Origin: Gammaproteobacteria bacterium
Lineage (GTDB): Bacteria; Pseudomonadota; Gammaproteobacteria; Steroidobacterales; Woeseiaceae
DNA: 43,905 nucleotides
Assembly: GCA_029865385.1 (NCBI GenBank)
Contig: JAOUGX010000021.1
Span: forward strand, 1-43,905
Direction: 5' to 3'
The position numbers and the translations under genes are program-made. A model generated the notes under the pieces. It ran no database searches. It saw only the letters and a list, made by a program, of their open reading frames with translations, and had not been told where the DNA came from. The stretch's first letter is position 1; each line of letters starts with the position of its first letter. Below, in pieces: positions 1-43,905 of the stretch.

Positions 1-46
1 ATTCGTAATGCGTGGGTCGGAGGTTCGAGTCCTCTCTCCGGCACCA
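1..46 (+). tRNA. thrW-like: tRNA-Thr(CGT), 3' part, truncated by the window edge
   Basis: The window opens inside the anticodon arm. Counting back from the T-loop TTCGAGT (24-30) puts the loop TTCGTAA at 2-8, with anticodon CGT at 4-6, U33 before it and an A31-U39 closing pair. The T-stem is GGAGG/CCTCT, the 3' acceptor strand is CTCCGGC, the discriminator is A, and CCA is encoded (44-46). The sequence closely follows enterobacterial tRNA-Thr(CGU), which reads ACG codons. The 5' half lies outside the window. An integrase remnant begins 22 bp downstream, so this tRNA is a probable integration site. Confidence 0.93.
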
Positions 47-56
47 ATCCAATCAA
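37..56 (+). repeat. att-like direct repeat, copy 1 (tRNA 3' end plus flank)
   Basis: TCCGGCACCAATCCAATCAA covers the last bases of the tRNA, its CCA end and ten bases beyond. A second copy with two mismatches lies at 3897-3916 in the same orientation. Integrases that use tRNA genes normally leave such a repeat at both ends of the inserted DNA. That the pair are true attL and attR sites is inference. Confidence 0.5.
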
Positions 57-67
57 CGACTTACCAT

Positions 68-492
68 TTATCTTGTGGACCTGATCAAGGTCGGTGCGGG
101 AGTATTGCGTGACATACCGCCACACACCCGGTTCGATGCCGCGATCAGATTGGCGAGTTCCGGTGCCGAGTACTCCGTCGTGACCTTGCCCGACTTGTGA
201 CCGAGCAGGTCCTGACGATCCTCGAAACCGACACCGGCGGCCCGCAACCGGCGACCGAAGGTGTGCTTGAGGTCGTGCACGCGACATCGGCGAAAGCCAT
301 CGGGACAGGGTTCCCCGATCGCGCTTTCGTATGCTCACGCGGCACCACAAACACACTCGTCCTCAATTCCGGAATCCTGAACTCCCAATCCCTACGCAGC
401 CGAACAACTTCCTGCTCTCGAGTTCCCGTGTTCACCTTGAACAACGCCATCCTGGCCAGGCCCAGTATTGGCTTACCTTCATTCGAGGGCAT
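68..492 (-). pseudogene. Tyrosine recombinase (phage-type integrase) remnant
   Basis: Two minus-strand frames carry separate pieces of one integrase. The frame ending at 145 (Met at 492) encodes ARMALFKVNTGTREQEVVRL, the helix around the first catalytic Arg, followed by a stretch ending HTKARSGNPVP. The frame ending at 68 encodes RVHDLKHTFGRRLRAAGV, the HxxR box, then LLGHKSGKVTTEYS, where the box-II His and the Tyr nucleophile belong. The family has about 90-100 residues between these pieces. Here they abut near 285 in different frames, so an internal deletion has changed the frame. No credible N-terminal DNA-binding domain was found upstream (493-734). It cannot make a working recombinase, but its place beside tRNA-Thr marks an old integration event. 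Confidence 0.82.
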
Positions 493-734
493 TCAGGCTC
501 TTGCCAAATGCTCAATTGTGTTAAACCACGTGCCCGGAGTATTCTCTAAACTGTTTGCTGATAACTGCATTGCCGTCGACACCGACAGCCACTATGCGAG
601 AAGATCGCCAGTGACGCGAGAGAATCGGAACCAGCCTGCATTCGCACGACGGGATACATGCAGGCCCGCCAGAACAAATTTGGCTGTGGCTTCCCGGCCT
701 TCAAGATCGTACGAATTGAGGTGTTATACGGTCA

Positions 735-3071
735 ATGGCAAAGCATTGCTTCGGCGACTTTGAGCTAAACCTCGATGCCATGCAGCTGCGGCTGCGCGGT
801 GAACCCATCAGGCTCGAACGCCGTACCCTGGATCTGTTGGTTCTATTGGCCAGCCGCCATGGCCGCTTGGTGGCACGCGAAGAGATCATTGCGGCCTTGT
901 GGCCAGCCAAAGTCATCATTGACTTCGACGCCGGCCTGAACACGCTGGTGCGGAAAGTTCGCAGTGCTCTCGGCGATTCGTCCGACGAGCCCAGGTACAT
1001 CGAAACCGTGCCCGGTCGAGGCTATCGCTTCATTGCACCGGTTGTAACTGTGACGGACTCCGAGACGGCTCCCGAGCAACCCGCAGAGCTGCAGAAAATG
1101 TCGAAAACGCACCTGCGTTCCATTGCAGTTTCGTTGTTTTTGTTGCTGGCCGTCGTCGTTACCGCGTGGCTATGGCACGCGGGTCATAATGTTAACCTCC
1201 AGGTCGCGGACCCGGCGATCGTGCAGGACAAGAGCGAAGCACCGCGCGCCGATCTAAATGCCCAAACTCTGGCCGTGTTGCCGTTCCGCGCATCCGCGAG
1301 CGACGAGGCAAGCATGCTGCTCGCACAGAGCGTGACCGAGTTGATTAGAAATCGACTCGCGGCGCTCGAGGAATTGACCGTGGTCGCGAGCAGCTCGACG
1401 TCCGGCATTTCCGATTCGGAGTCCGACATGCGCTCCATCGGTGAAAAACTGCATGCGCGATTTTTGCTGGAGGGTGACACGAACCAGGACGGAGAACGGT
1501 TGCGTGTGGCTGTGCAACTGGTCGATGCAAAGTCCACTGAACAGCTCTGGTCCGCGGCGTTCGATCGTCCAATGACCGAGGTCGCGGCGATTCTGGAGGA
1601 AATCCTGCAGCAAATTTCCGACGTGCTGCACATCCCGTTCGCGACTGCGGCGAGCAACCGCCTTGCCATCGCAGAGATCAGCCTCGACGCCTATCAGCTC
1701 TACCTGCGCGGCCAGCAATTGCTGGCAGCCTCCACGATAACGGACGCCGAGAGCGCGGCCGAACTGTTTACACGCGCAACGCTTCTCGATCCGTCCTTCG
1801 CTCGAGCCTATCTGGGACTCGGTCAGGCGCTGCTACAGCGTGACGTCAACAGCATCCAGCTAACACGTTTGGCGCCAATGCGGGATCCCAGGACGGTCTC
1901 GCCGGACGTGCGGGCGCAAGCCTTGCAGGCGTTCGACCGTGCGCTGGAGCTGAGTCCCACTCTTGGGGAGGCGTGGGTGGAGAACGCGCGGCTTTCCCGG
2001 AACCCGGCCGAGGCGGAAGAGCGCTTCCGCAAAGGGCTGGACCTGGCGCCGAACTATGGGGCCGGGTACGTGCACTATGCCAGTTTCCTGTTTCGTGAGA
2101 ACCGTACAGGCGAAGCGATCGAGACGATCAGCCGGGCGCGTCGGATCGATCCGTTGACGCCTGAGCTGCACCTGCTCCAGGCGTTCTTTCTCATGGTGAC
2201 CCGAAGCGACGTCGATGGGCACGATCGTCTGGTGCGCCAGGCCCTGGAAATCAACCCCAGGCTGCCGAGCGCCCTGCGGCAGCTCGCTTACTCGCGTTGG
2301 GAATACAGCGGCGAGTTTGCCGAGGCCGCTCTGTTCGCGGAAAGGGGGATCGCGGTAGAGCCAGGTTCGCTGGATATCAGGTTGTTGGCCAGGGACATCT
2401 ACCTTGATCTGAACGATCCTGTAGCAGCGGCAGAAGCGCTCGGCGACGCGCCACCTGCTGCGGCGATGGAGATTTCGCAGTATGCAGGCGATCGTGTGCG
2501 CGCGGCGGCGCTCCTTTACGACATGACCTCGGAGGGCTGGCGGGACATCGGCGCGAAAGCGTCGATGACCGAAGCGATCCGCGATGGCATGATCGCGACC
2601 GGCGACTTCGAACGGGGTGTGATGCTCCTTGAGTCCGTTTATGCAACCCGTGAGGGAGAGAGCCCGATGTGGCATCGGGCGTCTTCGCTGGTTTACGCGC
2701 ACACGTTGATACTCGCTGGTGACGTCGAACGCGGTCGCCGACTCGCGGAGTCCACCCTGGCACTGGTTGACACGCACAGTGTCGGCCGTATCGGGAACTA
2801 TTTCAGCCGGGAACGCGCTGCAGCATTCGCACTGCTGGGCGAGGATGAGCGGGCGCTCGACGAGCTGGCGATTAGCGTGAGAGACGGCAAACTCTACCGC
2901 TGGTGGTATCTGGCCGGGCACGACCCCCTTTACGAGCAACTCAGGCGATATCCGCGATTTCAGGAGATCAACGAGCAGGCGCGACAACGCCTCGATCGCC
3001 AACGCGCTCGCCTCGAAGACATGCGGCGTAATGGCGAAGTACCGACGCGGCCCGTCGGGCTGCCGCCATAA
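735..3071 (+). CDS. CadC-like transmembrane transcriptional regulator with TolB-like and TPR domains
   Basis: The protein has 778 residues. Residues 5-102 form an OmpR/PhoB-type winged helix, with RRTLDLLVLLASRHGRLVAR early and the typical end YIETVPGRGYRFIAPV. A single membrane helix follows at about 128-147. Residues 175-290 resemble the TolB N-terminal/FlgO-like domain (AVLPFRASASDEASMLLAQS), and TPR-type helical repeats fill about 320-760. In the CadC/ToxR group the winged helix is cytoplasmic and the C-terminal part periplasmic, so the protein probably senses an envelope signal and regulates transcription directly. The start follows GAGGTG at 719-724. It has no phosphoacceptor receiver domain. 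It lies between the two att-like repeats, so it may be cargo of the old element. The target genes are unknown. Confidence 0.88.
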   Translation: MAKHCFGDFELNLDAMQLRLRGEPIRLERRTLDLLVLLASRHGRLVAREEIIAALWPAKVIIDFDAGLNTLVRKVRSALGDSSDEPRYIETVPGRGYRFIAPVVTVTDSETAPEQPAELQKMSKTHLRSIAVSLFLLLAVVVTAWLWHAGHNVNLQVADPAIVQDKSEAPRADLNAQTLAVLPFRASASDEASMLLAQSVTELIRNRLAALEELTVVASSSTSGISDSESDMRSIGEKLHARFLLEGDTNQDGERLRVAVQLVDAKSTEQLWSAAFDRPMTEVAAILEEILQQISDVLHIPFATAASNRLAIAEISLDAYQLYLRGQQLLAASTITDAESAAELFTRATLLDPSFARAYLGLGQALLQRDVNSIQLTRLAPMRDPRTVSPDVRAQALQAFDRALELSPTLGEAWVENARLSRNPAEAEERFRKGLDLAPNYGAGYVHYASFLFRENRTGEAIETISRARRIDPLTPELHLLQAFFLMVTRSDVDGHDRLVRQALEINPRLPSALRQLAYSRWEYSGEFAEAALFAERGIAVEPGSLDIRLLARDIYLDLNDPVAAAEALGDAPPAAAMEISQYAGDRVRAAALLYDMTSEGWRDIGAKASMTEAIRDGMIATGDFERGVMLLESVYATREGESPMWHRASSLVYAHTLILAGDVERGRRLAESTLALVDTHSVGRIGNYFSRERAAAFALLGEDERALDELAISVRDGKLYRWWYLAGHDPLYEQLRRYPRFQEINEQARQRLDRQRARLEDMRRNGEVPTRPVGLPP

Positions 3072-3117
3072 CGCCAGCAACATCAAAAGCCGAGGCATAA
3101 GAGCCACCGGCTGGTCT

Positions 3118-3639
3118 TCAATATTCCGAAAGACGCGTTCCAGTGCCGTTAGCGCAGGTAACCGCGAGCAAGTTGCCGTTCGTGTCGAGTAACTCACTCG
3201 AGCCGTCGAACGTCATCTGGTCGCCGAAAACCTGGATGTCCCGCGTGAGCCGCTGTACGCCTCTCTTGAACGGGAAGCCGGGAGTGCTTGCAGGAGTGTC
3301 AAACAGGATAAAGACCTCCCAAACGGCTTTGTAGAATCTGCCGTCGGTGTGGCTCCAGGCGCCAAGGCCTGCTGTCACCTGGCCGGGCAGAAACGCTCCG
3401 GCGTTTACTACTTCGGTGAGCGTGCCGCCGCGAGCGAAAGACACCAGGGCAGAAAAGGACGGGAGCGGAGCGCCCGTTGCACAGATTATCGGGTTGATCT
3501 GCAGCTGCCACGTCCCGTGCAACGTGGCCCCATTATTCGACCGGGCGGCGGCTGTGCTTCCCCAAAAAGGCGGAAGTAACGCAGCCATTAGGACCAATCC
3601 GACAATCACAGAGCATGTCCTGCGGAAATTAGAGTTCAT
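3118..3639 (-). CDS. Small exported protein of unknown function
   Basis: I chose the ATG at 3639 because GAGGAG lies just upstream of it and the chain then opens with a classical signal peptide: MNSNFRRT, then the hydrophobic CSVIVGLVLMAALLPPFW and an AAA cleavage region. The mature part (about 140 residues) starts GTWQLQINPIICATGAPLPS and ends with a Cys-containing strand (VTCANGTGTRLSEY). It looks all-beta, and the two Cys could form a disulfide in the periplasm. The pattern resembles an uncharacterised family of small secreted proteins in environmental Proteobacteria, recognised from memory and not confirmed by a search. It converges on the CadC-like gene and lies inside the putative element. 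No function is assigned. Confidence 0.75.
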   Translation of the reverse strand: MNSNFRRTCSVIVGLVLMAALLPPFWGSTAAARSNNGATLHGTWQLQINPIICATGAPLPSFSALVSFARGGTLTEVVNAGAFLPGQVTAGLGAWSHTDGRFYKAVWEVFILFDTPASTPGFPFKRGVQRLTRDIQVFGDQMTFDGSSELLDTNGNLLAVTCANGTGTRLSEY

Positions 3640-4110
3640 GGTTTTTCTCCTCACTTGGCTTCGCCAAAGTTCAATCAACAAGTTCGTCACATCATCAGTT
3701 CTGGCAATACGCAATTCATTGGCAGAACGAAGCCAGAGTCGGCTCTATCAGCCGGTCCCGCCATCGAGGCTTGCTATAGAAAAGCTGGAGTTTTTATGAA
3801 GTAGCGCCGTTCGGGTTGCTGCGCCGCCGTCGCGGAGAGAAGGCGAAAGATGACCTCACGATCCTCGATCTGCATCACAGCCGGGCCGGCGTGCCATCCG
3901 GCACCAATAAAATCAAGAGTTTACAAATCTCCTTTGCGCATCATCGGCGCGATCGCCTGTCGCGCCGAGTTGACAATGCCGGCATTCACAAATCGGCAGC
4001 ATGCACAATAAGAAATCGCCTGTGTTGATTCCGGCCAGTCAAAACAAGAACATGAGAGTTCCATCACGGCCTGAGCGGGTCACGGAAACCTAAGCGGCGA
4101 AGGGTAGCGC
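3640..4110. other. Intergenic region with the second att-like repeat
   Basis: About 470 bp separate the exported-protein gene from cbpA. The part next to 3640 must hold the promoter of the minus-strand gene and the part before 4111 that of cbpA, but no convincing -35/-10 pair was found. The only clear structure is the tRNA-end copy at 3897-3916. Short open frames here have no ribosome site or recognisable product. Confidence 0.5.
3897..3916 (+). repeat. att-like direct repeat, copy 2
   Basis: TCCGGCACCAATAAAATCAA matches 37-56 at 18 of 20 positions, in the same orientation. The match does not extend upstream into the T-arm, so if this is an attachment core it is short. The enclosed 3.84 kb holds the integrase remnant, the CadC-like regulator and the exported protein. 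Confidence 0.5.
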
Positions 4111-5061
4111 ATGGAGTTTCAGGATTATTACAAGACGCTGGGCATCTCGCGTTCGGCGACTGCCGACGAGATAAAACGCGCGTACAGGCGACTGGCGCGC
4201 AAATACCACCCGGACGTCAGCAAGGAGCCGGATGCCGAAGCCAAGTTCAAGGCAATGAAGGAAGCCTACGAAGTATTGAAGGATCCGGAGAAGCGTGCCG
4301 CCTATGATCAGTTCGGCGCCAATTGGCGTGCCGGCCAGGAGTTCGAGCCGCCGCCGCAGTGGCAGCGGGATTTTGCGTCGGGTGGCGGTGCCTTCGAGGG
4401 CGGCGAGGGTTTCAGCGACTTTTTCGAATCCCTTTTCGGCGGGCAGCGCGGCCCTCGGGGAGGCGCCGGCCATCGGCAGCACGAGTTCCGTGTCGATGGC
4501 GGCGACATCAACGCGCGCATTGTTATTTCACTCGAGGATGCCTTTCACGGTGCCACGCGACAGATTTCCCTGGATGTACCGGAGCGCGATGCACAAGGGC
4601 GGGTTTCGAGTAAACGCCGCACGCTGAATGTGAGGATTCCCAAAGGCATCGTCGCGGGCCAGAGGATCCGGCTCGAGAATCAGGGCAACCCGGGCGCAGG
4701 CAGTGGATCGCGGGCCGGCGATCTGTATCTCGCCGTCGAATTCGAGCGACATCCATTTTATGAGGCGCGCGGCAAGGACATTCATATCACCCTGCCTGTT
4801 GCACCGTGGGAGGCGGCGCTTGGACGAACGGTCAAGGCACCGACGCTCGCGGGCCCGGTCGACCTGAAAATCCCCGGCGACGCGAGCAGCGGCAAACGGC
4901 TGAGGCTTCGGGGACGAGGGCTGCCGGGCCAGCCACCCGGCGACCAGTACGTGGGCCTTGCGATAACCTTGCCACCCGAAACGACGGCAAAGGCACGGGC
5001 ACTTTACGAGCAGCTGGAAACGGCGCAGCCCTTCAACCCGCGCGCCGAACTGGGAGTCTGA
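4111..5061 (+). CDS. cbpA: CbpA: DnaJ-family co-chaperone / curved-DNA-binding protein
   Basis: The protein has 316 residues. A J domain (about 5-70) contains the HPD tripeptide needed to stimulate DnaK (RKYHPDVS, about 33-35). A Gly/Phe-rich linker follows, and then the two beta-sandwich substrate-binding domains of type II DnaJ proteins. There is no zinc-finger domain, which separates it from DnaJ itself. The C-terminal half has the usual sequence of the family ([38 protein letters not shown]). The next gene, one base downstream, encodes its modulator CbpM, the arrangement found in Escherichia coli. It is a cytoplasmic chaperone with nucleoid-binding activity in E. coli. AAGGG precedes the ATG. 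Confidence 0.95.
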
Positions 5062-5062
5062 A

Positions 5063-5374
5063 ATGCCCGCAGAGCGATCGGATTATCTCAGGGGGCTCGT
5101 GCTGGATCGCGAGGCAAGGTTCACATTGCGCGAAATCTGCCGTGCGGTCGATGCCGACCGGGACTTCGTTCAGGCATTGGTAGCAGAAGGCGTCATTGAT
5201 CCACTGGACGATTCCGGCGATTGGCATTTTCACGGCGAAGCGCTGATGCGCGCATGCCGGGCCCAGCGTTTGATGCGCGACCTGGACATCAATCTGCAAG
5301 GAGCGGCGTTGGTACTCGACCTGCTCGATGAGCTCGAGCGCTTGCGACAGGACGTAAGCTCAATGAGCAGATAA
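5063..5374 (+). CDS. cbpM: CbpM: chaperone modulator of CbpA
   Basis: This 103-residue protein starts one base after the cbpA stop codon, so the two are surely cotranscribed. The N-terminal half has a MerR-like helix-turn-helix fold (FTLREICRAVDADRDFVQAL). The C-terminal half is a helical dimerisation region rich in Leu (LQGAALVLDLLDELERLRQD). In E. coli CbpM binds the CbpA J domain and blocks both its co-chaperone and its DNA-binding activity. Length and order agree with that family. Confidence 0.92.
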   Translation: MPAERSDYLRGLVLDREARFTLREICRAVDADRDFVQALVAEGVIDPLDDSGDWHFHGEALMRACRAQRLMRDLDINLQGAALVLDLLDELERLRQDVSSMSR

Positions 5375-5396
5375 GTCAGGGCCGGAGCGGACGCCG

Positions 5397-5755
5397 CTAA
5401 AAAGCCTTGACCACGCATGCGATTGCCGGGTCTTCCTTGTCCGGGCTGACAGAAAAGCCGAGCGACTTGACGAGTTCGAGCATGCGATGGTTTTCTTTCA
5501 GCACCGACCCCTCGATGCCGTTGGCACCGGCACCCCTCGCAATCGCAAATAGTTGCTGCAACAGCCGGGTGCCGATACCTTGCCCATGCCATCCGTCGGC
5601 AACGACAACGGCAAATTCAAACCAGCCATCCTTCGAGCCCGGTGTGAATCGCGCGACGCCAATCTCGATTTCCCTGCCGTCACGATCGATCGTGGCGATG
5701 AAGGCCACGTTGCGCGGATATTTATTGCGCGTGAACTTTTTGAGCGCCGCGATGT
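5397..5755 (-). pseudogene. GNAT acetyltransferase, 5'-truncated fragment
   Basis: The minus strand encodes the C-terminal two thirds of a GNAT N-acetyltransferase. It has a typical acetyl-CoA-binding motif A (VVADGWHGQGIGTRLLQQL), preceded by GVARFTPGSKDGWFEFA and followed by KENHRMLELVKSLGFSVSP. Recognisable sequence stops at about 5755 (AALKKFTRNKYPRNVAF). Upstream of that the open frame runs into AT-rich DNA holding the promoter and ribosome site of the next, divergent gene, and its only start is a TTG at 5834 without a ribosome site. About 45-50 N-terminal residues usual in this family are missing. I judge it inactive, though a shortened product cannot be excluded. Confidence 0.7.
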
Positions 5756-5787
5756 GGCATCTACCTATACAGATCCACCATACATTA

Positions 5788-5816
5788 GATAATACTAATA
5801 TAATATTCAAGGAGGA
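5788..5816 (+). promoter_or_regulatory. AT-rich leader: -10-like boxes and strong ribosome site for the DUF3365 gene
   Basis: The stretch holds GATAAT (5788-5793), a perfect TATAAT (5799-5804) and AAGGAGGA (5809-5816), the last five bases from the TTG start at 5822. No good -35 box was found. If TATAAT were used, the transcript would begin inside the ribosome site, so GATAAT or an upstream promoter is more likely. The ribosome site is what fixes the TTG start. Confidence 0.45.
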
Positions 5817-5821
5817 AAAAA

Positions 5822-6373
5822 TTGCTGCAACCAAGTCGCGTATTAGACCGTATCGTCGTGCTGATCGCCGTTGCCGTTATATCGGGTGCAGCGTTGGCGA
5901 ACGAAGATGAACTCGCACGCGGCGCCGCGTTGTTATCGCCGCTGAAGAACGATTTGAAGCAGGCTCTGGTTGCCGGGCTCGAGACGGGCCCCGTAAATGC
6001 GATTACCGTCTGCAGAGACCAGGCGCCGATGATTGCAAGTGCCTTGTCCGTGGATGGTGTCGAGATGGGCCGTTCCAGTCACAGGCTGCGAAATCCCGCC
6101 AATCTGGCACCGGACTGGGTGAGTGCCGTTCTTGAGACGTATCAGGCCAATGCAACGGACAGAACCCCACAACTTGTTCGTCTGGAGGACGATCGGCTCG
6201 GCTACATCGAACCGATAATGCTTCAGGGCATGTGCGTGGTCTGCCACGGAAAAGTTCTTGCGCCCGAAGTTGTCGAGCAAATCAGCGAGTCCTACCCCGA
6301 AGATCGGGCCACCGGCTTCGAAGTCGGTGATCTTCGCGGCGTTTACTGGGTGGAATTTCCGGCCAGACAGTGA
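5822..6373 (+). CDS. Exported DUF3365 (Tll0287-like) haem-type sensor protein
   Basis: The protein has 183 residues from a TTG start, set by a strong ribosome site. The N-terminus is a signal peptide (RIVVLIAVAVISGAALA, cleavage near residue 26). The mature part matches the DUF3365/Tll0287-like domain: early ITVCRDQAP, then PDWVSAVLETYQ, then a single c-type haem motif in MLQGMCVVCHG (CVVCH), and the ending GDLRGVYWVEF. Such domains occur alone in the periplasm or as input domains of sensor kinases, probably binding one haem c. A role as a redox or gas sensor is inference. The preceding minus-strand GNAT fragment ends near its promoter, so this gene may have been joined here by a rearrangement. 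Confidence 0.83.
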   Translation: MLQPSRVLDRIVVLIAVAVISGAALANEDELARGAALLSPLKNDLKQALVAGLETGPVNAITVCRDQAPMIASALSVDGVEMGRSSHRLRNPANLAPDWVSAVLETYQANATDRTPQLVRLEDDRLGYIEPIMLQGMCVVCHGKVLAPEVVEQISESYPEDRATGFEVGDLRGVYWVEFPARQ

Positions 6374-6490
6374 ACGTTGGCAATGACGCCCAGAGGCTGA
6401 GCTCGCCTCAGAACATGCCGGGCGACGGCGGGCGGGTCAGAGGGATAGACTCCAGCCGTATCAATTTTTCACATACTATCGGTGGAAATC

Positions 6491-8713
6491 ATGCAGAAGG
6501 CGGCATTGTTGTTCTGTGCAGGTCTCGTATTCCTTCTTGCTACGACTCTGCATGCCCGGGAAGCTGAACATCGGCCCAAAATCGGGTTGGCGCTGAGTGG
6601 CGGAGGAACCAAAGCCGGCGCACATATCGGCGTACTTCGCGTACTCGAGGAAAATCACGTGCCGATCGACTATATCGCAGGCACCAGTGCGGGCGCGATC
6701 ATCGGCAGTTTGTATGCAGCGGGACTGACGCTGGACGAGATCGAGGCAGCCATCGCGGGGATAGACTGGGAGGACATGCTGCAGGATGCACCGCCGCGAC
6801 GCGATCTGCCGTTTCGGCGCAAGAGAGACGATTTCAGTTACCTCGTCAAGTATCGTCCCGGATACAACAATGGCTCGATCGAGTTGCCCATGGGCCTGAT
6901 CCAGGGCCAGAAGGTCACGCAGTTCTTTCGACGATATTTGCAGCCGCATTCGGTATCGCAAGATTTCGATGCATTGCCGATTCCGCTCAGGGTCGTGGCA
7001 ACCGATCTCGTCAGCGGGCAGGCGGTCGTCATCGGATCGGGAGATCTTCCCCTGGCAGTGCGCGCAAGCATGTCGATTCCCGTTCTGTTCGCGCCGGTCG
7101 AAATAGACGGGCGGCGCCTTATCGACGGCGGGCCGTCCAACAACCTGCCTATTGACGTAGTGCGGCAAATGGGTGCTGACATCGTGATCGCAGTGGATAT
7201 CACGGCACCGCTGCTGGCGGAAAACGGGCTCGATTCGGTGCTGGCGGTGGCGGACCAGATGACCAATATCCTGACTCAACGCACCGTTCAGGATCGTGTC
7301 GCCACGCTGACGCCGGACGACATCCTGATCCGACCGAACCTGGAAGAATTCGGCGGAATGGATTTTGACAGCACGCTTGATGTCATCGAGCCGGGTGAGA
7401 GCGCCGCGCGCGAGGTGCAACCCGCTTTGGCGATGCTGTCCATGGATCCGGAAAACTACCGCGTCTATGTCCGTGCGCGGTTAGCGCGGCCGGGTTCGCC
7501 CGAGCAGACGATTCGCGCGATCAACATCAACAATCGTTCCTCGATCAGCACCGAGTCCATCAGAAGCCGACTGGGATTCGAAGTCGGAGACGTCGTCGAC
7601 CAGAACGAAATCGAACAGGGAATAGCACACGTATACGGTCTCGAGCTGTTCGAGCGCATCGACTACCGGATCGTTCCCGGCGAATCCGGGACCGACGTCA
7701 TGGTCGATACCTATCCCAGGCCTTGGGGCCCGAATTATCTGCAGTTCGGCCTGGAGCTCTCGGAAGACTTTTCGCAAGGATCGAATTTCAATATCGGCAT
7801 TGCATACCTGCAGACGGAAGTGAATTCGATGGGCGGCGAGTGGCGCGCCCAGTTCGATTTCGGCGAGCGTCAGGGCTTCAGTCTGGATTGGTACCAACCC
7901 GTCAGCTACCGATCACAATATTTCGTCGAAGCCGAAGCGTTGATCGGGCGCCGCAACTTCCGGTTTTTTGAGCAGGGCGAGGCGCAGGCCGACGTTCGCA
8001 TCGATGGATGGGGCGGCACTTTGTCTGCCGGTACGGAAATCGGCAGATACGGCGAATTCCGCCTCGGATGGAGCCGCTACACGGGTAACGCAAAGGTCTC
8101 GGTCGGGACACTCGACATCCCGGATCCGTCCGTCGAAGCCGGCGAGTTTTTCACGGCGCTCACCTACGATCGAATGGACAATCCGAATTTTCCGCGGCAT
8201 GGCGCTGCGGCAACCGTGTCCGGACATTTTTCGCGCAGCGCCGCTGGAGCAGATGCCGATTTCGAACAAATATCAGGATCGCTTTTTGCCGTCAGAAGCT
8301 TCGGCGACAACTCGATTCTCGCCAGGCTGGAGGGCGGTACGACCTTGAACGATGACGCCCCGCTGCAGAGTCAGTTCCTGCTTGGCGGGCTCGGACGGCT
8401 ATCCGGCTATCCGGCGAACCGCTTTGCCGGGCAGCATTTCGGCGTTGCGTCACTGACAGCCTACCGGCGCCTGAATCGCAACCTGTGGTTGCCAGTCTAT
8501 GCCGGATTCAGTTTGGAAGCAGGCAATGCCTGGGATACCAGAGACCTGGTCGATATCGACGACCTGCGGTTTGCCGGCGCGGCCTATGCGGGAGCGGATA
8601 CGCCGCTCGGGCCGCTCTATCTTGCGTTCGGGCTGGCCGAACACGGCGAAAACACCATCTATCTATATCTCGGCAATCCGTTCGTGTCCGAAGGCGCGCG
8701 GCCACTCGACTGA
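6491..8713 (+). CDS. Patatin-like phospholipase fused to POTRA and outer-membrane beta-barrel (PlpD-type)
   Basis: The protein has about 740 residues. I prefer the ATG at 6491, four bases after GGTGGA, to the in-frame GTG at 6482. A signal peptide ends at ALHAR-like TTLHA. The patatin domain (about 28-330) has the oxyanion loop GGGTKAGAHIG, the nucleophile elbow GTSAG (about 64-68) and the catalytic Asp in DGGPSNN (about 212-214), giving the Ser-Asp dyad. One POTRA domain follows (about 345-405, SISTESIRSRLGFEVGD), then a 16-strand-type Omp85 barrel to the end. This is the architecture of PlpD and type Vd secretion, in which the lipase is exposed or released at the cell surface. The oxyanion loop has Lys-Ala where Arg-Gly is usual. 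Confidence 0.92.
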   Translation: MQKAALLFCAGLVFLLATTLHAREAEHRPKIGLALSGGGTKAGAHIGVLRVLEENHVPIDYIAGTSAGAIIGSLYAAGLTLDEIEAAIAGIDWEDMLQDAPPRRDLPFRRKRDDFSYLVKYRPGYNNGSIELPMGLIQGQKVTQFFRRYLQPHSVSQDFDALPIPLRVVATDLVSGQAVVIGSGDLPLAVRASMSIPVLFAPVEIDGRRLIDGGPSNNLPIDVVRQMGADIVIAVDITAPLLAENGLDSVLAVADQMTNILTQRTVQDRVATLTPDDILIRPNLEEFGGMDFDSTLDVIEPGESAAREVQPALAMLSMDPENYRVYVRARLARPGSPEQTIRAININNRSSISTESIRSRLGFEVGDVVDQNEIEQGIAHVYGLELFERIDYRIVPGESGTDVMVDTYPRPWGPNYLQFGLELSEDFSQGSNFNIGIAYLQTEVNSMGGEWRAQFDFGERQGFSLDWYQPVSYRSQYFVEAEALIGRRNFRFFEQGEAQADVRIDGWGGTLSAGTEIGRYGEFRLGWSRYTGNAKVSVGTLDIPDPSVEAGEFFTALTYDRMDNPNFPRHGAAATVSGHFSRSAAGADADFEQISGSLFAVRSFGDNSILARLEGGTTLNDDAPLQSQFLLGGLGRLSGYPANRFAGQHFGVASLTAYRRLNRNLWLPVYAGFSLEAGNAWDTRDLVDIDDLRFAGAAYAGADTPLGPLYLAFGLAEHGENTIYLYLGNPFVSEGARPLD

Positions 8714-8780
8714 TACATCAGCGACTGGGAGTCCTACAAGGAAGCCCGTGTAGACGGTGGAATGCACTCGCGCCGAAAAA

Positions 8781-9371
8781 TCAATTTTGCGCGGGCGTTG
8801 ACGGAATAATTTTTTCGTATGCCGCTTCGAGGCGCGTATGCATTGGCCAGAAACTCTCCGGCGCGCGGCCGTTCAGGCGATCGATCAGAATGCCGATGTG
8901 CGCATGCCAGCCGGCGGCAACGCTCAGCATCATGTCGCGCGATAGGAGGCGACTATGGGTGACGACCAATCGCACTTTGTCGCCGCGGCGGTCCAGTTCG
9001 AACCGGACATGTGAGTCTTCTCCCGATTCTTCGCCCCAGGTGTAGGCGAGCAGATTGGGCGGATCGCAGTGGGTGACGCGTCCGGTCATCGTTGAAGAGC
9101 AGGCGTGCTTCTCGTATTTCGGCGGCGGCGGGTCGTCGTGTCCGGTCAACGCGTTGTTATTGAAAATATGCTCGACCGTTCCACCGACCTTGAGCTCCAT
9201 GTTGCCAGTCGCAAGCCATTTCCCGCGCGCATCCGATTCCGTGAGGTAACGCCACACTCGCTCGATGGGACCGGGAAGCAGGCGTTCCAGGCGAACCGTA
9301 TCCCTGGCAATTGCTTTGCCGTATTCGTCGGCCATCGACTCCTCGTTCTTGTTTGTCGTTTGTGCGTTCAT
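8781..9371 (-). CDS. SRPBCC (AHSA1-like) domain protein
   Basis: This 196-residue protein of the START/Bet v 1-like superfamily has typical sequence of the Aha1/CalC branch: LPGPIERVWRYLTESDARGKW, KVGGTVEHIF, and the late HSRLLSRDMMLSVAAGWHAH. AGGAGA precedes the ATG. The start codon overlaps the stop of the upstream ArsR-type gene by four bases, a pairing seen very often and thought to reflect one operon controlled by the ArsR protein. The domain forms a hydrophobic pocket; its ligand is unknown. It is probably cytoplasmic. Confidence 0.9.
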   Translation of the reverse strand: MNAQTTNKNEESMADEYGKAIARDTVRLERLLPGPIERVWRYLTESDARGKWLATGNMELKVGGTVEHIFNNNALTGHDDPPPPKYEKHACSSTMTGRVTHCDPPNLLAYTWGEESGEDSHVRFELDRRGDKVRLVVTHSRLLSRDMMLSVAAGWHAHIGILIDRLNGRAPESFWPMHTRLEAAYEKIIPSTPAQN

Positions 9372-9745
9372 CTTTTTCTCCTGGCCTTCTTGCTGGTGCG
9401 GGATTTTCGCGCGATCCGATCCTCTGTCTCCAATAGCTCTTCAAGTTTGTCGAGCCGGCGCGACCAGAATCGTTCGTAGTGACGAATCCACTCGAGGCCG
9501 CCGTGCATCGGCTGCGCGTCGAGCCGGCAGACGTGCGTGCGCCCTTTGATACTGCGTCGAATCATGCCTGCGCGTTCCAGCACTTTGACGTGTTTCGAAG
9601 CCGCTTCCAGCGACATGTCGAACGGTGCTGCGAGTTCACTGATGTTCCGGTCACCGGTTGTCAGGCTTTGCAGCATGGCGCGCCGGGTCGGGTCAGCCAG
9701 CGCATGAAAGACGGCGTTAAGCCGTTCGGAATCAGATTCAACCAT
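9368..9745 (-). CDS. ArsR-family transcriptional repressor
   Basis: The 125-residue winged-helix protein has the ArsR core: LNAVFHALADPTRRAMLQSL, then ISELAAPFDMSLEAASKHVK (recognition helix) and LERAGMIRRSIKGRTHVCRL (wing). The metal-binding ELCVCDL motif of metal-sensing ArsR proteins is absent; this is the subgroup paired with SRPBCC proteins. The ATG lies inside a palindrome (9738-9753) and no ribosome site precedes it. The promoter geometry suggests a leaderless message and autoregulation (see the operator and promoter entries). The C-terminus is basic (SRTSKKARRKR). Confidence 0.92.
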   Translation of the reverse strand: MVESDSERLNAVFHALADPTRRAMLQSLTTGDRNISELAAPFDMSLEAASKHVKVLERAGMIRRSIKGRTHVCRLDAQPMHGGLEWIRHYERFWSRRLDKLEELLETEDRIARKSRTSKKARRKR

Positions 9746-9753
9746 GTGGTTGA
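9738..9753 (-). promoter_or_regulatory. Operator palindrome 1, overlapping the arsR-type start codon
   Basis: TCAACCATGTGGTTGA is an imperfect palindrome with perfect TCAACC/GGTTGA arms. The start codon of the ArsR-type gene (9745-9743) falls in its centre. A second copy lies exactly 40 bp away at 9778-9793, about four helical turns, placing both on one DNA face. Binding by the adjacent repressor is inferred from position and symmetry. Confidence 0.7.
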
Positions 9754-9781
9754 CTATATGCCTTGGAATTTAAATCGTCAA
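9753..9781 (-). promoter_or_regulatory. Promoter of the ArsR-SRPBCC operon, probably leaderless
   Basis: On the minus strand TTGACG (9781-9776) and TATAGT (9758-9753) are separated by exactly 17 bp, close to the sigma-70 consensus. Transcription would begin 6-8 bases past the -10 box, within a base or two of the ATG at 9745. This explains the absence of a ribosome site. The -35 box lies in operator 2 and the predicted start in operator 1. Confidence 0.68.
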
Positions 9782-9793
9782 CCATTTAGTTGA
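9778..9793 (-). promoter_or_regulatory. Operator palindrome 2, overlapping the -35 box
   Basis: TCAACCATTTAGTTGA repeats the 16-bp palindrome at 9738 with a single arm mismatch and changes in the centre. It contains part of the -35 hexamer of the operon promoter, so occupancy would block RNA polymerase. Confidence 0.68.
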
Positions 9794-9942
9794 ATATACA
9801 ATCAGCATGCGGGAAAACCGCTATTTATTAATGGTTTGGAGATCTGCGCATCGTCGCTCCGGGTCGGGTTTCTTGACCGGAAGGCGATTTCGCCGTAAAT
9901 GAACGGGTGTCAACTACATCAATGGCGAATGCGGAGTGCGGT

Positions 9943-10209
9943 ATGGCAGGCGGCTGGGCCAAAGACGGGGCGGTGCAGGAACAGATCGACGCAAGTGTCG
10001 ACGATGCAGTCAAACGCGCCCGCAGCAAATTGCCTCGTGGCGAAAGCCTCACGCATTGCAAGGATTGCGACGCCGAAATTCCGTCGGCGCGTCGCGTCGC
10101 CATTCCCGGCGTCCGCCGATGTGTCGATTGCCAGGCCGCCTATGACAAAGCGGATCAAAGCCGTGGTGGTATCAACCGTCGCGGCAGCAAGGACAGCCAG
10201 CTGCGCTAA
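9943..10209 (+). CDS. ybiI: YbiI-like DksA/TraR zinc-finger protein
   Basis: The ATG at 9943 gives 88 residues, the same length as E. coli YbiI, and follows GGAG at 9933-9936. Sequence from MAGGWAKDGAVQEQID to the conserved tail NRRGSKDSQLR matches YbiI closely. The four zinc-ligand Cys are in CKDCDAEIP and CVDCQ. Unlike DksA, it lacks the long N-terminal coiled coil with acidic tip residues. A binding role at RNA polymerase is known for DksA and TraR, but YbiI itself is not characterised. An upstream GTG at 9907 would add residues that homologues lack. The last four bases overlap the end of the convergent desulfhydrase-like gene. Confidence 0.88.
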   Translation: MAGGWAKDGAVQEQIDASVDDAVKRARSKLPRGESLTHCKDCDAEIPSARRVAIPGVRRCVDCQAAYDKADQSRGGINRRGSKDSQLR

Positions 10210-11288
10210 CCGGCTGCCCGGAGCGGCGAAAATTCCGGGGTTCCAAACTGATTGGCATAAGCGTGCACGGCGGGCGTGCCGCCCAGATGCATCAGCAACA
10301 CCTTGCTTCCGCTTTCGAATCGACCGTCGGAAGCCAGCTTCAGCAATCCGCGCAACGCTTTGCCTTCGTAGACCGGGTCGGCCATCAACCCTTCTTTCTG
10401 CGCCAGCAGCCGAATGGCATCGAAGGTCTCACTATCGGCAGATCCGTAAGGGCTCCTGTCGGCGGCAATTACCTCGACATCCGCCGGCGAGATCCGCTGC
10501 GGCAATCCGATTTCGGCCAGAGCAGCGTTTGCGAGTTGCAGAACCCGCTCGCGCTTGATGCGGGTTTCATGGTCGTCGGATACGCCGATCACGCGGGTGG
10601 TATTGCCGATCGCGGCAAGACCGGCCAGTAACCCTGCCTGCGTACTGCCGCTGCCCGTGCAGTGCACGAGATAATCGAAATGCACCTCGAGTGCCGCACT
10701 TTGGCGGGCGATTTCCGCGGCGCATAGCATGTAGCCTAGGCTGCCGAGACGATGCTCCGATGCGCCGGCCGGGATCAGGTACGGACGGTCGCCACGCTTC
10801 CGAAGAAAGTCGCAGAAATCCTGCAGCGGACCCTGGTCTTCGATCGGCCTTGCCGACGCGTCGACGAAGAGCTCGGCTCCCATGATGTGGCTCATCAGGA
10901 TATTTCCAACCTGTCTGTAGCCCGGGCCCGCATCCTTCGTCCATGCGAGGTGCAGCAGGGCGCATTTCAGCTGACAGCGGGCCGCCGCCGCTGCGGTCTG
11001 GCGGGTATGGTTCGATTGAATCGCGCCGGCCGTGACCAGCATGTCCGCGCCGGACTCGATTGCATCGGCAACCAGGAACTCGAGTTTGCGGGTCTTGTTG
11101 CCGCCGCCCGCCAGGCCGGTCAGGTCGTCCCGTTTCAGCCACAATTCCGTGCCCGTCAGCTGGCTGCCGAAGTTTTCGAGCTTTTGCATCGGTGTCGGTA
11201 ACAGCGCCAGGGAAACCCTTGGCCTGCCGAGCAGCAATCGCAGCAAGTCGTCGACCGTTCGCTGGTCAATTCGTTTCCGATCGGGCAC
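10206..11288 (-). CDS. dcyD-like: D-cysteine desulfhydrase / ACC deaminase-family PLP enzyme
   Basis: I place the start at GTG 11288, five bases after AGGAGA, giving 360 residues; the open frame extends further upstream without a ribosome site. The fold-type II PLP core shows LPTPMQKLENF, LWLKRDDLTGLAGGGNKTRK (with the PLP-binding Lys), VTAGAIQSNHTRQTAAAAA, HCTGSGSTQAGLLAGL (phosphate loop) and LMHLGGTPAVHAYANQF. Order and length fit D-cysteine desulfhydrase, which converts D-cysteine to pyruvate, sulfide and ammonia. The related ACC deaminases share all these motifs, so the substrate is not certain. It is a cytoplasmic enzyme, convergent with the YbiI-like gene. Confidence 0.85.
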   Translation of the reverse strand: MPDRKRIDQRTVDDLLRLLLGRPRVSLALLPTPMQKLENFGSQLTGTELWLKRDDLTGLAGGGNKTRKLEFLVADAIESGADMLVTAGAIQSNHTRQTAAAAARCQLKCALLHLAWTKDAGPGYRQVGNILMSHIMGAELFVDASARPIEDQGPLQDFCDFLRKRGDRPYLIPAGASEHRLGSLGYMLCAAEIARQSAALEVHFDYLVHCTGSGSTQAGLLAGLAAIGNTTRVIGVSDDHETRIKRERVLQLANAALAEIGLPQRISPADVEVIAADRSPYGSADSETFDAIRLLAQKEGLMADPVYEGKALRGLLKLASDGRFESGSKVLLMHLGGTPAVHAYANQFGTPEFSPLRAAG

Positions 11289-11463
11289 CGGAGTCTCCTG
11301 CCTGTCATTGTTGTCGGATTGAATCACTTTTCGGCTGCGGATACCCCCCAAGCTGTCAGCGGCGTCTTCAAGTGCAATGCGCATCGTGGCGATCGGCCTC
11401 ATCTGTTGCACGGGCAATTGGGACTGCTGGCTCGATGTACCAACGAATCCGGCAGCATTGGCC

Positions 11464-11469
11464 TATAAT
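11464..11469 (+). promoter_or_regulatory. Possible -10 box for the Rieske operon
   Basis: A perfect TATAAT lies 48 bp before the ATG of the Rieske oxygenase gene, in the only gap upstream of the operon. No matching -35 hexamer was seen at 16-18 bp, so it may depend on an activator or not be used. Confidence 0.35.
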
Positions 11470-11516
11470 CCGGACTCGATCCTAGTCACCGTAACCGAAA
11501 GTCCCGCGAGAGGCCC

Positions 11517-12584
11517 ATGCCTGCAACAGCCCCTGACGGCGAACTGGATTCACGAAAGATTCGTCGTGTCGATCCCGGCGTTCTGCGGCAGGCTCCCGAC
11601 GAGTCTGCGTTCGCCAGATATCCGCAATCCTGGTATCTCCTCGGTTCGGCGAAGCAGTTGGCGCGGGGTCCCTTGTCGCGGCAAGTGCTCGGCCTCGATC
11701 TCGTGGCGTTTCGCACCGAATCGGGACGAGTTGTCGTGATGAACAGCCGCTGCTCGCACCTCGGGGCGGACCTGTCACGCGGCAAGGTGGTCGGCGACTG
11801 TATTGAATGCCCGTTCCATGGCTGGCGTTATTCGCCGGATGGGCGCTGCAGCCGCATTCCGAACATGACCTCGATACCCGAGCGGGCACGACAGACTGTC
11901 TACCCGGTTGTGGAGCGGCATGGCTTACTGTTCTTTTTCAACGCGCGTATCCCGTTGTTTCCATTACCTTTTCTGATAGATGACACACCCGCTGATTTCG
12001 TAGCCGCGAAGCCCGTTTCCTTCGTCGCGGATTGCAGCTGGTACATGGTTTCGGCGCACGGTTACGACAGTCAGCATTTTGCAACGGTGCATTCGCGGAA
12101 GCTCCACGGCCCATTGCAAGTGGACTGCCCGGCGCCGTTTGCCCGTCGCTCGCGTTATCGTGCCGATGTGCTCGGCGCTGCTTACTACGATCGACTGCTT
12201 CGCCGCTTTGCCGGTTCGACGGTGGATATATCGATCACCACCTGGGGCGGAACGATCGTAACGATAAGCGGTGCGTTCAAACGCGCGATCAGCCGTTTCA
12301 TGATTTGCCTGACGCCGTTATCCGATGGCAAGACCCGCTGCGACGTCATTGCGTTTGCGCCGCGCGCGAATACGGTCGCGGGCCGCCTGTTCGCACAAAC
12401 CGTCGGCCTGTGGATCCGCAGGCTGTTTACCGGCGCCTACCTGATCGCCGAAACCGAAAGTCTCGGAAGCCCGAGGTACAACCCGCTTAGTCTTGTCCAC
12501 GCGGACAGCGAAATGATCGACTACTTTTGCTGGGCCGCGGAATTGTCCGGTCCGTCGGAAAACCCGTCACATGGAACGGCGTAA
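11517..12584 (+). CDS. Rieske non-haem iron oxygenase, alpha-subunit type
   Basis: The protein has 355 residues. The N-terminal Rieske domain binds a [2Fe-2S] cluster through CSHLGADL (C-x-H) and CPFHGW (C-x2-H), spaced as in the family. The C-terminal domain has HGYDSQHFATVHSRKL, carrying the conserved Asp that links the centres and two His of the 2-His-1-carboxylate mononuclear iron. GAGAGG precedes the ATG. It needs an external reductase, and none is encoded nearby. It is first in a four-gene operon with a SnoaL-like protein, a desaturase and a PAP2/prenyl-synthase fusion, so its substrate is more likely a lipid or isoprenoid than an aromatic. That assignment is inference from neighbours. 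Confidence 0.88.
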   Translation: MPATAPDGELDSRKIRRVDPGVLRQAPDESAFARYPQSWYLLGSAKQLARGPLSRQVLGLDLVAFRTESGRVVVMNSRCSHLGADLSRGKVVGDCIECPFHGWRYSPDGRCSRIPNMTSIPERARQTVYPVVERHGLLFFFNARIPLFPLPFLIDDTPADFVAAKPVSFVADCSWYMVSAHGYDSQHFATVHSRKLHGPLQVDCPAPFARRSRYRADVLGAAYYDRLLRRFAGSTVDISITTWGGTIVTISGAFKRAISRFMICLTPLSDGKTRCDVIAFAPRANTVAGRLFAQTVGLWIRRLFTGAYLIAETESLGSPRYNPLSLVHADSEMIDYFCWAAELSGPSENPSHGTA

Positions 12585-12626
12585 ATCAGTTGCTGAGCGC
12601 CCGGTCCTGATATCTGGAGAACTACA

Positions 12627-13277
12627 ATGAGCTACAAAGCCCCGATGCTCCTGCTGACATCGCTACTATTGATGTCGTTTGCGGGCGCGACCGCACAGGA
12701 GACCGCAAACGATGCTGCCATACAAGCCGCCATAGAGGAAACGCACCGGCAGTTACGCGCATTGAAAGACGGCGCGGAAGCCGCTTTCAACAAGATGGGC
12801 GAGTCCGGCAGCACAGACGACCTCGCGCCGCTCATCGATTATGTACATGACAGTATTGTACTTGTTGCCATGAACGGCGAGACGGTCATCGGAAAGGATG
12901 GCATCCGCGATTACTTCATGCGCACGGTCGGCGGACCCGATCCGACAGTTGCGTCCGTTCATCATACCTTCGACGTGGCGGCGTTAAGCACTCTGTACGG
13001 AGACGACACCGCCGTAGCGCACGGCAGTTCATGGGGTAGGTATAATTTGACGGATGGACTGGCTTTCGAGGTCGACACGTTCTGGACGGCGACGATGGTC
13101 AAAGAAGACGGCCGGTGGTTGTTGGCCAGCTTCCAGTTTGCGCCGAGCATTTTCGAGAATCCATTGCTCAATAAAGCAACGCAAATGATCTATATTTTCG
13201 CGGCCGTCGCAGGATTTCTTGGCCTGCTGCTCGGATTCTGGTTCGGGCGAGTATCCGGCAGAAAAGCAACGGCCTGA
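12627..13277 (+). CDS. Exported SnoaL/DUF4440-like protein with C-terminal membrane anchor
   Basis: The protein has 216 residues. An N-terminal signal sequence (MLLLTSLLLMSFAGATAQ) precedes a coil rich in Ala and Glu, then a SnoaL/ketosteroid-isomerase-like domain (about 45-175) with LAPLIDYVHDSIVLVAMNGE, VIGKDGIRDYFMRTV, and GLAFEVDTFWTATMVKEDGR. A single hydrophobic helix ends the chain (MIYIFAAVAGFLGLLLGFWF) with a basic GRVSGRK tail, so the domain should face the periplasm, anchored at the C-terminus. GGAG precedes the ATG. It lies 42 bp after the Rieske gene and 25 bp before the desaturase. SnoaL-like folds act as isomerases, cyclases or pocket proteins. Which applies is unknown. Confidence 0.8.
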   Translation: MSYKAPMLLLTSLLLMSFAGATAQETANDAAIQAAIEETHRQLRALKDGAEAAFNKMGESGSTDDLAPLIDYVHDSIVLVAMNGETVIGKDGIRDYFMRTVGGPDPTVASVHHTFDVAALSTLYGDDTAVAHGSSWGRYNLTDGLAFEVDTFWTATMVKEDGRWLLASFQFAPSIFENPLLNKATQMIYIFAAVAGFLGLLLGFWFGRVSGRKATA

Positions 13278-13302
13278 AAAAGAGAAATACAAGCGAAGGT
13301 CG

Positions 13303-14235
13303 ATGAAAAACATTGAATCGATTCCCGGTGTACTGAACTCGGTTCTACTTTGCCTGGCGAGCGCCGTGGCCGCGGCTTTGTTGTGGTGTGCGTCGCACAT
13401 GGACTCATGGCCTGCGGTATTGGCCGCTGCCGTCGCATTTTCTTTCGTCAACAACACGCTTTTTTCGCTGTTGCATGAAGGGACACACGGCGTGCTTCAT
13501 CAGAACAAGCGGATCAACGATTGGATGTCGCGATTTGCTGCCTCGTTCTATCCAACTTCTTTTTCGGTGCAACGCGCTTTTCACCTGACGCATCACAACC
13601 GCAATCGGACAGAATTCGAACAGTTCGATTACGTTCGGCCCGGGGATAATCGCTTCCTGAAGTACGCTCAGTGGTACGCGATCCTGACTGGCCTCTACTG
13701 GATCTTTTCGCCGCTTTTCTGTGTGCTTTATTCGCTCGCACCATCGGGTTTTCGCAGTCGCTGGCTTTCCAGCAGGGAATCGACTGTCGGACACCAGACC
13801 GGTGCTGCGGTGTACCTGTCCAGTCTTCGCCAGGTGCCGGTCAATGTCATTCGCGCGGAGACCGCGACGAGCGCTGCGCTACAGGCGTCGCTGTTCCTTT
13901 TGCTGGACCTGAGTGTGTCAGGCTGGGCTCTTTGTTATGGATGTTTTGCCGTCAACTGGAGCGCGCTGCAATATGCAGATCATGCCTGGTCGCCACTCGA
14001 CCGCAGAAACGGCGCATGGAATCTCAAGGTCAATCCGTTGACCAAGCTCCTGTTCCTGAATTACCACGATCATCTCGCGCATCATCGGCACCCCGGCATT
14101 AGCTGGCTTTATCTCCCGCGGCTGGTCGATTCGACGGAGCCGCGGCCGAGCTTTCTGTCAATTTATCTGCGCATGTGGCTCGGGCCGCGGCCGATCAGCG
14201 ATGCCGCTTCCGATTCAATAGCCGATCGTGCTTAG
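13303..14235 (+). CDS. Membrane fatty-acid desaturase / hydroxylase-like protein
   Basis: The ATG at 13303 gives 310 residues and keeps the hydrophobic N-terminus (MKNIESIPGVLNSVLLCLAS); the frame is open further upstream inside the preceding gene. All three His boxes of the membrane di-iron desaturase family are present: HEGTHG (HxxxH), HLTHHNRN (HxxHH) and HDHLAHHRHP (HxxHH), separated by membrane segments. The family introduces double bonds or hydroxyls into acyl chains or carotenoid-type substrates, using oxygen and an electron donor. Fourth of nothing else: it is third in the operon, and its end overlaps the start of the PAP2 fusion gene by 8 bp, indicating translational coupling. The substrate is unknown. 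Confidence 0.87.
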   Translation: MKNIESIPGVLNSVLLCLASAVAAALLWCASHMDSWPAVLAAAVAFSFVNNTLFSLLHEGTHGVLHQNKRINDWMSRFAASFYPTSFSVQRAFHLTHHNRNRTEFEQFDYVRPGDNRFLKYAQWYAILTGLYWIFSPLFCVLYSLAPSGFRSRWLSSRESTVGHQTGAAVYLSSLRQVPVNVIRAETATSAALQASLFLLLDLSVSGWALCYGCFAVNWSALQYADHAWSPLDRRNGAWNLKVNPLTKLLFLNYHDHLAHHRHPGISWLYLPRLVDSTEPRPSFLSIYLRMWLGPRPISDAASDSIADRA

Positions 14236-15712
14236 ACGGCTGTTGCCGTCCATCGGCGTGCGTGCAGTGCCGAAGGGCGCTGCGCTGCGTTCGAACCTGT
14301 TGCTGTCGCTGCAGTTCGCGCTGCTGTTCGGAATCGTTTATGTCGGCGCCGACCTGCTCGGTGGACACCTGACGCAACGTTATTCGGTGGCCTTGCCATT
14401 GGATAGCGGCATACCGTTCGTGCCGCAGATGGCGATCGTGTACCTGTCGATAATTCCGCTAATGATTCTTGCGCCTTTCGTCATGAACACGCCACGGCAG
14501 CTTTTCCCGCTGGTGTTCGTGTTGTCACTCGAGGTACTTCTTGCCGGGTTGATCTTCATCGTGTTTCCAATTGAAGAGATGGCACGGAATCGCGCCGCCA
14601 ATGGGCCAGGTCTGCCGTTTGCCGTCGCCGATACGTTGAATCTGCGTTTTAACTATCTGCCATCCCTGCACGTTGCTTTGTCCGTAACGGTAGCGACTGC
14701 CTGCGCAAAGTCATGCGAATGGCCGGGCAAGGTTTTTTACGGTATGTGGGCTCTGCTCATCAGCGCGTCGTCAGTCCTGACACATCAACACTATCTGGCC
14801 GACGTCGCCGCCGGTGCCATACTGGCCGCGGCCGGAATGTTGCTCGTCTATCCGTGGGTGTCCCGGCCCGACGTCCTGAATGCGTTTCGCGTCGAATGGA
14901 TCTGCGCAGGCGAGTTCCTGACTTTCGCCCGGCGACACCGCCGGTATCTGCTGATTGCCGCAATCATTTATTGGCATGCAATGTTTCGCTGGAGCAAAAG
15001 CCGTGTGCTGCGAGTCGGCTTCTGTCTATTGCAGGTCATCGATGACCTGCTGGATGGCGACAGGGCCTGTGATCGGGAACCTTCGATCGTCGCTGCCGAT
15101 GTCCTGCAGCAACTGGAAACGGGCGATTTCCGCTCTGATCGATTGGGCATTCTCGCGCAGTCGATGGCCACGGAATTATCCCGATTGCAGACAGAAAGCG
15201 ATCGTCCGCTGGCAGATTCAATTGCGCTGATCCGGCACATGATGCTGGATCGCGAACGCGCAAACGACAGGGCGCTTTTCAGTCACCAGGAGTTGCGTCG
15301 TCACCATCGCGTCACGTTCCGCCATTCCCTGAACCTGTTGCTGGTTGCCGTCGGAGCAAAAGCCCGTGCAGACGATGTGCCCGAGCTCGTAGAGGCTTTT
15401 GGCTGGTGTTCGGCCATGCGGGATCTGCGCGAGGATCTCGCGCACGGCCTGGTCAATATTCCAGAAGCCGTGGTTCGGAGCGCCGAATGCGAAGGCGCGA
15501 AGCCGGGCTGTGATGAGAAATTGCTCGGATCAAAGGCCGTGCGCGCATGGCAGGCAGAGGAACTCGATCGAGCTCAGCGCAAGCTGCAGTCCTTTGGTCG
15601 GAGGCGCTGGGATCCTGTCGACCCCGTCGGCAACCGGGTATTGCGCCTTTTTCATCGATCGATTGTGCAATTCGCTTCGCGCATGCAGCGGGACATGATG
15701 CGCGGCACCTGA
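14228..15712 (+). CDS. PAP2-like phosphatase fused to a squalene/phytoene-synthase-like domain
   Basis: This 494-residue protein starts at a GTG overlapping the desaturase gene. Residues about 20-225 form a multi-pass membrane domain with PAP2-type motifs LPSLHVALSV and SSVLTHQHYLADVAAG, most like the branch that includes inositol-phosphoceramide synthases. Residues about 240-490 are helical and soluble, with LLQVIDDLLDGDR (an Asp-rich DDxxD motif) and, about 130 residues later, WCSAMRDLREDLAHGLVNIP, which fits the second Asp-rich motif of squalene/phytoene synthases (RDxxED...G...P). The PAP2 call is strong. The prenyl-synthase call rests on the two motifs, their spacing and helical content. 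The fusion suggests condensation or rearrangement of an isoprenyl diphosphate coupled to dephosphorylation or head-group transfer. Confidence 0.72.
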   Translation: MLRRLLPSIGVRAVPKGAALRSNLLLSLQFALLFGIVYVGADLLGGHLTQRYSVALPLDSGIPFVPQMAIVYLSIIPLMILAPFVMNTPRQLFPLVFVLSLEVLLAGLIFIVFPIEEMARNRAANGPGLPFAVADTLNLRFNYLPSLHVALSVTVATACAKSCEWPGKVFYGMWALLISASSVLTHQHYLADVAAGAILAAAGMLLVYPWVSRPDVLNAFRVEWICAGEFLTFARRHRRYLLIAAIIYWHAMFRWSKSRVLRVGFCLLQVIDDLLDGDRACDREPSIVAADVLQQLETGDFRSDRLGILAQSMATELSRLQTESDRPLADSIALIRHMMLDRERANDRALFSHQELRRHHRVTFRHSLNLLLVAVGAKARADDVPELVEAFGWCSAMRDLREDLAHGLVNIPEAVVRSAECEGAKPGCDEKLLGSKAVRAWQAEELDRAQRKLQSFGRRRWDPVDPVGNRVLRLFHRSIVQFASRMQRDMMRGT

Positions 15713-15743
15713 AAAAGGCCCCCGCAGACTGTGCTGCGGGGGC
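15712..15743 (-). terminator. Rho-independent terminator of the DUF4382 lipoprotein gene
   Basis: A perfect 10-bp stem GCCCCCGCAG/CTGCGGGGGC (15718-15727 with 15734-15743) closes a six-base loop. Read on the minus strand it is followed by CCTTTTTC, the U-tract, so it ends the gene whose stop lies at 15789. The U-tract overlaps the stop codon of the convergent PAP2 fusion gene. In the plus direction no T-run follows. Confidence 0.85.
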
Positions 15744-15788
15744 AGGGGTGCCGCCGCGACGCGGGGGAGACGTCGCAGCTTTCTCAGA

Positions 15789-17693
15789 CTATGGTTCGAG
15801 CAGGTAGATACCGATCTTGTATGCCGTGAACACGTTGGTGTCGGCATTGTAGTGCCCGCGCGCATACATCGATCGGGCCGTACTCGCTCCATCCATTTCG
15901 ATCAGCAACGCCTGCACGAAATCGTCGAAGTTCGAATAGAGCTGCAGGCTGTCGGTCGTTTTCACAGCGAACAGTTTGCGGCCCGTCTCGCGTGGCGCGA
16001 TGACGGTACCGGATGGCAAGGTTGTGAGGTCGATCAGTACCGGTCCCTGCTTGATGTGATGGCGTACACCGATGTCCGGATTGTGATTGTCCAGAACCAG
16101 GCCGTCGGTACCGATGCTCAGGAACGGCGCGAGAGTTCCGGCGCTACCCCAACCCACGCCGAGCACGCTGCGGACGTTGGCATAGTCGACTACCGTGCGG
16201 CCCTCGAAATCCGGCGGCGCAGCGCCGAAGGTATACGGGAAGCCGTAGACAACGACCGGCCGTCCTGTGGCCAGCGGGTTCATGAAAAGATTTCCGGTCG
16301 ACACTTCGTAGTTATCCGGATCCGCATCCATGGCAGGACTGGAGCCGGTGCCCGTGAAATCGAAAACCTGCACACGGCGCCGGTCGATGGCATGCAATTC
16401 GATGTCGGTCTGTCCGGGCAGGATGGTGTTGACCAGTCCGGCAAGATGGGTAAGGTGCATGCGCACCGCGCCATTGCTTGCATCGAAATGCACTCGGGCT
16501 GCGTCACTCGCGGTCACGTCACCGCGAATCGTTACTCGCTGGCCGACCGAAATCGCACTGATGTCCAGTCCGGAATTCGGATGCCCGGCCTTGAATACTG
16601 TCGTGTTCGGGCCGATCGTGACTATGACGTCATCGTGGAAGTAGGCGTCGAGTTCGGGGCGAATGATTGTCGCGCCGCGCACCAGCAATTCATTGCCATC
16701 GCGCGCGATAACATTGCCGCGAACGGCGTCCCGGTCCATGCCCGGCACACTGCTGCCGGCCAGCACGATGTTCGCCGTGAATTCGCGTTGGGCAACATTC
16801 AGTGTTCCCTGAGCTACTGTCAGGGTTCCCTGACCGGAAGCGTTCAATGCCCGCAGTCCCTCGACACCGACGTACTCGACATCATTCACTTCAAATGCCG
16901 TCGCATTGCTCACATAGACTTTCATGCGGCCGAAGTCGCCGATTCGGTCGTGGAACGGCCGAATCGCGACGGTATAGAACATCTCGGATTCGTTGGCTTC
17001 GATGAAGCGGCCGCGAACACGGATGTCCTTGGTATCGACCGGATCGATTTCGGCAACGATGAACGGTTCTGCCGTGGCAATCGCCGGAGTAGCTCCGATA
17101 TCGACCGAATGCGATGCGTCCAGGTCGAAGTCGACGGTCAGCAATGACGCACGGCCGCGCGAAACGACCAGTCGGTCGCGATCCGACAGCACAATTTTCT
17201 GCACAACCTGCGCCAGCGGGTTCCCGTCGGCATCGACGACAACAGCCGGTTTGGATTCGCCGCCGGCTTCGACGATGACTTCTGCGTTGCTGTAATCGAG
17301 GCTGAGAGTCCCGGCGACGTATACACCGGGCGGGATGGTGGCTGCCGATACGAACTCGGTCAGATCGACGTAGTCACTGAAGTTGATGCGCGTCTTCCGC
17401 GGTAATGTCTCAACGATCGCGCCGCCCGCTGTTTCCAGCTCGAGTGACAGGACGTCAACCGAGTAATTCAGGAAGTCGCCATCGGCGTCAGTAAAACCGA
17501 CCAGGACCGTGCCGCATTCGGCAGCAGTGGCCGGATCGTCGGGGACACATACGGCTGCCGCCGGTGTTGGCGTTGAGGCGCCGCTGCCGCCGCCGCAACC
17601 GGCGACAAGGATTACCGATAGCACCATGGCTATCCATAGTGAGAGTGTTAACTGGCTGCCGTTGCCTGGCAGGCGCATGTTCGAGAGTTTCAT
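15789..17693 (-). CDS. DUF4382-containing lipoprotein
   Basis: The ATG at 17693 follows AAGGAGATCACG and begins MKLSNMRLPG, giving 634 residues. A signal peptide ends in a lipobox (LVAGC), so the mature protein is a lipoprotein, probably in the outer membrane or periplasm. After a short Gly/Ser/Pro-rich linker there is a DUF4382 domain (about 55-190; VLVGFTDADGDFLNYSVDVL, IPPGVYVAGTLSLDY). The remaining 440 residues are beta-rich with repeated DUF5666-like units (for example VRGNVIARDGNELLVRGATI and ISVGQRVTIRGDVTA). A short internal duplication gives GTLTVAQGTLNVAQ. The function is unknown; the protein is probably structural or surface-exposed. It is monocistronic, with its own terminator at 15712-15743. 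Confidence 0.83.
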   Translation of the reverse strand: MKLSNMRLPGNGSQLTLSLWIAMVLSVILVAGCGGGSGASTPTPAAAVCVPDDPATAAECGTVLVGFTDADGDFLNYSVDVLSLELETAGGAIVETLPRKTRINFSDYVDLTEFVSAATIPPGVYVAGTLSLDYSNAEVIVEAGGESKPAVVVDADGNPLAQVVQKIVLSDRDRLVVSRGRASLLTVDFDLDASHSVDIGATPAIATAEPFIVAEIDPVDTKDIRVRGRFIEANESEMFYTVAIRPFHDRIGDFGRMKVYVSNATAFEVNDVEYVGVEGLRALNASGQGTLTVAQGTLNVAQREFTANIVLAGSSVPGMDRDAVRGNVIARDGNELLVRGATIIRPELDAYFHDDVIVTIGPNTTVFKAGHPNSGLDISAISVGQRVTIRGDVTASDAARVHFDASNGAVRMHLTHLAGLVNTILPGQTDIELHAIDRRRVQVFDFTGTGSSPAMDADPDNYEVSTGNLFMNPLATGRPVVVYGFPYTFGAAPPDFEGRTVVDYANVRSVLGVGWGSAGTLAPFLSIGTDGLVLDNHNPDIGVRHHIKQGPVLIDLTTLPSGTVIAPRETGRKLFAVKTTDSLQLYSNFDDFVQALLIEMDGASTARSMYARGHYNADTNVFTAYKIGIYLLEP

Positions 17694-17808
17694 CGTGATC
17701 TCCTTGATGGATGCGTTCCCTATGGCGCTATAACGCGACCGGCGGCATGTCGTTGACATCGCGAGCAGCAATTTTCGCGTCGCAGGGCTGTACGCAGGAT
17801 TGGAGATC

Positions 17809-17837
17809 GATAAAGTGCAAAAATACAGGCACTTATC
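17809..17837. repeat. Imperfect inverted repeat in a divergent promoter region
   Basis: GATAAAGTGC (17809-17818) and GCACTTATC (17829-17837) pair with one bulged A around an AT-rich ten-base centre. It lies in the 285-bp gap between the divergent DUF4382 lipoprotein and GGDEF-EAL genes. It could be an operator for either gene. The centres of its arms are about two helical turns apart. No terminator T-run is present. Confidence 0.4.
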
Positions 17838-17978
17838 TTGTATTCCTTTGGTAACGTGTCAAAATGTGGCCGTTATTAATCAACCGTCCGATTCGCGAAT
17901 CTGAGATCAGGCTATGCGTCCTGGTTGCAGGGGTCGGCTAGACTTAATGAGTGGCAGGGTCGCGGCAATCCAAAAAGA

Positions 17979-20642
17979 ATGACGACATCTTCCGGCAGCA
18001 AACTACCCAATCCGGTGCCCGTGAGGCATCGTCGGCCCCGGGCCGGCGAACGCAATCGCGGTGCAGTCGACGCATTGCAGACCAAAATCGCAGTCAACGT
18101 TCAGCACCTCGATCCGCAGCGTTTCCACGAACAGCTTCGCGACAACATCGGCGAATTGCCGGAAGCAATGGGCTGCGATTCGGCATTTCTTGCTCTGTTC
18201 AAGCAGGATGTTTCCGCAATCGAGACCGTGTTTTCTTCCGGATCTGTTTTCTGCAGCTGCAATCCCGGCGCACTGGAAGGCGAGTTGCTCGGCAACTGGC
18301 CGTGGCTGGCCAGGAATCTTGGCCATCTTCGCCTGATCGAAGTAGCCGACACGGAAAAAGCACCGAAGGGTGCGGACTCCGAAATGGAACGTCTTGCCGA
18401 ATTGCACATAGGCTCCATTCTGATCATCGGTTTTACCGTGCGAAACGAAGTCGCGGGGTTCCTGGCGCTGGCGAACGAGCGACCGGTCGACAGCTGGGAT
18501 GCCAACCTGCACCTGTTGATGAAACTGATCGGTGCCTCGCTTGCCTCCGGCATCGAGCGTATGCGGACAATCGACATCCTCGCCGAGATGGAGGAGCGAA
18601 ATTTTCTCGTCAGCCTGACGGCCAACGACGGTATCTGGGATTTCGACGGAGCCAGCAAACGGCTACGGCTGTCCCGACGCTGGAAGTCCATGCTGGGCTA
18701 CGACGTCAATCGCGAGGATCTGCTCCCGGACTGGTATCGGCTGGTACATCCGGACGACATGATTCGGGTGCAGGGCAAGATGCGTGAGCACCTGGAGGGC
18801 AAGACGGAGTTCTTCGAAAGCGTCCATCGCATGAAGCACCAGAACGGCGAATGGCGCTGGATGACCAGCCGTGCCAAGGCCCGGCAGGACGAACGCGGCC
18901 GGCTGGTACGCCTGCTGGGTGTCGAAGTCGACATTACCGAACGAAAGCTCTACGAAGAGGCGCTGTTTCGCGAGAAAGAGAGCGCGCAAATCACGCTTCG
19001 TTCCATTGGCGACGGCGTGATTACGACTGATGCGGAATGCAACGTCGAATACATCAATCCGGTCGCTGAGGAGTTGACCGGCTGGAAAGTGGACGATGCC
19101 AGCGGTCGCTCGGTCGATGAGATATTTCGCGGCTTTCACGAGGAAACCTGCGAGCCGCTCGAGAACCCGTTGTCGGTTTCGATTCGCCGCAACCGTTCGA
19201 TCAAGTCCGTGCGGCCGACACTGCTGATTCGCCGCGATGGCAATGAACTGTATATAGAGAGTACTGCGTCACCGATCCGTGATGGCAAGGGCGACGTCAC
19301 GGGCGGTGTGCTGGTGTTTCACGACGTCAGCGAATCCCGGGAGCTTAACCGGCGCCTCAGTTATCACGCGAGCCACGATATTCTGACCGGGCTGGTCAAT
19401 CGGCGCGAGTTCGAATCGCGACTCGAACGTGCATTGAAAAGCGCTCGCGCACGTGAAACTTCCTATGCGCTTTGCTACCTGGACCTCGATCAATTCAAGA
19501 TCGTCAACGATTCCTGCGGGCACAGTGCCGGCGATGCACTCCTTGGACAACTTGGCGCGCTGCTGAAGTCAAAAATTCGCTGGCGCGACACGCTCGCCCG
19601 CCTCGGCGGTGACGAATTCGGCATTCTTCTCGAGAGTTGCAGCCTGGACGAGGCCATGCAGACGGCCGAGATACTGCGAGTCGCCATCAGCGAATTCAAG
19701 TTCATGTGGGATGACCGCAGTTTTCGACTGGGCGTCAGTATCGGCGTTGTGCCGATCACCGCTGACAATGAAGATGTACAGGCCCTGCTGAGCGCTGCCG
19801 ACAGCGCCTGTTCGGCTGCCAAGGAAGCCGGGCGAAATCGTATCCACAGCTTCCAGGAAAACGACATCGATCTCATGCGGCGTCGAAGGGAGATGCAGTG
19901 GGCGGCTCGCATCAACAATGCGCTCGAAGAAGACCGTTTCGAGCTGTTCCGCCAGACCATACTGCCGCTACAATCGGAAGGCGAAGGCGCGCACTACGAG
20001 TTACTGCTGCGAATGCGCGACGAAAGTGGCAGCATCATTGCGCCCGGCCTGTTCATCGAAGCGGCCGAGCGCTACGGCATTACGCCGAATATCGACCGCT
20101 GGGTGATCCAGAACGCATTCCGCTGGCTGGTGTCCGAGGCCGACGAGCGCGAACGCCTGTCGCTGTGCTCGATCAACCTGTCCGGGCAGAGTCTGGGCGA
20201 CGAAAAATTTCTGCCCTACGTCATCGAGCAGTTTCAGATGAGCGGCCTCGATGCCACAAAGATCTGCTTCGAGATTACCGAGACCGCCGCGATTGCCAGC
20301 TACTCGCAGGCAAACCGTTTCATCAATGCGTTGAAGGAACTCGGCTGCAAATTCGCGCTCGACGATTTCGGCACAGGCCTCTCGTCGTTCGGTTACCTGA
20401 AGCATTTCCCGGTGGACTTCCTGAAAATCGATGGCAGCTTTGTCAAAGAGATTCTGCATGATCCGATTGACAGGGAGATGGTGCGATCTATTAACGAAAT
20501 AGGCCATTTGACCGGCAAGAAGACCATTGCCGAGTTTGCCGAGAACGCCGAAATCATTACGATGCTGCGCGGCATGGGTATCGACTACGCGCAGGGATAC
20601 GGTGTTTCCGAGCCGCAGCGCGTAACGCGCGCGGTCGCATAG
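17979..20642 (+). CDS. GAF-PAS-PAS-GGDEF-EAL cyclic-di-GMP signalling protein
   Basis: I chose the ATG at 17979 (887 residues); a TTG at 17925 is possible, and neither has a good ribosome site. The protein is soluble. A GAF-like domain (about 37-197) contains a CSC pair. PAS 1 (about 207-322) ends RLVRLLGVEVDITERKLYEE. PAS 2 spans about 327-455. The GGDEF domain (about 462-625) has intact ARLGGDEFGILL (543-547). The EAL domain (about 640-880) has ELL in place of EAL at 674-676 but keeps the metal and base residues in FEITET, LDDFGTGLSSFGYLK and KTIAEFAE. It could make or break c-di-GMP, in response to ligands sensed by the GAF and PAS domains. The direction cannot be told from sequence. Confidence 0.9.
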   Translation: MTTSSGSKLPNPVPVRHRRPRAGERNRGAVDALQTKIAVNVQHLDPQRFHEQLRDNIGELPEAMGCDSAFLALFKQDVSAIETVFSSGSVFCSCNPGALEGELLGNWPWLARNLGHLRLIEVADTEKAPKGADSEMERLAELHIGSILIIGFTVRNEVAGFLALANERPVDSWDANLHLLMKLIGASLASGIERMRTIDILAEMEERNFLVSLTANDGIWDFDGASKRLRLSRRWKSMLGYDVNREDLLPDWYRLVHPDDMIRVQGKMREHLEGKTEFFESVHRMKHQNGEWRWMTSRAKARQDERGRLVRLLGVEVDITERKLYEEALFREKESAQITLRSIGDGVITTDAECNVEYINPVAEELTGWKVDDASGRSVDEIFRGFHEETCEPLENPLSVSIRRNRSIKSVRPTLLIRRDGNELYIESTASPIRDGKGDVTGGVLVFHDVSESRELNRRLSYHASHDILTGLVNRREFESRLERALKSARARETSYALCYLDLDQFKIVNDSCGHSAGDALLGQLGALLKSKIRWRDTLARLGGDEFGILLESCSLDEAMQTAEILRVAISEFKFMWDDRSFRLGVSIGVVPITADNEDVQALLSAADSACSAAKEAGRNRIHSFQENDIDLMRRRREMQWAARINNALEEDRFELFRQTILPLQSEGEGAHYELLLRMRDESGSIIAPGLFIEAAERYGITPNIDRWVIQNAFRWLVSEADERERLSLCSINLSGQSLGDEKFLPYVIEQFQMSGLDATKICFEITETAAIASYSQANRFINALKELGCKFALDDFGTGLSSFGYLKHFPVDFLKIDGSFVKEILHDPIDREMVRSINEIGHLTGKKTIAEFAENAEIITMLRGMGIDYAQGYGVSEPQRVTRAVA

Positions 20643-20660
20643 TCGGACCTGCCACGCCAG

Positions 20661-21515
20661 TCATTCAAAGCGCATCGACAGGTCGATTGCGCGAACGTGC
20701 TTGGTCAGCGTTCCTACGGAAATAAAATCGACCCCGGTCTCGGCAATTGCGCGAATCTGTTCCAGCGTGACACCGCCGGACGCTTCCAGCTCGGCCTTTC
20801 CGTTGCCACTGTTTTGCTTCAATCGCACCGCCTTCCGCAGATCGTCCAGACAGAAATTGTCGAGCAGGATTCGCTCCGCTCCCGAGGACAGTGCTTCCCG
20901 CAGCTCATCTATCGATTCCACCTCGACTTCTACCGCTACGCCCGGATGTGATGTTCTGGCCGCCAACAGCGCGGCACCAACGTCGCCGCAGGCCAGAATG
21001 TGGTTCTCCTTGATCAGGATGGCGTCGTAAAGCCCGATGCGGTGATTCACACCGCCGCCACAACGAACCGCATACTTCTGTGCAAGACGAAGTCCGGGAA
21101 TGGTCTTTCGCGTGTCGAGTATTCGCGTGCCTGTCCCAGCCACTGCCGCAACAAAGCTTGCGGTAACGGTTGCCGTGGCGGACAGCAATTGCAGGAAATT
21201 CAACGCGCACCGCTCGCCGCTGACCAGTGACCGAGCGGGTCCCTTCAAATGACACAGCGTCTCGCCGGGTTTGAATGCGTCGCCGTCGGAACCGGACCAG
21301 TGGACTTCAACGTCCCGGTCCAGTTGCCGGTACACCTCATCGAACCAGGGTATGCCGGCTAGAATCATTGCTTCGCGCGTGATGACCGTTGCACTCGCGA
21401 CGGAGTTCGCCGGCAGCAGGGATGCAGTCAGGTCGCCGGTGCCGATATCCTCTTTGAGCGCCGTCGCGACATTGAATTCGATCGCGTCCTGCAATGCGCT
21501 GTGGGAAATGCTCAT
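20661..21515 (-). CDS. nadC: Nicotinate-nucleotide pyrophosphorylase (quinolinate phosphoribosyltransferase)
   Basis: NadC makes nicotinate mononucleotide from quinolinate and PRPP in NAD biosynthesis. From the ATG at 21515 there are 284 residues; the frame is open to 21551, but that would place the start within the upstream terminator hairpin. Diagnostic sequence includes [57 protein letters not shown], the [20 protein letters not shown] substrate-binding block, [11 protein letters not shown] and LEASGGVTL. Length matches the bacterial enzyme. It is a cytoplasmic dimer. nadA and nadB are not nearby. The gene is 18 bp from the convergent GGDEF-EAL gene. Confidence 0.96.
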
Positions 21516-21530
21516 CGAGTTATTAGGCCT

Positions 21531-21561
21531 CGCAAACAAGAAGCCCGGCACGAGGCCGGGC
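21531..21561 (-). terminator. Terminator of the PuuD-like gene
   Basis: A 7-bp GC stem GCCCGGC/GCCGGGC (21543-21549 with 21555-21561) and loop ACGAG lie 25 bp past the stop of the PuuD-like gene. On the minus strand the stem is followed by TTCTTGTTTG. It separates that gene from nadC on the same strand. Confidence 0.75.
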
Positions 21562-21585
21562 CTGCCTTGCTTCGATTGATCTCGC

Positions 21586-22200
21586 TTACATCATGAATCC
21601 GTGATGCGCGCCGACCATGCTCATTGCCATCGGAATGGACATCAGCGTATTGGAGCGCGACGCAAGAAACGCAATTCGCTTGGCCTTGGCTATTTCCTCG
21701 GCGCTGGCCTTGACGATTCCGAGCACCTTTTTCTGGTTGGGCCAGATCAGGACCCAGACGTTGAACAGCATCAGCGTGCCGAGCCAGGCGCCGATGCCGA
21801 TGGTCAATGCATAGCTGTTGACCGGCGTGCTGAGCATGCCGAGTGCAAAGGCGTCGCCGAGTTGGCCGATATGCAGCAGGTAGCTGGCGCCGGTCAGCCA
21901 CGTCAATAATGCGGACCAGCGGAACCACCACAATGCCCGCGGTGCAACGTACTTGGTTATGCCGGCTCCACCTGGTCCGCCCTCATCCTTGGCGGCATCG
22001 CCGAGCGCGGGCACCTGGACAAAGTTGAAGTAATAAAGAAGTCCGATCCACGTGATGCCGGCCAGCACGTGCAGCCAGACAACGATCGAATTGGCGGCTG
22101 GCGAAAACACCAGGTGCTCGCCCATGGTTGCCAGCACCAGCAATATCGCAAGCACTACACCCGCAATGATTGTTCCGGCGACGCTATTCAGTGGATTCAT
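21586..22200 (-). CDS. PuuD / urate-oxidase-N-terminal-like membrane protein
   Basis: The ATG at 22200 follows GGGGAGA and gives 204 residues; the frame opens further upstream but runs into a palindromic region. About five membrane helices are visible. The core [20 protein letters not shown] is typical of the Urate_ox_N family of predicted haem-binding membrane proteins, with conserved His on helices ([16 protein letters not shown]). The characterised PuuD is longer and ends in a cytochrome c domain that this protein lacks. It ends [11 protein letters not shown], whose His pair is notable. Annotating it as a urate hydroxylase would go too far: it is a small inner-membrane protein, possibly a haem-dependent electron carrier. 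Its own terminator follows. Confidence 0.75.
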
Positions 22201-22351
22201 CAAATTATCTCCCCAGTGTATATGGCGTATTGTTGTTGGCGTCGTGCCGGCATTCTTGTAATTCGTCCACCGGCTGCCTGAGCCCGGTCTTGGGCGGGTC
22301 AGGCGGGTATTATAGTGGCTGCCAACGGCAAAATCAGGGCTTGTGTTCGGC

Positions 22352-22421
22352 GACAGTGACCCTAACTCCTTGCCCACGGGGATAAATCTGGCGAGGAGGC
22401 CGTGGTGTCAGGGTCACTGTC
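22352..22421. repeat. REP-like long imperfect palindrome
   Basis: GACAGTGACCCT (22352-22363) and AGGGTCACTGTC (22410-22421) are perfect 12-bp arms. Inside them CCACGG (22374-22379) pairs with CCGTGG (22400-22405), giving a nested hairpin. This GGGACAGTGACCC-type arm resembles sequences that accompany REP-associated transposase genes in gammaproteobacteria, from memory. No transposase lies in the window. It sits in the 290-bp gap between the PuuD-like and DUF1289 genes, where nothing else was found. Confidence 0.7.
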
Positions 22422-22490
22422 CCCCGAAACTCCCCATTCTCGTAAGTACTTGTAAATCAAACGATTCTGCGAATCAGCAAGCGACCAACC

Positions 22491-22676
22491 ATGGACATTC
22501 CGACACCAGCGACGCCGCGTCCCGGCTATCCGGCATCGCCCTGCGTGCGCCAGTGCGCACTGGATGAGCGCAAGGTTTGCCTCGGATGCCGGCGCACGCT
22601 GGAAGAGATCATTGCCTGGTCATCGATGACTGCGGAAGAGCAATGGCTTGTTGTGAATCGCCTGGCTACACGGTAA
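22491..22676 (+). CDS. DUF1289 family small Cys-rich protein
   Basis: This 61-residue protein carries the whole DUF1289 signature: SPCVRQCALDERKVCLGCRR followed by TLEEIIAWSSM. Four Cys (C-x3-C-x6-7-C-x2-C) suggest metal binding, possibly an iron-sulfur or zinc site. The function of the family is unknown; members are usually small cytoplasmic proteins. The ribosome site is weak. Confidence 0.88.
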   Translation: MDIPTPATPRPGYPASPCVRQCALDERKVCLGCRRTLEEIIAWSSMTAEEQWLVVNRLATR

Positions 22677-22751
22677 GACCGGGCTTGTGTCATCCGTAGG
22701 GCAGTCGCGTACAATCTGCCGCTGCTGAACTGGTAAACCGGGTTTGTCGGG

Positions 22752-23096
22752 ATGACGAAAGGGATTGCGGTATTGGGGCTGTGCCTTTTGATGAGTGCCT
22801 GCACGTCCATGCTGCTGGGCGGGGCGTCGTCGGGCAGTCCGGGTCTCGGTGGCGACCGGCGGACAGCCGCGCAGATGAGCGAGGACAATGCGATTACGGC
22901 CACGATCCGCAGCCGGTACAGCATGGATACGGCAGTCAGCGCGGCTAACATCCGCGTGCTTACGTATATGAAGGATGTAACGCTCAGCGGCACGGTCGGA
23001 AGTTTTGCGATTCGTGACCGCGCCGTCAGTATTGCTCGAAACACCGACAGGGTTCGTGCCGTAAACAGTCAGATCCAGGTCAATACGAACAACTAG
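22752..23096 (+). CDS. BON-domain lipoprotein (OsmY/DolP-like)
   Basis: The protein has 114 residues. The signal peptide ends in a lipobox (LMSAC), so it is a lipoprotein. A Gly/Ser linker leads to one BON domain (about 45-112) with DNAITATIRSRYSMD, NIRVLTYMKDVTLSGTVGSF and the conserved ending RVRAVNSQIQV. BON domains bind membranes or lipids, and related proteins (DolP, OsmY) act in envelope integrity. It has a single BON domain where DolP has two. The neighbouring grxD gene follows by 56 bp. Confidence 0.88.
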   Translation: MTKGIAVLGLCLLMSACTSMLLGGASSGSPGLGGDRRTAAQMSEDNAITATIRSRYSMDTAVSAANIRVLTYMKDVTLSGTVGSFAIRDRAVSIARNTDRVRAVNSQIQVNTNN

Positions 23097-23152
23097 GCCG
23101 TTCCGACCCTTGGTCGGGCGCGTCCACTCTATTTCAAGGCGAGAGTATCAAA

Positions 23153-23467
23153 GTGAACGTAAACGAGAGAATTGAACAGCAACTGAAATCCAGTCCGGTC
23201 CTGTTGTATATGAAAGGCACACCGGATTTTCCTCAATGCGGGTTCTCCGGCCAGACCGTCAATGCCCTGAAAGCCATCGGTAAACCCTTTGCATACGTCA
23301 ACATATTCGAGGATCCGGAGATTCGCGAGGGCCTCAAGGCGTACTCCAACTGGCCGACCTTTCCGCAGCTGTACGTGAACGGAGAACTGATCGGCGGTTG
23401 CGATATTGTTGTCGACATGTACAACTCCGGTGAACTGCAGAAGCTGCTGGCCGACGCCGCCGCCTGA
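23153..23467 (+). CDS. grxD: Monothiol glutaredoxin Grx4-type
   Basis: This 104-residue CGFS glutaredoxin starts at GTG, with AAGGCGAG about ten bases upstream. The active site is in PDFPQCGFSGQTV. The glutathione-binding TVP-like segment is WPTFPQLYVNGELIGGCDIV. CGFS glutaredoxins bind a [2Fe-2S] cluster bridged by two glutathiones and hand clusters to target proteins, often with BolA. Length and sequence match bacterial GrxD. It is cytoplasmic. Confidence 0.95.
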   Translation: MNVNERIEQQLKSSPVLLYMKGTPDFPQCGFSGQTVNALKAIGKPFAYVNIFEDPEIREGLKAYSNWPTFPQLYVNGELIGGCDIVVDMYNSGELQKLLADAAA

Positions 23468-23539
23468 TTCTTCCGCGATCGACACTGAAAAACCGCTTTC
23501 GCCGGTCGGCTCCCTGAGCTTTACATAATCTCCGCGCAG

Positions 23540-23600
23540 GGCTGCGCCGGGGACCGGCAAATCGTGGCGGTCGCCACTGTGCCGGTCCCGCCGTGCAGCC
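23540..23600. repeat. Three-tier palindrome downstream of grxD
   Basis: Nested arms are GGCTGC/GCAGCC (23540-23545, 23595-23600), GGGACCGGCA/TGCCGGTCCC (23550-23559, 23580-23589) and GTGGCG/CGCCAC (23564-23569, 23572-23577) around a GT loop. The predicted hairpin covers 61 bases. No T-run follows on either strand, so it is not a classical terminator. It occupies the 305-bp gap between grxD and the next lipoprotein gene (23468-23772), in which I see no gene. Confidence 0.75.
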
Positions 23601-23772
23601 GTTTTCCTCGCGCCAGCAATGGGTCAGAAATCCTTTATCCATGCGCCCTGTGCAATTGAGACACGTGTCACTGCGCCACTTCGGGCCGTTGCTATATTGA
23701 CTCGACGTCAGCGACCGGCGCCCTCGATGCCGTTCGCAAAAAATTGTCTTTTCAAGTGCGGAGTTCCAGCAA

Positions 23773-24843
23773 ATGCCAATGTCAAAGCGAACCCGCAGGT
23801 ATTTCTGGCCGTTGCCAGCTTTGCTGGTGCTGCTGCTGTCCGCCGGTTGCAGCGTGTTCAAGCCGGCGCCGCCTCAAGCCGTTATCATTGAGCCCGAGCT
23901 CCCGCCGGCTGTCGTGGTGCAACAGGTACCGATCGAGCCGGAGCATCCGCCGATCGTCATCGTTCCGGTTCCACAGCCCGACCCGGATCCCGTTCCGCCG
24001 GAAGTTTTCTCGCATCGTGTCGCAATTGTTCTGAGTGGCAGGCAGTCGGCCTACGAAAGCGTTGCACAAGAACTGGAGCAGGTCCTCGAAGATTATTCGC
24101 TGTATGACCTCTCGGATCGCAGCCAGACAGTCAGGGGTGTTTTTCGCAGCATCGCCGACGAGCAGGCAACGGCGGTTGTGGCAATCGGATTGCGTGCTGC
24201 GTTGTCGGCTCGAGCATTGTCAACGGTGCCGGTTGTCTTTTGCCAGGTATTCAACGTCTACGACAACGACCTGATAACGGAAAACGTGAAAGGAGTCTCA
24301 TCGATTCCACCGATCGGTCTTCAGCTAAAGGCGTGGAAGGAACTCGACCCCGCATTGAAGGATGTCGGGGCAATCGTCGGCAATGGCCACGAGTCGCTGG
24401 TCGAGGAAGCGGCGATGGCAGCGACAGAGCTCGGTCTCGAACTGCATGTCAGGGTTGCCGGTTCCGACAAGGAAACGCTGTATCTATTCAATCGCATGGT
24501 CCCCGACATCGACGGTTTCCTGCTGTTTCCCGATAACAGGATTCTGAGCCGCACGGTTCTCGACCAAATGCTGAGCTACGCTGCGCGCCACCGCGTGCAG
24601 GTTGCCGTATTCAACGAATCGTTGCTGAGTATGGGCGCTACGCTGAGCTCAACCGCGGTAGATGCCGACATCGCATCAACCATCGTCCAGGTTCTGGATC
24701 GGTTCGAACGGAACCTGGGTAGCGAGTTGCCCGCGCTGACACCCTTGACCGAGATCCGGATTCAAACCAACAAAGCGCTGATACAACAGTACGGCCTCGA
24801 GAACACAGAGGTCGGCCAGGATACCGTCGCGGGGGCCTTGTGA
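23773..24843 (+). CDS. ABC-type substrate-binding-like lipoprotein
   Basis: The protein has 356 residues. The signal peptide ends with a lipobox (LSAGC). A Pro-rich tether of about 45 residues follows (PPAVVVQQVPIEPEHPPIVI and similar). The globular part, from about residue 80 (HRVAIVLSGRQSAYESVAQE), resembles the COG2984/TrpX-type periplasmic binding proteins: two Rossmann-like lobes, AVVAIGLRAALSARAL, and VVFCQVFNVYDN. The gene has no permease or ATPase partner. Instead its stop overlaps the start of a membrane GGDEF-EAL gene by four bases (GTGA), so ligand binding probably controls that protein. Both ATG codons at 23773 and 23779 are usable. Confidence 0.8.
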   Translation: MPMSKRTRRYFWPLPALLVLLLSAGCSVFKPAPPQAVIIEPELPPAVVVQQVPIEPEHPPIVIVPVPQPDPDPVPPEVFSHRVAIVLSGRQSAYESVAQELEQVLEDYSLYDLSDRSQTVRGVFRSIADEQATAVVAIGLRAALSARALSTVPVVFCQVFNVYDNDLITENVKGVSSIPPIGLQLKAWKELDPALKDVGAIVGNGHESLVEEAAMAATELGLELHVRVAGSDKETLYLFNRMVPDIDGFLLFPDNRILSRTVLDQMLSYAARHRVQVAVFNESLLSMGATLSSTAVDADIASTIVQVLDRFERNLGSELPALTPLTEIRIQTNKALIQQYGLENTEVGQDTVAGAL

Positions 24844-27050
24844 CTTTTGACTATCTGCAGAGATTCAGCCAGAAAGTCAGGGATTACATAGCTCGCAGAG
24901 CCGCAGCCCGACGTGGCAAGCGTGCGCTGGTCCGCGAGATTCTCTCCCTCCAGATCATGATTACCGCCGTCATTGGCGGACTCGCCGTGGCCGCGTTGTA
25001 CTGGGGAGGGCAGTGGGTCCTGCAGGACAATTACAGCCGCTGGGCTTTGCAGTGGACGGAAGATCTGAACGAACTCGGCGCACCGCTCTATCTCAGCAAT
25101 GACGCTGACGCCCTGTTGCGTCTTGAAAGCTTCATTGGCAAGTACTCCGAAATCGAGCGAGTAACTTATTACAAGAATGACGGCGACGTGCTGTTCTCGA
25201 TCTCGAACCTCGAACACCAGCAACAAGCGCCGCCGAACCTCAGCCGAACCATGTTGCAGAATGTCTCCGACCTTGCGGGCGGCGACACACCGTATGTCAT
25301 GAAAAGCAGCCTGGTCAACGCGAGGGCATTTACGATACTCGCGCCAGTGTGGACGGAATCGATCACCGGCGACGGGCTTTTCGAATTCGATCCGGAGAGC
25401 CCTGCAGAAACCAGCGCGATCGATCTGATCGGCTTCGTCGGGCTCGAGCTCGACTTCATGTTGTTTCACGATCGGCTGCTGAAAAACATCAAGATCGCGA
25501 TTTCTGTTCTGTTGCTGGTGCTGCTCGTATCCGGAATCATCGGGCGTGCAACGCTACGCAAAGCCTTGTCGTCTATTTCAGACTTGCAGGAGCCTATATC
25601 GGAGCTTGCCAAAGGTAATCTGACGGTACAGTTCAAACCGGCGGAGCACAGGGAAATTTCCGAAATCGTCGAAGCACTGGAGACCACGGCAACAGCTCTC
25701 GGCGAGAGAGATGCGCGCCTGCTCAGGCTCGCCAACCATGATGTGTTGACTGGATTGTTCAACCGCCGTCGCTTCGTCGAGGAGTTGAAAAAAGAGGTTG
25801 ATAACGTCAGTGTCAACGAAAAATCCAGTGCGCTGATGTTCGTCGACCTGGACCAGTTCAAGTATGTCAACGATACCTGCGGACATCCTGCCGGTGACCG
25901 CATGTTGAGAAAAGTTGCCGATCAGCTGATTCGTACCGTCGGTGATCAAGGCCATGTTGCTCGATTCGGTGGCGACGAATTTGCGGTTCTGATACCGGGA
26001 ACATCGAAGACCAAGGCGCGGACACTGGCAGAGTCCATACTGGAGGACATGCGCCGGCTCGCTCACATCGAAAATGACAACGTATTCCATGTGCATTGCA
26101 GTATCGGCATCACAATGATCGATTCGTCCCGCTTCGACCACGACGACCTGATCGCGCAGGTCGATATTGCGTGCCGGGAAGCCAAGGCCAGCGGCAGAAA
26201 CCGCCTGCAATTCTTCAGTATGTCAGAGCGCGAAGCCGAAAAGATGGTGGCCGATGTGGGCTGGATGTCGAAGTTGCGCGAGGCGATCGACAACAACGCG
26301 TTCATTCTGAGATACCAGCCGATCGTCGATATAGCCACGGGCGAAACGACACACCATGAAGTACTGTTACGCATGCGGGCCAGCGACGGGAAACTGGTTG
26401 CACCCGATGCATTCCTTCCGGCGGCAGTTCGTTTCGGATTGATGGCGGAAATCGATACCTGGATGATTGAAAACGCGATATCCGCACTGGCAGCGTATCG
26501 GGAAGAGCAGCCAGGCCTTCGCTTTTCCATCAATCTTTCAGTGAATGCATTCGAGAGCGAAAACCTGGCGGCATTCGTTCGCACACAATTGACCAAACAT
26601 GACGTGCCGGCTGAATCAATAGTTTTCGAAATTACAGAAAGCCTGGCAGTACGGCACCTGAAGCACGTCGAGCAACAGATCTCGTCGTTGCGCCGTGTCG
26701 GTTGCCAGCTGGCGCTCGACGATTTCGGTACAGGATACAGTTCGTTCAGCCACCTCAAGCGATTGTCGGTTGACTACATCAAGATCGATGGATGTTTCAT
26801 TCGAGAGCTGGTGACCAGCCCGGTCGACCAGAAGATGGTGCGAATGATCGCGGAGATCGGCCGCGAAGCCGGTATGAAAACCGTTGCCGAGTACGTACAG
26901 AGTCACGCGGTATTCGAATTGCTGGGCAAACTCGGTGTGGAACTCGCACAAGGCTATTACATCGGCAGACCGTCCGCTGCACCTACGCGGCGCTCGATGC
27001 CGGTAGCGATCGACACACATCGTCGCGGCCCGAGGGCGCTCCCGGGTTAA
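24840..27050 (+). CDS. Membrane GGDEF-EAL cyclic-di-GMP protein with periplasmic sensor
   Basis: This 736-residue protein starts at a GTG overlapping the lipoprotein stop. Membrane helices at about 38-58 and 218-236 flank a periplasmic segment of 160 residues. A HAMP-like linker follows, then GGDEF (about 290-455) with intact ARFGGDEFAVLI (377-381), and EAL (about 475-725) with EVL at 507-509 and LDDFGTGYSSFSHLK (627-632 core), plus FEITES and KTVAEYVQ. The sequence allows both synthase and phosphodiesterase activity. The layout (lipoprotein partner, two helices, HAMP, GGDEF, EAL) recalls envelope-gated c-di-GMP systems such as LapD or YfiN, but the partner family here differs. Its end overlaps the convergent rnt gene by four bases. 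Confidence 0.92.
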   Translation: MTFDYLQRFSQKVRDYIARRAAARRGKRALVREILSLQIMITAVIGGLAVAALYWGGQWVLQDNYSRWALQWTEDLNELGAPLYLSNDADALLRLESFIGKYSEIERVTYYKNDGDVLFSISNLEHQQQAPPNLSRTMLQNVSDLAGGDTPYVMKSSLVNARAFTILAPVWTESITGDGLFEFDPESPAETSAIDLIGFVGLELDFMLFHDRLLKNIKIAISVLLLVLLVSGIIGRATLRKALSSISDLQEPISELAKGNLTVQFKPAEHREISEIVEALETTATALGERDARLLRLANHDVLTGLFNRRRFVEELKKEVDNVSVNEKSSALMFVDLDQFKYVNDTCGHPAGDRMLRKVADQLIRTVGDQGHVARFGGDEFAVLIPGTSKTKARTLAESILEDMRRLAHIENDNVFHVHCSIGITMIDSSRFDHDDLIAQVDIACREAKASGRNRLQFFSMSEREAEKMVADVGWMSKLREAIDNNAFILRYQPIVDIATGETTHHEVLLRMRASDGKLVAPDAFLPAAVRFGLMAEIDTWMIENAISALAAYREEQPGLRFSINLSVNAFESENLAAFVRTQLTKHDVPAESIVFEITESLAVRHLKHVEQQISSLRRVGCQLALDDFGTGYSSFSHLKRLSVDYIKIDGCFIRELVTSPVDQKMVRMIAEIGREAGMKTVAEYVQSHAVFELLGKLGVELAQGYYIGRPSAAPTRRSMPVAIDTHRRGPRALPG

Positions 27051-27727
27051 GGATTGGCGTATTCGTGGTCCGGCCCGGTATCTTCTTCTGCAGGCGCAAA
27101 CTCGGTCTGGCGGGCCGATTCGAACACCGGCCTGAACCGGTTCACGATGTCACAAAATATGTCTGCGGTGATTTCGGCATCGTACGCTGCCGAATGCGCG
27201 GAACTTTCATCCCAGACCAATCCGGCGGCGGTTACAGCCCGTGCCAGTACGGTCTGTCCATACGCCACGCCGCAAAGCGTCGCCGTATCGAATGAGCTGA
27301 AAGGATGAAAGGGATTTCGCTTGATTTCGGAGCGTAGTACGGCTTCGTTCAGGAAACCGAGGTCGAACGATGAATTGTGCCCGACGAGTATTGCACGCGT
27401 GCAGCCGCACTCCCGCACAGCGCGCCGAACTTCCCGAAAAATCCGTTGCAACGCATCCCGTTCATCGATCGCCGGTCGGAGCGGGTGATGGGGATCGATA
27501 CCGTTCACCGCCAGCGAAGCTGCTTCCATGTTCGCACCTTCGAACGGTTTGACATGGTAGCGAATAGTTTCGCCGCGCAGCAGCGTACCGTCGGCCTGAG
27601 GATCAATGAAGACGGCCGCGATATCCAACAGCGCATCCGTCTTGCAATTGAATCCGCCGGTCTCGACGTCGACGATGACCGGCAGGAAACCGCGAAAACG
27701 ACTGGCGATGGAAAATGAGTCAGGCAT
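27047..27727 (-). CDS. rnt: Ribonuclease T
   Basis: The protein has 226 residues. RNase T is a DEDDh-family 3'-to-5' exonuclease that finishes the 3' ends of tRNA, 5S and 23S rRNA. The catalytic residues are visible: PVIVDVETGGFN (Asp20, Glu22), VGHNSSFDLGFLN (Asp of ExoII) and HSAAYDAEIT (His and Asp of ExoIII). Family-specific sequence includes YHVKPFEGANMEAASLAVNG and PFSSFDTATL. The C-terminus has an acidic tail of about 20 residues. Restriction of RNase T largely to gammaproteobacteria supports the assignment of the organism. Confidence 0.95.
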   Translation of the reverse strand: MPDSFSIASRFRGFLPVIVDVETGGFNCKTDALLDIAAVFIDPQADGTLLRGETIRYHVKPFEGANMEAASLAVNGIDPHHPLRPAIDERDALQRIFREVRRAVRECGCTRAILVGHNSSFDLGFLNEAVLRSEIKRNPFHPFSSFDTATLCGVAYGQTVLARAVTAAGLVWDESSAHSAAYDAEITADIFCDIVNRFRPVFESARQTEFAPAEEDTGPDHEYANP

Positions 27728-27769
27728 TGAATTGCTACGGTACGAAACGTGAATGGACGATGTCGATGG

Positions 27770-29314
27770 CTATTTCCAGTCTGCGTCGCCGAGCGCATTC
27801 CGATCCAGTATCAGGCTCATGGTATAGCGCACGCCGAAGCCGCTGATATCGGTTGGCACGTGCGCAAGCCCACCCTTGCGCATACATGCGCTCAGGTCGA
27901 CATGAACCCAGGGAATTTTCCTGTCGACAAATTCGTTCAGGAAACTGGCAGCGAGAATATGGTCGCCGCTGGCATTTGGCGAGCACTGCTTCAGGTCGGC
28001 AGTCTCACTCTTCAAGTCTTCGAGAAACTCCTTGCCCATCGGAAACGGCCAGACGCGTTCACCGCATTCGACGCCGGTCTTCTTGAGCACAGGATGCCAC
28101 TTCTGCCGGTTCGTAAACACGCCACTGTAACGCTGCGTGACGGCACTGATGCAGGCGCCGGTCAAGGTCGCGAAGTCGATGACGAGCCCGGGCTTTTCAC
28201 GGCAGGCCAGGACAAGCGTGTCGGCTAGCGCCATGCGGCCTTCGGCATCCGTGTGAATAGACTGAATGGTCTTGCCATTGGCGGCCGTTACGACGTCCTG
28301 CGGTTTGTAGGCCGTCGGCCCGGTACGGTTTTCCGTAATGGCGAGCCAGCAGTCCACGGCAAAGGGAAGCTTCAGTGCCGAAATCGCATGCAGGGTTCCG
28401 AGCGCAACAGCGCTGCCGCCCATGTCGATGTGCATTTCGAGCATCGACTGGAACGGCTTCAGGTTGGTGCCGCCGGTATCAAAAATAATGCCTTTGCCGA
28501 TGATGCTCAGCTCGGGACGTGCGGATTTGGCTTTTGGCCGATACTGCAGCCTGACAATCGCTGCACTGTCATCGGCGTTCCCCTGGGCGACCGCTAGAAA
28601 CGCTCCGGCACCCAGTTTTCGCAACTCGCCCACACCGTACTTTCGAATTGTCCAACCCTGCTTTTTCGACATTTCGCGTAACAGTCGCAAATACTCCGTC
28701 GCGTCAAGCTTGTTGGGCGGCATCGCCGTAAGCCAACGTGCAAGATTGTTGCCATTGGCTTCTGCAACGACACGAGCCGTATCCAATCGTGCTTCGAGGC
28801 CGAGCAAGCGAAGACTCTTCAGCTTCGACGGATTCGGTTTCGCCTTGAAATGGGGCAAGTTGAACGCGGCGGCGAGCGCAGCCGCGATCATGCGCTCAGC
28901 AATGATTGCCTGGTCTTCGGCCTTGAACCCGAGCACCCAGATTCCGATGCAGGTGGCTTTCTCGCTCGATGCGGCTGCCTGCATCTTCCTTGCGAATGTC
29001 AACTGCTCGAAGGCCTCGTTCTTGATATCCAGCATCCCAATATGCAATGCGGTCTGGCGTTTGTTGGCAAGCCGCGTTGAAATCCCCGGAACACTTGCCT
29101 TTGGTCGTCGTTTCAGCAACGCGCTGACCTTGCTGCCCTGCGGAACGGATGCCCACAGTTCTCTTGGCGGTTTTGCAGGCAGTATCAGCAGCAACTGGTC
29201 GACCGCAGCAAGCGTGGAGGCAGACGGATGTCCCGTGTGCTGGGTAATTTTGATCGTACTCCGGGGAAATTTTTCCGCGAGCAGGCTTGCCATTCTCTTA
29301 TTAACCTTTTTCAT
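27770..29314 (-). CDS. Leucyl aminopeptidase family protein (peptidase M17)
   Basis: From the ATG at 29314 (MKKVNKRMASL) there are 514 residues. A TTG at 29359 or the ATG at 29293 are other possible starts, and no ribosome site decides. The C-terminal catalytic domain has the M17 metal and catalytic residues: IIGKGIIFDTGGTNLKP (Lys and Asp ligands), MHIDMGGSAVALG and the signature IHTDAEGRMALADTL (consensus NTDAEGRL, with His for Asn). The N-terminal domain is shorter and more divergent than in PepA. Expected action: a hexameric cytoplasmic metallo-aminopeptidase removing N-terminal residues. Whether it has PepA's DNA-binding role cannot be told. Confidence 0.9.
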   Translation of the reverse strand: MKKVNKRMASLLAEKFPRSTIKITQHTGHPSASTLAAVDQLLLILPAKPPRELWASVPQGSKVSALLKRRPKASVPGISTRLANKRQTALHIGMLDIKNEAFEQLTFARKMQAAASSEKATCIGIWVLGFKAEDQAIIAERMIAAALAAAFNLPHFKAKPNPSKLKSLRLLGLEARLDTARVVAEANGNNLARWLTAMPPNKLDATEYLRLLREMSKKQGWTIRKYGVGELRKLGAGAFLAVAQGNADDSAAIVRLQYRPKAKSARPELSIIGKGIIFDTGGTNLKPFQSMLEMHIDMGGSAVALGTLHAISALKLPFAVDCWLAITENRTGPTAYKPQDVVTAANGKTIQSIHTDAEGRMALADTLVLACREKPGLVIDFATLTGACISAVTQRYSGVFTNRQKWHPVLKKTGVECGERVWPFPMGKEFLEDLKSETADLKQCSPNASGDHILAASFLNEFVDRKIPWVHVDLSACMRKGGLAHVPTDISGFGVRYTMSLILDRNALGDADWK

Positions 29315-29471
29315 TACGCTTGGGTCATAATGTGCAACCCAGGAGCTTGTTGCCGGCAACGATGAGAAATCATGCCGGTAGCGCGATTTGCGGTGATCCT
29401 AGCAGGACACTTCCGCGAATTCACGCGACAAATCTTCGTAATATGGATGCAGGACGGATTGTGGACGACTT

Positions 29472-32135
29472 ATGAGCACTTTCAGCCGATTTGATGACAT
29501 TGATCCGACCGAGACACGCGAATGGCTGGAATCCATAGATTCTGTTCTGCTGCAGCACGGGCCGGAAAGGGCACATTTTCTGTTAAACAGGATGATCGAT
29601 TTTGCGCGACGTTCCGGGGCTTATCTTCCGTACAGCCCGAATACCGCCTATCTGAATACGATTTCGGTTGGCCGGCAACCCGAGTATCCGGGCGACCGTT
29701 CCATCGAGCGACGCATCGAGGCGTATCTCCGATGGAATGCGATGGCGATGGTGGTACAGGCAAATCGCAAGAGCACCGAGTACGGCGGACACATTTCATC
29801 CTACGCGTCGTCGGCCACGCTGTACGAAGTGGGCTTCAATCATTTCTGGCGCGCTCCGACGGATACGCATGGCGGTGACATGGTGTTCATGCAGGGTCAC
29901 TCGGCACCGGGCATCTACGCGCGCGCTTATCTCGAAGGCCGGCTCAGCGAAAAACAGCTCAATCGCTTTCGCCAGGAAGTCGGCGGCGGCGGGCTGTCGT
30001 CCTATCCACACCCGTGGCTGATGCCGGATTTCTGGCAGTTCCCGACCGTCTCGATGGGGCTCGGTCCGATGATGGCGATTTACCAGGCGCGCTTCATGCG
30101 CTACCTCGAACACCGCGAAATGATTCCGGCCAGCGATCGCAAGGTCTGGGCCTTCCTCGGCGACGGTGAGATGGACGAGCCCGAATCCATGGGCGCCATT
30201 ACGATGCCGGTTCGCGAGGGCCTCGATAACCTCGTATTCGTGGTCAACTGCAACCTGCAGCGGCTGGACGGCCCGGTACGCGGCAATGGCAAGATTATTC
30301 AGGAGCTTGAAGCGGCCTTTGGCGGCGCTGGCTGGAACGTAATAAAGGTAATCTGGGGTTCGCGCTGGGATCGGCTGCTCGCAAAGGATCACGAAGGACT
30401 TCTGCAGCGGGTAATGGAAGAGTGCGTGGACGGCGAGTACCAGAATTTCAAACAAAAGGGCGGTGCGTACACGCGCGAGCACTTCTTCGGCAAGTATCCA
30501 CAGACGGCGGCAATGGTGGCCAACATGTCGGACGACGAAATCTGGCGTCTGAATCGCGGTGGCCACGACGCACGAAAAGTACACGCCGCCTATCAGGCGG
30601 CCGTACAGCACAAGGGCCAGCCGACAATCATCCTCGCGAAGACCGTCAAGGGATACGGCATGGGGACCGCCGGCGAAGGCCAGAATATCGCGCACCAGCA
30701 GAAGAAGCTGGATGTCGAGGCGGTTAAGAAATTCCGCGATCGATTCAATATCCCGGTTTCCGATAAGGACATCGACAACGTTCCTTACTACAAGCCCCCG
30801 CCGGACAGCGAAGAGCTCGAGTACCTTCACGAGCGGCGCAGGACGCTCGGCGGCTTTCTTCCACAGCGTCGCAGCAAGCCGGCCCCGCTTAAAGTACCGC
30901 CACTCGAGATATTCAAATCGCAGCTCGAAGGAACCGGCGAACGCGACGCATCGACGACGATGGCTTTCATTCGCATCCTGACGGCACTGATTCGCGACAA
31001 GAACATCGGCAAGCACGTCGTGCCTATCGTACCCGACGAAGCGCGCACTTTCGGCATGGAGGGCATGTTCCGGCAAATCGGCATCTATTCTTCCAAAGGT
31101 CAGTTGTACACGCCGCAGGACGCAGACCAGCTGATGTACTACCGCGAGGACAAGCAGGGCCAGATTCTTGAAGAAGGCATCAACGAGGCAGGCGCATTCT
31201 GTTCCTGGCTCGCATCGGGAACGTCCTACAGCAATCATGACCTGCAGACCGTACCGTTCTATATCTACTATTCGATGTTCGGCTTTCAGCGCATCGGTGA
31301 CTTCATCTGGGCAGGCGGCGATCTTCAGTCGAGGGGCTTCCTCATCGGTGGCACCGCGGGTCGAACGACGCTTGCCGGCGAAGGGCTGCAACACCAGGAT
31401 GGCCACAGCCTCGTATCCGCATCGACGGTCCCCAACTGCGTTTCCTACGATCCGACCTACGCCTACGAATTGGCTGTCATCATCCAGGACGGGTTGCGAC
31501 GCATGATCGGCGAACAGGAGAATGTTTTCTATTACATCACCTGCATGAACGAGAACTATGTTCATCCGCCGATGCCGGCCGGCGTCGAAGGCGGCATCCT
31601 CAAGGGTATGTACTTACTGCATGTCGGGGGCCAGGGGCAGGTACGCGCACAACTGATGGGCTCCGGCACGATATTGCGCGAAGTCCTTGGCGCGTCGGAG
31701 CTGCTGATGAAAGATTTCGGTATTCCGTCTGACGTCTGGTCGGTCACGAGCTTCAACGAATTGCGACGCGAAGCACTGGCAATCGAACGCTGGAACCAGC
31801 TGCATCCCGAGGACAAGCCGAAAAAGAGCTACCTCGAGATGTGCATGCATAAACGCAAAGGCCCCTTCGTTGCCGCAACGGACTACATGAAAATCGTTCC
31901 GGACCAGATCCAGCGATGGATTCCAGGTTCCTACGTTACGCTCGGAACGGATGGCTACGGTCGTAGTGATGCCCGGGCCGCATTACGCAATCACTTCGAA
32001 GTGGACAAGCGATATATTGCGGTGACTGCGCTGAAGGCACTGGCCGATGACGGCATGCTGGACCAGAAAACGGTCGCCAACGCCATCAAGAAATACAAGA
32101 TCGACCCATCGAAGCCGGATCCGGTCACGCTGTAG
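29472..32135 (+). CDS. aceE: Pyruvate dehydrogenase E1 component
   Basis: The 887-residue homodimeric E1 decarboxylates pyruvate with thiamine diphosphate and transfers the acetyl group to E2 lipoyl arms. The cofactor motif GDGEMDEPESM (GDG at 230-232) is paired with the Asn of NCNLQRLDG (261), as in the family. Other blocks are GHISSYASSATLYEVGFNHF, ILAKTVKGYGMG, IVPDEARTFGMEG and LIGGTAGRTTLAGEGLQHQD. Length equals that of the E. coli protein. It heads the aceE-aceF-lpd operon; aceF begins 26 bp later. No pdhR-type regulator gene precedes it. The divergent M17 peptidase gene leaves a 157-bp promoter region. Confidence 0.97.
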   Translation: MSTFSRFDDIDPTETREWLESIDSVLLQHGPERAHFLLNRMIDFARRSGAYLPYSPNTAYLNTISVGRQPEYPGDRSIERRIEAYLRWNAMAMVVQANRKSTEYGGHISSYASSATLYEVGFNHFWRAPTDTHGGDMVFMQGHSAPGIYARAYLEGRLSEKQLNRFRQEVGGGGLSSYPHPWLMPDFWQFPTVSMGLGPMMAIYQARFMRYLEHREMIPASDRKVWAFLGDGEMDEPESMGAITMPVREGLDNLVFVVNCNLQRLDGPVRGNGKIIQELEAAFGGAGWNVIKVIWGSRWDRLLAKDHEGLLQRVMEECVDGEYQNFKQKGGAYTREHFFGKYPQTAAMVANMSDDEIWRLNRGGHDARKVHAAYQAAVQHKGQPTIILAKTVKGYGMGTAGEGQNIAHQQKKLDVEAVKKFRDRFNIPVSDKDIDNVPYYKPPPDSEELEYLHERRRTLGGFLPQRRSKPAPLKVPPLEIFKSQLEGTGERDASTTMAFIRILTALIRDKNIGKHVVPIVPDEARTFGMEGMFRQIGIYSSKGQLYTPQDADQLMYYREDKQGQILEEGINEAGAFCSWLASGTSYSNHDLQTVPFYIYYSMFGFQRIGDFIWAGGDLQSRGFLIGGTAGRTTLAGEGLQHQDGHSLVSASTVPNCVSYDPTYAYELAVIIQDGLRRMIGEQENVFYYITCMNENYVHPPMPAGVEGGILKGMYLLHVGGQGQVRAQLMGSGTILREVLGASELLMKDFGIPSDVWSVTSFNELRREALAIERWNQLHPEDKPKKSYLEMCMHKRKGPFVAATDYMKIVPDQIQRWIPGSYVTLGTDGYGRSDARAALRNHFEVDKRYIAVTALKALADDGMLDQKTVANAIKKYKIDPSKPDPVTL

Positions 32136-32161
32136 CGTACGAACAAGTAGCGGAGTTCACA

Positions 32162-33802
32162 TTGGCTGAAACGATCGACATTATCATTCCAGACCTTGGC
32201 GATTTCTCGGACGTCGAGGTGATCGAGGTGCTGGTCAAGAAGGGCGACAGGGTCTCGCGCGAAGACGGCCTCATAACGCTGGAGACCGACAAGGCGTCGC
32301 TCGATGTGCCCGCACCGAATCATGGCGTTATCGAATCGATCAGTGTTGCCGTCGGCGACAAGGTGTCGGCGGGCGACGTCATCGGGCGGCTTGCCATCGA
32401 AGTTGGCGATACCGTCGTGGTCACCCCGGCGATCGAGGCCGAAGTCAATAAGGGCGACACGACGGTGCTGGCCGTGCCGGCGTCGCCGCAGGCAACGCAC
32501 GGCCTGCAAACCGTAAGCGTGCCGGACATTGGCGATTTTTCCGACGTCGACGTCATCGAAGTGCACGTTGCCGCTGGTGACAAGATCAAGGTAAACGATT
32601 CGCTCATTACGCTGGAAACGGACAAAGCGACAATGGATGTACCGTCCGAGGTAGCCGGCACCGTGGATTCCGTACTGCTGAAAGTCGGCGATTCGGTCTC
32701 CAAAGGGACGCCTGTGGCTGTCATCAACGCGATCGCCGGCGAAGAAAAACCGCCTGCCGCGCCCGCACCCGAAACCGTGCCCGAAGCTGCGACCGTCCAG
32801 GAGAAGCCGGCGCCAGCGGCTGCAACGACCGCGGCGCCACCTGTCGCCAAAGCGGGCGCGCCGAAAACCCTGCCTGCCATTAACGAAGCCGGATTCTCCA
32901 AAGCTCACGCAAGTCCCTCTGTGCGCAAGCTGGCGCGCGAGCTCGGCGTGGACCTCGTGCAGGTGAAGGGAAGCGGACCGAAGCAACGGATCCTGCACGA
33001 CGACGTCAAGGCATTCGTCAAATCGATCTTGAGCGGCGGCGCGACACTGGCCGGCGGCGGCCTGCCGAAAGTACCGGTCGTGGATTTTGCGAAGTTCGGC
33101 GCTGTCGAGTCGCAGCCGCTGACCCGCATACAGAAAATATCCGGCCCGCGTCTTCAGGCGAGCTGGATCAATCTGCCGCACGTCACGCAACACGATCTTG
33201 CCGATATTACCGAGCTCGAAGCGAAACGACAGGCGCTCAAGGGTGCCGCCAAAGCCCGGGGCATTTCGTTGACGCCGCTCGCCTTCATCATGAAGGCCTG
33301 CATTGCGGCGCTGAAAGAATTCCCACGCGTGAATTCTTCCCTGTCCGAAAATGGCGAGACACTGGTTTACAAAAAGTATTACCACCTCGGATTTGCTGCT
33401 GATACCGAAAACGGCCTGATGGTTCCCGTGATTCGCGATGCAGACAAAATGGATGTTTACGAGTTGGCACAGAAACTGGCCGAATTGTCGGAATCGGCGC
33501 GCAATGGCAAGCTCAAGTCCGATCAGTTGCAGGGCGCCAGCTTTACCGTTTCGAGTCTCGGAGGGATCGGTGGCACGGCGTTCACGCCGATCGTCAACGC
33601 GCCCGAAGTGGCGATCCTCGGCGTGTCGAGATCGACCATGCAACCCGTATGGAACGGCAAGGAATTCGAGCCAAAGCTCATGCTGCCGCTGTCGTTTTCA
33701 TACGATCACCGGGTCATCGACGGCGCGTACGCTGTTCGCTTCACGACCTACCTCAGCGAGGCGCTCTCCGACGTCGACGCACTGCTGCAGGCCATACCCT
33801 GA
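32162..33802 (+). CDS. aceF: Pyruvate dehydrogenase E2, dihydrolipoamide acetyltransferase
   Basis: The protein has 546 residues from a TTG start. Two lipoyl domains come first, with lipoylated Lys44 in LETDKASLDVP and Lys155 in LETDKATMDVP. An Ala/Pro-rich linker follows (about 195-245), then the peripheral-subunit-binding domain (about 250-290, ASPSVRKLARELGVDL) and the catalytic domain ending in SYDHRVIDGA (active-site His about 516, Asp about 520). E. coli has three lipoyl domains, so this E2 has one fewer; the E3 gene supplies another. Its stop and the lpd start overlap as TGATG. It forms the 24-mer core of the complex in the cytoplasm. Confidence 0.96.
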   Translation: MAETIDIIIPDLGDFSDVEVIEVLVKKGDRVSREDGLITLETDKASLDVPAPNHGVIESISVAVGDKVSAGDVIGRLAIEVGDTVVVTPAIEAEVNKGDTTVLAVPASPQATHGLQTVSVPDIGDFSDVDVIEVHVAAGDKIKVNDSLITLETDKATMDVPSEVAGTVDSVLLKVGDSVSKGTPVAVINAIAGEEKPPAAPAPETVPEAATVQEKPAPAAATTAAPPVAKAGAPKTLPAINEAGFSKAHASPSVRKLARELGVDLVQVKGSGPKQRILHDDVKAFVKSILSGGATLAGGGLPKVPVVDFAKFGAVESQPLTRIQKISGPRLQASWINLPHVTQHDLADITELEAKRQALKGAAKARGISLTPLAFIMKACIAALKEFPRVNSSLSENGETLVYKKYYHLGFAADTENGLMVPVIRDADKMDVYELAQKLAELSESARNGKLKSDQLQGASFTVSSLGGIGGTAFTPIVNAPEVAILGVSRSTMQPVWNGKEFEPKLMLPLSFSYDHRVIDGAYAVRFTTYLSEALSDVDALLQAIP

Positions 33803-35541
33803 TGGCCGCGGACATCGAACTCCGGGTCCCGGACCTCGGGGACTTCGAACAGGTCGAAGTGATCGAGGTGCTGGTGGCGGCCGGCGACACGGTCGACGTC
33901 GAAGCTCCGCTGATCACGCTGGAGACCGACAAAGCCTCGATGGACGTGCCGGCCACGCAGGCCGGGAAAATCCTGTCGCTGCACGTCGCCGTGGGCGACA
34001 AGGTATCGACAGGCGATCTCATCGCGACCCTGAGCGCGGCGGAAGCCAGCGGCGAGGACTACGAAAAAACGGTCGTCATCGACCCGAAAGATGCGGTCGC
34101 GCCGGCGCCAAAGCCCGCGACGCCTGCGACCGGCGAGGCGACCTATCGCGCGCAGCTCGTCGTGATCGGCGCGGGACCCGGCGGTTACACGGCAGCCTTT
34201 CGCGCGGCCGATCTCGGCCTGCAGGTCATCCTGGTCGAACGCTGGCCGACGCTGGGCGGCGTGTGTTTGAACGTCGGCTGCATTCCTTCGAAAGCTTTGC
34301 TGCACGCGGCCAAGGTGGTCGACGACGCGAACGCGATGGCCGATCACGGAATACGCTTCGGCGCGCCCACGATCAATGCCGATTTGTTGCGCGGGTGGAA
34401 GAACGAGGTGGTCGGGAAACTGACCGGCGGCCTGAACCAGCTCGCGAAGCAACGCAAGGTGCAGGTGGTCCGGGGCACGGCGAAATTCCAGTCTGCGAAC
34501 CGGCTCATTGTCGACAACGGCGAAACGATCGAGTTCGAGAAATGCATCATCGCCGCGGGCTCGGAAAGCGCGATGTTGCCGGGCTTGCCGAACGATCCGC
34601 GCATCGTCGATTCCACGGGCGCGCTGGAACTCGACCCGATTCCGAAAAGCATGCTCGTGGTCGGCGGCGGCATCATCGGCCTGGAGATGGCCTGCGTGTA
34701 CGCGGCGCTCGGCACGCGCGTTTCCGTCGTCGAGCTGACGCCGGCGCTGATGCCGGGCACCGATCCCGACCTAGTGCGGCCGTTCCGCAAGATCGTCGAT
34801 ACGCGTTACGAAGCGATCATGCTGGACACGAAAGTCACCGGCATGCGCGCGACCACGCCGGGAATCGAAGTGAGTTTTGAAGGCAAGAATGCGCCGGAGA
34901 GCCGGATCTACGGCAAGGTACTGGTCGCCGTCGGGCGGCGTGCCAACGGCGACAAGCTGGATGCCGCGAATGCGGGCGTGAACGTCGACGGCCGCGGCAT
35001 CATCGCCGTGAACAAGCAGATGCAGACCAACGTGCCGCATATTTTCGCGATCGGCGACCTCGCCGGCGGGCCGATGCTCGCGCACAAAGCCACGCACGAA
35101 GCGAAAGTCGCGGCGGAGGTTGCCGCCGGGCACAAGGTGGCATTCGATGCGCGCGCCATTCCGTCGGTCGCCTATACGGATCCGGAAATCGCCTGGGTCG
35201 GCCTGACCGAACTCGATGCGAAACGCGATGGCGTGGACTATGACAAGACACAAATTCCGTGGGCGGCGAGTGGCAGGGCGCTCGCGTTAGGGCGCACGGA
35301 GGGATTTACCAAGCTGCTGTTCGACAAGAAGTCGGGACGAGTACTCGGCGGCGGCATCGTCGGTCCGGGTGCCGGTGATCTGATATCCGAGATCGCGCTG
35401 GCCGTTGAAATGGGCGCCGATGCTGCAGATATTTCGCTGACCATTCACCCGCATCCGACGCTATCGGAAACCATTGCCTTCGCGGCCGAGGCTTACGAAG
35501 GTACGCTGACCGACCTGTACATGCCGAAGAAGAAGGCTTAG
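33802..35541 (+). CDS. lpd: Dihydrolipoamide dehydrogenase (E3) with N-terminal lipoyl domain
   Basis: The 579-residue E3 reoxidises dihydrolipoamide using FAD and NAD. A lipoyl domain occupies about 1-80, with Lys44 in LETDKASMDVP. After a Pro/Ala linker the flavoprotein domain begins with VVIGAGPGGYTAAFRA. The redox disulfide is in GGVCLNVGCIPSK (Cys155, Cys160), the NAD-binding loop is VVGGGIIGLEMACV, and the C-terminal His-Glu active-site partner is TIHPHPTLSE. E3 enzymes with a lipoyl domain are known, for example in Neisseria. Its start overlaps the aceF stop by one base, ensuring balanced synthesis. The stop lies 10 bp from the convergent hydrolase gene. Confidence 0.96.
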   Translation: MAADIELRVPDLGDFEQVEVIEVLVAAGDTVDVEAPLITLETDKASMDVPATQAGKILSLHVAVGDKVSTGDLIATLSAAEASGEDYEKTVVIDPKDAVAPAPKPATPATGEATYRAQLVVIGAGPGGYTAAFRAADLGLQVILVERWPTLGGVCLNVGCIPSKALLHAAKVVDDANAMADHGIRFGAPTINADLLRGWKNEVVGKLTGGLNQLAKQRKVQVVRGTAKFQSANRLIVDNGETIEFEKCIIAAGSESAMLPGLPNDPRIVDSTGALELDPIPKSMLVVGGGIIGLEMACVYAALGTRVSVVELTPALMPGTDPDLVRPFRKIVDTRYEAIMLDTKVTGMRATTPGIEVSFEGKNAPESRIYGKVLVAVGRRANGDKLDAANAGVNVDGRGIIAVNKQMQTNVPHIFAIGDLAGGPMLAHKATHEAKVAAEVAAGHKVAFDARAIPSVAYTDPEIAWVGLTELDAKRDGVDYDKTQIPWAASGRALALGRTEGFTKLLFDKKSGRVLGGGIVGPGAGDLISEIALAVEMGADAADISLTIHPHPTLSETIAFAAEAYEGTLTDLYMPKKKA

Positions 35542-35551
35542 AAAGAACGGC

Positions 35552-36583
35552 TCAGTCGCCCCCTCCAAGGAACTCCGAAACGATCCTCGTCAGCTCGTCT
35601 TTTTCGCAGGCCACTGCAATGTGTCCACAATCGCCGGGCAACTCATGAAACGCGGCGCCGGCCATCTGCGAAAATTCTTTCGACGGCTGCGGGGTGACCA
35701 TGTGATCCTGGGGCGATACTACGATAAGAAGTCTCGCCTGCAGGCGATCCGCCGCTTTTTGCATGGATCCGCCGTAGTCCGACGAAATGTCATGGCGGAT
35801 CATGGCGCGTAATTGCGGCACCCGGTTTTGCAGGCCGTACTGGCGAATCGATGCGACGGCTCCGTTGATATAAGCCTGGTAATCTGACACGGGAATATTT
35901 CGCACAATGTATTGCGGTGTGTACGTCACCAGGTTATCCAGTGCCGCAATCAGGTGAACCGTCGCTTCGTAATCGTGATCCGCAAAGCTGTTTATCGCTT
36001 GCAGCTGTGCATTCCACAACAAGAGATCGTAGCTTGTCTGAACGGGCGTGCCGATGACAGATACGGCATTGTCCATGAAATCCGGGTAACGCACGGCCCA
36101 CTGAAGAGCCTGCATTCCGCCCATTGAAATGCCGATAACGGCATGCAGATGCTGGATATGCAGAACATCGGTGAGCAGCCGGTACTGCGCATCGACCATG
36201 TCTTCGATTCGAATGTCGGGAAATGCGCGGCCGCTCTGTGTAGTGCTGTTGGACGGTGACGAGGATACACCGTTGGAAAACGCATCGACCGCGATAATGA
36301 AGTACCGATCCGAATCGGCAAACTGGCCGGGACCAATGTATCCGAAACCGACGAAGTCTTCGCTTGTGCCGACGAACCAGCTTGGAAAAAGAATAGCGTT
36401 CGACCGATCCGCATTCAGCTTGCCGAAAGTTCGGTATCCGATGCGACAGTCGACAATGGATTCACCGTTTAGCAGCGGGCATTTTGAAAATTCGGCAAAT
36501 TGTTGCTCGCCGCTTGCGCTGGCCTGAGTTGTGAAGAATGCATATACAGCCAACAAGAGCGCCCGTTCCATAAGCCTTTTCAT
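35552..36583 (-). CDS. Exported MetX-like alpha/beta hydrolase
   Basis: I use the ATG at 36583, which follows GGGG by nine bases and begins a signal peptide (MERALLLAVYAFFTTQASAS), giving 343 residues. The alpha/beta hydrolase core belongs to the homoserine O-acetyltransferase (MetX) branch: CRIGYRTFGKLNADRSNAIL, the nucleophile elbow GISMGGMQALQWAVRYPDFM (Ser in GxSMGG), the Asp in VVSPQDHMVTP and the His in DCGHIAVACE, so the triad is complete. MetX is cytoplasmic. A signal peptide argues against a role in methionine synthesis and for a periplasmic hydrolase or acyltransferase of unknown substrate. The next gene upstream on this strand is the broken glutamate-synthase-like gene. Confidence 0.85.
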   Translation of the reverse strand: MKRLMERALLLAVYAFFTTQASASGEQQFAEFSKCPLLNGESIVDCRIGYRTFGKLNADRSNAILFPSWFVGTSEDFVGFGYIGPGQFADSDRYFIIAVDAFSNGVSSSPSNSTTQSGRAFPDIRIEDMVDAQYRLLTDVLHIQHLHAVIGISMGGMQALQWAVRYPDFMDNAVSVIGTPVQTSYDLLLWNAQLQAINSFADHDYEATVHLIAALDNLVTYTPQYIVRNIPVSDYQAYINGAVASIRQYGLQNRVPQLRAMIRHDISSDYGGSMQKAADRLQARLLIVVSPQDHMVTPQPSKEFSQMAGAAFHELPGDCGHIAVACEKDELTRIVSEFLGGGD

Positions 36584-36608
36584 CGCATTTTGCCCCGATG
36601 GTTTTTCG

Positions 36609-37693
36609 TCAGGCGACTTTATCTGCTTGTACCTCGGGAAACAATTCATCGAGTGGCACGGAACGCCCGTTACTCTGAACAACGCGACAATGGAAGCGGC
36701 GCAATCTGCGCGGCTCTGTCACTCCACAGGAGTGCACAATCACACCGATTTCATGATCCATATTGTGCGAGTAATGCGCCACGCGCTCGGCCTTGTCGCT
36801 GACGACAAGTCCGCGCTGCAGGCACGGATCGTGCGTGGTTATACCGGTGGGGCAGGTATTCCTGTTGCATTGCATGGCCTGGATGCAGCCCAGTGCAAAC
36901 ATGAACCCGCGAGCAGAATTGATGAAGTCGGCGCCGAGGCACAGTGCCATTGCTGCTTCGGATGACGGTTCGGACTGATCGAGTCCTGTCCCGCGGGAAT
37001 GCCGCGGATTTTTGCGATCTCCTCGGTGACCTTGCCGCCCGGCAGGATGCCGCCCTTGCCCGGTTTCGCGCCCTGACTCAGTTTCAGCTCGATCATGCGA
37101 ACCTGCGGATGAGCCGAAACTTCGCGCAGTTTCTCGTCACTGAGGTTGCCGGATGCGTCACGCGCACCGTATTTCGCCGTGCCGATCTGAAAGACCAGGT
37201 TTGCACCACCTTCGAGGTGGTAAGGGGACAGTCCGCCTTCGCCGGTATTCAGCCAGTTACCCGCCATCGCCGAACCCTTTGACAGAGCAAGCACCGCCGG
37301 TTTCGAAATCGAACCGAAGCTCATCGCGGAGACATTGAATATCGAATCCGTCACGTAAGGCCGTCGCGCGTAAGGCCCGATCTCCAGCGCCGATGTCGGG
37401 GCAATATCTGTGTCCAGCACCGGGTAAGGGCAGTTGACGAATATCACCGTGCCGACCGGGCGCAGGTCCCTCGTGGATCCAAAAGCAACCGTGTTGTCTT
37501 CGTTTTCTGCCGCGCGATAAACCCAGGAGCGCTGGGCCCGGTTAAATGGCATTTCTTCCCGGTCCTGCGAGAAAAAATACTGGCGAAAATACTCGCCGAG
37601 TTTCTCGAACAGGTAGCGAAATCGGCCAATGACCGGAAAATTGCGGCGGATGGCGTGATTCGTTTGGTTGATGTCGACGATGTACATGATCAC
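36609..37693 (-). pseudogene. FMN-binding glutamate-synthase-family protein, internal deletion and frameshift
   Basis: The family (GltB-like domain with an N-terminal membrane helix) is usually about 530 residues. The frame from 37693 gives the N-terminal half: NQTNHAIRRNFPVIGRFRYL, SFGSISKPAVLALSKGSAMA, GEGGLSPYHLEGGANLV, KLSQGAKPGKGGILPGGKV and GQDSISPNRHP. Then sense ends near 36962. A second frame resumes at EAAMALCLGADFINSARGFM, continues FALGCIQAMQCNRNTCPTG and runs to 36609. The 130-150 residues expected between (the loop GxGW and the DGAEGGTGAAP block) are absent. So a deletion that is not a multiple of three has removed part of the FMN/substrate barrel. The Cys of the Fe-S site (CNRNTCPTG) survives. 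Upstream of the GTG at 37693 an open membrane-helix-like stretch continues to about 37790. Confidence 0.85.
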
Positions 37694-37841
37694 TACCGCA
37701 AGGAATGCTATGCCCAGCAGAAATACGAGAGCCGCCTAAAGCAACTGGACGAAGTTCAATGCGCCGGTAATCGAATCGTTCAAGGTTTGCCCGCTGACTG
37801 GCCGGGCCCGCGTCGCCGCGGCCAAACGTTATCCGGTGTTG

Positions 37842-38438
37842 CTAAACGGTCTTGCTTCGAAAACGGCCAGCGATCAGGTGATCGATGCTGAGCTTGCCGG
37901 CACCGCTGAAAAACAAGGCAAGGAGCATGACGAAATAAGTTACGGCCCATTCCACGCCGCTATTCGAGATGACGAAATTGCCGGTTTCAGTCAGCCAGTC
38001 ATAGTTGCCGTGCTCCCTGAGCAATTCCTTCGCCTTATCGAGTCGTTCCATTGCGCCTTCAATGTTTGCATTCGCAAACGGACTCCGGGGATCGGCGACC
38101 GCCTGCCAGCCATTCTTCGCGTGTACCGAGAATGCAGCAACCAGCATGGTAACCATGAGCGGAATCGAGAACCAGCGTGTGCCGAATCCGATCAGCAGCG
38201 CGACGGCGCCCAGCACCTCGGCGCCGACGGCAAGCCATGCCATGACGGCCGGAAACGGCAGTCCCAGGCCCCAATCGGTATTGCCGAACCAGTTGATGAC
38301 GTTGTCCATGCCGGCGAGTTTATTGGTTCCTGCAACCCAGAATACCGGTACAAGGTACAGGCGCAGTGCGAGCGGCCCGAGAAAATCCGCGATCCGGGTT
38401 GAATCGAGCCAGCCCTGCAATCGAATTAACAGCGACAT
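37842..38438 (-). CDS. bufD-like: DoxX-family membrane protein (BufD/HvfD-like)
   Basis: The ATG at 38438 follows GGAGG and gives 198 residues. Four membrane helices are seen. DoxX sequence is clear: LALRLYLVPVFWVAGTNKLA, AVGAEVLGAVALLIGFGTRW and WAVTYFVMLLALFFSGAGKL. A soluble insertion between helices three and four (about 120-155, charged, SPFANANIEGAMERLDKAKE) is longer than in minimal DoxX proteins. The gene lies 28 bp after the DUF2063 gene on the same strand, completing a DUF692-DUF2063-DoxX order like the tail of bufferin/Hvf operons. There, DoxX proteins are inner-membrane redox partners, possibly for quinones. The role here is inferred from context. Confidence 0.85.
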   Translation of the reverse strand: MSLLIRLQGWLDSTRIADFLGPLALRLYLVPVFWVAGTNKLAGMDNVINWFGNTDWGLGLPFPAVMAWLAVGAEVLGAVALLIGFGTRWFSIPLMVTMLVAAFSVHAKNGWQAVADPRSPFANANIEGAMERLDKAKELLREHGNYDWLTETGNFVISNSGVEWAVTYFVMLLALFFSGAGKLSIDHLIAGRFRSKTV

Positions 38439-38466
38439 TTTCGCCTCCAAGCTATTGATTTATAAT

Positions 38467-39258
38467 TTAAAAAGATTCTGTCACCCGGGCCGGCGCAATA
38501 CGGGTTCCGAGCAGGATGCCGGCGTCACGAAGTTCTCCCAGTGCCGCCGCGCCGTGAACAAGAAAACGTCCTGCATCGCCGAATTTCAGTTCCCTGGCCA
38601 GTTCGAGAAGGAGTTCCCGGCCGCAGCGATGATCGTCGTTCGTATCGACTATTTCGACGAGTCGCGCCGTCAGCGGATTCAACTCCATAAAACCGAGTTC
38701 GTCGTCCGGCTTGCGCCAGACCGCGAGGAAGGTCGGGTGATCGCCCGGCTGCAGCGGCTTGAACTGTTCTGAAATGCGATGCACCGGATAACGATAGGCG
38801 AGCGACCACGCCAGCACGCTCTTGACCGGCACGCCGTCCAGCAGGTCTCCTCGAGGATCAATGCTGCTCATGTCGTCCTCGTCCTCGGCAATGGAAAGCG
38901 CCAGTTCCGCCCACTCGTAATGGGCAAGCTCGAGCAGAAAGGGAAAATCCTCGTCGCCGACATGTTCCTGTTCGAGAAACTTCAGGAACTCCTTCGGAAT
39001 CTCCAGGAAGTAGGGGGTCTGAGCCTCGTGACGGACCATGAATTCGCGAATCAACGCCCGCCATCGCTCCTTGCTGTGCAGCTTCCTCAAGACCGGGAAC
39101 GTGCTGCTGATCAGTTTGTGCAGGTTGTTGAAGAACAACTCGCGATAAATGGCCATGCGCCGGTCTTCGACGCCCTCGGGCGCCGCATTGCTGTCCGGAG
39201 CGCGAATGTGTGCCGCGAACGCAAACTGCTTTTGCTGGAATTCCGGCCGCTTAGCCAC
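38467..39258 (-). CDS. bufC-like: DUF2063 / BufC-HvfC-like partner protein
   Basis: The protein has 263 residues. The N-terminal DUF2063 domain (about 5-100) shows LHKLISSTFPVLRKLHSKER, WRALIREFMVRHEAQTPYFL and EIPKEFLKFLEQE. The C-terminal half has LLELAHYEWAELALSIAEDE and the late GRELLLELARELKFGDAG. DUF2063 was first called a putative DNA-binding domain. In MbnC, TglI and BufC proteins it acts as the RiPP-recognition partner that gives a precursor peptide to the DUF692 iron enzyme. The start overlaps the end of the DUF692 gene by eight bases, so the two are coupled and probably form a complex. Confidence 0.88.
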   Translation of the reverse strand: MAKRPEFQQKQFAFAAHIRAPDSNAAPEGVEDRRMAIYRELFFNNLHKLISSTFPVLRKLHSKERWRALIREFMVRHEAQTPYFLEIPKEFLKFLEQEHVGDEDFPFLLELAHYEWAELALSIAEDEDDMSSIDPRGDLLDGVPVKSVLAWSLAYRYPVHRISEQFKPLQPGDHPTFLAVWRKPDDELGFMELNPLTARLVEIVDTNDDHRCGRELLLELARELKFGDAGRFLVHGAAALGELRDAGILLGTRIAPARVTESF

Positions 39259-40126
39259 GGCGTGCCTCCCGACCTTGTGCCGCCGTACCTATCGGCCCGG
39301 ACGCCTGCAGCTTTTTGACTTTGCGGATTTCTTCCAGCAATTCGGCAATCGGCGGGAAATTGAAATCGCGCTCGAGCAGTGTCGGTACCGGGCCGAAGTG
39401 CCTGTAAGCGTCAGCTAGTAAATCCCACACCGGATCGCTTACCGCATCGCCGTGCGTATCGACACGCAGGTCCTCTGCTTCAACGTAATGGCCCGCCACA
39501 TGAAAATAGCGAACCCTGTCTTTCGGCATCGCCAGCATGAATTCCCGGGCGTCGTAACGATGATTGATGCTGTTGACGACGATGTTGTTGATATCGAGCA
39601 GCAGATCGCAATCGGCGGCCTCGAGCACGGCGAGCGTGAAGTCGACCTCTCTCATCTCGGTGTCGGTCGGAGCATAGTAAGACACGTTTTCGACGGCCAT
39701 GCGTCTTTCCAGGATGTCCTGCGCACGGCGGATTCTCGCTGCGACGTATTCGACTGCATCGCCTGTAAACGGGATCGGCATCAGGTCGTAAAGCTGGCCC
39801 GAGTCGCCGCAAAAACTCAGGTGCTCCGAGTAGTAGCCTATGGCGTGTTTGTTCATGAACGCCTTGATGTCCTGCAACAGTGCTTCATTCAGCGGAGATG
39901 GTGCGCCAATGCTCAGCGACAGGCCATGGAGGATGAACGGGTATCGCTCGGTGAACGAGCGAAACTTCTTGCCGAGTTTTCCGCCAACGTGTATCCAGTT
40001 CTCCGGCGCGACTTCCATGAAGTCGATTTCTGCCGGTGGATCGTTCAGCAACTCGTCCATCAGGCCGCGACGCAGTCCGAGACCGGCGCCGGCCACCGGG
40101 AAAGGCTCTTTATGATTTTCTGGCAT
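39251..40126 (-). CDS. bufB-like: DUF692 multinuclear iron enzyme (BufB/HvfB, MbnB-like)
   Basis: The protein has 291 residues with a TIM-barrel fold of the DUF692 family. The iron-ligand pattern is complete: ILHGLSLSIGAP (His67), YYSEHLSFCG (Glu101, His102), VENVSYY (Glu), LLLDINNI (Asp and Asn), YFHVAGH (His), DTHGDAV (Asp, His) and LLERDFNFP (Glu, Asp). Characterised members use two or three irons and oxygen to modify Cys residues of precursor peptides, forming oxazolone/thioamide (methanobactin) or thiooxazole (bufferins). AGGAACC precedes the ATG. The operon continues with DUF2063 and DoxX genes. In known systems a DUF2282-type precursor gene (bufA) precedes. The 82 bp upstream here are too short for one. 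Confidence 0.93.
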   Translation of the reverse strand: MPENHKEPFPVAGAGLGLRRGLMDELLNDPPAEIDFMEVAPENWIHVGGKLGKKFRSFTERYPFILHGLSLSIGAPSPLNEALLQDIKAFMNKHAIGYYSEHLSFCGDSGQLYDLMPIPFTGDAVEYVAARIRRAQDILERRMAVENVSYYAPTDTEMREVDFTLAVLEAADCDLLLDINNIVVNSINHRYDAREFMLAMPKDRVRYFHVAGHYVEAEDLRVDTHGDAVSDPVWDLLADAYRHFGPVPTLLERDFNFPPIAELLEEIRKVKKLQASGPIGTAAQGREARRG

Positions 40127-40208
40127 TGGTTCCTGCTTGATGTCAGACAGGCGAATCCCGTAATTAGACCAGCGCGCGGCACCTTATATTACAGGGCGTT
40201 TCGGCCGG

Positions 40209-40634
40209 CTACCGCTTGGCCAGCATTCTCAGCCGCTCCAGATACTGTGTTTCATCCGGCATCCTGTTATCGCGCTGCGCCTCCCACAGCGATTCCGCGA
40301 GGCATTCGATCATCGCGTGTTCGGCGCCATGCACGTCGCGAGTCGCCGCAAGTCGTTCAAAAATGGCTCGAATGCCGGCCGGCCGATCGGTCGAAATCTG
40401 TTCGCGCAATGCAAGATGAAGTCCCATGTGCAGCCACGGATTACTCTGGCTGCCGTCTTCCCCTGCCGAGGAAGTTTCGGAGAAATCTTCTATAACAGAT
40501 TGATATTCTGGATGTTTATCGACGACTTCGGCTATCTGTGCCTGCAGCGGCGACAGCAGTTCGCCGGCACGGAATTTACGCCATGCCTCGCTGTACATGC
40601 GCCGCAACTCGTCCCGATCCTGGCCGAAAATCAT
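40209..40634 (-). CDS. DUF1841 family protein
   Basis: The 141-residue protein matches the DUF1841 family: start MIFGQDRDELRRMYSEAWRK, then PLQAQIAEVVDKHPEY and the conserved NPWLHMGLHLALREQISTDR and HAMIECLAESLWEAQRDNR. It is probably a soluble helical protein of unknown function. Its start codon overlaps the nth stop as ATGA, so it is cotranscribed with nth and probably with the rnf genes upstream. Confidence 0.9.
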   Translation of the reverse strand: MIFGQDRDELRRMYSEAWRKFRAGELLSPLQAQIAEVVDKHPEYQSVIEDFSETSSAGEDGSQSNPWLHMGLHLALREQISTDRPAGIRAIFERLAATRDVHGAEHAMIECLAESLWEAQRDNRMPDETQYLERLRMLAKR

Positions 40635-41278
40635 GCGGTCGCTCCGGCAGGGGTCTTCCGACGGTACTCACAGAGATCGGCGATCACGCAGTCCGGGCAG
40701 GCGGGTTTGCGTGCTTTGCAGACGTAGCGGCCATGCAGGATAAGCCAGTGATGTGCGTCCTTGCGGAATTCATCAGGCGTGAGTCGCGTCAGCCGTTTCT
40801 CGACTTCCAGCGGAGTTTTTCCCGGTGCGAGGCCCGTGCGGTTCGATACGCGGAAAATGTGTGTATCGACGGCGATGGTCGGTTCGCCGAATGCCGTATT
40901 CAGCACGACGCTCGCTGTCTTGCGACCAACGCCCGGCAGGGCTTCGAGCGCTGCCCGGTCGCGAGGTACTTCGCCATCGTGCTTTTGAAGCAGGATTCGG
41001 CTGGTCTTGATGATGTTTTCGGCCTTGGTATTGTACAGGCCGATCGTTCGTATGTAGCTCTTCAGCTTTCGAACACCCAAATCGAGAATCGCGCGCGGCG
41101 TCCTGGCAATCGGGAAAAGCACAGAGGTCGCTTTGTTGACGCTGACGTCCGTCGCTTGCGCAGAAAGGATCACCGAAACCAGCAGTTCGAATGGCGTGCC
41201 ATAGTCGAGTTCGGTCGTCGGGCTTGGATTCCGGCTCCTCAGGCGCCGGAAGATTTCGCTTCGCTTTTCCTTGTTCAA
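40631..41278 (-). CDS. nth: Endonuclease III (DNA glycosylase/AP lyase)
   Basis: The 215-residue enzyme excises oxidised pyrimidines and cuts at the abasic site. The helix-hairpin-helix is LPGVGRKTASVVL with the catalytic Lys, and the catalytic Asp lies in AVDTHIFRVSNR. The C-terminal [4Fe-4S] ligands have the exact C-x6-C-x2-C-x5-C spacing in CKARKPACPDCVIADLC. The start is a TTG four bases after the rnfE stop; the codon two before it is a stop and no ATG follows early, so TTG must be used. The rnf-nth order is conserved in gammaproteobacteria. Confidence 0.96.
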   Translation of the reverse strand: MNKEKRSEIFRRLRSRNPSPTTELDYGTPFELLVSVILSAQATDVSVNKATSVLFPIARTPRAILDLGVRKLKSYIRTIGLYNTKAENIIKTSRILLQKHDGEVPRDRAALEALPGVGRKTASVVLNTAFGEPTIAVDTHIFRVSNRTGLAPGKTPLEVEKRLTRLTPDEFRKDAHHWLILHGRYVCKARKPACPDCVIADLCEYRRKTPAGATA

Positions 41279-41281
41279 GAT

Positions 41282-41938
41282 TCAGGTCGCTCGGCGCTGG
41301 TCCTGAATTCTTTGCAAGCGGCGCCGGTCGAGTTCGTTTTTGCCGGCGACAAAAAGCGCGAGGCTGATGAACGCGCCCGGCGGCAGGATGGCCAGCAGGA
41401 AACCACCGTCAAGCAGCGTCAGCCCGGGGAGTACCTTCCCGCCGAATAGCATGTCGAGGCGTGCGAGGATGGAGCCGTGCCCGATGATTTCGCGAAATGC
41501 GCCGATCGCGCAAAGCAGCAGCGCAAATCCGGCGCCCATCGTCAGGCCGTCAACGGTGCTGGCGAACACGGTGTTTCTTGATGCGAACACTTCGGCACGG
41601 GCAACGATGGCGCAATTGGTAACGATTAACGGAATGAAGATACCCAGCGAACGGCCCAGCGCCGGAAACCACGCGAGGAAAATCAGCTCAATGCAGGTTA
41701 CGAGGCTCGAAATGATCAGCACGTACATCGGAATTCGAATCTCGCTCCTGATGAAGCGCCGGGTGGCCGACACCAGCGCATTGGAGAAGACCAAAACCGC
41801 GAGGGTCGCGATACCGAGACCGAGACCGTTGACGAATGTGCTGGTCACGGCCAGCAACGGGCACAGCCCCAGCAGCTGTACCAGGCCGGGATTGTCGGTC
41901 CACAAGCCGGACCGCAGGCTGTCAGTGATCGTGTTCAA
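41282..41938 (-). CDS. rnfE: Electron transport complex subunit RnfE (RsxE)
   Basis: The protein has 218 residues and about six membrane helices. RnfE pairs with RnfA in the membrane core of the complex. Family blocks are GLWTDNPGLVQLLGLCPLLA, EIRIPMYVLIISSLVTCIEL, GIFIPLIVTNCAIVARAEVF (with the Cys next to the intramembrane iron site) and a second Cys early in the chain (LGLCPLLAVT). The start is a TTG overlapping the rnfG stop (TTGA). It lies directly before nth. Confidence 0.95.
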   Translation of the reverse strand: MNTITDSLRSGLWTDNPGLVQLLGLCPLLAVTSTFVNGLGLGIATLAVLVFSNALVSATRRFIRSEIRIPMYVLIISSLVTCIELIFLAWFPALGRSLGIFIPLIVTNCAIVARAEVFASRNTVFASTVDGLTMGAGFALLLCAIGAFREIIGHGSILARLDMLFGGKVLPGLTLLDGGFLLAILPPGAFISLALFVAGKNELDRRRLQRIQDQRRAT

Positions 41939-42600
41939 TGCGTTTCCTGCCCGGTATCAGCTTGCTCACTGTCTGTCGTCGCGAAGACCGCGTCGCGATG
42001 AGCGTCGAAGTATAACAAGGTGTCCCTGATCGCCTTGACAACCGCACGCGGTGTTATGGACGCGCCTGTGAGCTGGTCGAAATCACCGCCGTCTCGCCGG
42101 ATTGCCCACCGTGACGGTTCCGGGCTGGAAAGCGAGGCGCCCGAGAATTGCAGTATCCAGTCGGAGCGCGATGAGTCGATCAGGTCGCCGAGCCCTGGAG
42201 TTTCGCGATGTTCCAATACGCGAACGCCGGTAATCGAACCCGACGCCGAGATCCCGATCAGCAGCTTGATCGGGCCAACGAAACCGTCTTGTGCGCTCAC
42301 GACAAACAGGGCCGCGACGGGTTTCCGGTCTGCGAAAACGCGATACACGCTGACCGGCTCGTTACCCGGCAATTCGTGCGGTGGCGGGATAATTATGGTC
42401 GATTCGGACAGCTTGCCGTCGTAGCTCAGGCCGGCGAGAACCGGAGCCAGACTTTGTTCCAGGTATGCCTGTGCATTGGCGGCAATGCGCGGCGCGGTCG
42501 TACGGTACGTCAACGCGACAAGGGCCGTGCAGATTGCTGCCAGCACGGCAAGAATGACGGCGCTGTTCCAGAGAGGCGGCTTGCGTTCCGCGTCTGTCAT
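41935..42600 (-). CDS. rnfG: Electron transport complex subunit RnfG (RsxG)
   Basis: The protein has 221 residues from the ATG at 42600, which overlaps the rnfD stop (ATGA). The same frame is open far upstream, but that is a shadow of rnfD. One N-terminal membrane helix (AVILAVLAAICTALVALTYR) is followed by a periplasmic FMN-binding domain. FMN is attached covalently to the Thr of the TGASIT motif (Thr183) near the C-terminus. Another family block is GVRVLEHRETPGLGD. RnfG carries electrons between RnfD and the other subunits. Confidence 0.95.
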   Translation of the reverse strand: MTDAERKPPLWNSAVILAVLAAICTALVALTYRTTAPRIAANAQAYLEQSLAPVLAGLSYDGKLSESTIIIPPPHELPGNEPVSVYRVFADRKPVAALFVVSAQDGFVGPIKLLIGISASGSITGVRVLEHRETPGLGDLIDSSRSDWILQFSGASLSSPEPSRWAIRRDGGDFDQLTGASITPRAVVKAIRDTLLYFDAHRDAVFATTDSEQADTGQETH

Positions 42601-43652
42601 TTGCGACCCCAGGATCTGCGGGCATGCCCGACAATTCGCGGCCGTGTTACGTAGTCGATGGCGGGCGCAGCCATGTTCATCAGAAGCACTGCAAACGCCA
42701 CGCCGTCGGCATAGCTTCCCCAGCGACGTATCGCGTAGATCAGGAAGCCGATTCCGAGTCCGTAGACGAGCCGGCCGCGCGGGCTGGTCGCCGCTGTGAC
42801 AGGATCCGTCGCGATAAAGAATGCGCACAGGATCGTGCCGCCACTGAACAGGTAAAAGCCCGGGCTGGCATGAACTGCCGGATCGGCGAAGTAAAAAATG
42901 CCCGCGGGTATCAGCAGTCCGGCGAGCACGCCGAAAGGAATCTGCCAGCGAATGATGTTTCGCAGCAGCAGCCAGGCGCCTCCGATGGCAGTGAAATTTC
43001 CGATCCATTCCCAACCGCGGCCACCGAAATCGCCCATCATCGGGTAGCTGCGCATTTCTTCGAAGGTGTTCATTGAATTCAAGCCCGCTTTGACGACATC
43101 CAGCGGAGTGGCACGACTGATCGCGTCGAAAGTCAGGTAGTCCGGAAAAGTACCGGTCAGCGTGTAACGCGCGGTTTCGAACAGGGTCATGTAGTGATAG
43201 TCGAGATCGCCCATGCGTGGTGCCGTCCACAGATTGAGATCCAGTGGAAACGCGACCAGTACGACGACATAACCGGCCATCGCCGGGTTGAACAGGTTGT
43301 ATCCGAGTCCTCCGTAAAGGTGCTTGACGACGACGATGCCAAAGAGCGCGGCGGTTGCGGTGACCCACCACGGTGTCAGCGCCGGTAGCGCGAACGCCAG
43401 CAGCACCGCTGTGACCATTGCGCTGAAGTCGCCGAGTACAGGCTCTACCGGCCTGCCGCGAAGTCGCAACATTGCCGCTTCACCTGCGGCACAGAAGAGC
43501 GCGGCTATCAGCAGATTGAAAATGAACCCGGCGCCGAAGTACCAGACGTAGGCGAGGGCCGCCGGAATCAGCGCGTACAACACCTGCCGCATGATGCTGG
43601 CGACATCGGTCGATGGCGTGACAAACGGTGCATCGCGGCGCTCGAATTCCAT
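42597..43652 (-). CDS. rnfD: Electron transport complex subunit RnfD (RsxD)
   Basis: The protein has 351 residues and about ten membrane helices, with a covalent FMN. Family blocks are RQVLYALIPAALAYVWYFGA, GGLGYNLFNPAMAGYVVVLV and the FMN region SGGTILCAFFIATDPVTA, which has SGGT where many relatives have SGAT. Then comes RLVYGLGIGFLIYAIRRWG and LLMNMAAPAIDY. The ATG at 43652 lies 2 bp after the rnfC stop. It works with RnfB, C and G in ferredoxin:NAD electron transfer coupled to ion movement, or in reducing SoxR in the Rsx variant. Confidence 0.96.
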   Translation of the reverse strand: MEFERRDAPFVTPSTDVASIMRQVLYALIPAALAYVWYFGAGFIFNLLIAALFCAAGEAAMLRLRGRPVEPVLGDFSAMVTAVLLAFALPALTPWWVTATAALFGIVVVKHLYGGLGYNLFNPAMAGYVVVLVAFPLDLNLWTAPRMGDLDYHYMTLFETARYTLTGTFPDYLTFDAISRATPLDVVKAGLNSMNTFEEMRSYPMMGDFGGRGWEWIGNFTAIGGAWLLLRNIIRWQIPFGVLAGLLIPAGIFYFADPAVHASPGFYLFSGGTILCAFFIATDPVTAATSPRGRLVYGLGIGFLIYAIRRWGSYADGVAFAVLLMNMAAPAIDYVTRPRIVGHARRSWGRK

Positions 43653-43654
43653 CG

Positions 43655-43905
43655 CTACTGATCGTCCTTCTGGTTTTTGCTACGGCTGCGTTCAAGGATC
43701 TCACGAATGGCGTCGGGTCCGGCACTCAGGGCATCTTGTTTTTGTTTCGCGAGTTCCTGGTCGCGTTGAGCCTGTTCCTGCATGAGCCGCGTCGTGCGGG
43801 CCTCGAAGCGTAGTCTTGCGCGCTCGGCGCGTGCTTTTTCGTCTTCCATCTCGCGCATCCGCGCCTTGGCTTTTCGGAAATCCGCGGTCAGGGGGATGTG
43901 ACTGG
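43655..43905 (-). CDS. rnfC: Electron transport complex subunit RnfC (RsxC), C-terminal end only
   Basis: The minus-strand frame runs to the window edge. It begins SHIPLTADFRKAKARMREM, the conserved last block of the RnfC core, and continues as a charged helical tail of about 65 residues rich in Glu, Arg, Ala and Gln (EKARAERARLRFEARTTRL). The Fe-S, FMN and NADH-binding parts lie beyond the window. A long C-terminal charged tail is common in gammaproteobacterial RnfC. The gene order C-D-G-E then nth is canonical. Confidence 0.92.
   Translation of the reverse strand, partial: SHIPLTADFRKAKARMREMEDEKARAERARLRFEARTTRLMQEQAQRDQELAKQKQDALSAGPDAIREILERSRSKNQKDDQ

Follow-up and report, generated by a model that had tools for sequence, protein, structure and literature searches.

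A conserved four-gene operon with a PAP2/squalene-synthase-like fusion as a candidate pathway for an oxidised isoprenoid membrane lipid

Four adjoining genes (here A to D) of a gammaproteobacterial contig are proposed to form an operon that directs the synthesis of an oxidised isoprenoid membrane lipid, a reading to which a probability of about 0.5 is assigned. The window, that is the whole stretch of DNA that was analyzed, comprises 43,905 nucleotides. Three of the four products point toward isoprenoid chemistry, A through the steroid-type oxygenases KshA/SdmA, C weakly through the carotenoid enzymes CrtW/CrtR and D through the squalene/phytoene synthases. The gene set is regarded as more than a chance association because the same genes adjoin one another in a far-off lineage. 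Literature searches on the set, on the PAP2-synthase fusion and on the individual parts found no such pathway, in agreement with the initial annotation, which knew of none. If the proposal is right, the conserved set and the unusual two-enzyme fusion would reveal an overlooked class of membrane isoprenoids in a group of large-genome bacteria.

Organization of the gene set

The following features were located in the window:

11517..12584, forward strand: gene A, Rieske non-haem iron monooxygenase, 355 aa, with C79/H81, C98/H101 and D184, H187, H192
12627..13277, forward strand: gene B, 216 aa, SnoaL-like (DUF4440) domain preceded by a signal-like stretch and followed by a C-terminal transmembrane segment
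13188..13244, forward strand: C-terminal transmembrane segment of B, residues 188-206 (hydropathy 2.19), followed by basic residues
13303..14235, forward strand: gene C, membrane di-iron desaturase/hydroxylase, 310 aa, distantly CrtW/CrtR-like, ATG start
14228..15712, forward strand: gene D, PAP2 half and squalene/phytoene-synthase-fold half, GTG start
14228..14860, forward strand: N-terminal half of D, residues 1-211, PAP2 six-helix domain of the AUR1/SMS/LpxE type
14669..14803, forward strand: PAP2 catalytic residues H148, H188 and D192, invariant in 25/25 D rows and 12/12 PAP2 rows
14873..15709, forward strand: C-terminal half of D, residues 216-494, squalene/phytoene-synthase fold
15041..15061, forward strand: first aspartate-rich motif DDLLDGD (272-278); D272, D273, D276 and D278 invariant in 25/25
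15419..15463, forward strand: second aspartate-rich motif RDLREDLAHGLVNIP (398-412); R398, D399, E402 and D403 invariant in 25/25
15718..15743, no strand assigned: GC-rich hairpin of 10 pairs separating D from the convergent gene and resembling a terminator on the reverse strand (consensus scan)

The open reading frames, all on the forward strand, bore out the tight packing described in the initial annotation, with gaps of 42 bp between A and B and of 25 bp between B and C and an overlap of 8 bp between C and D. For gene C the ATG at 13303 was taken as start; the listed frame extends upstream to a TTG at 13219. The single possible promoter proposed for the four genes was not recovered, since the scan for sigma-70 promoters returned 0 sites versus 1.6 expected, which leaves room for other promoter types. 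The hairpin behind D is weak evidence for a terminator because the consensus scan found 7 terminator-like sites in the region versus 5.1 expected.

Conservation, distribution and genomic setting

The initial annotation would have been refuted by a lack of joint conservation elsewhere, but the genes are conserved together in a far-off order, the one that includes genome G513. The C-terminal domain of D is encoded by 36 of the 145 genomes of that order, and B is present in all 36; of these, 33 have it on the contig of D, 32 no more than 6 kb away from D and 20 within 100 bp. Among 21 loci read at length, A was found in 21, C and full-length D in 20 each and B in 19; a further 11 loci were too short to show more than C, D and B, and in these the locus edge cuts every copy of C, while B was seen in 7. 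C and D overlap in 16 of 20 relatives, and the other four have gaps of about 20-65 bp with the starts as chosen. Apart from A to D and the frames that overlap them, every open reading frame listed across loci had its relatives confined to at most 6 other loci. In the samples of the window's class and phylum the set occurred in the window genome only (1/321 and 1/398). Plasmids yielded matches to the PAP2 half only (4 records), and none of 148 pattern matches in viral contigs was a relative.

Values of dN/dS were calculated for pairs from the G513-order lineage, the window itself having no close pair, and amounted to 0.12-0.40 in three close pairs; a fourth pair, which is more diverged and has the reduced locus L056 as one member, gave 0.33-0.59. 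In L056, A, B and the synthase half are retained but C and the PAP2 half are missing, so that these components are separable. Five order-mates of the window genome carry a trio of PAP2, B and C without the fusion. Trees of the PAP2 half (87/90) and of B (83/78) group the window with the G513-order sequences, at support that stays under the tool's star level. Two outgroup rows of the PAP2 comparison, which were roughly cut and one of which (L148) was out of frame with its stops written as X, were given no weight. The tree of C does not decide whether the window groups with the G513-order sequences or with the order-mates, though its top identity (59%) is to a G513-order sequence.

Several candidate relatives were set aside. 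The Rieske gene of L143 matches A in the Rieske domain only and has a VanA_C domain, and is therefore not taken as an orthologue; L148 and L149 carry more distant PAP2 genes in another context (judged by eye), and L078 is a divergent SQS_PSY-like gene elsewhere in the G513 genome with no PAP2 half by eye.

Contamination was likewise considered and rejected. The gene about 100 bp upstream of the set, which we take to be DcyD-like, has a counterpart of 63-73% identity in 7 of the 60 other same-family genomes searched and weaker matches in the rest; on this ground the contig was taken to be part of the window genome. When nine neighbour proteins, among them DcyD, and A to D were compared with five same-family DcyD loci (one of them just 4.9 kb long), DcyD alone was shared, so that neither a recent gain nor a recent loss of the set at this site is demonstrable.

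The oxygen-dependent enzymes A and C

Two oxygen-dependent modifying enzymes had been predicted, and both assignments held, A matching the Pfam family Rieske and C the family FA_desaturase above cut-off with the iron-ligand and histidine residues kept. A scored 74.6 bits (cut-off 20.3; E 5.9e-21). Its [2Fe-2S] ligands C79/H81 and C98/H101 and the 2-His-1-Asp iron site of D184, H187 and H192, which together identify it as a Rieske oxygenase, are invariant in 19/19 rows. In the profile search against the PDB, KshA (4qdc) was the best match at 7.5e-29, followed by SxtDIOX at 2e-26. The SdmA model matches A in 19/19 members, but far below its cut-off (49.4 versus a curated 600 bits for the window protein), and A is not assigned as the 4beta-methylsterol monooxygenase SdmA (equivalog). 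Judged from its sequence, A resembles the steroid-type Rieske monooxygenases (KshA/SdmA): with KshA, SdmA and SxtT it shares profile matches and the residues of the Rieske and mononuclear iron sites, whereas a reductase is absent from the operon.

C scored 86.9 bits with FA_desaturase (cut-off 29.7), and ten checked histidines, including those of the His boxes, are invariant in 13/13 rows, placing it in this superfamily of membrane di-iron enzymes together with CrtW and CrtR. The profiles of both match C weakly in 13/13 members, and the scores with the CrtW beta-carotene ketolase equivalog, 31.9 and 29.4 bits, lie far from the cut-off of 350. The PDB sequence search gave 5 matches, all with E of at least 0.79 and no desaturase among them, and no recognised carotenoid gene adjoins C in the window. 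C leans, weakly, toward the carotenoid ketolases/hydroxylases CrtW/CrtR.

The anchored protein B

B exceeded the Pfam threshold of DUF4440 (25.9 versus 25.2 bits), a family matched by 16/16 B members at E<=0.01. The named models SnoaL_2, SnoaL_3 and SnoaL_4 all stayed under cut-off in the window protein (SnoaL_2 at 23.9 versus 27), and the operon contains no polyketide gene that would give a SnoaL polyketide cyclase its context. The hydropathy profile has a hydrophobic stretch at the N terminus and the C-terminal transmembrane segment followed by basic residues, a predicted topology that fits a periplasmic domain and agrees with the earlier description of B as a membrane-anchored, periplasm-facing pocket protein.

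The PAP2 half of D

D matches the Pfam families PAP2 (32.4 bits, cut-off 27.2) and PAP2_3 (27.6 bits, cut-off 27), and these profiles together with the conserved His/His/Asp residues place it in the PAP2 superfamily. The structure model of this half reached a pLDDT of 88.2. Among the Foldseek matches listed, SMSr came first (3.3e-3), followed by LpxE (6.6e-3) and AUR1 (8.4e-3); among the VIA-align matches listed, AUR1 had Z 14.7 (190 residues), SMSr 13.6 (186 residues) and LpxE 13.5, the AUR1 and SMSr alignments covering all six helices. With AUR1 (inositol-phosphorylceramide synthase), the sphingomyelin-synthase-related protein and LpxE, D shares the six-helix PAP2 fold and the catalytic residues of PSLH and HxxxD, but differs from them by its fusion to a terpenoid-synthase fold, and its sequence match to AUR1 is weak (E 0.01). 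On the modelled structure, the PAP2 half looks like an AUR1/SMS-type head-group transferase as much as a phosphatase.

The synthase-like half of D

The C-terminal half was initially called a prenyl synthase. The fusion itself was confirmed, while the half is rather a divergent relative of the head-to-head (squalene/phytoene) synthases than a chain-elongating enzyme. Its predicted structure has the all-helical squalene-synthase fold. The hopanoid enzyme HpnC (4hd1) was the sole match at E<=0.001 among those listed by Foldseek (7.8e-4) and aligned over 251 residues with Z 18.2, an rmsd of 3.8 and 18% identity; helical bundles can reach Z of about 14 by chance, a level that this value exceeds. 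The structural lists hold the best 50 matches, and families absent from them are not thereby excluded.

At the sequence level, hhalign aligned the D C-terminal family to SQS_PSY with 94.8% over 130 columns and paired the second motif RDLREDLAHGLVNIP with NILRDVREDLERGRVYLP. Both aspartate-rich motifs of SQS_PSY are kept in 25/25 D sequences. The Pfam model SQS_PSY (PF00494) is matched by 13 of 24 members at E<=1 (best 1.9e-5), and the D loci of G572 and G557 score 22.5-22.8 bits, under the curated cut-off of 26. The window half alone had no Pfam match even at E<=10. A PDB sequence search with the family profile, taken to E<=10, gave 7 hits, all with E of at least 0.59 and none of them a squalene synthase. 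The SQS_PSY profile picked out no further gene in the window genome, but it misses D there too. On account of the fold, the hhalign alignment and the Pfam matches of relatives, the half is considered a remote relative of SQS_PSY, not a member.

Several family residues are replaced in 25/25 D sequences. By hhalign placement, Ser395 stands where the family has Asn before the second motif, and Leu408 and Asn410 where it has the Arg and the Tyr of GRxY; placed by eye, Gln269 takes the position of the Arg before the first motif. In the comparison set of 13 rows, the Arg before motif 1 and the Asn in motif 2 are both invariant. Due to these replacements the chemistry of D may differ from that of squalene/phytoene synthases. 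D thus shares fold, both motifs and weak profile matches with HpnC/HpnD/HpnE and CrtM/phytoene synthase, but differs from them in these residues and in the PAP2 fusion; moreover, no HpnE-like oxidoreductase occurs among A to D.

Proposed function and alternative readings

In the proposed pathway, the cytosolic C-terminal half of D would bind Mg2+ through its two aspartate-rich motifs and ionise one or two prenyl diphosphates to form a skeleton, the likeliest outcome being a head-to-head C30/C40 compound or the corresponding cyclopropylcarbinyl diphosphate (presqualene type). The PAP2 half, which has the topology expected under this model with the active site toward the periplasm, would strip the remaining phosphate or exchange it for a phospholipid head group. 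C and A would act on the isoprenoid from the cytosolic side by hydroxylation, oxidation or desaturation, and B may bind or finish the product on the PAP2-active side. The trio of PAP2, B and C is probably an older lipid-finishing module, which the PAP2-synthase fusion and A would have turned into a complete short pathway. The earlier suggestion that D links isoprenoid and phosphate chemistry holds for the pairing of the two folds, with the qualification that the PAP2 half is equally transferase-like and the synthase half divergent.

An unlikely alternative is a lipid head-group/acyl pathway, in which the PAP2 half would be an AUR1/SMS-like transferase or a lipid phosphatase acting on a sphingolipid-like lipid or glycerolipid, C would desaturate or hydroxylate the acyl chain and the synthase-like half would merely prenylate or have another role. 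The closest folds of the PAP2 half agree with it, although the phosphatase LpxE is nearly tied with them. Three of the five trio genomes (G006, G160 and G166) have no detectable SQS_PSY gene, which makes a non-isoprenoid lipid substrate possible; the profile also misses the window D, however, and its silence is compatible with a divergent synthase. A fusion of the same PAP2 subfamily to an apparent fatty-acid-hydroxylase domain (unscanned) in G090 also points toward acyl lipids, against which stand the leanings of C and A to carotenoid and steroid-type enzymes and the metal motifs retained in the synthase half. The initial hypothesis of a new membrane terpenoid or modified lipid is partly supported.

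In a quite improbable reading, the synthase-like half moves one prenyl group onto a small acceptor, like the phytoene-synthase-like carbazole prenyltransferases, and the other genes decorate the product. LvqB4 and CqsB4 are near-equal fold matches (Z 16.6), and we know of no PAP2 fusion in CqsB4, LvqB4 or NzsG. The operon has no gene for synthesis of an aromatic acceptor, no further gene recurs at the loci as noted above, and PAP2 and B would locate some of the steps at the outer face of the membrane. According to a review (PMC7466098), NzsG and CqsB4 are phytoene-synthase-like prenyltransferases with two Asp-rich motifs; these enzymes come from carbazole clusters. Cyclisation of one prenyl diphosphate by a class I terpene cyclase, with PAP2 clearing or completing the alcohol, is very improbable. 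In its favour, such cyclases reach Z of about 14, and metal could be bound through D272-D276 and the later motif. Against it, the bacterial enzymes of the squalene/phytoene-synthase type reach higher values (Z about 16-18, with 14.5 for human squalene synthase), and the second motif fits the D-x-x-E-D of squalene/phytoene synthases, not the NSE triad.

Within the preferred isoprenoid reading, an improbable but more far-reaching version takes D as a single-chain phosphoterpenoid synthase, whose cytosolic half would make a C20-C40 terpenol or diphosphate and whose AUR1-like half would add a phospholipid-derived head group at the outer face, so that the four genes together would yield oxidised phospho-terpenoid membrane lipids of a new class, spread through one order. 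If true, such lipids would parallel sphingolipids and hopanoids in one order of large-genome bacteria.

As a separate observation, the PAP2-B-C module of the order-mates adjoins several radical-SAM-like genes, which suggests a wider, unexplored lipid chemistry around this module.

Gene organization of the operon

Four genes on the forward strand and a downstream hairpin were located in the window, with the gene assignments taken from Pfam and the hairpin from a consensus scan:

11517-12584, + strand: gene A, Rieske
12627-13277, + strand: gene B, DUF4440, with SnoaL_2 below cut-off
13303-14235, + strand: gene C, FA_desaturase
14228-15712, + strand: gene D, PAP2/PAP2_3
15718-15743: GC-rich hairpin

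The spacing in the initial annotation (42 bp between A and B, 25 bp between B and C, an 8-bp overlap of C and D) matches the ORF coordinates, while its single possible promoter was not recovered, as the sigma-70 scan found 0 sigma-70-like sites against 1.6 expected. The window ORFs place a divergent gene upstream of the operon, presumably D-cysteine-desulfhydrase-like (DcyD), and a convergent gene downstream, which we take to be lipoprotein-like, both names coming from sequence features. The downstream gene (15789-17771, − strand) encodes a 660-aa protein, presumably DUF4382-like, and was not found beside DcyD in the five same-family loci compared.

On the best-supported reading, A-D form an operon that makes an oxidised isoprenoid lipid. 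The gene set, its conservation, the motifs and the folds are observed, while every chemical step is our inference: D would build the isoprenoid skeleton and handle its phosphate, C and A would oxidise that skeleton, and B would bind or finish the product on the outside. In the open-access literature searched, supplements and most subscription papers aside, no description of the gene set or of a PAP2/squalene-synthase fusion was found.

Conservation and dN/dS

When 196 genomes sampled from the order to which the window belongs were searched with D as a single query, 9 matched, and apart from that of the window genome the matches cover the PAP2 half only. The set was found in the window genome only, both in the sampled class (1/321) and in the sampled phylum (1/398). 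Scanning the contigs of GTDB genomes by pattern yielded one full-length D relative with 43% identity at locus L011, where A, C and D are consecutive and B follows in convergent orientation. The record title, Comamonas sp. KCTC 72670, looks wrong because the genome (G513) has 9 Mb, its 17-kb locus L011 has 69% GC, and genomes of its order with the D C-terminal domain reach 13.8 Mb; we infer a mislabelled myxobacterium. The domain is encoded in 36 of the 145 searched genomes of that order, G513 included, and the count was still 36 in a phylum-wide search (195 genomes), so that the set is confined there to part of one order.

The initial annotation had proposed seeking the same gene set in other genomes, and A-D indeed recur together in the order of G513. 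The loci of 21 of the 36 genomes (L011 and L043-L062) were read at length; A is present in all 21, C and full-length D in 20 each, and in 19 the retrieved stretch also contains B. B is encoded in 36/36 genomes carrying the D C-terminal domain and shares the contig of D in 33, at no more than 6 kb in 32 and no more than 100 bp in 20; the remaining copies lie 14.8 kb from D (one) or on other contigs (three). At five loci (L054, L057, L058, L060 and L062) an extra gene separates D and B and B is still close, which argues for a functional link. Among the ORFs listed, none beyond A-D and overlapping ORFs had relatives in more than 6 other loci. Three close pairs had dN/dS values of 0.12-0.24 in A, C and D and of 0.24-0.40 in B. 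In L059/L056, a fourth pair that is more diverged, the ratio was 0.33 in A, 0.59 in B and 0.46 in the synthase half.

Genes A, B and C

The Rieske ligands of A are retained, as is its 2-His-1-Asp iron site, and the solved structures nearest to A are KshA (7.5e-29) and SxtDIOX/SxtT. The SdmA model matches 19/19 A members, with the A protein of the window far below the SdmA cut-off. C retains the His boxes and is matched weakly by the CrtW/CrtR profiles (13/13 members). B is a SnoaL-like protein with a C-terminal transmembrane segment.

The synthase half of D

In the predicted structure of D (mean pLDDT 80.3), residues 215-494 are similar in fold to squalene/phytoene synthases. HpnC (4hd1) was the sole Foldseek match at E<=0.001 (E 7.8e-4) and aligned with Z 18.2, rmsd 3.8 and 18% identity over 251 residues, followed by CrtM-like structures (Z 16-17), the carbazole prenyltransferases LvqB4/CqsB4 (Z 16.6), and human squalene synthase and class I cyclases (Z about 14). 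PMC7839719 and PMC7466098 deal with head-to-head synthases and phytoene-synthase-like prenyltransferases, respectively.

At the sequence level, the C-terminal half of the window's D by itself gave no Pfam match up to E 10, the SQS_PSY profile does not match it, and a PDB sequence search returned no squalene synthase. Of 24 relatives of this half, 13 matched the same profile at E<=1, with 1.9e-5 as the best value, two D loci scored under the profile's cut-off, and hhalign of the D family against 13 true SQS_PSY sequences gave 94.8% probability over 130 columns including the second motif. Both Asp-rich motifs are invariant in 25/25 D sequences, whereas by hhalign Ser395 stands in place of the Asn of SQS_PSY motif 2, and Leu408 and Asn410 in place of the Arg and the Tyr in GRxY; in an alignment by eye against the true SQS_PSY set, Gln269 takes the position of the Arg before motif 1. 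Because the motifs are kept and these family residues are replaced, the synthase half is a remote SQS_PSY relative with retained metal motifs and an altered pocket.

The PAP2 half of D

Modelled alone, the PAP2 half reached a pLDDT of 88.2, and the residues H148, H188 and D192 are invariant among D sequences. Foldseek gave nothing at E<=0.001, the top matches being SMSr (3.3e-3), LpxE (6.6e-3) and AUR1 (8.4e-3). With VIA-align, AUR1 inositol-phosphorylceramide synthase came first (Z 14.7, 190 aligned), followed by SMSr (Z 13.6, 186 aligned), LpxE (13.5, 150 aligned) and PgpB (12.3); AUR1 was also the top sequence match, but a weak one (E 0.01). The close scores of AUR1, SMSr and LpxE therefore leave transferase and phosphatase types nearly tied. 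Judged from hydropathy, the N-terminus and the synthase half would lie inside, which would turn the active site of PAP2 towards the periplasm, where the B domain would also be.

A PAP2 half of the same subfamily also occurs in a 462-aa protein (L008:1459-2847, − strand), behind a putative fatty-acid-hydroxylase domain of the sterol-desaturase type.

PAP2-B-C without the fusion

In five genomes of the window's order (G006, G018, G032, G160 and G166) a stand-alone PAP2 gene adjoins B, whose product likewise ends in a transmembrane-like stretch (by eye); C is adjacent in four of them and 5 kb off in G006. On the stretches read, the PAP2-B-C modules of G018, G166, G032 and G160 (L144, L145, L146 and L147) have one to four radical-SAM-like neighbours and, in places, N-acyltransferase-like genes, a gene of the GH3 family and one for a membrane protein of 224 residues that has no Pfam match. 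In G006 (L143:1-10540) PAP2 and B are accompanied by radical-SAM-like, Rieske/VanA_C oxygenase and P450-like genes and two desaturases. A Pfam scan of ten proteins from L143 and L146 confirmed one each of radical-SAM, GH3, Rieske/VanA_C and desaturase, the radical-SAM protein having a B12-binding match just under cut-off, and gave no match for the other six; the gene labels around these modules beyond the four confirmed are our presumptive assignments.

The SQS_PSY profile found nothing in G006, G160, G166 or the window genome, and one protein each in G018 and G032, on another contig. Genomes that carry PAP2-B-C with no squalene/phytoene synthase detected make a pathway for a sphingolipid or acyl lipid, centred on an AUR1-like transferase, the strongest rival to the isoprenoid reading. 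The same profile misses the window's D, so a divergent synthase may still be present in these genomes; a close relative of the synthase half would have surfaced in the single-query search with D. PAP2-B-C thus appears to be an older module that can function when no squalene/phytoene synthase is present, to which the window-type operon appears to have A and the fused synthase half added.

The converse arrangement was found at L056 (G587, 5664-8134), where C and the PAP2 half are missing and the synthase half stands alone with both Asp-rich motifs; its ATG start overlaps the end of A and resembles the opening codons of gene C at L059. This makes the halves of D separable.

G513 also has, beside a P450-like gene, a stand-alone gene (L078:844-2373, − strand) for a divergent protein of about 509 aa that resembles squalene/phytoene synthases.
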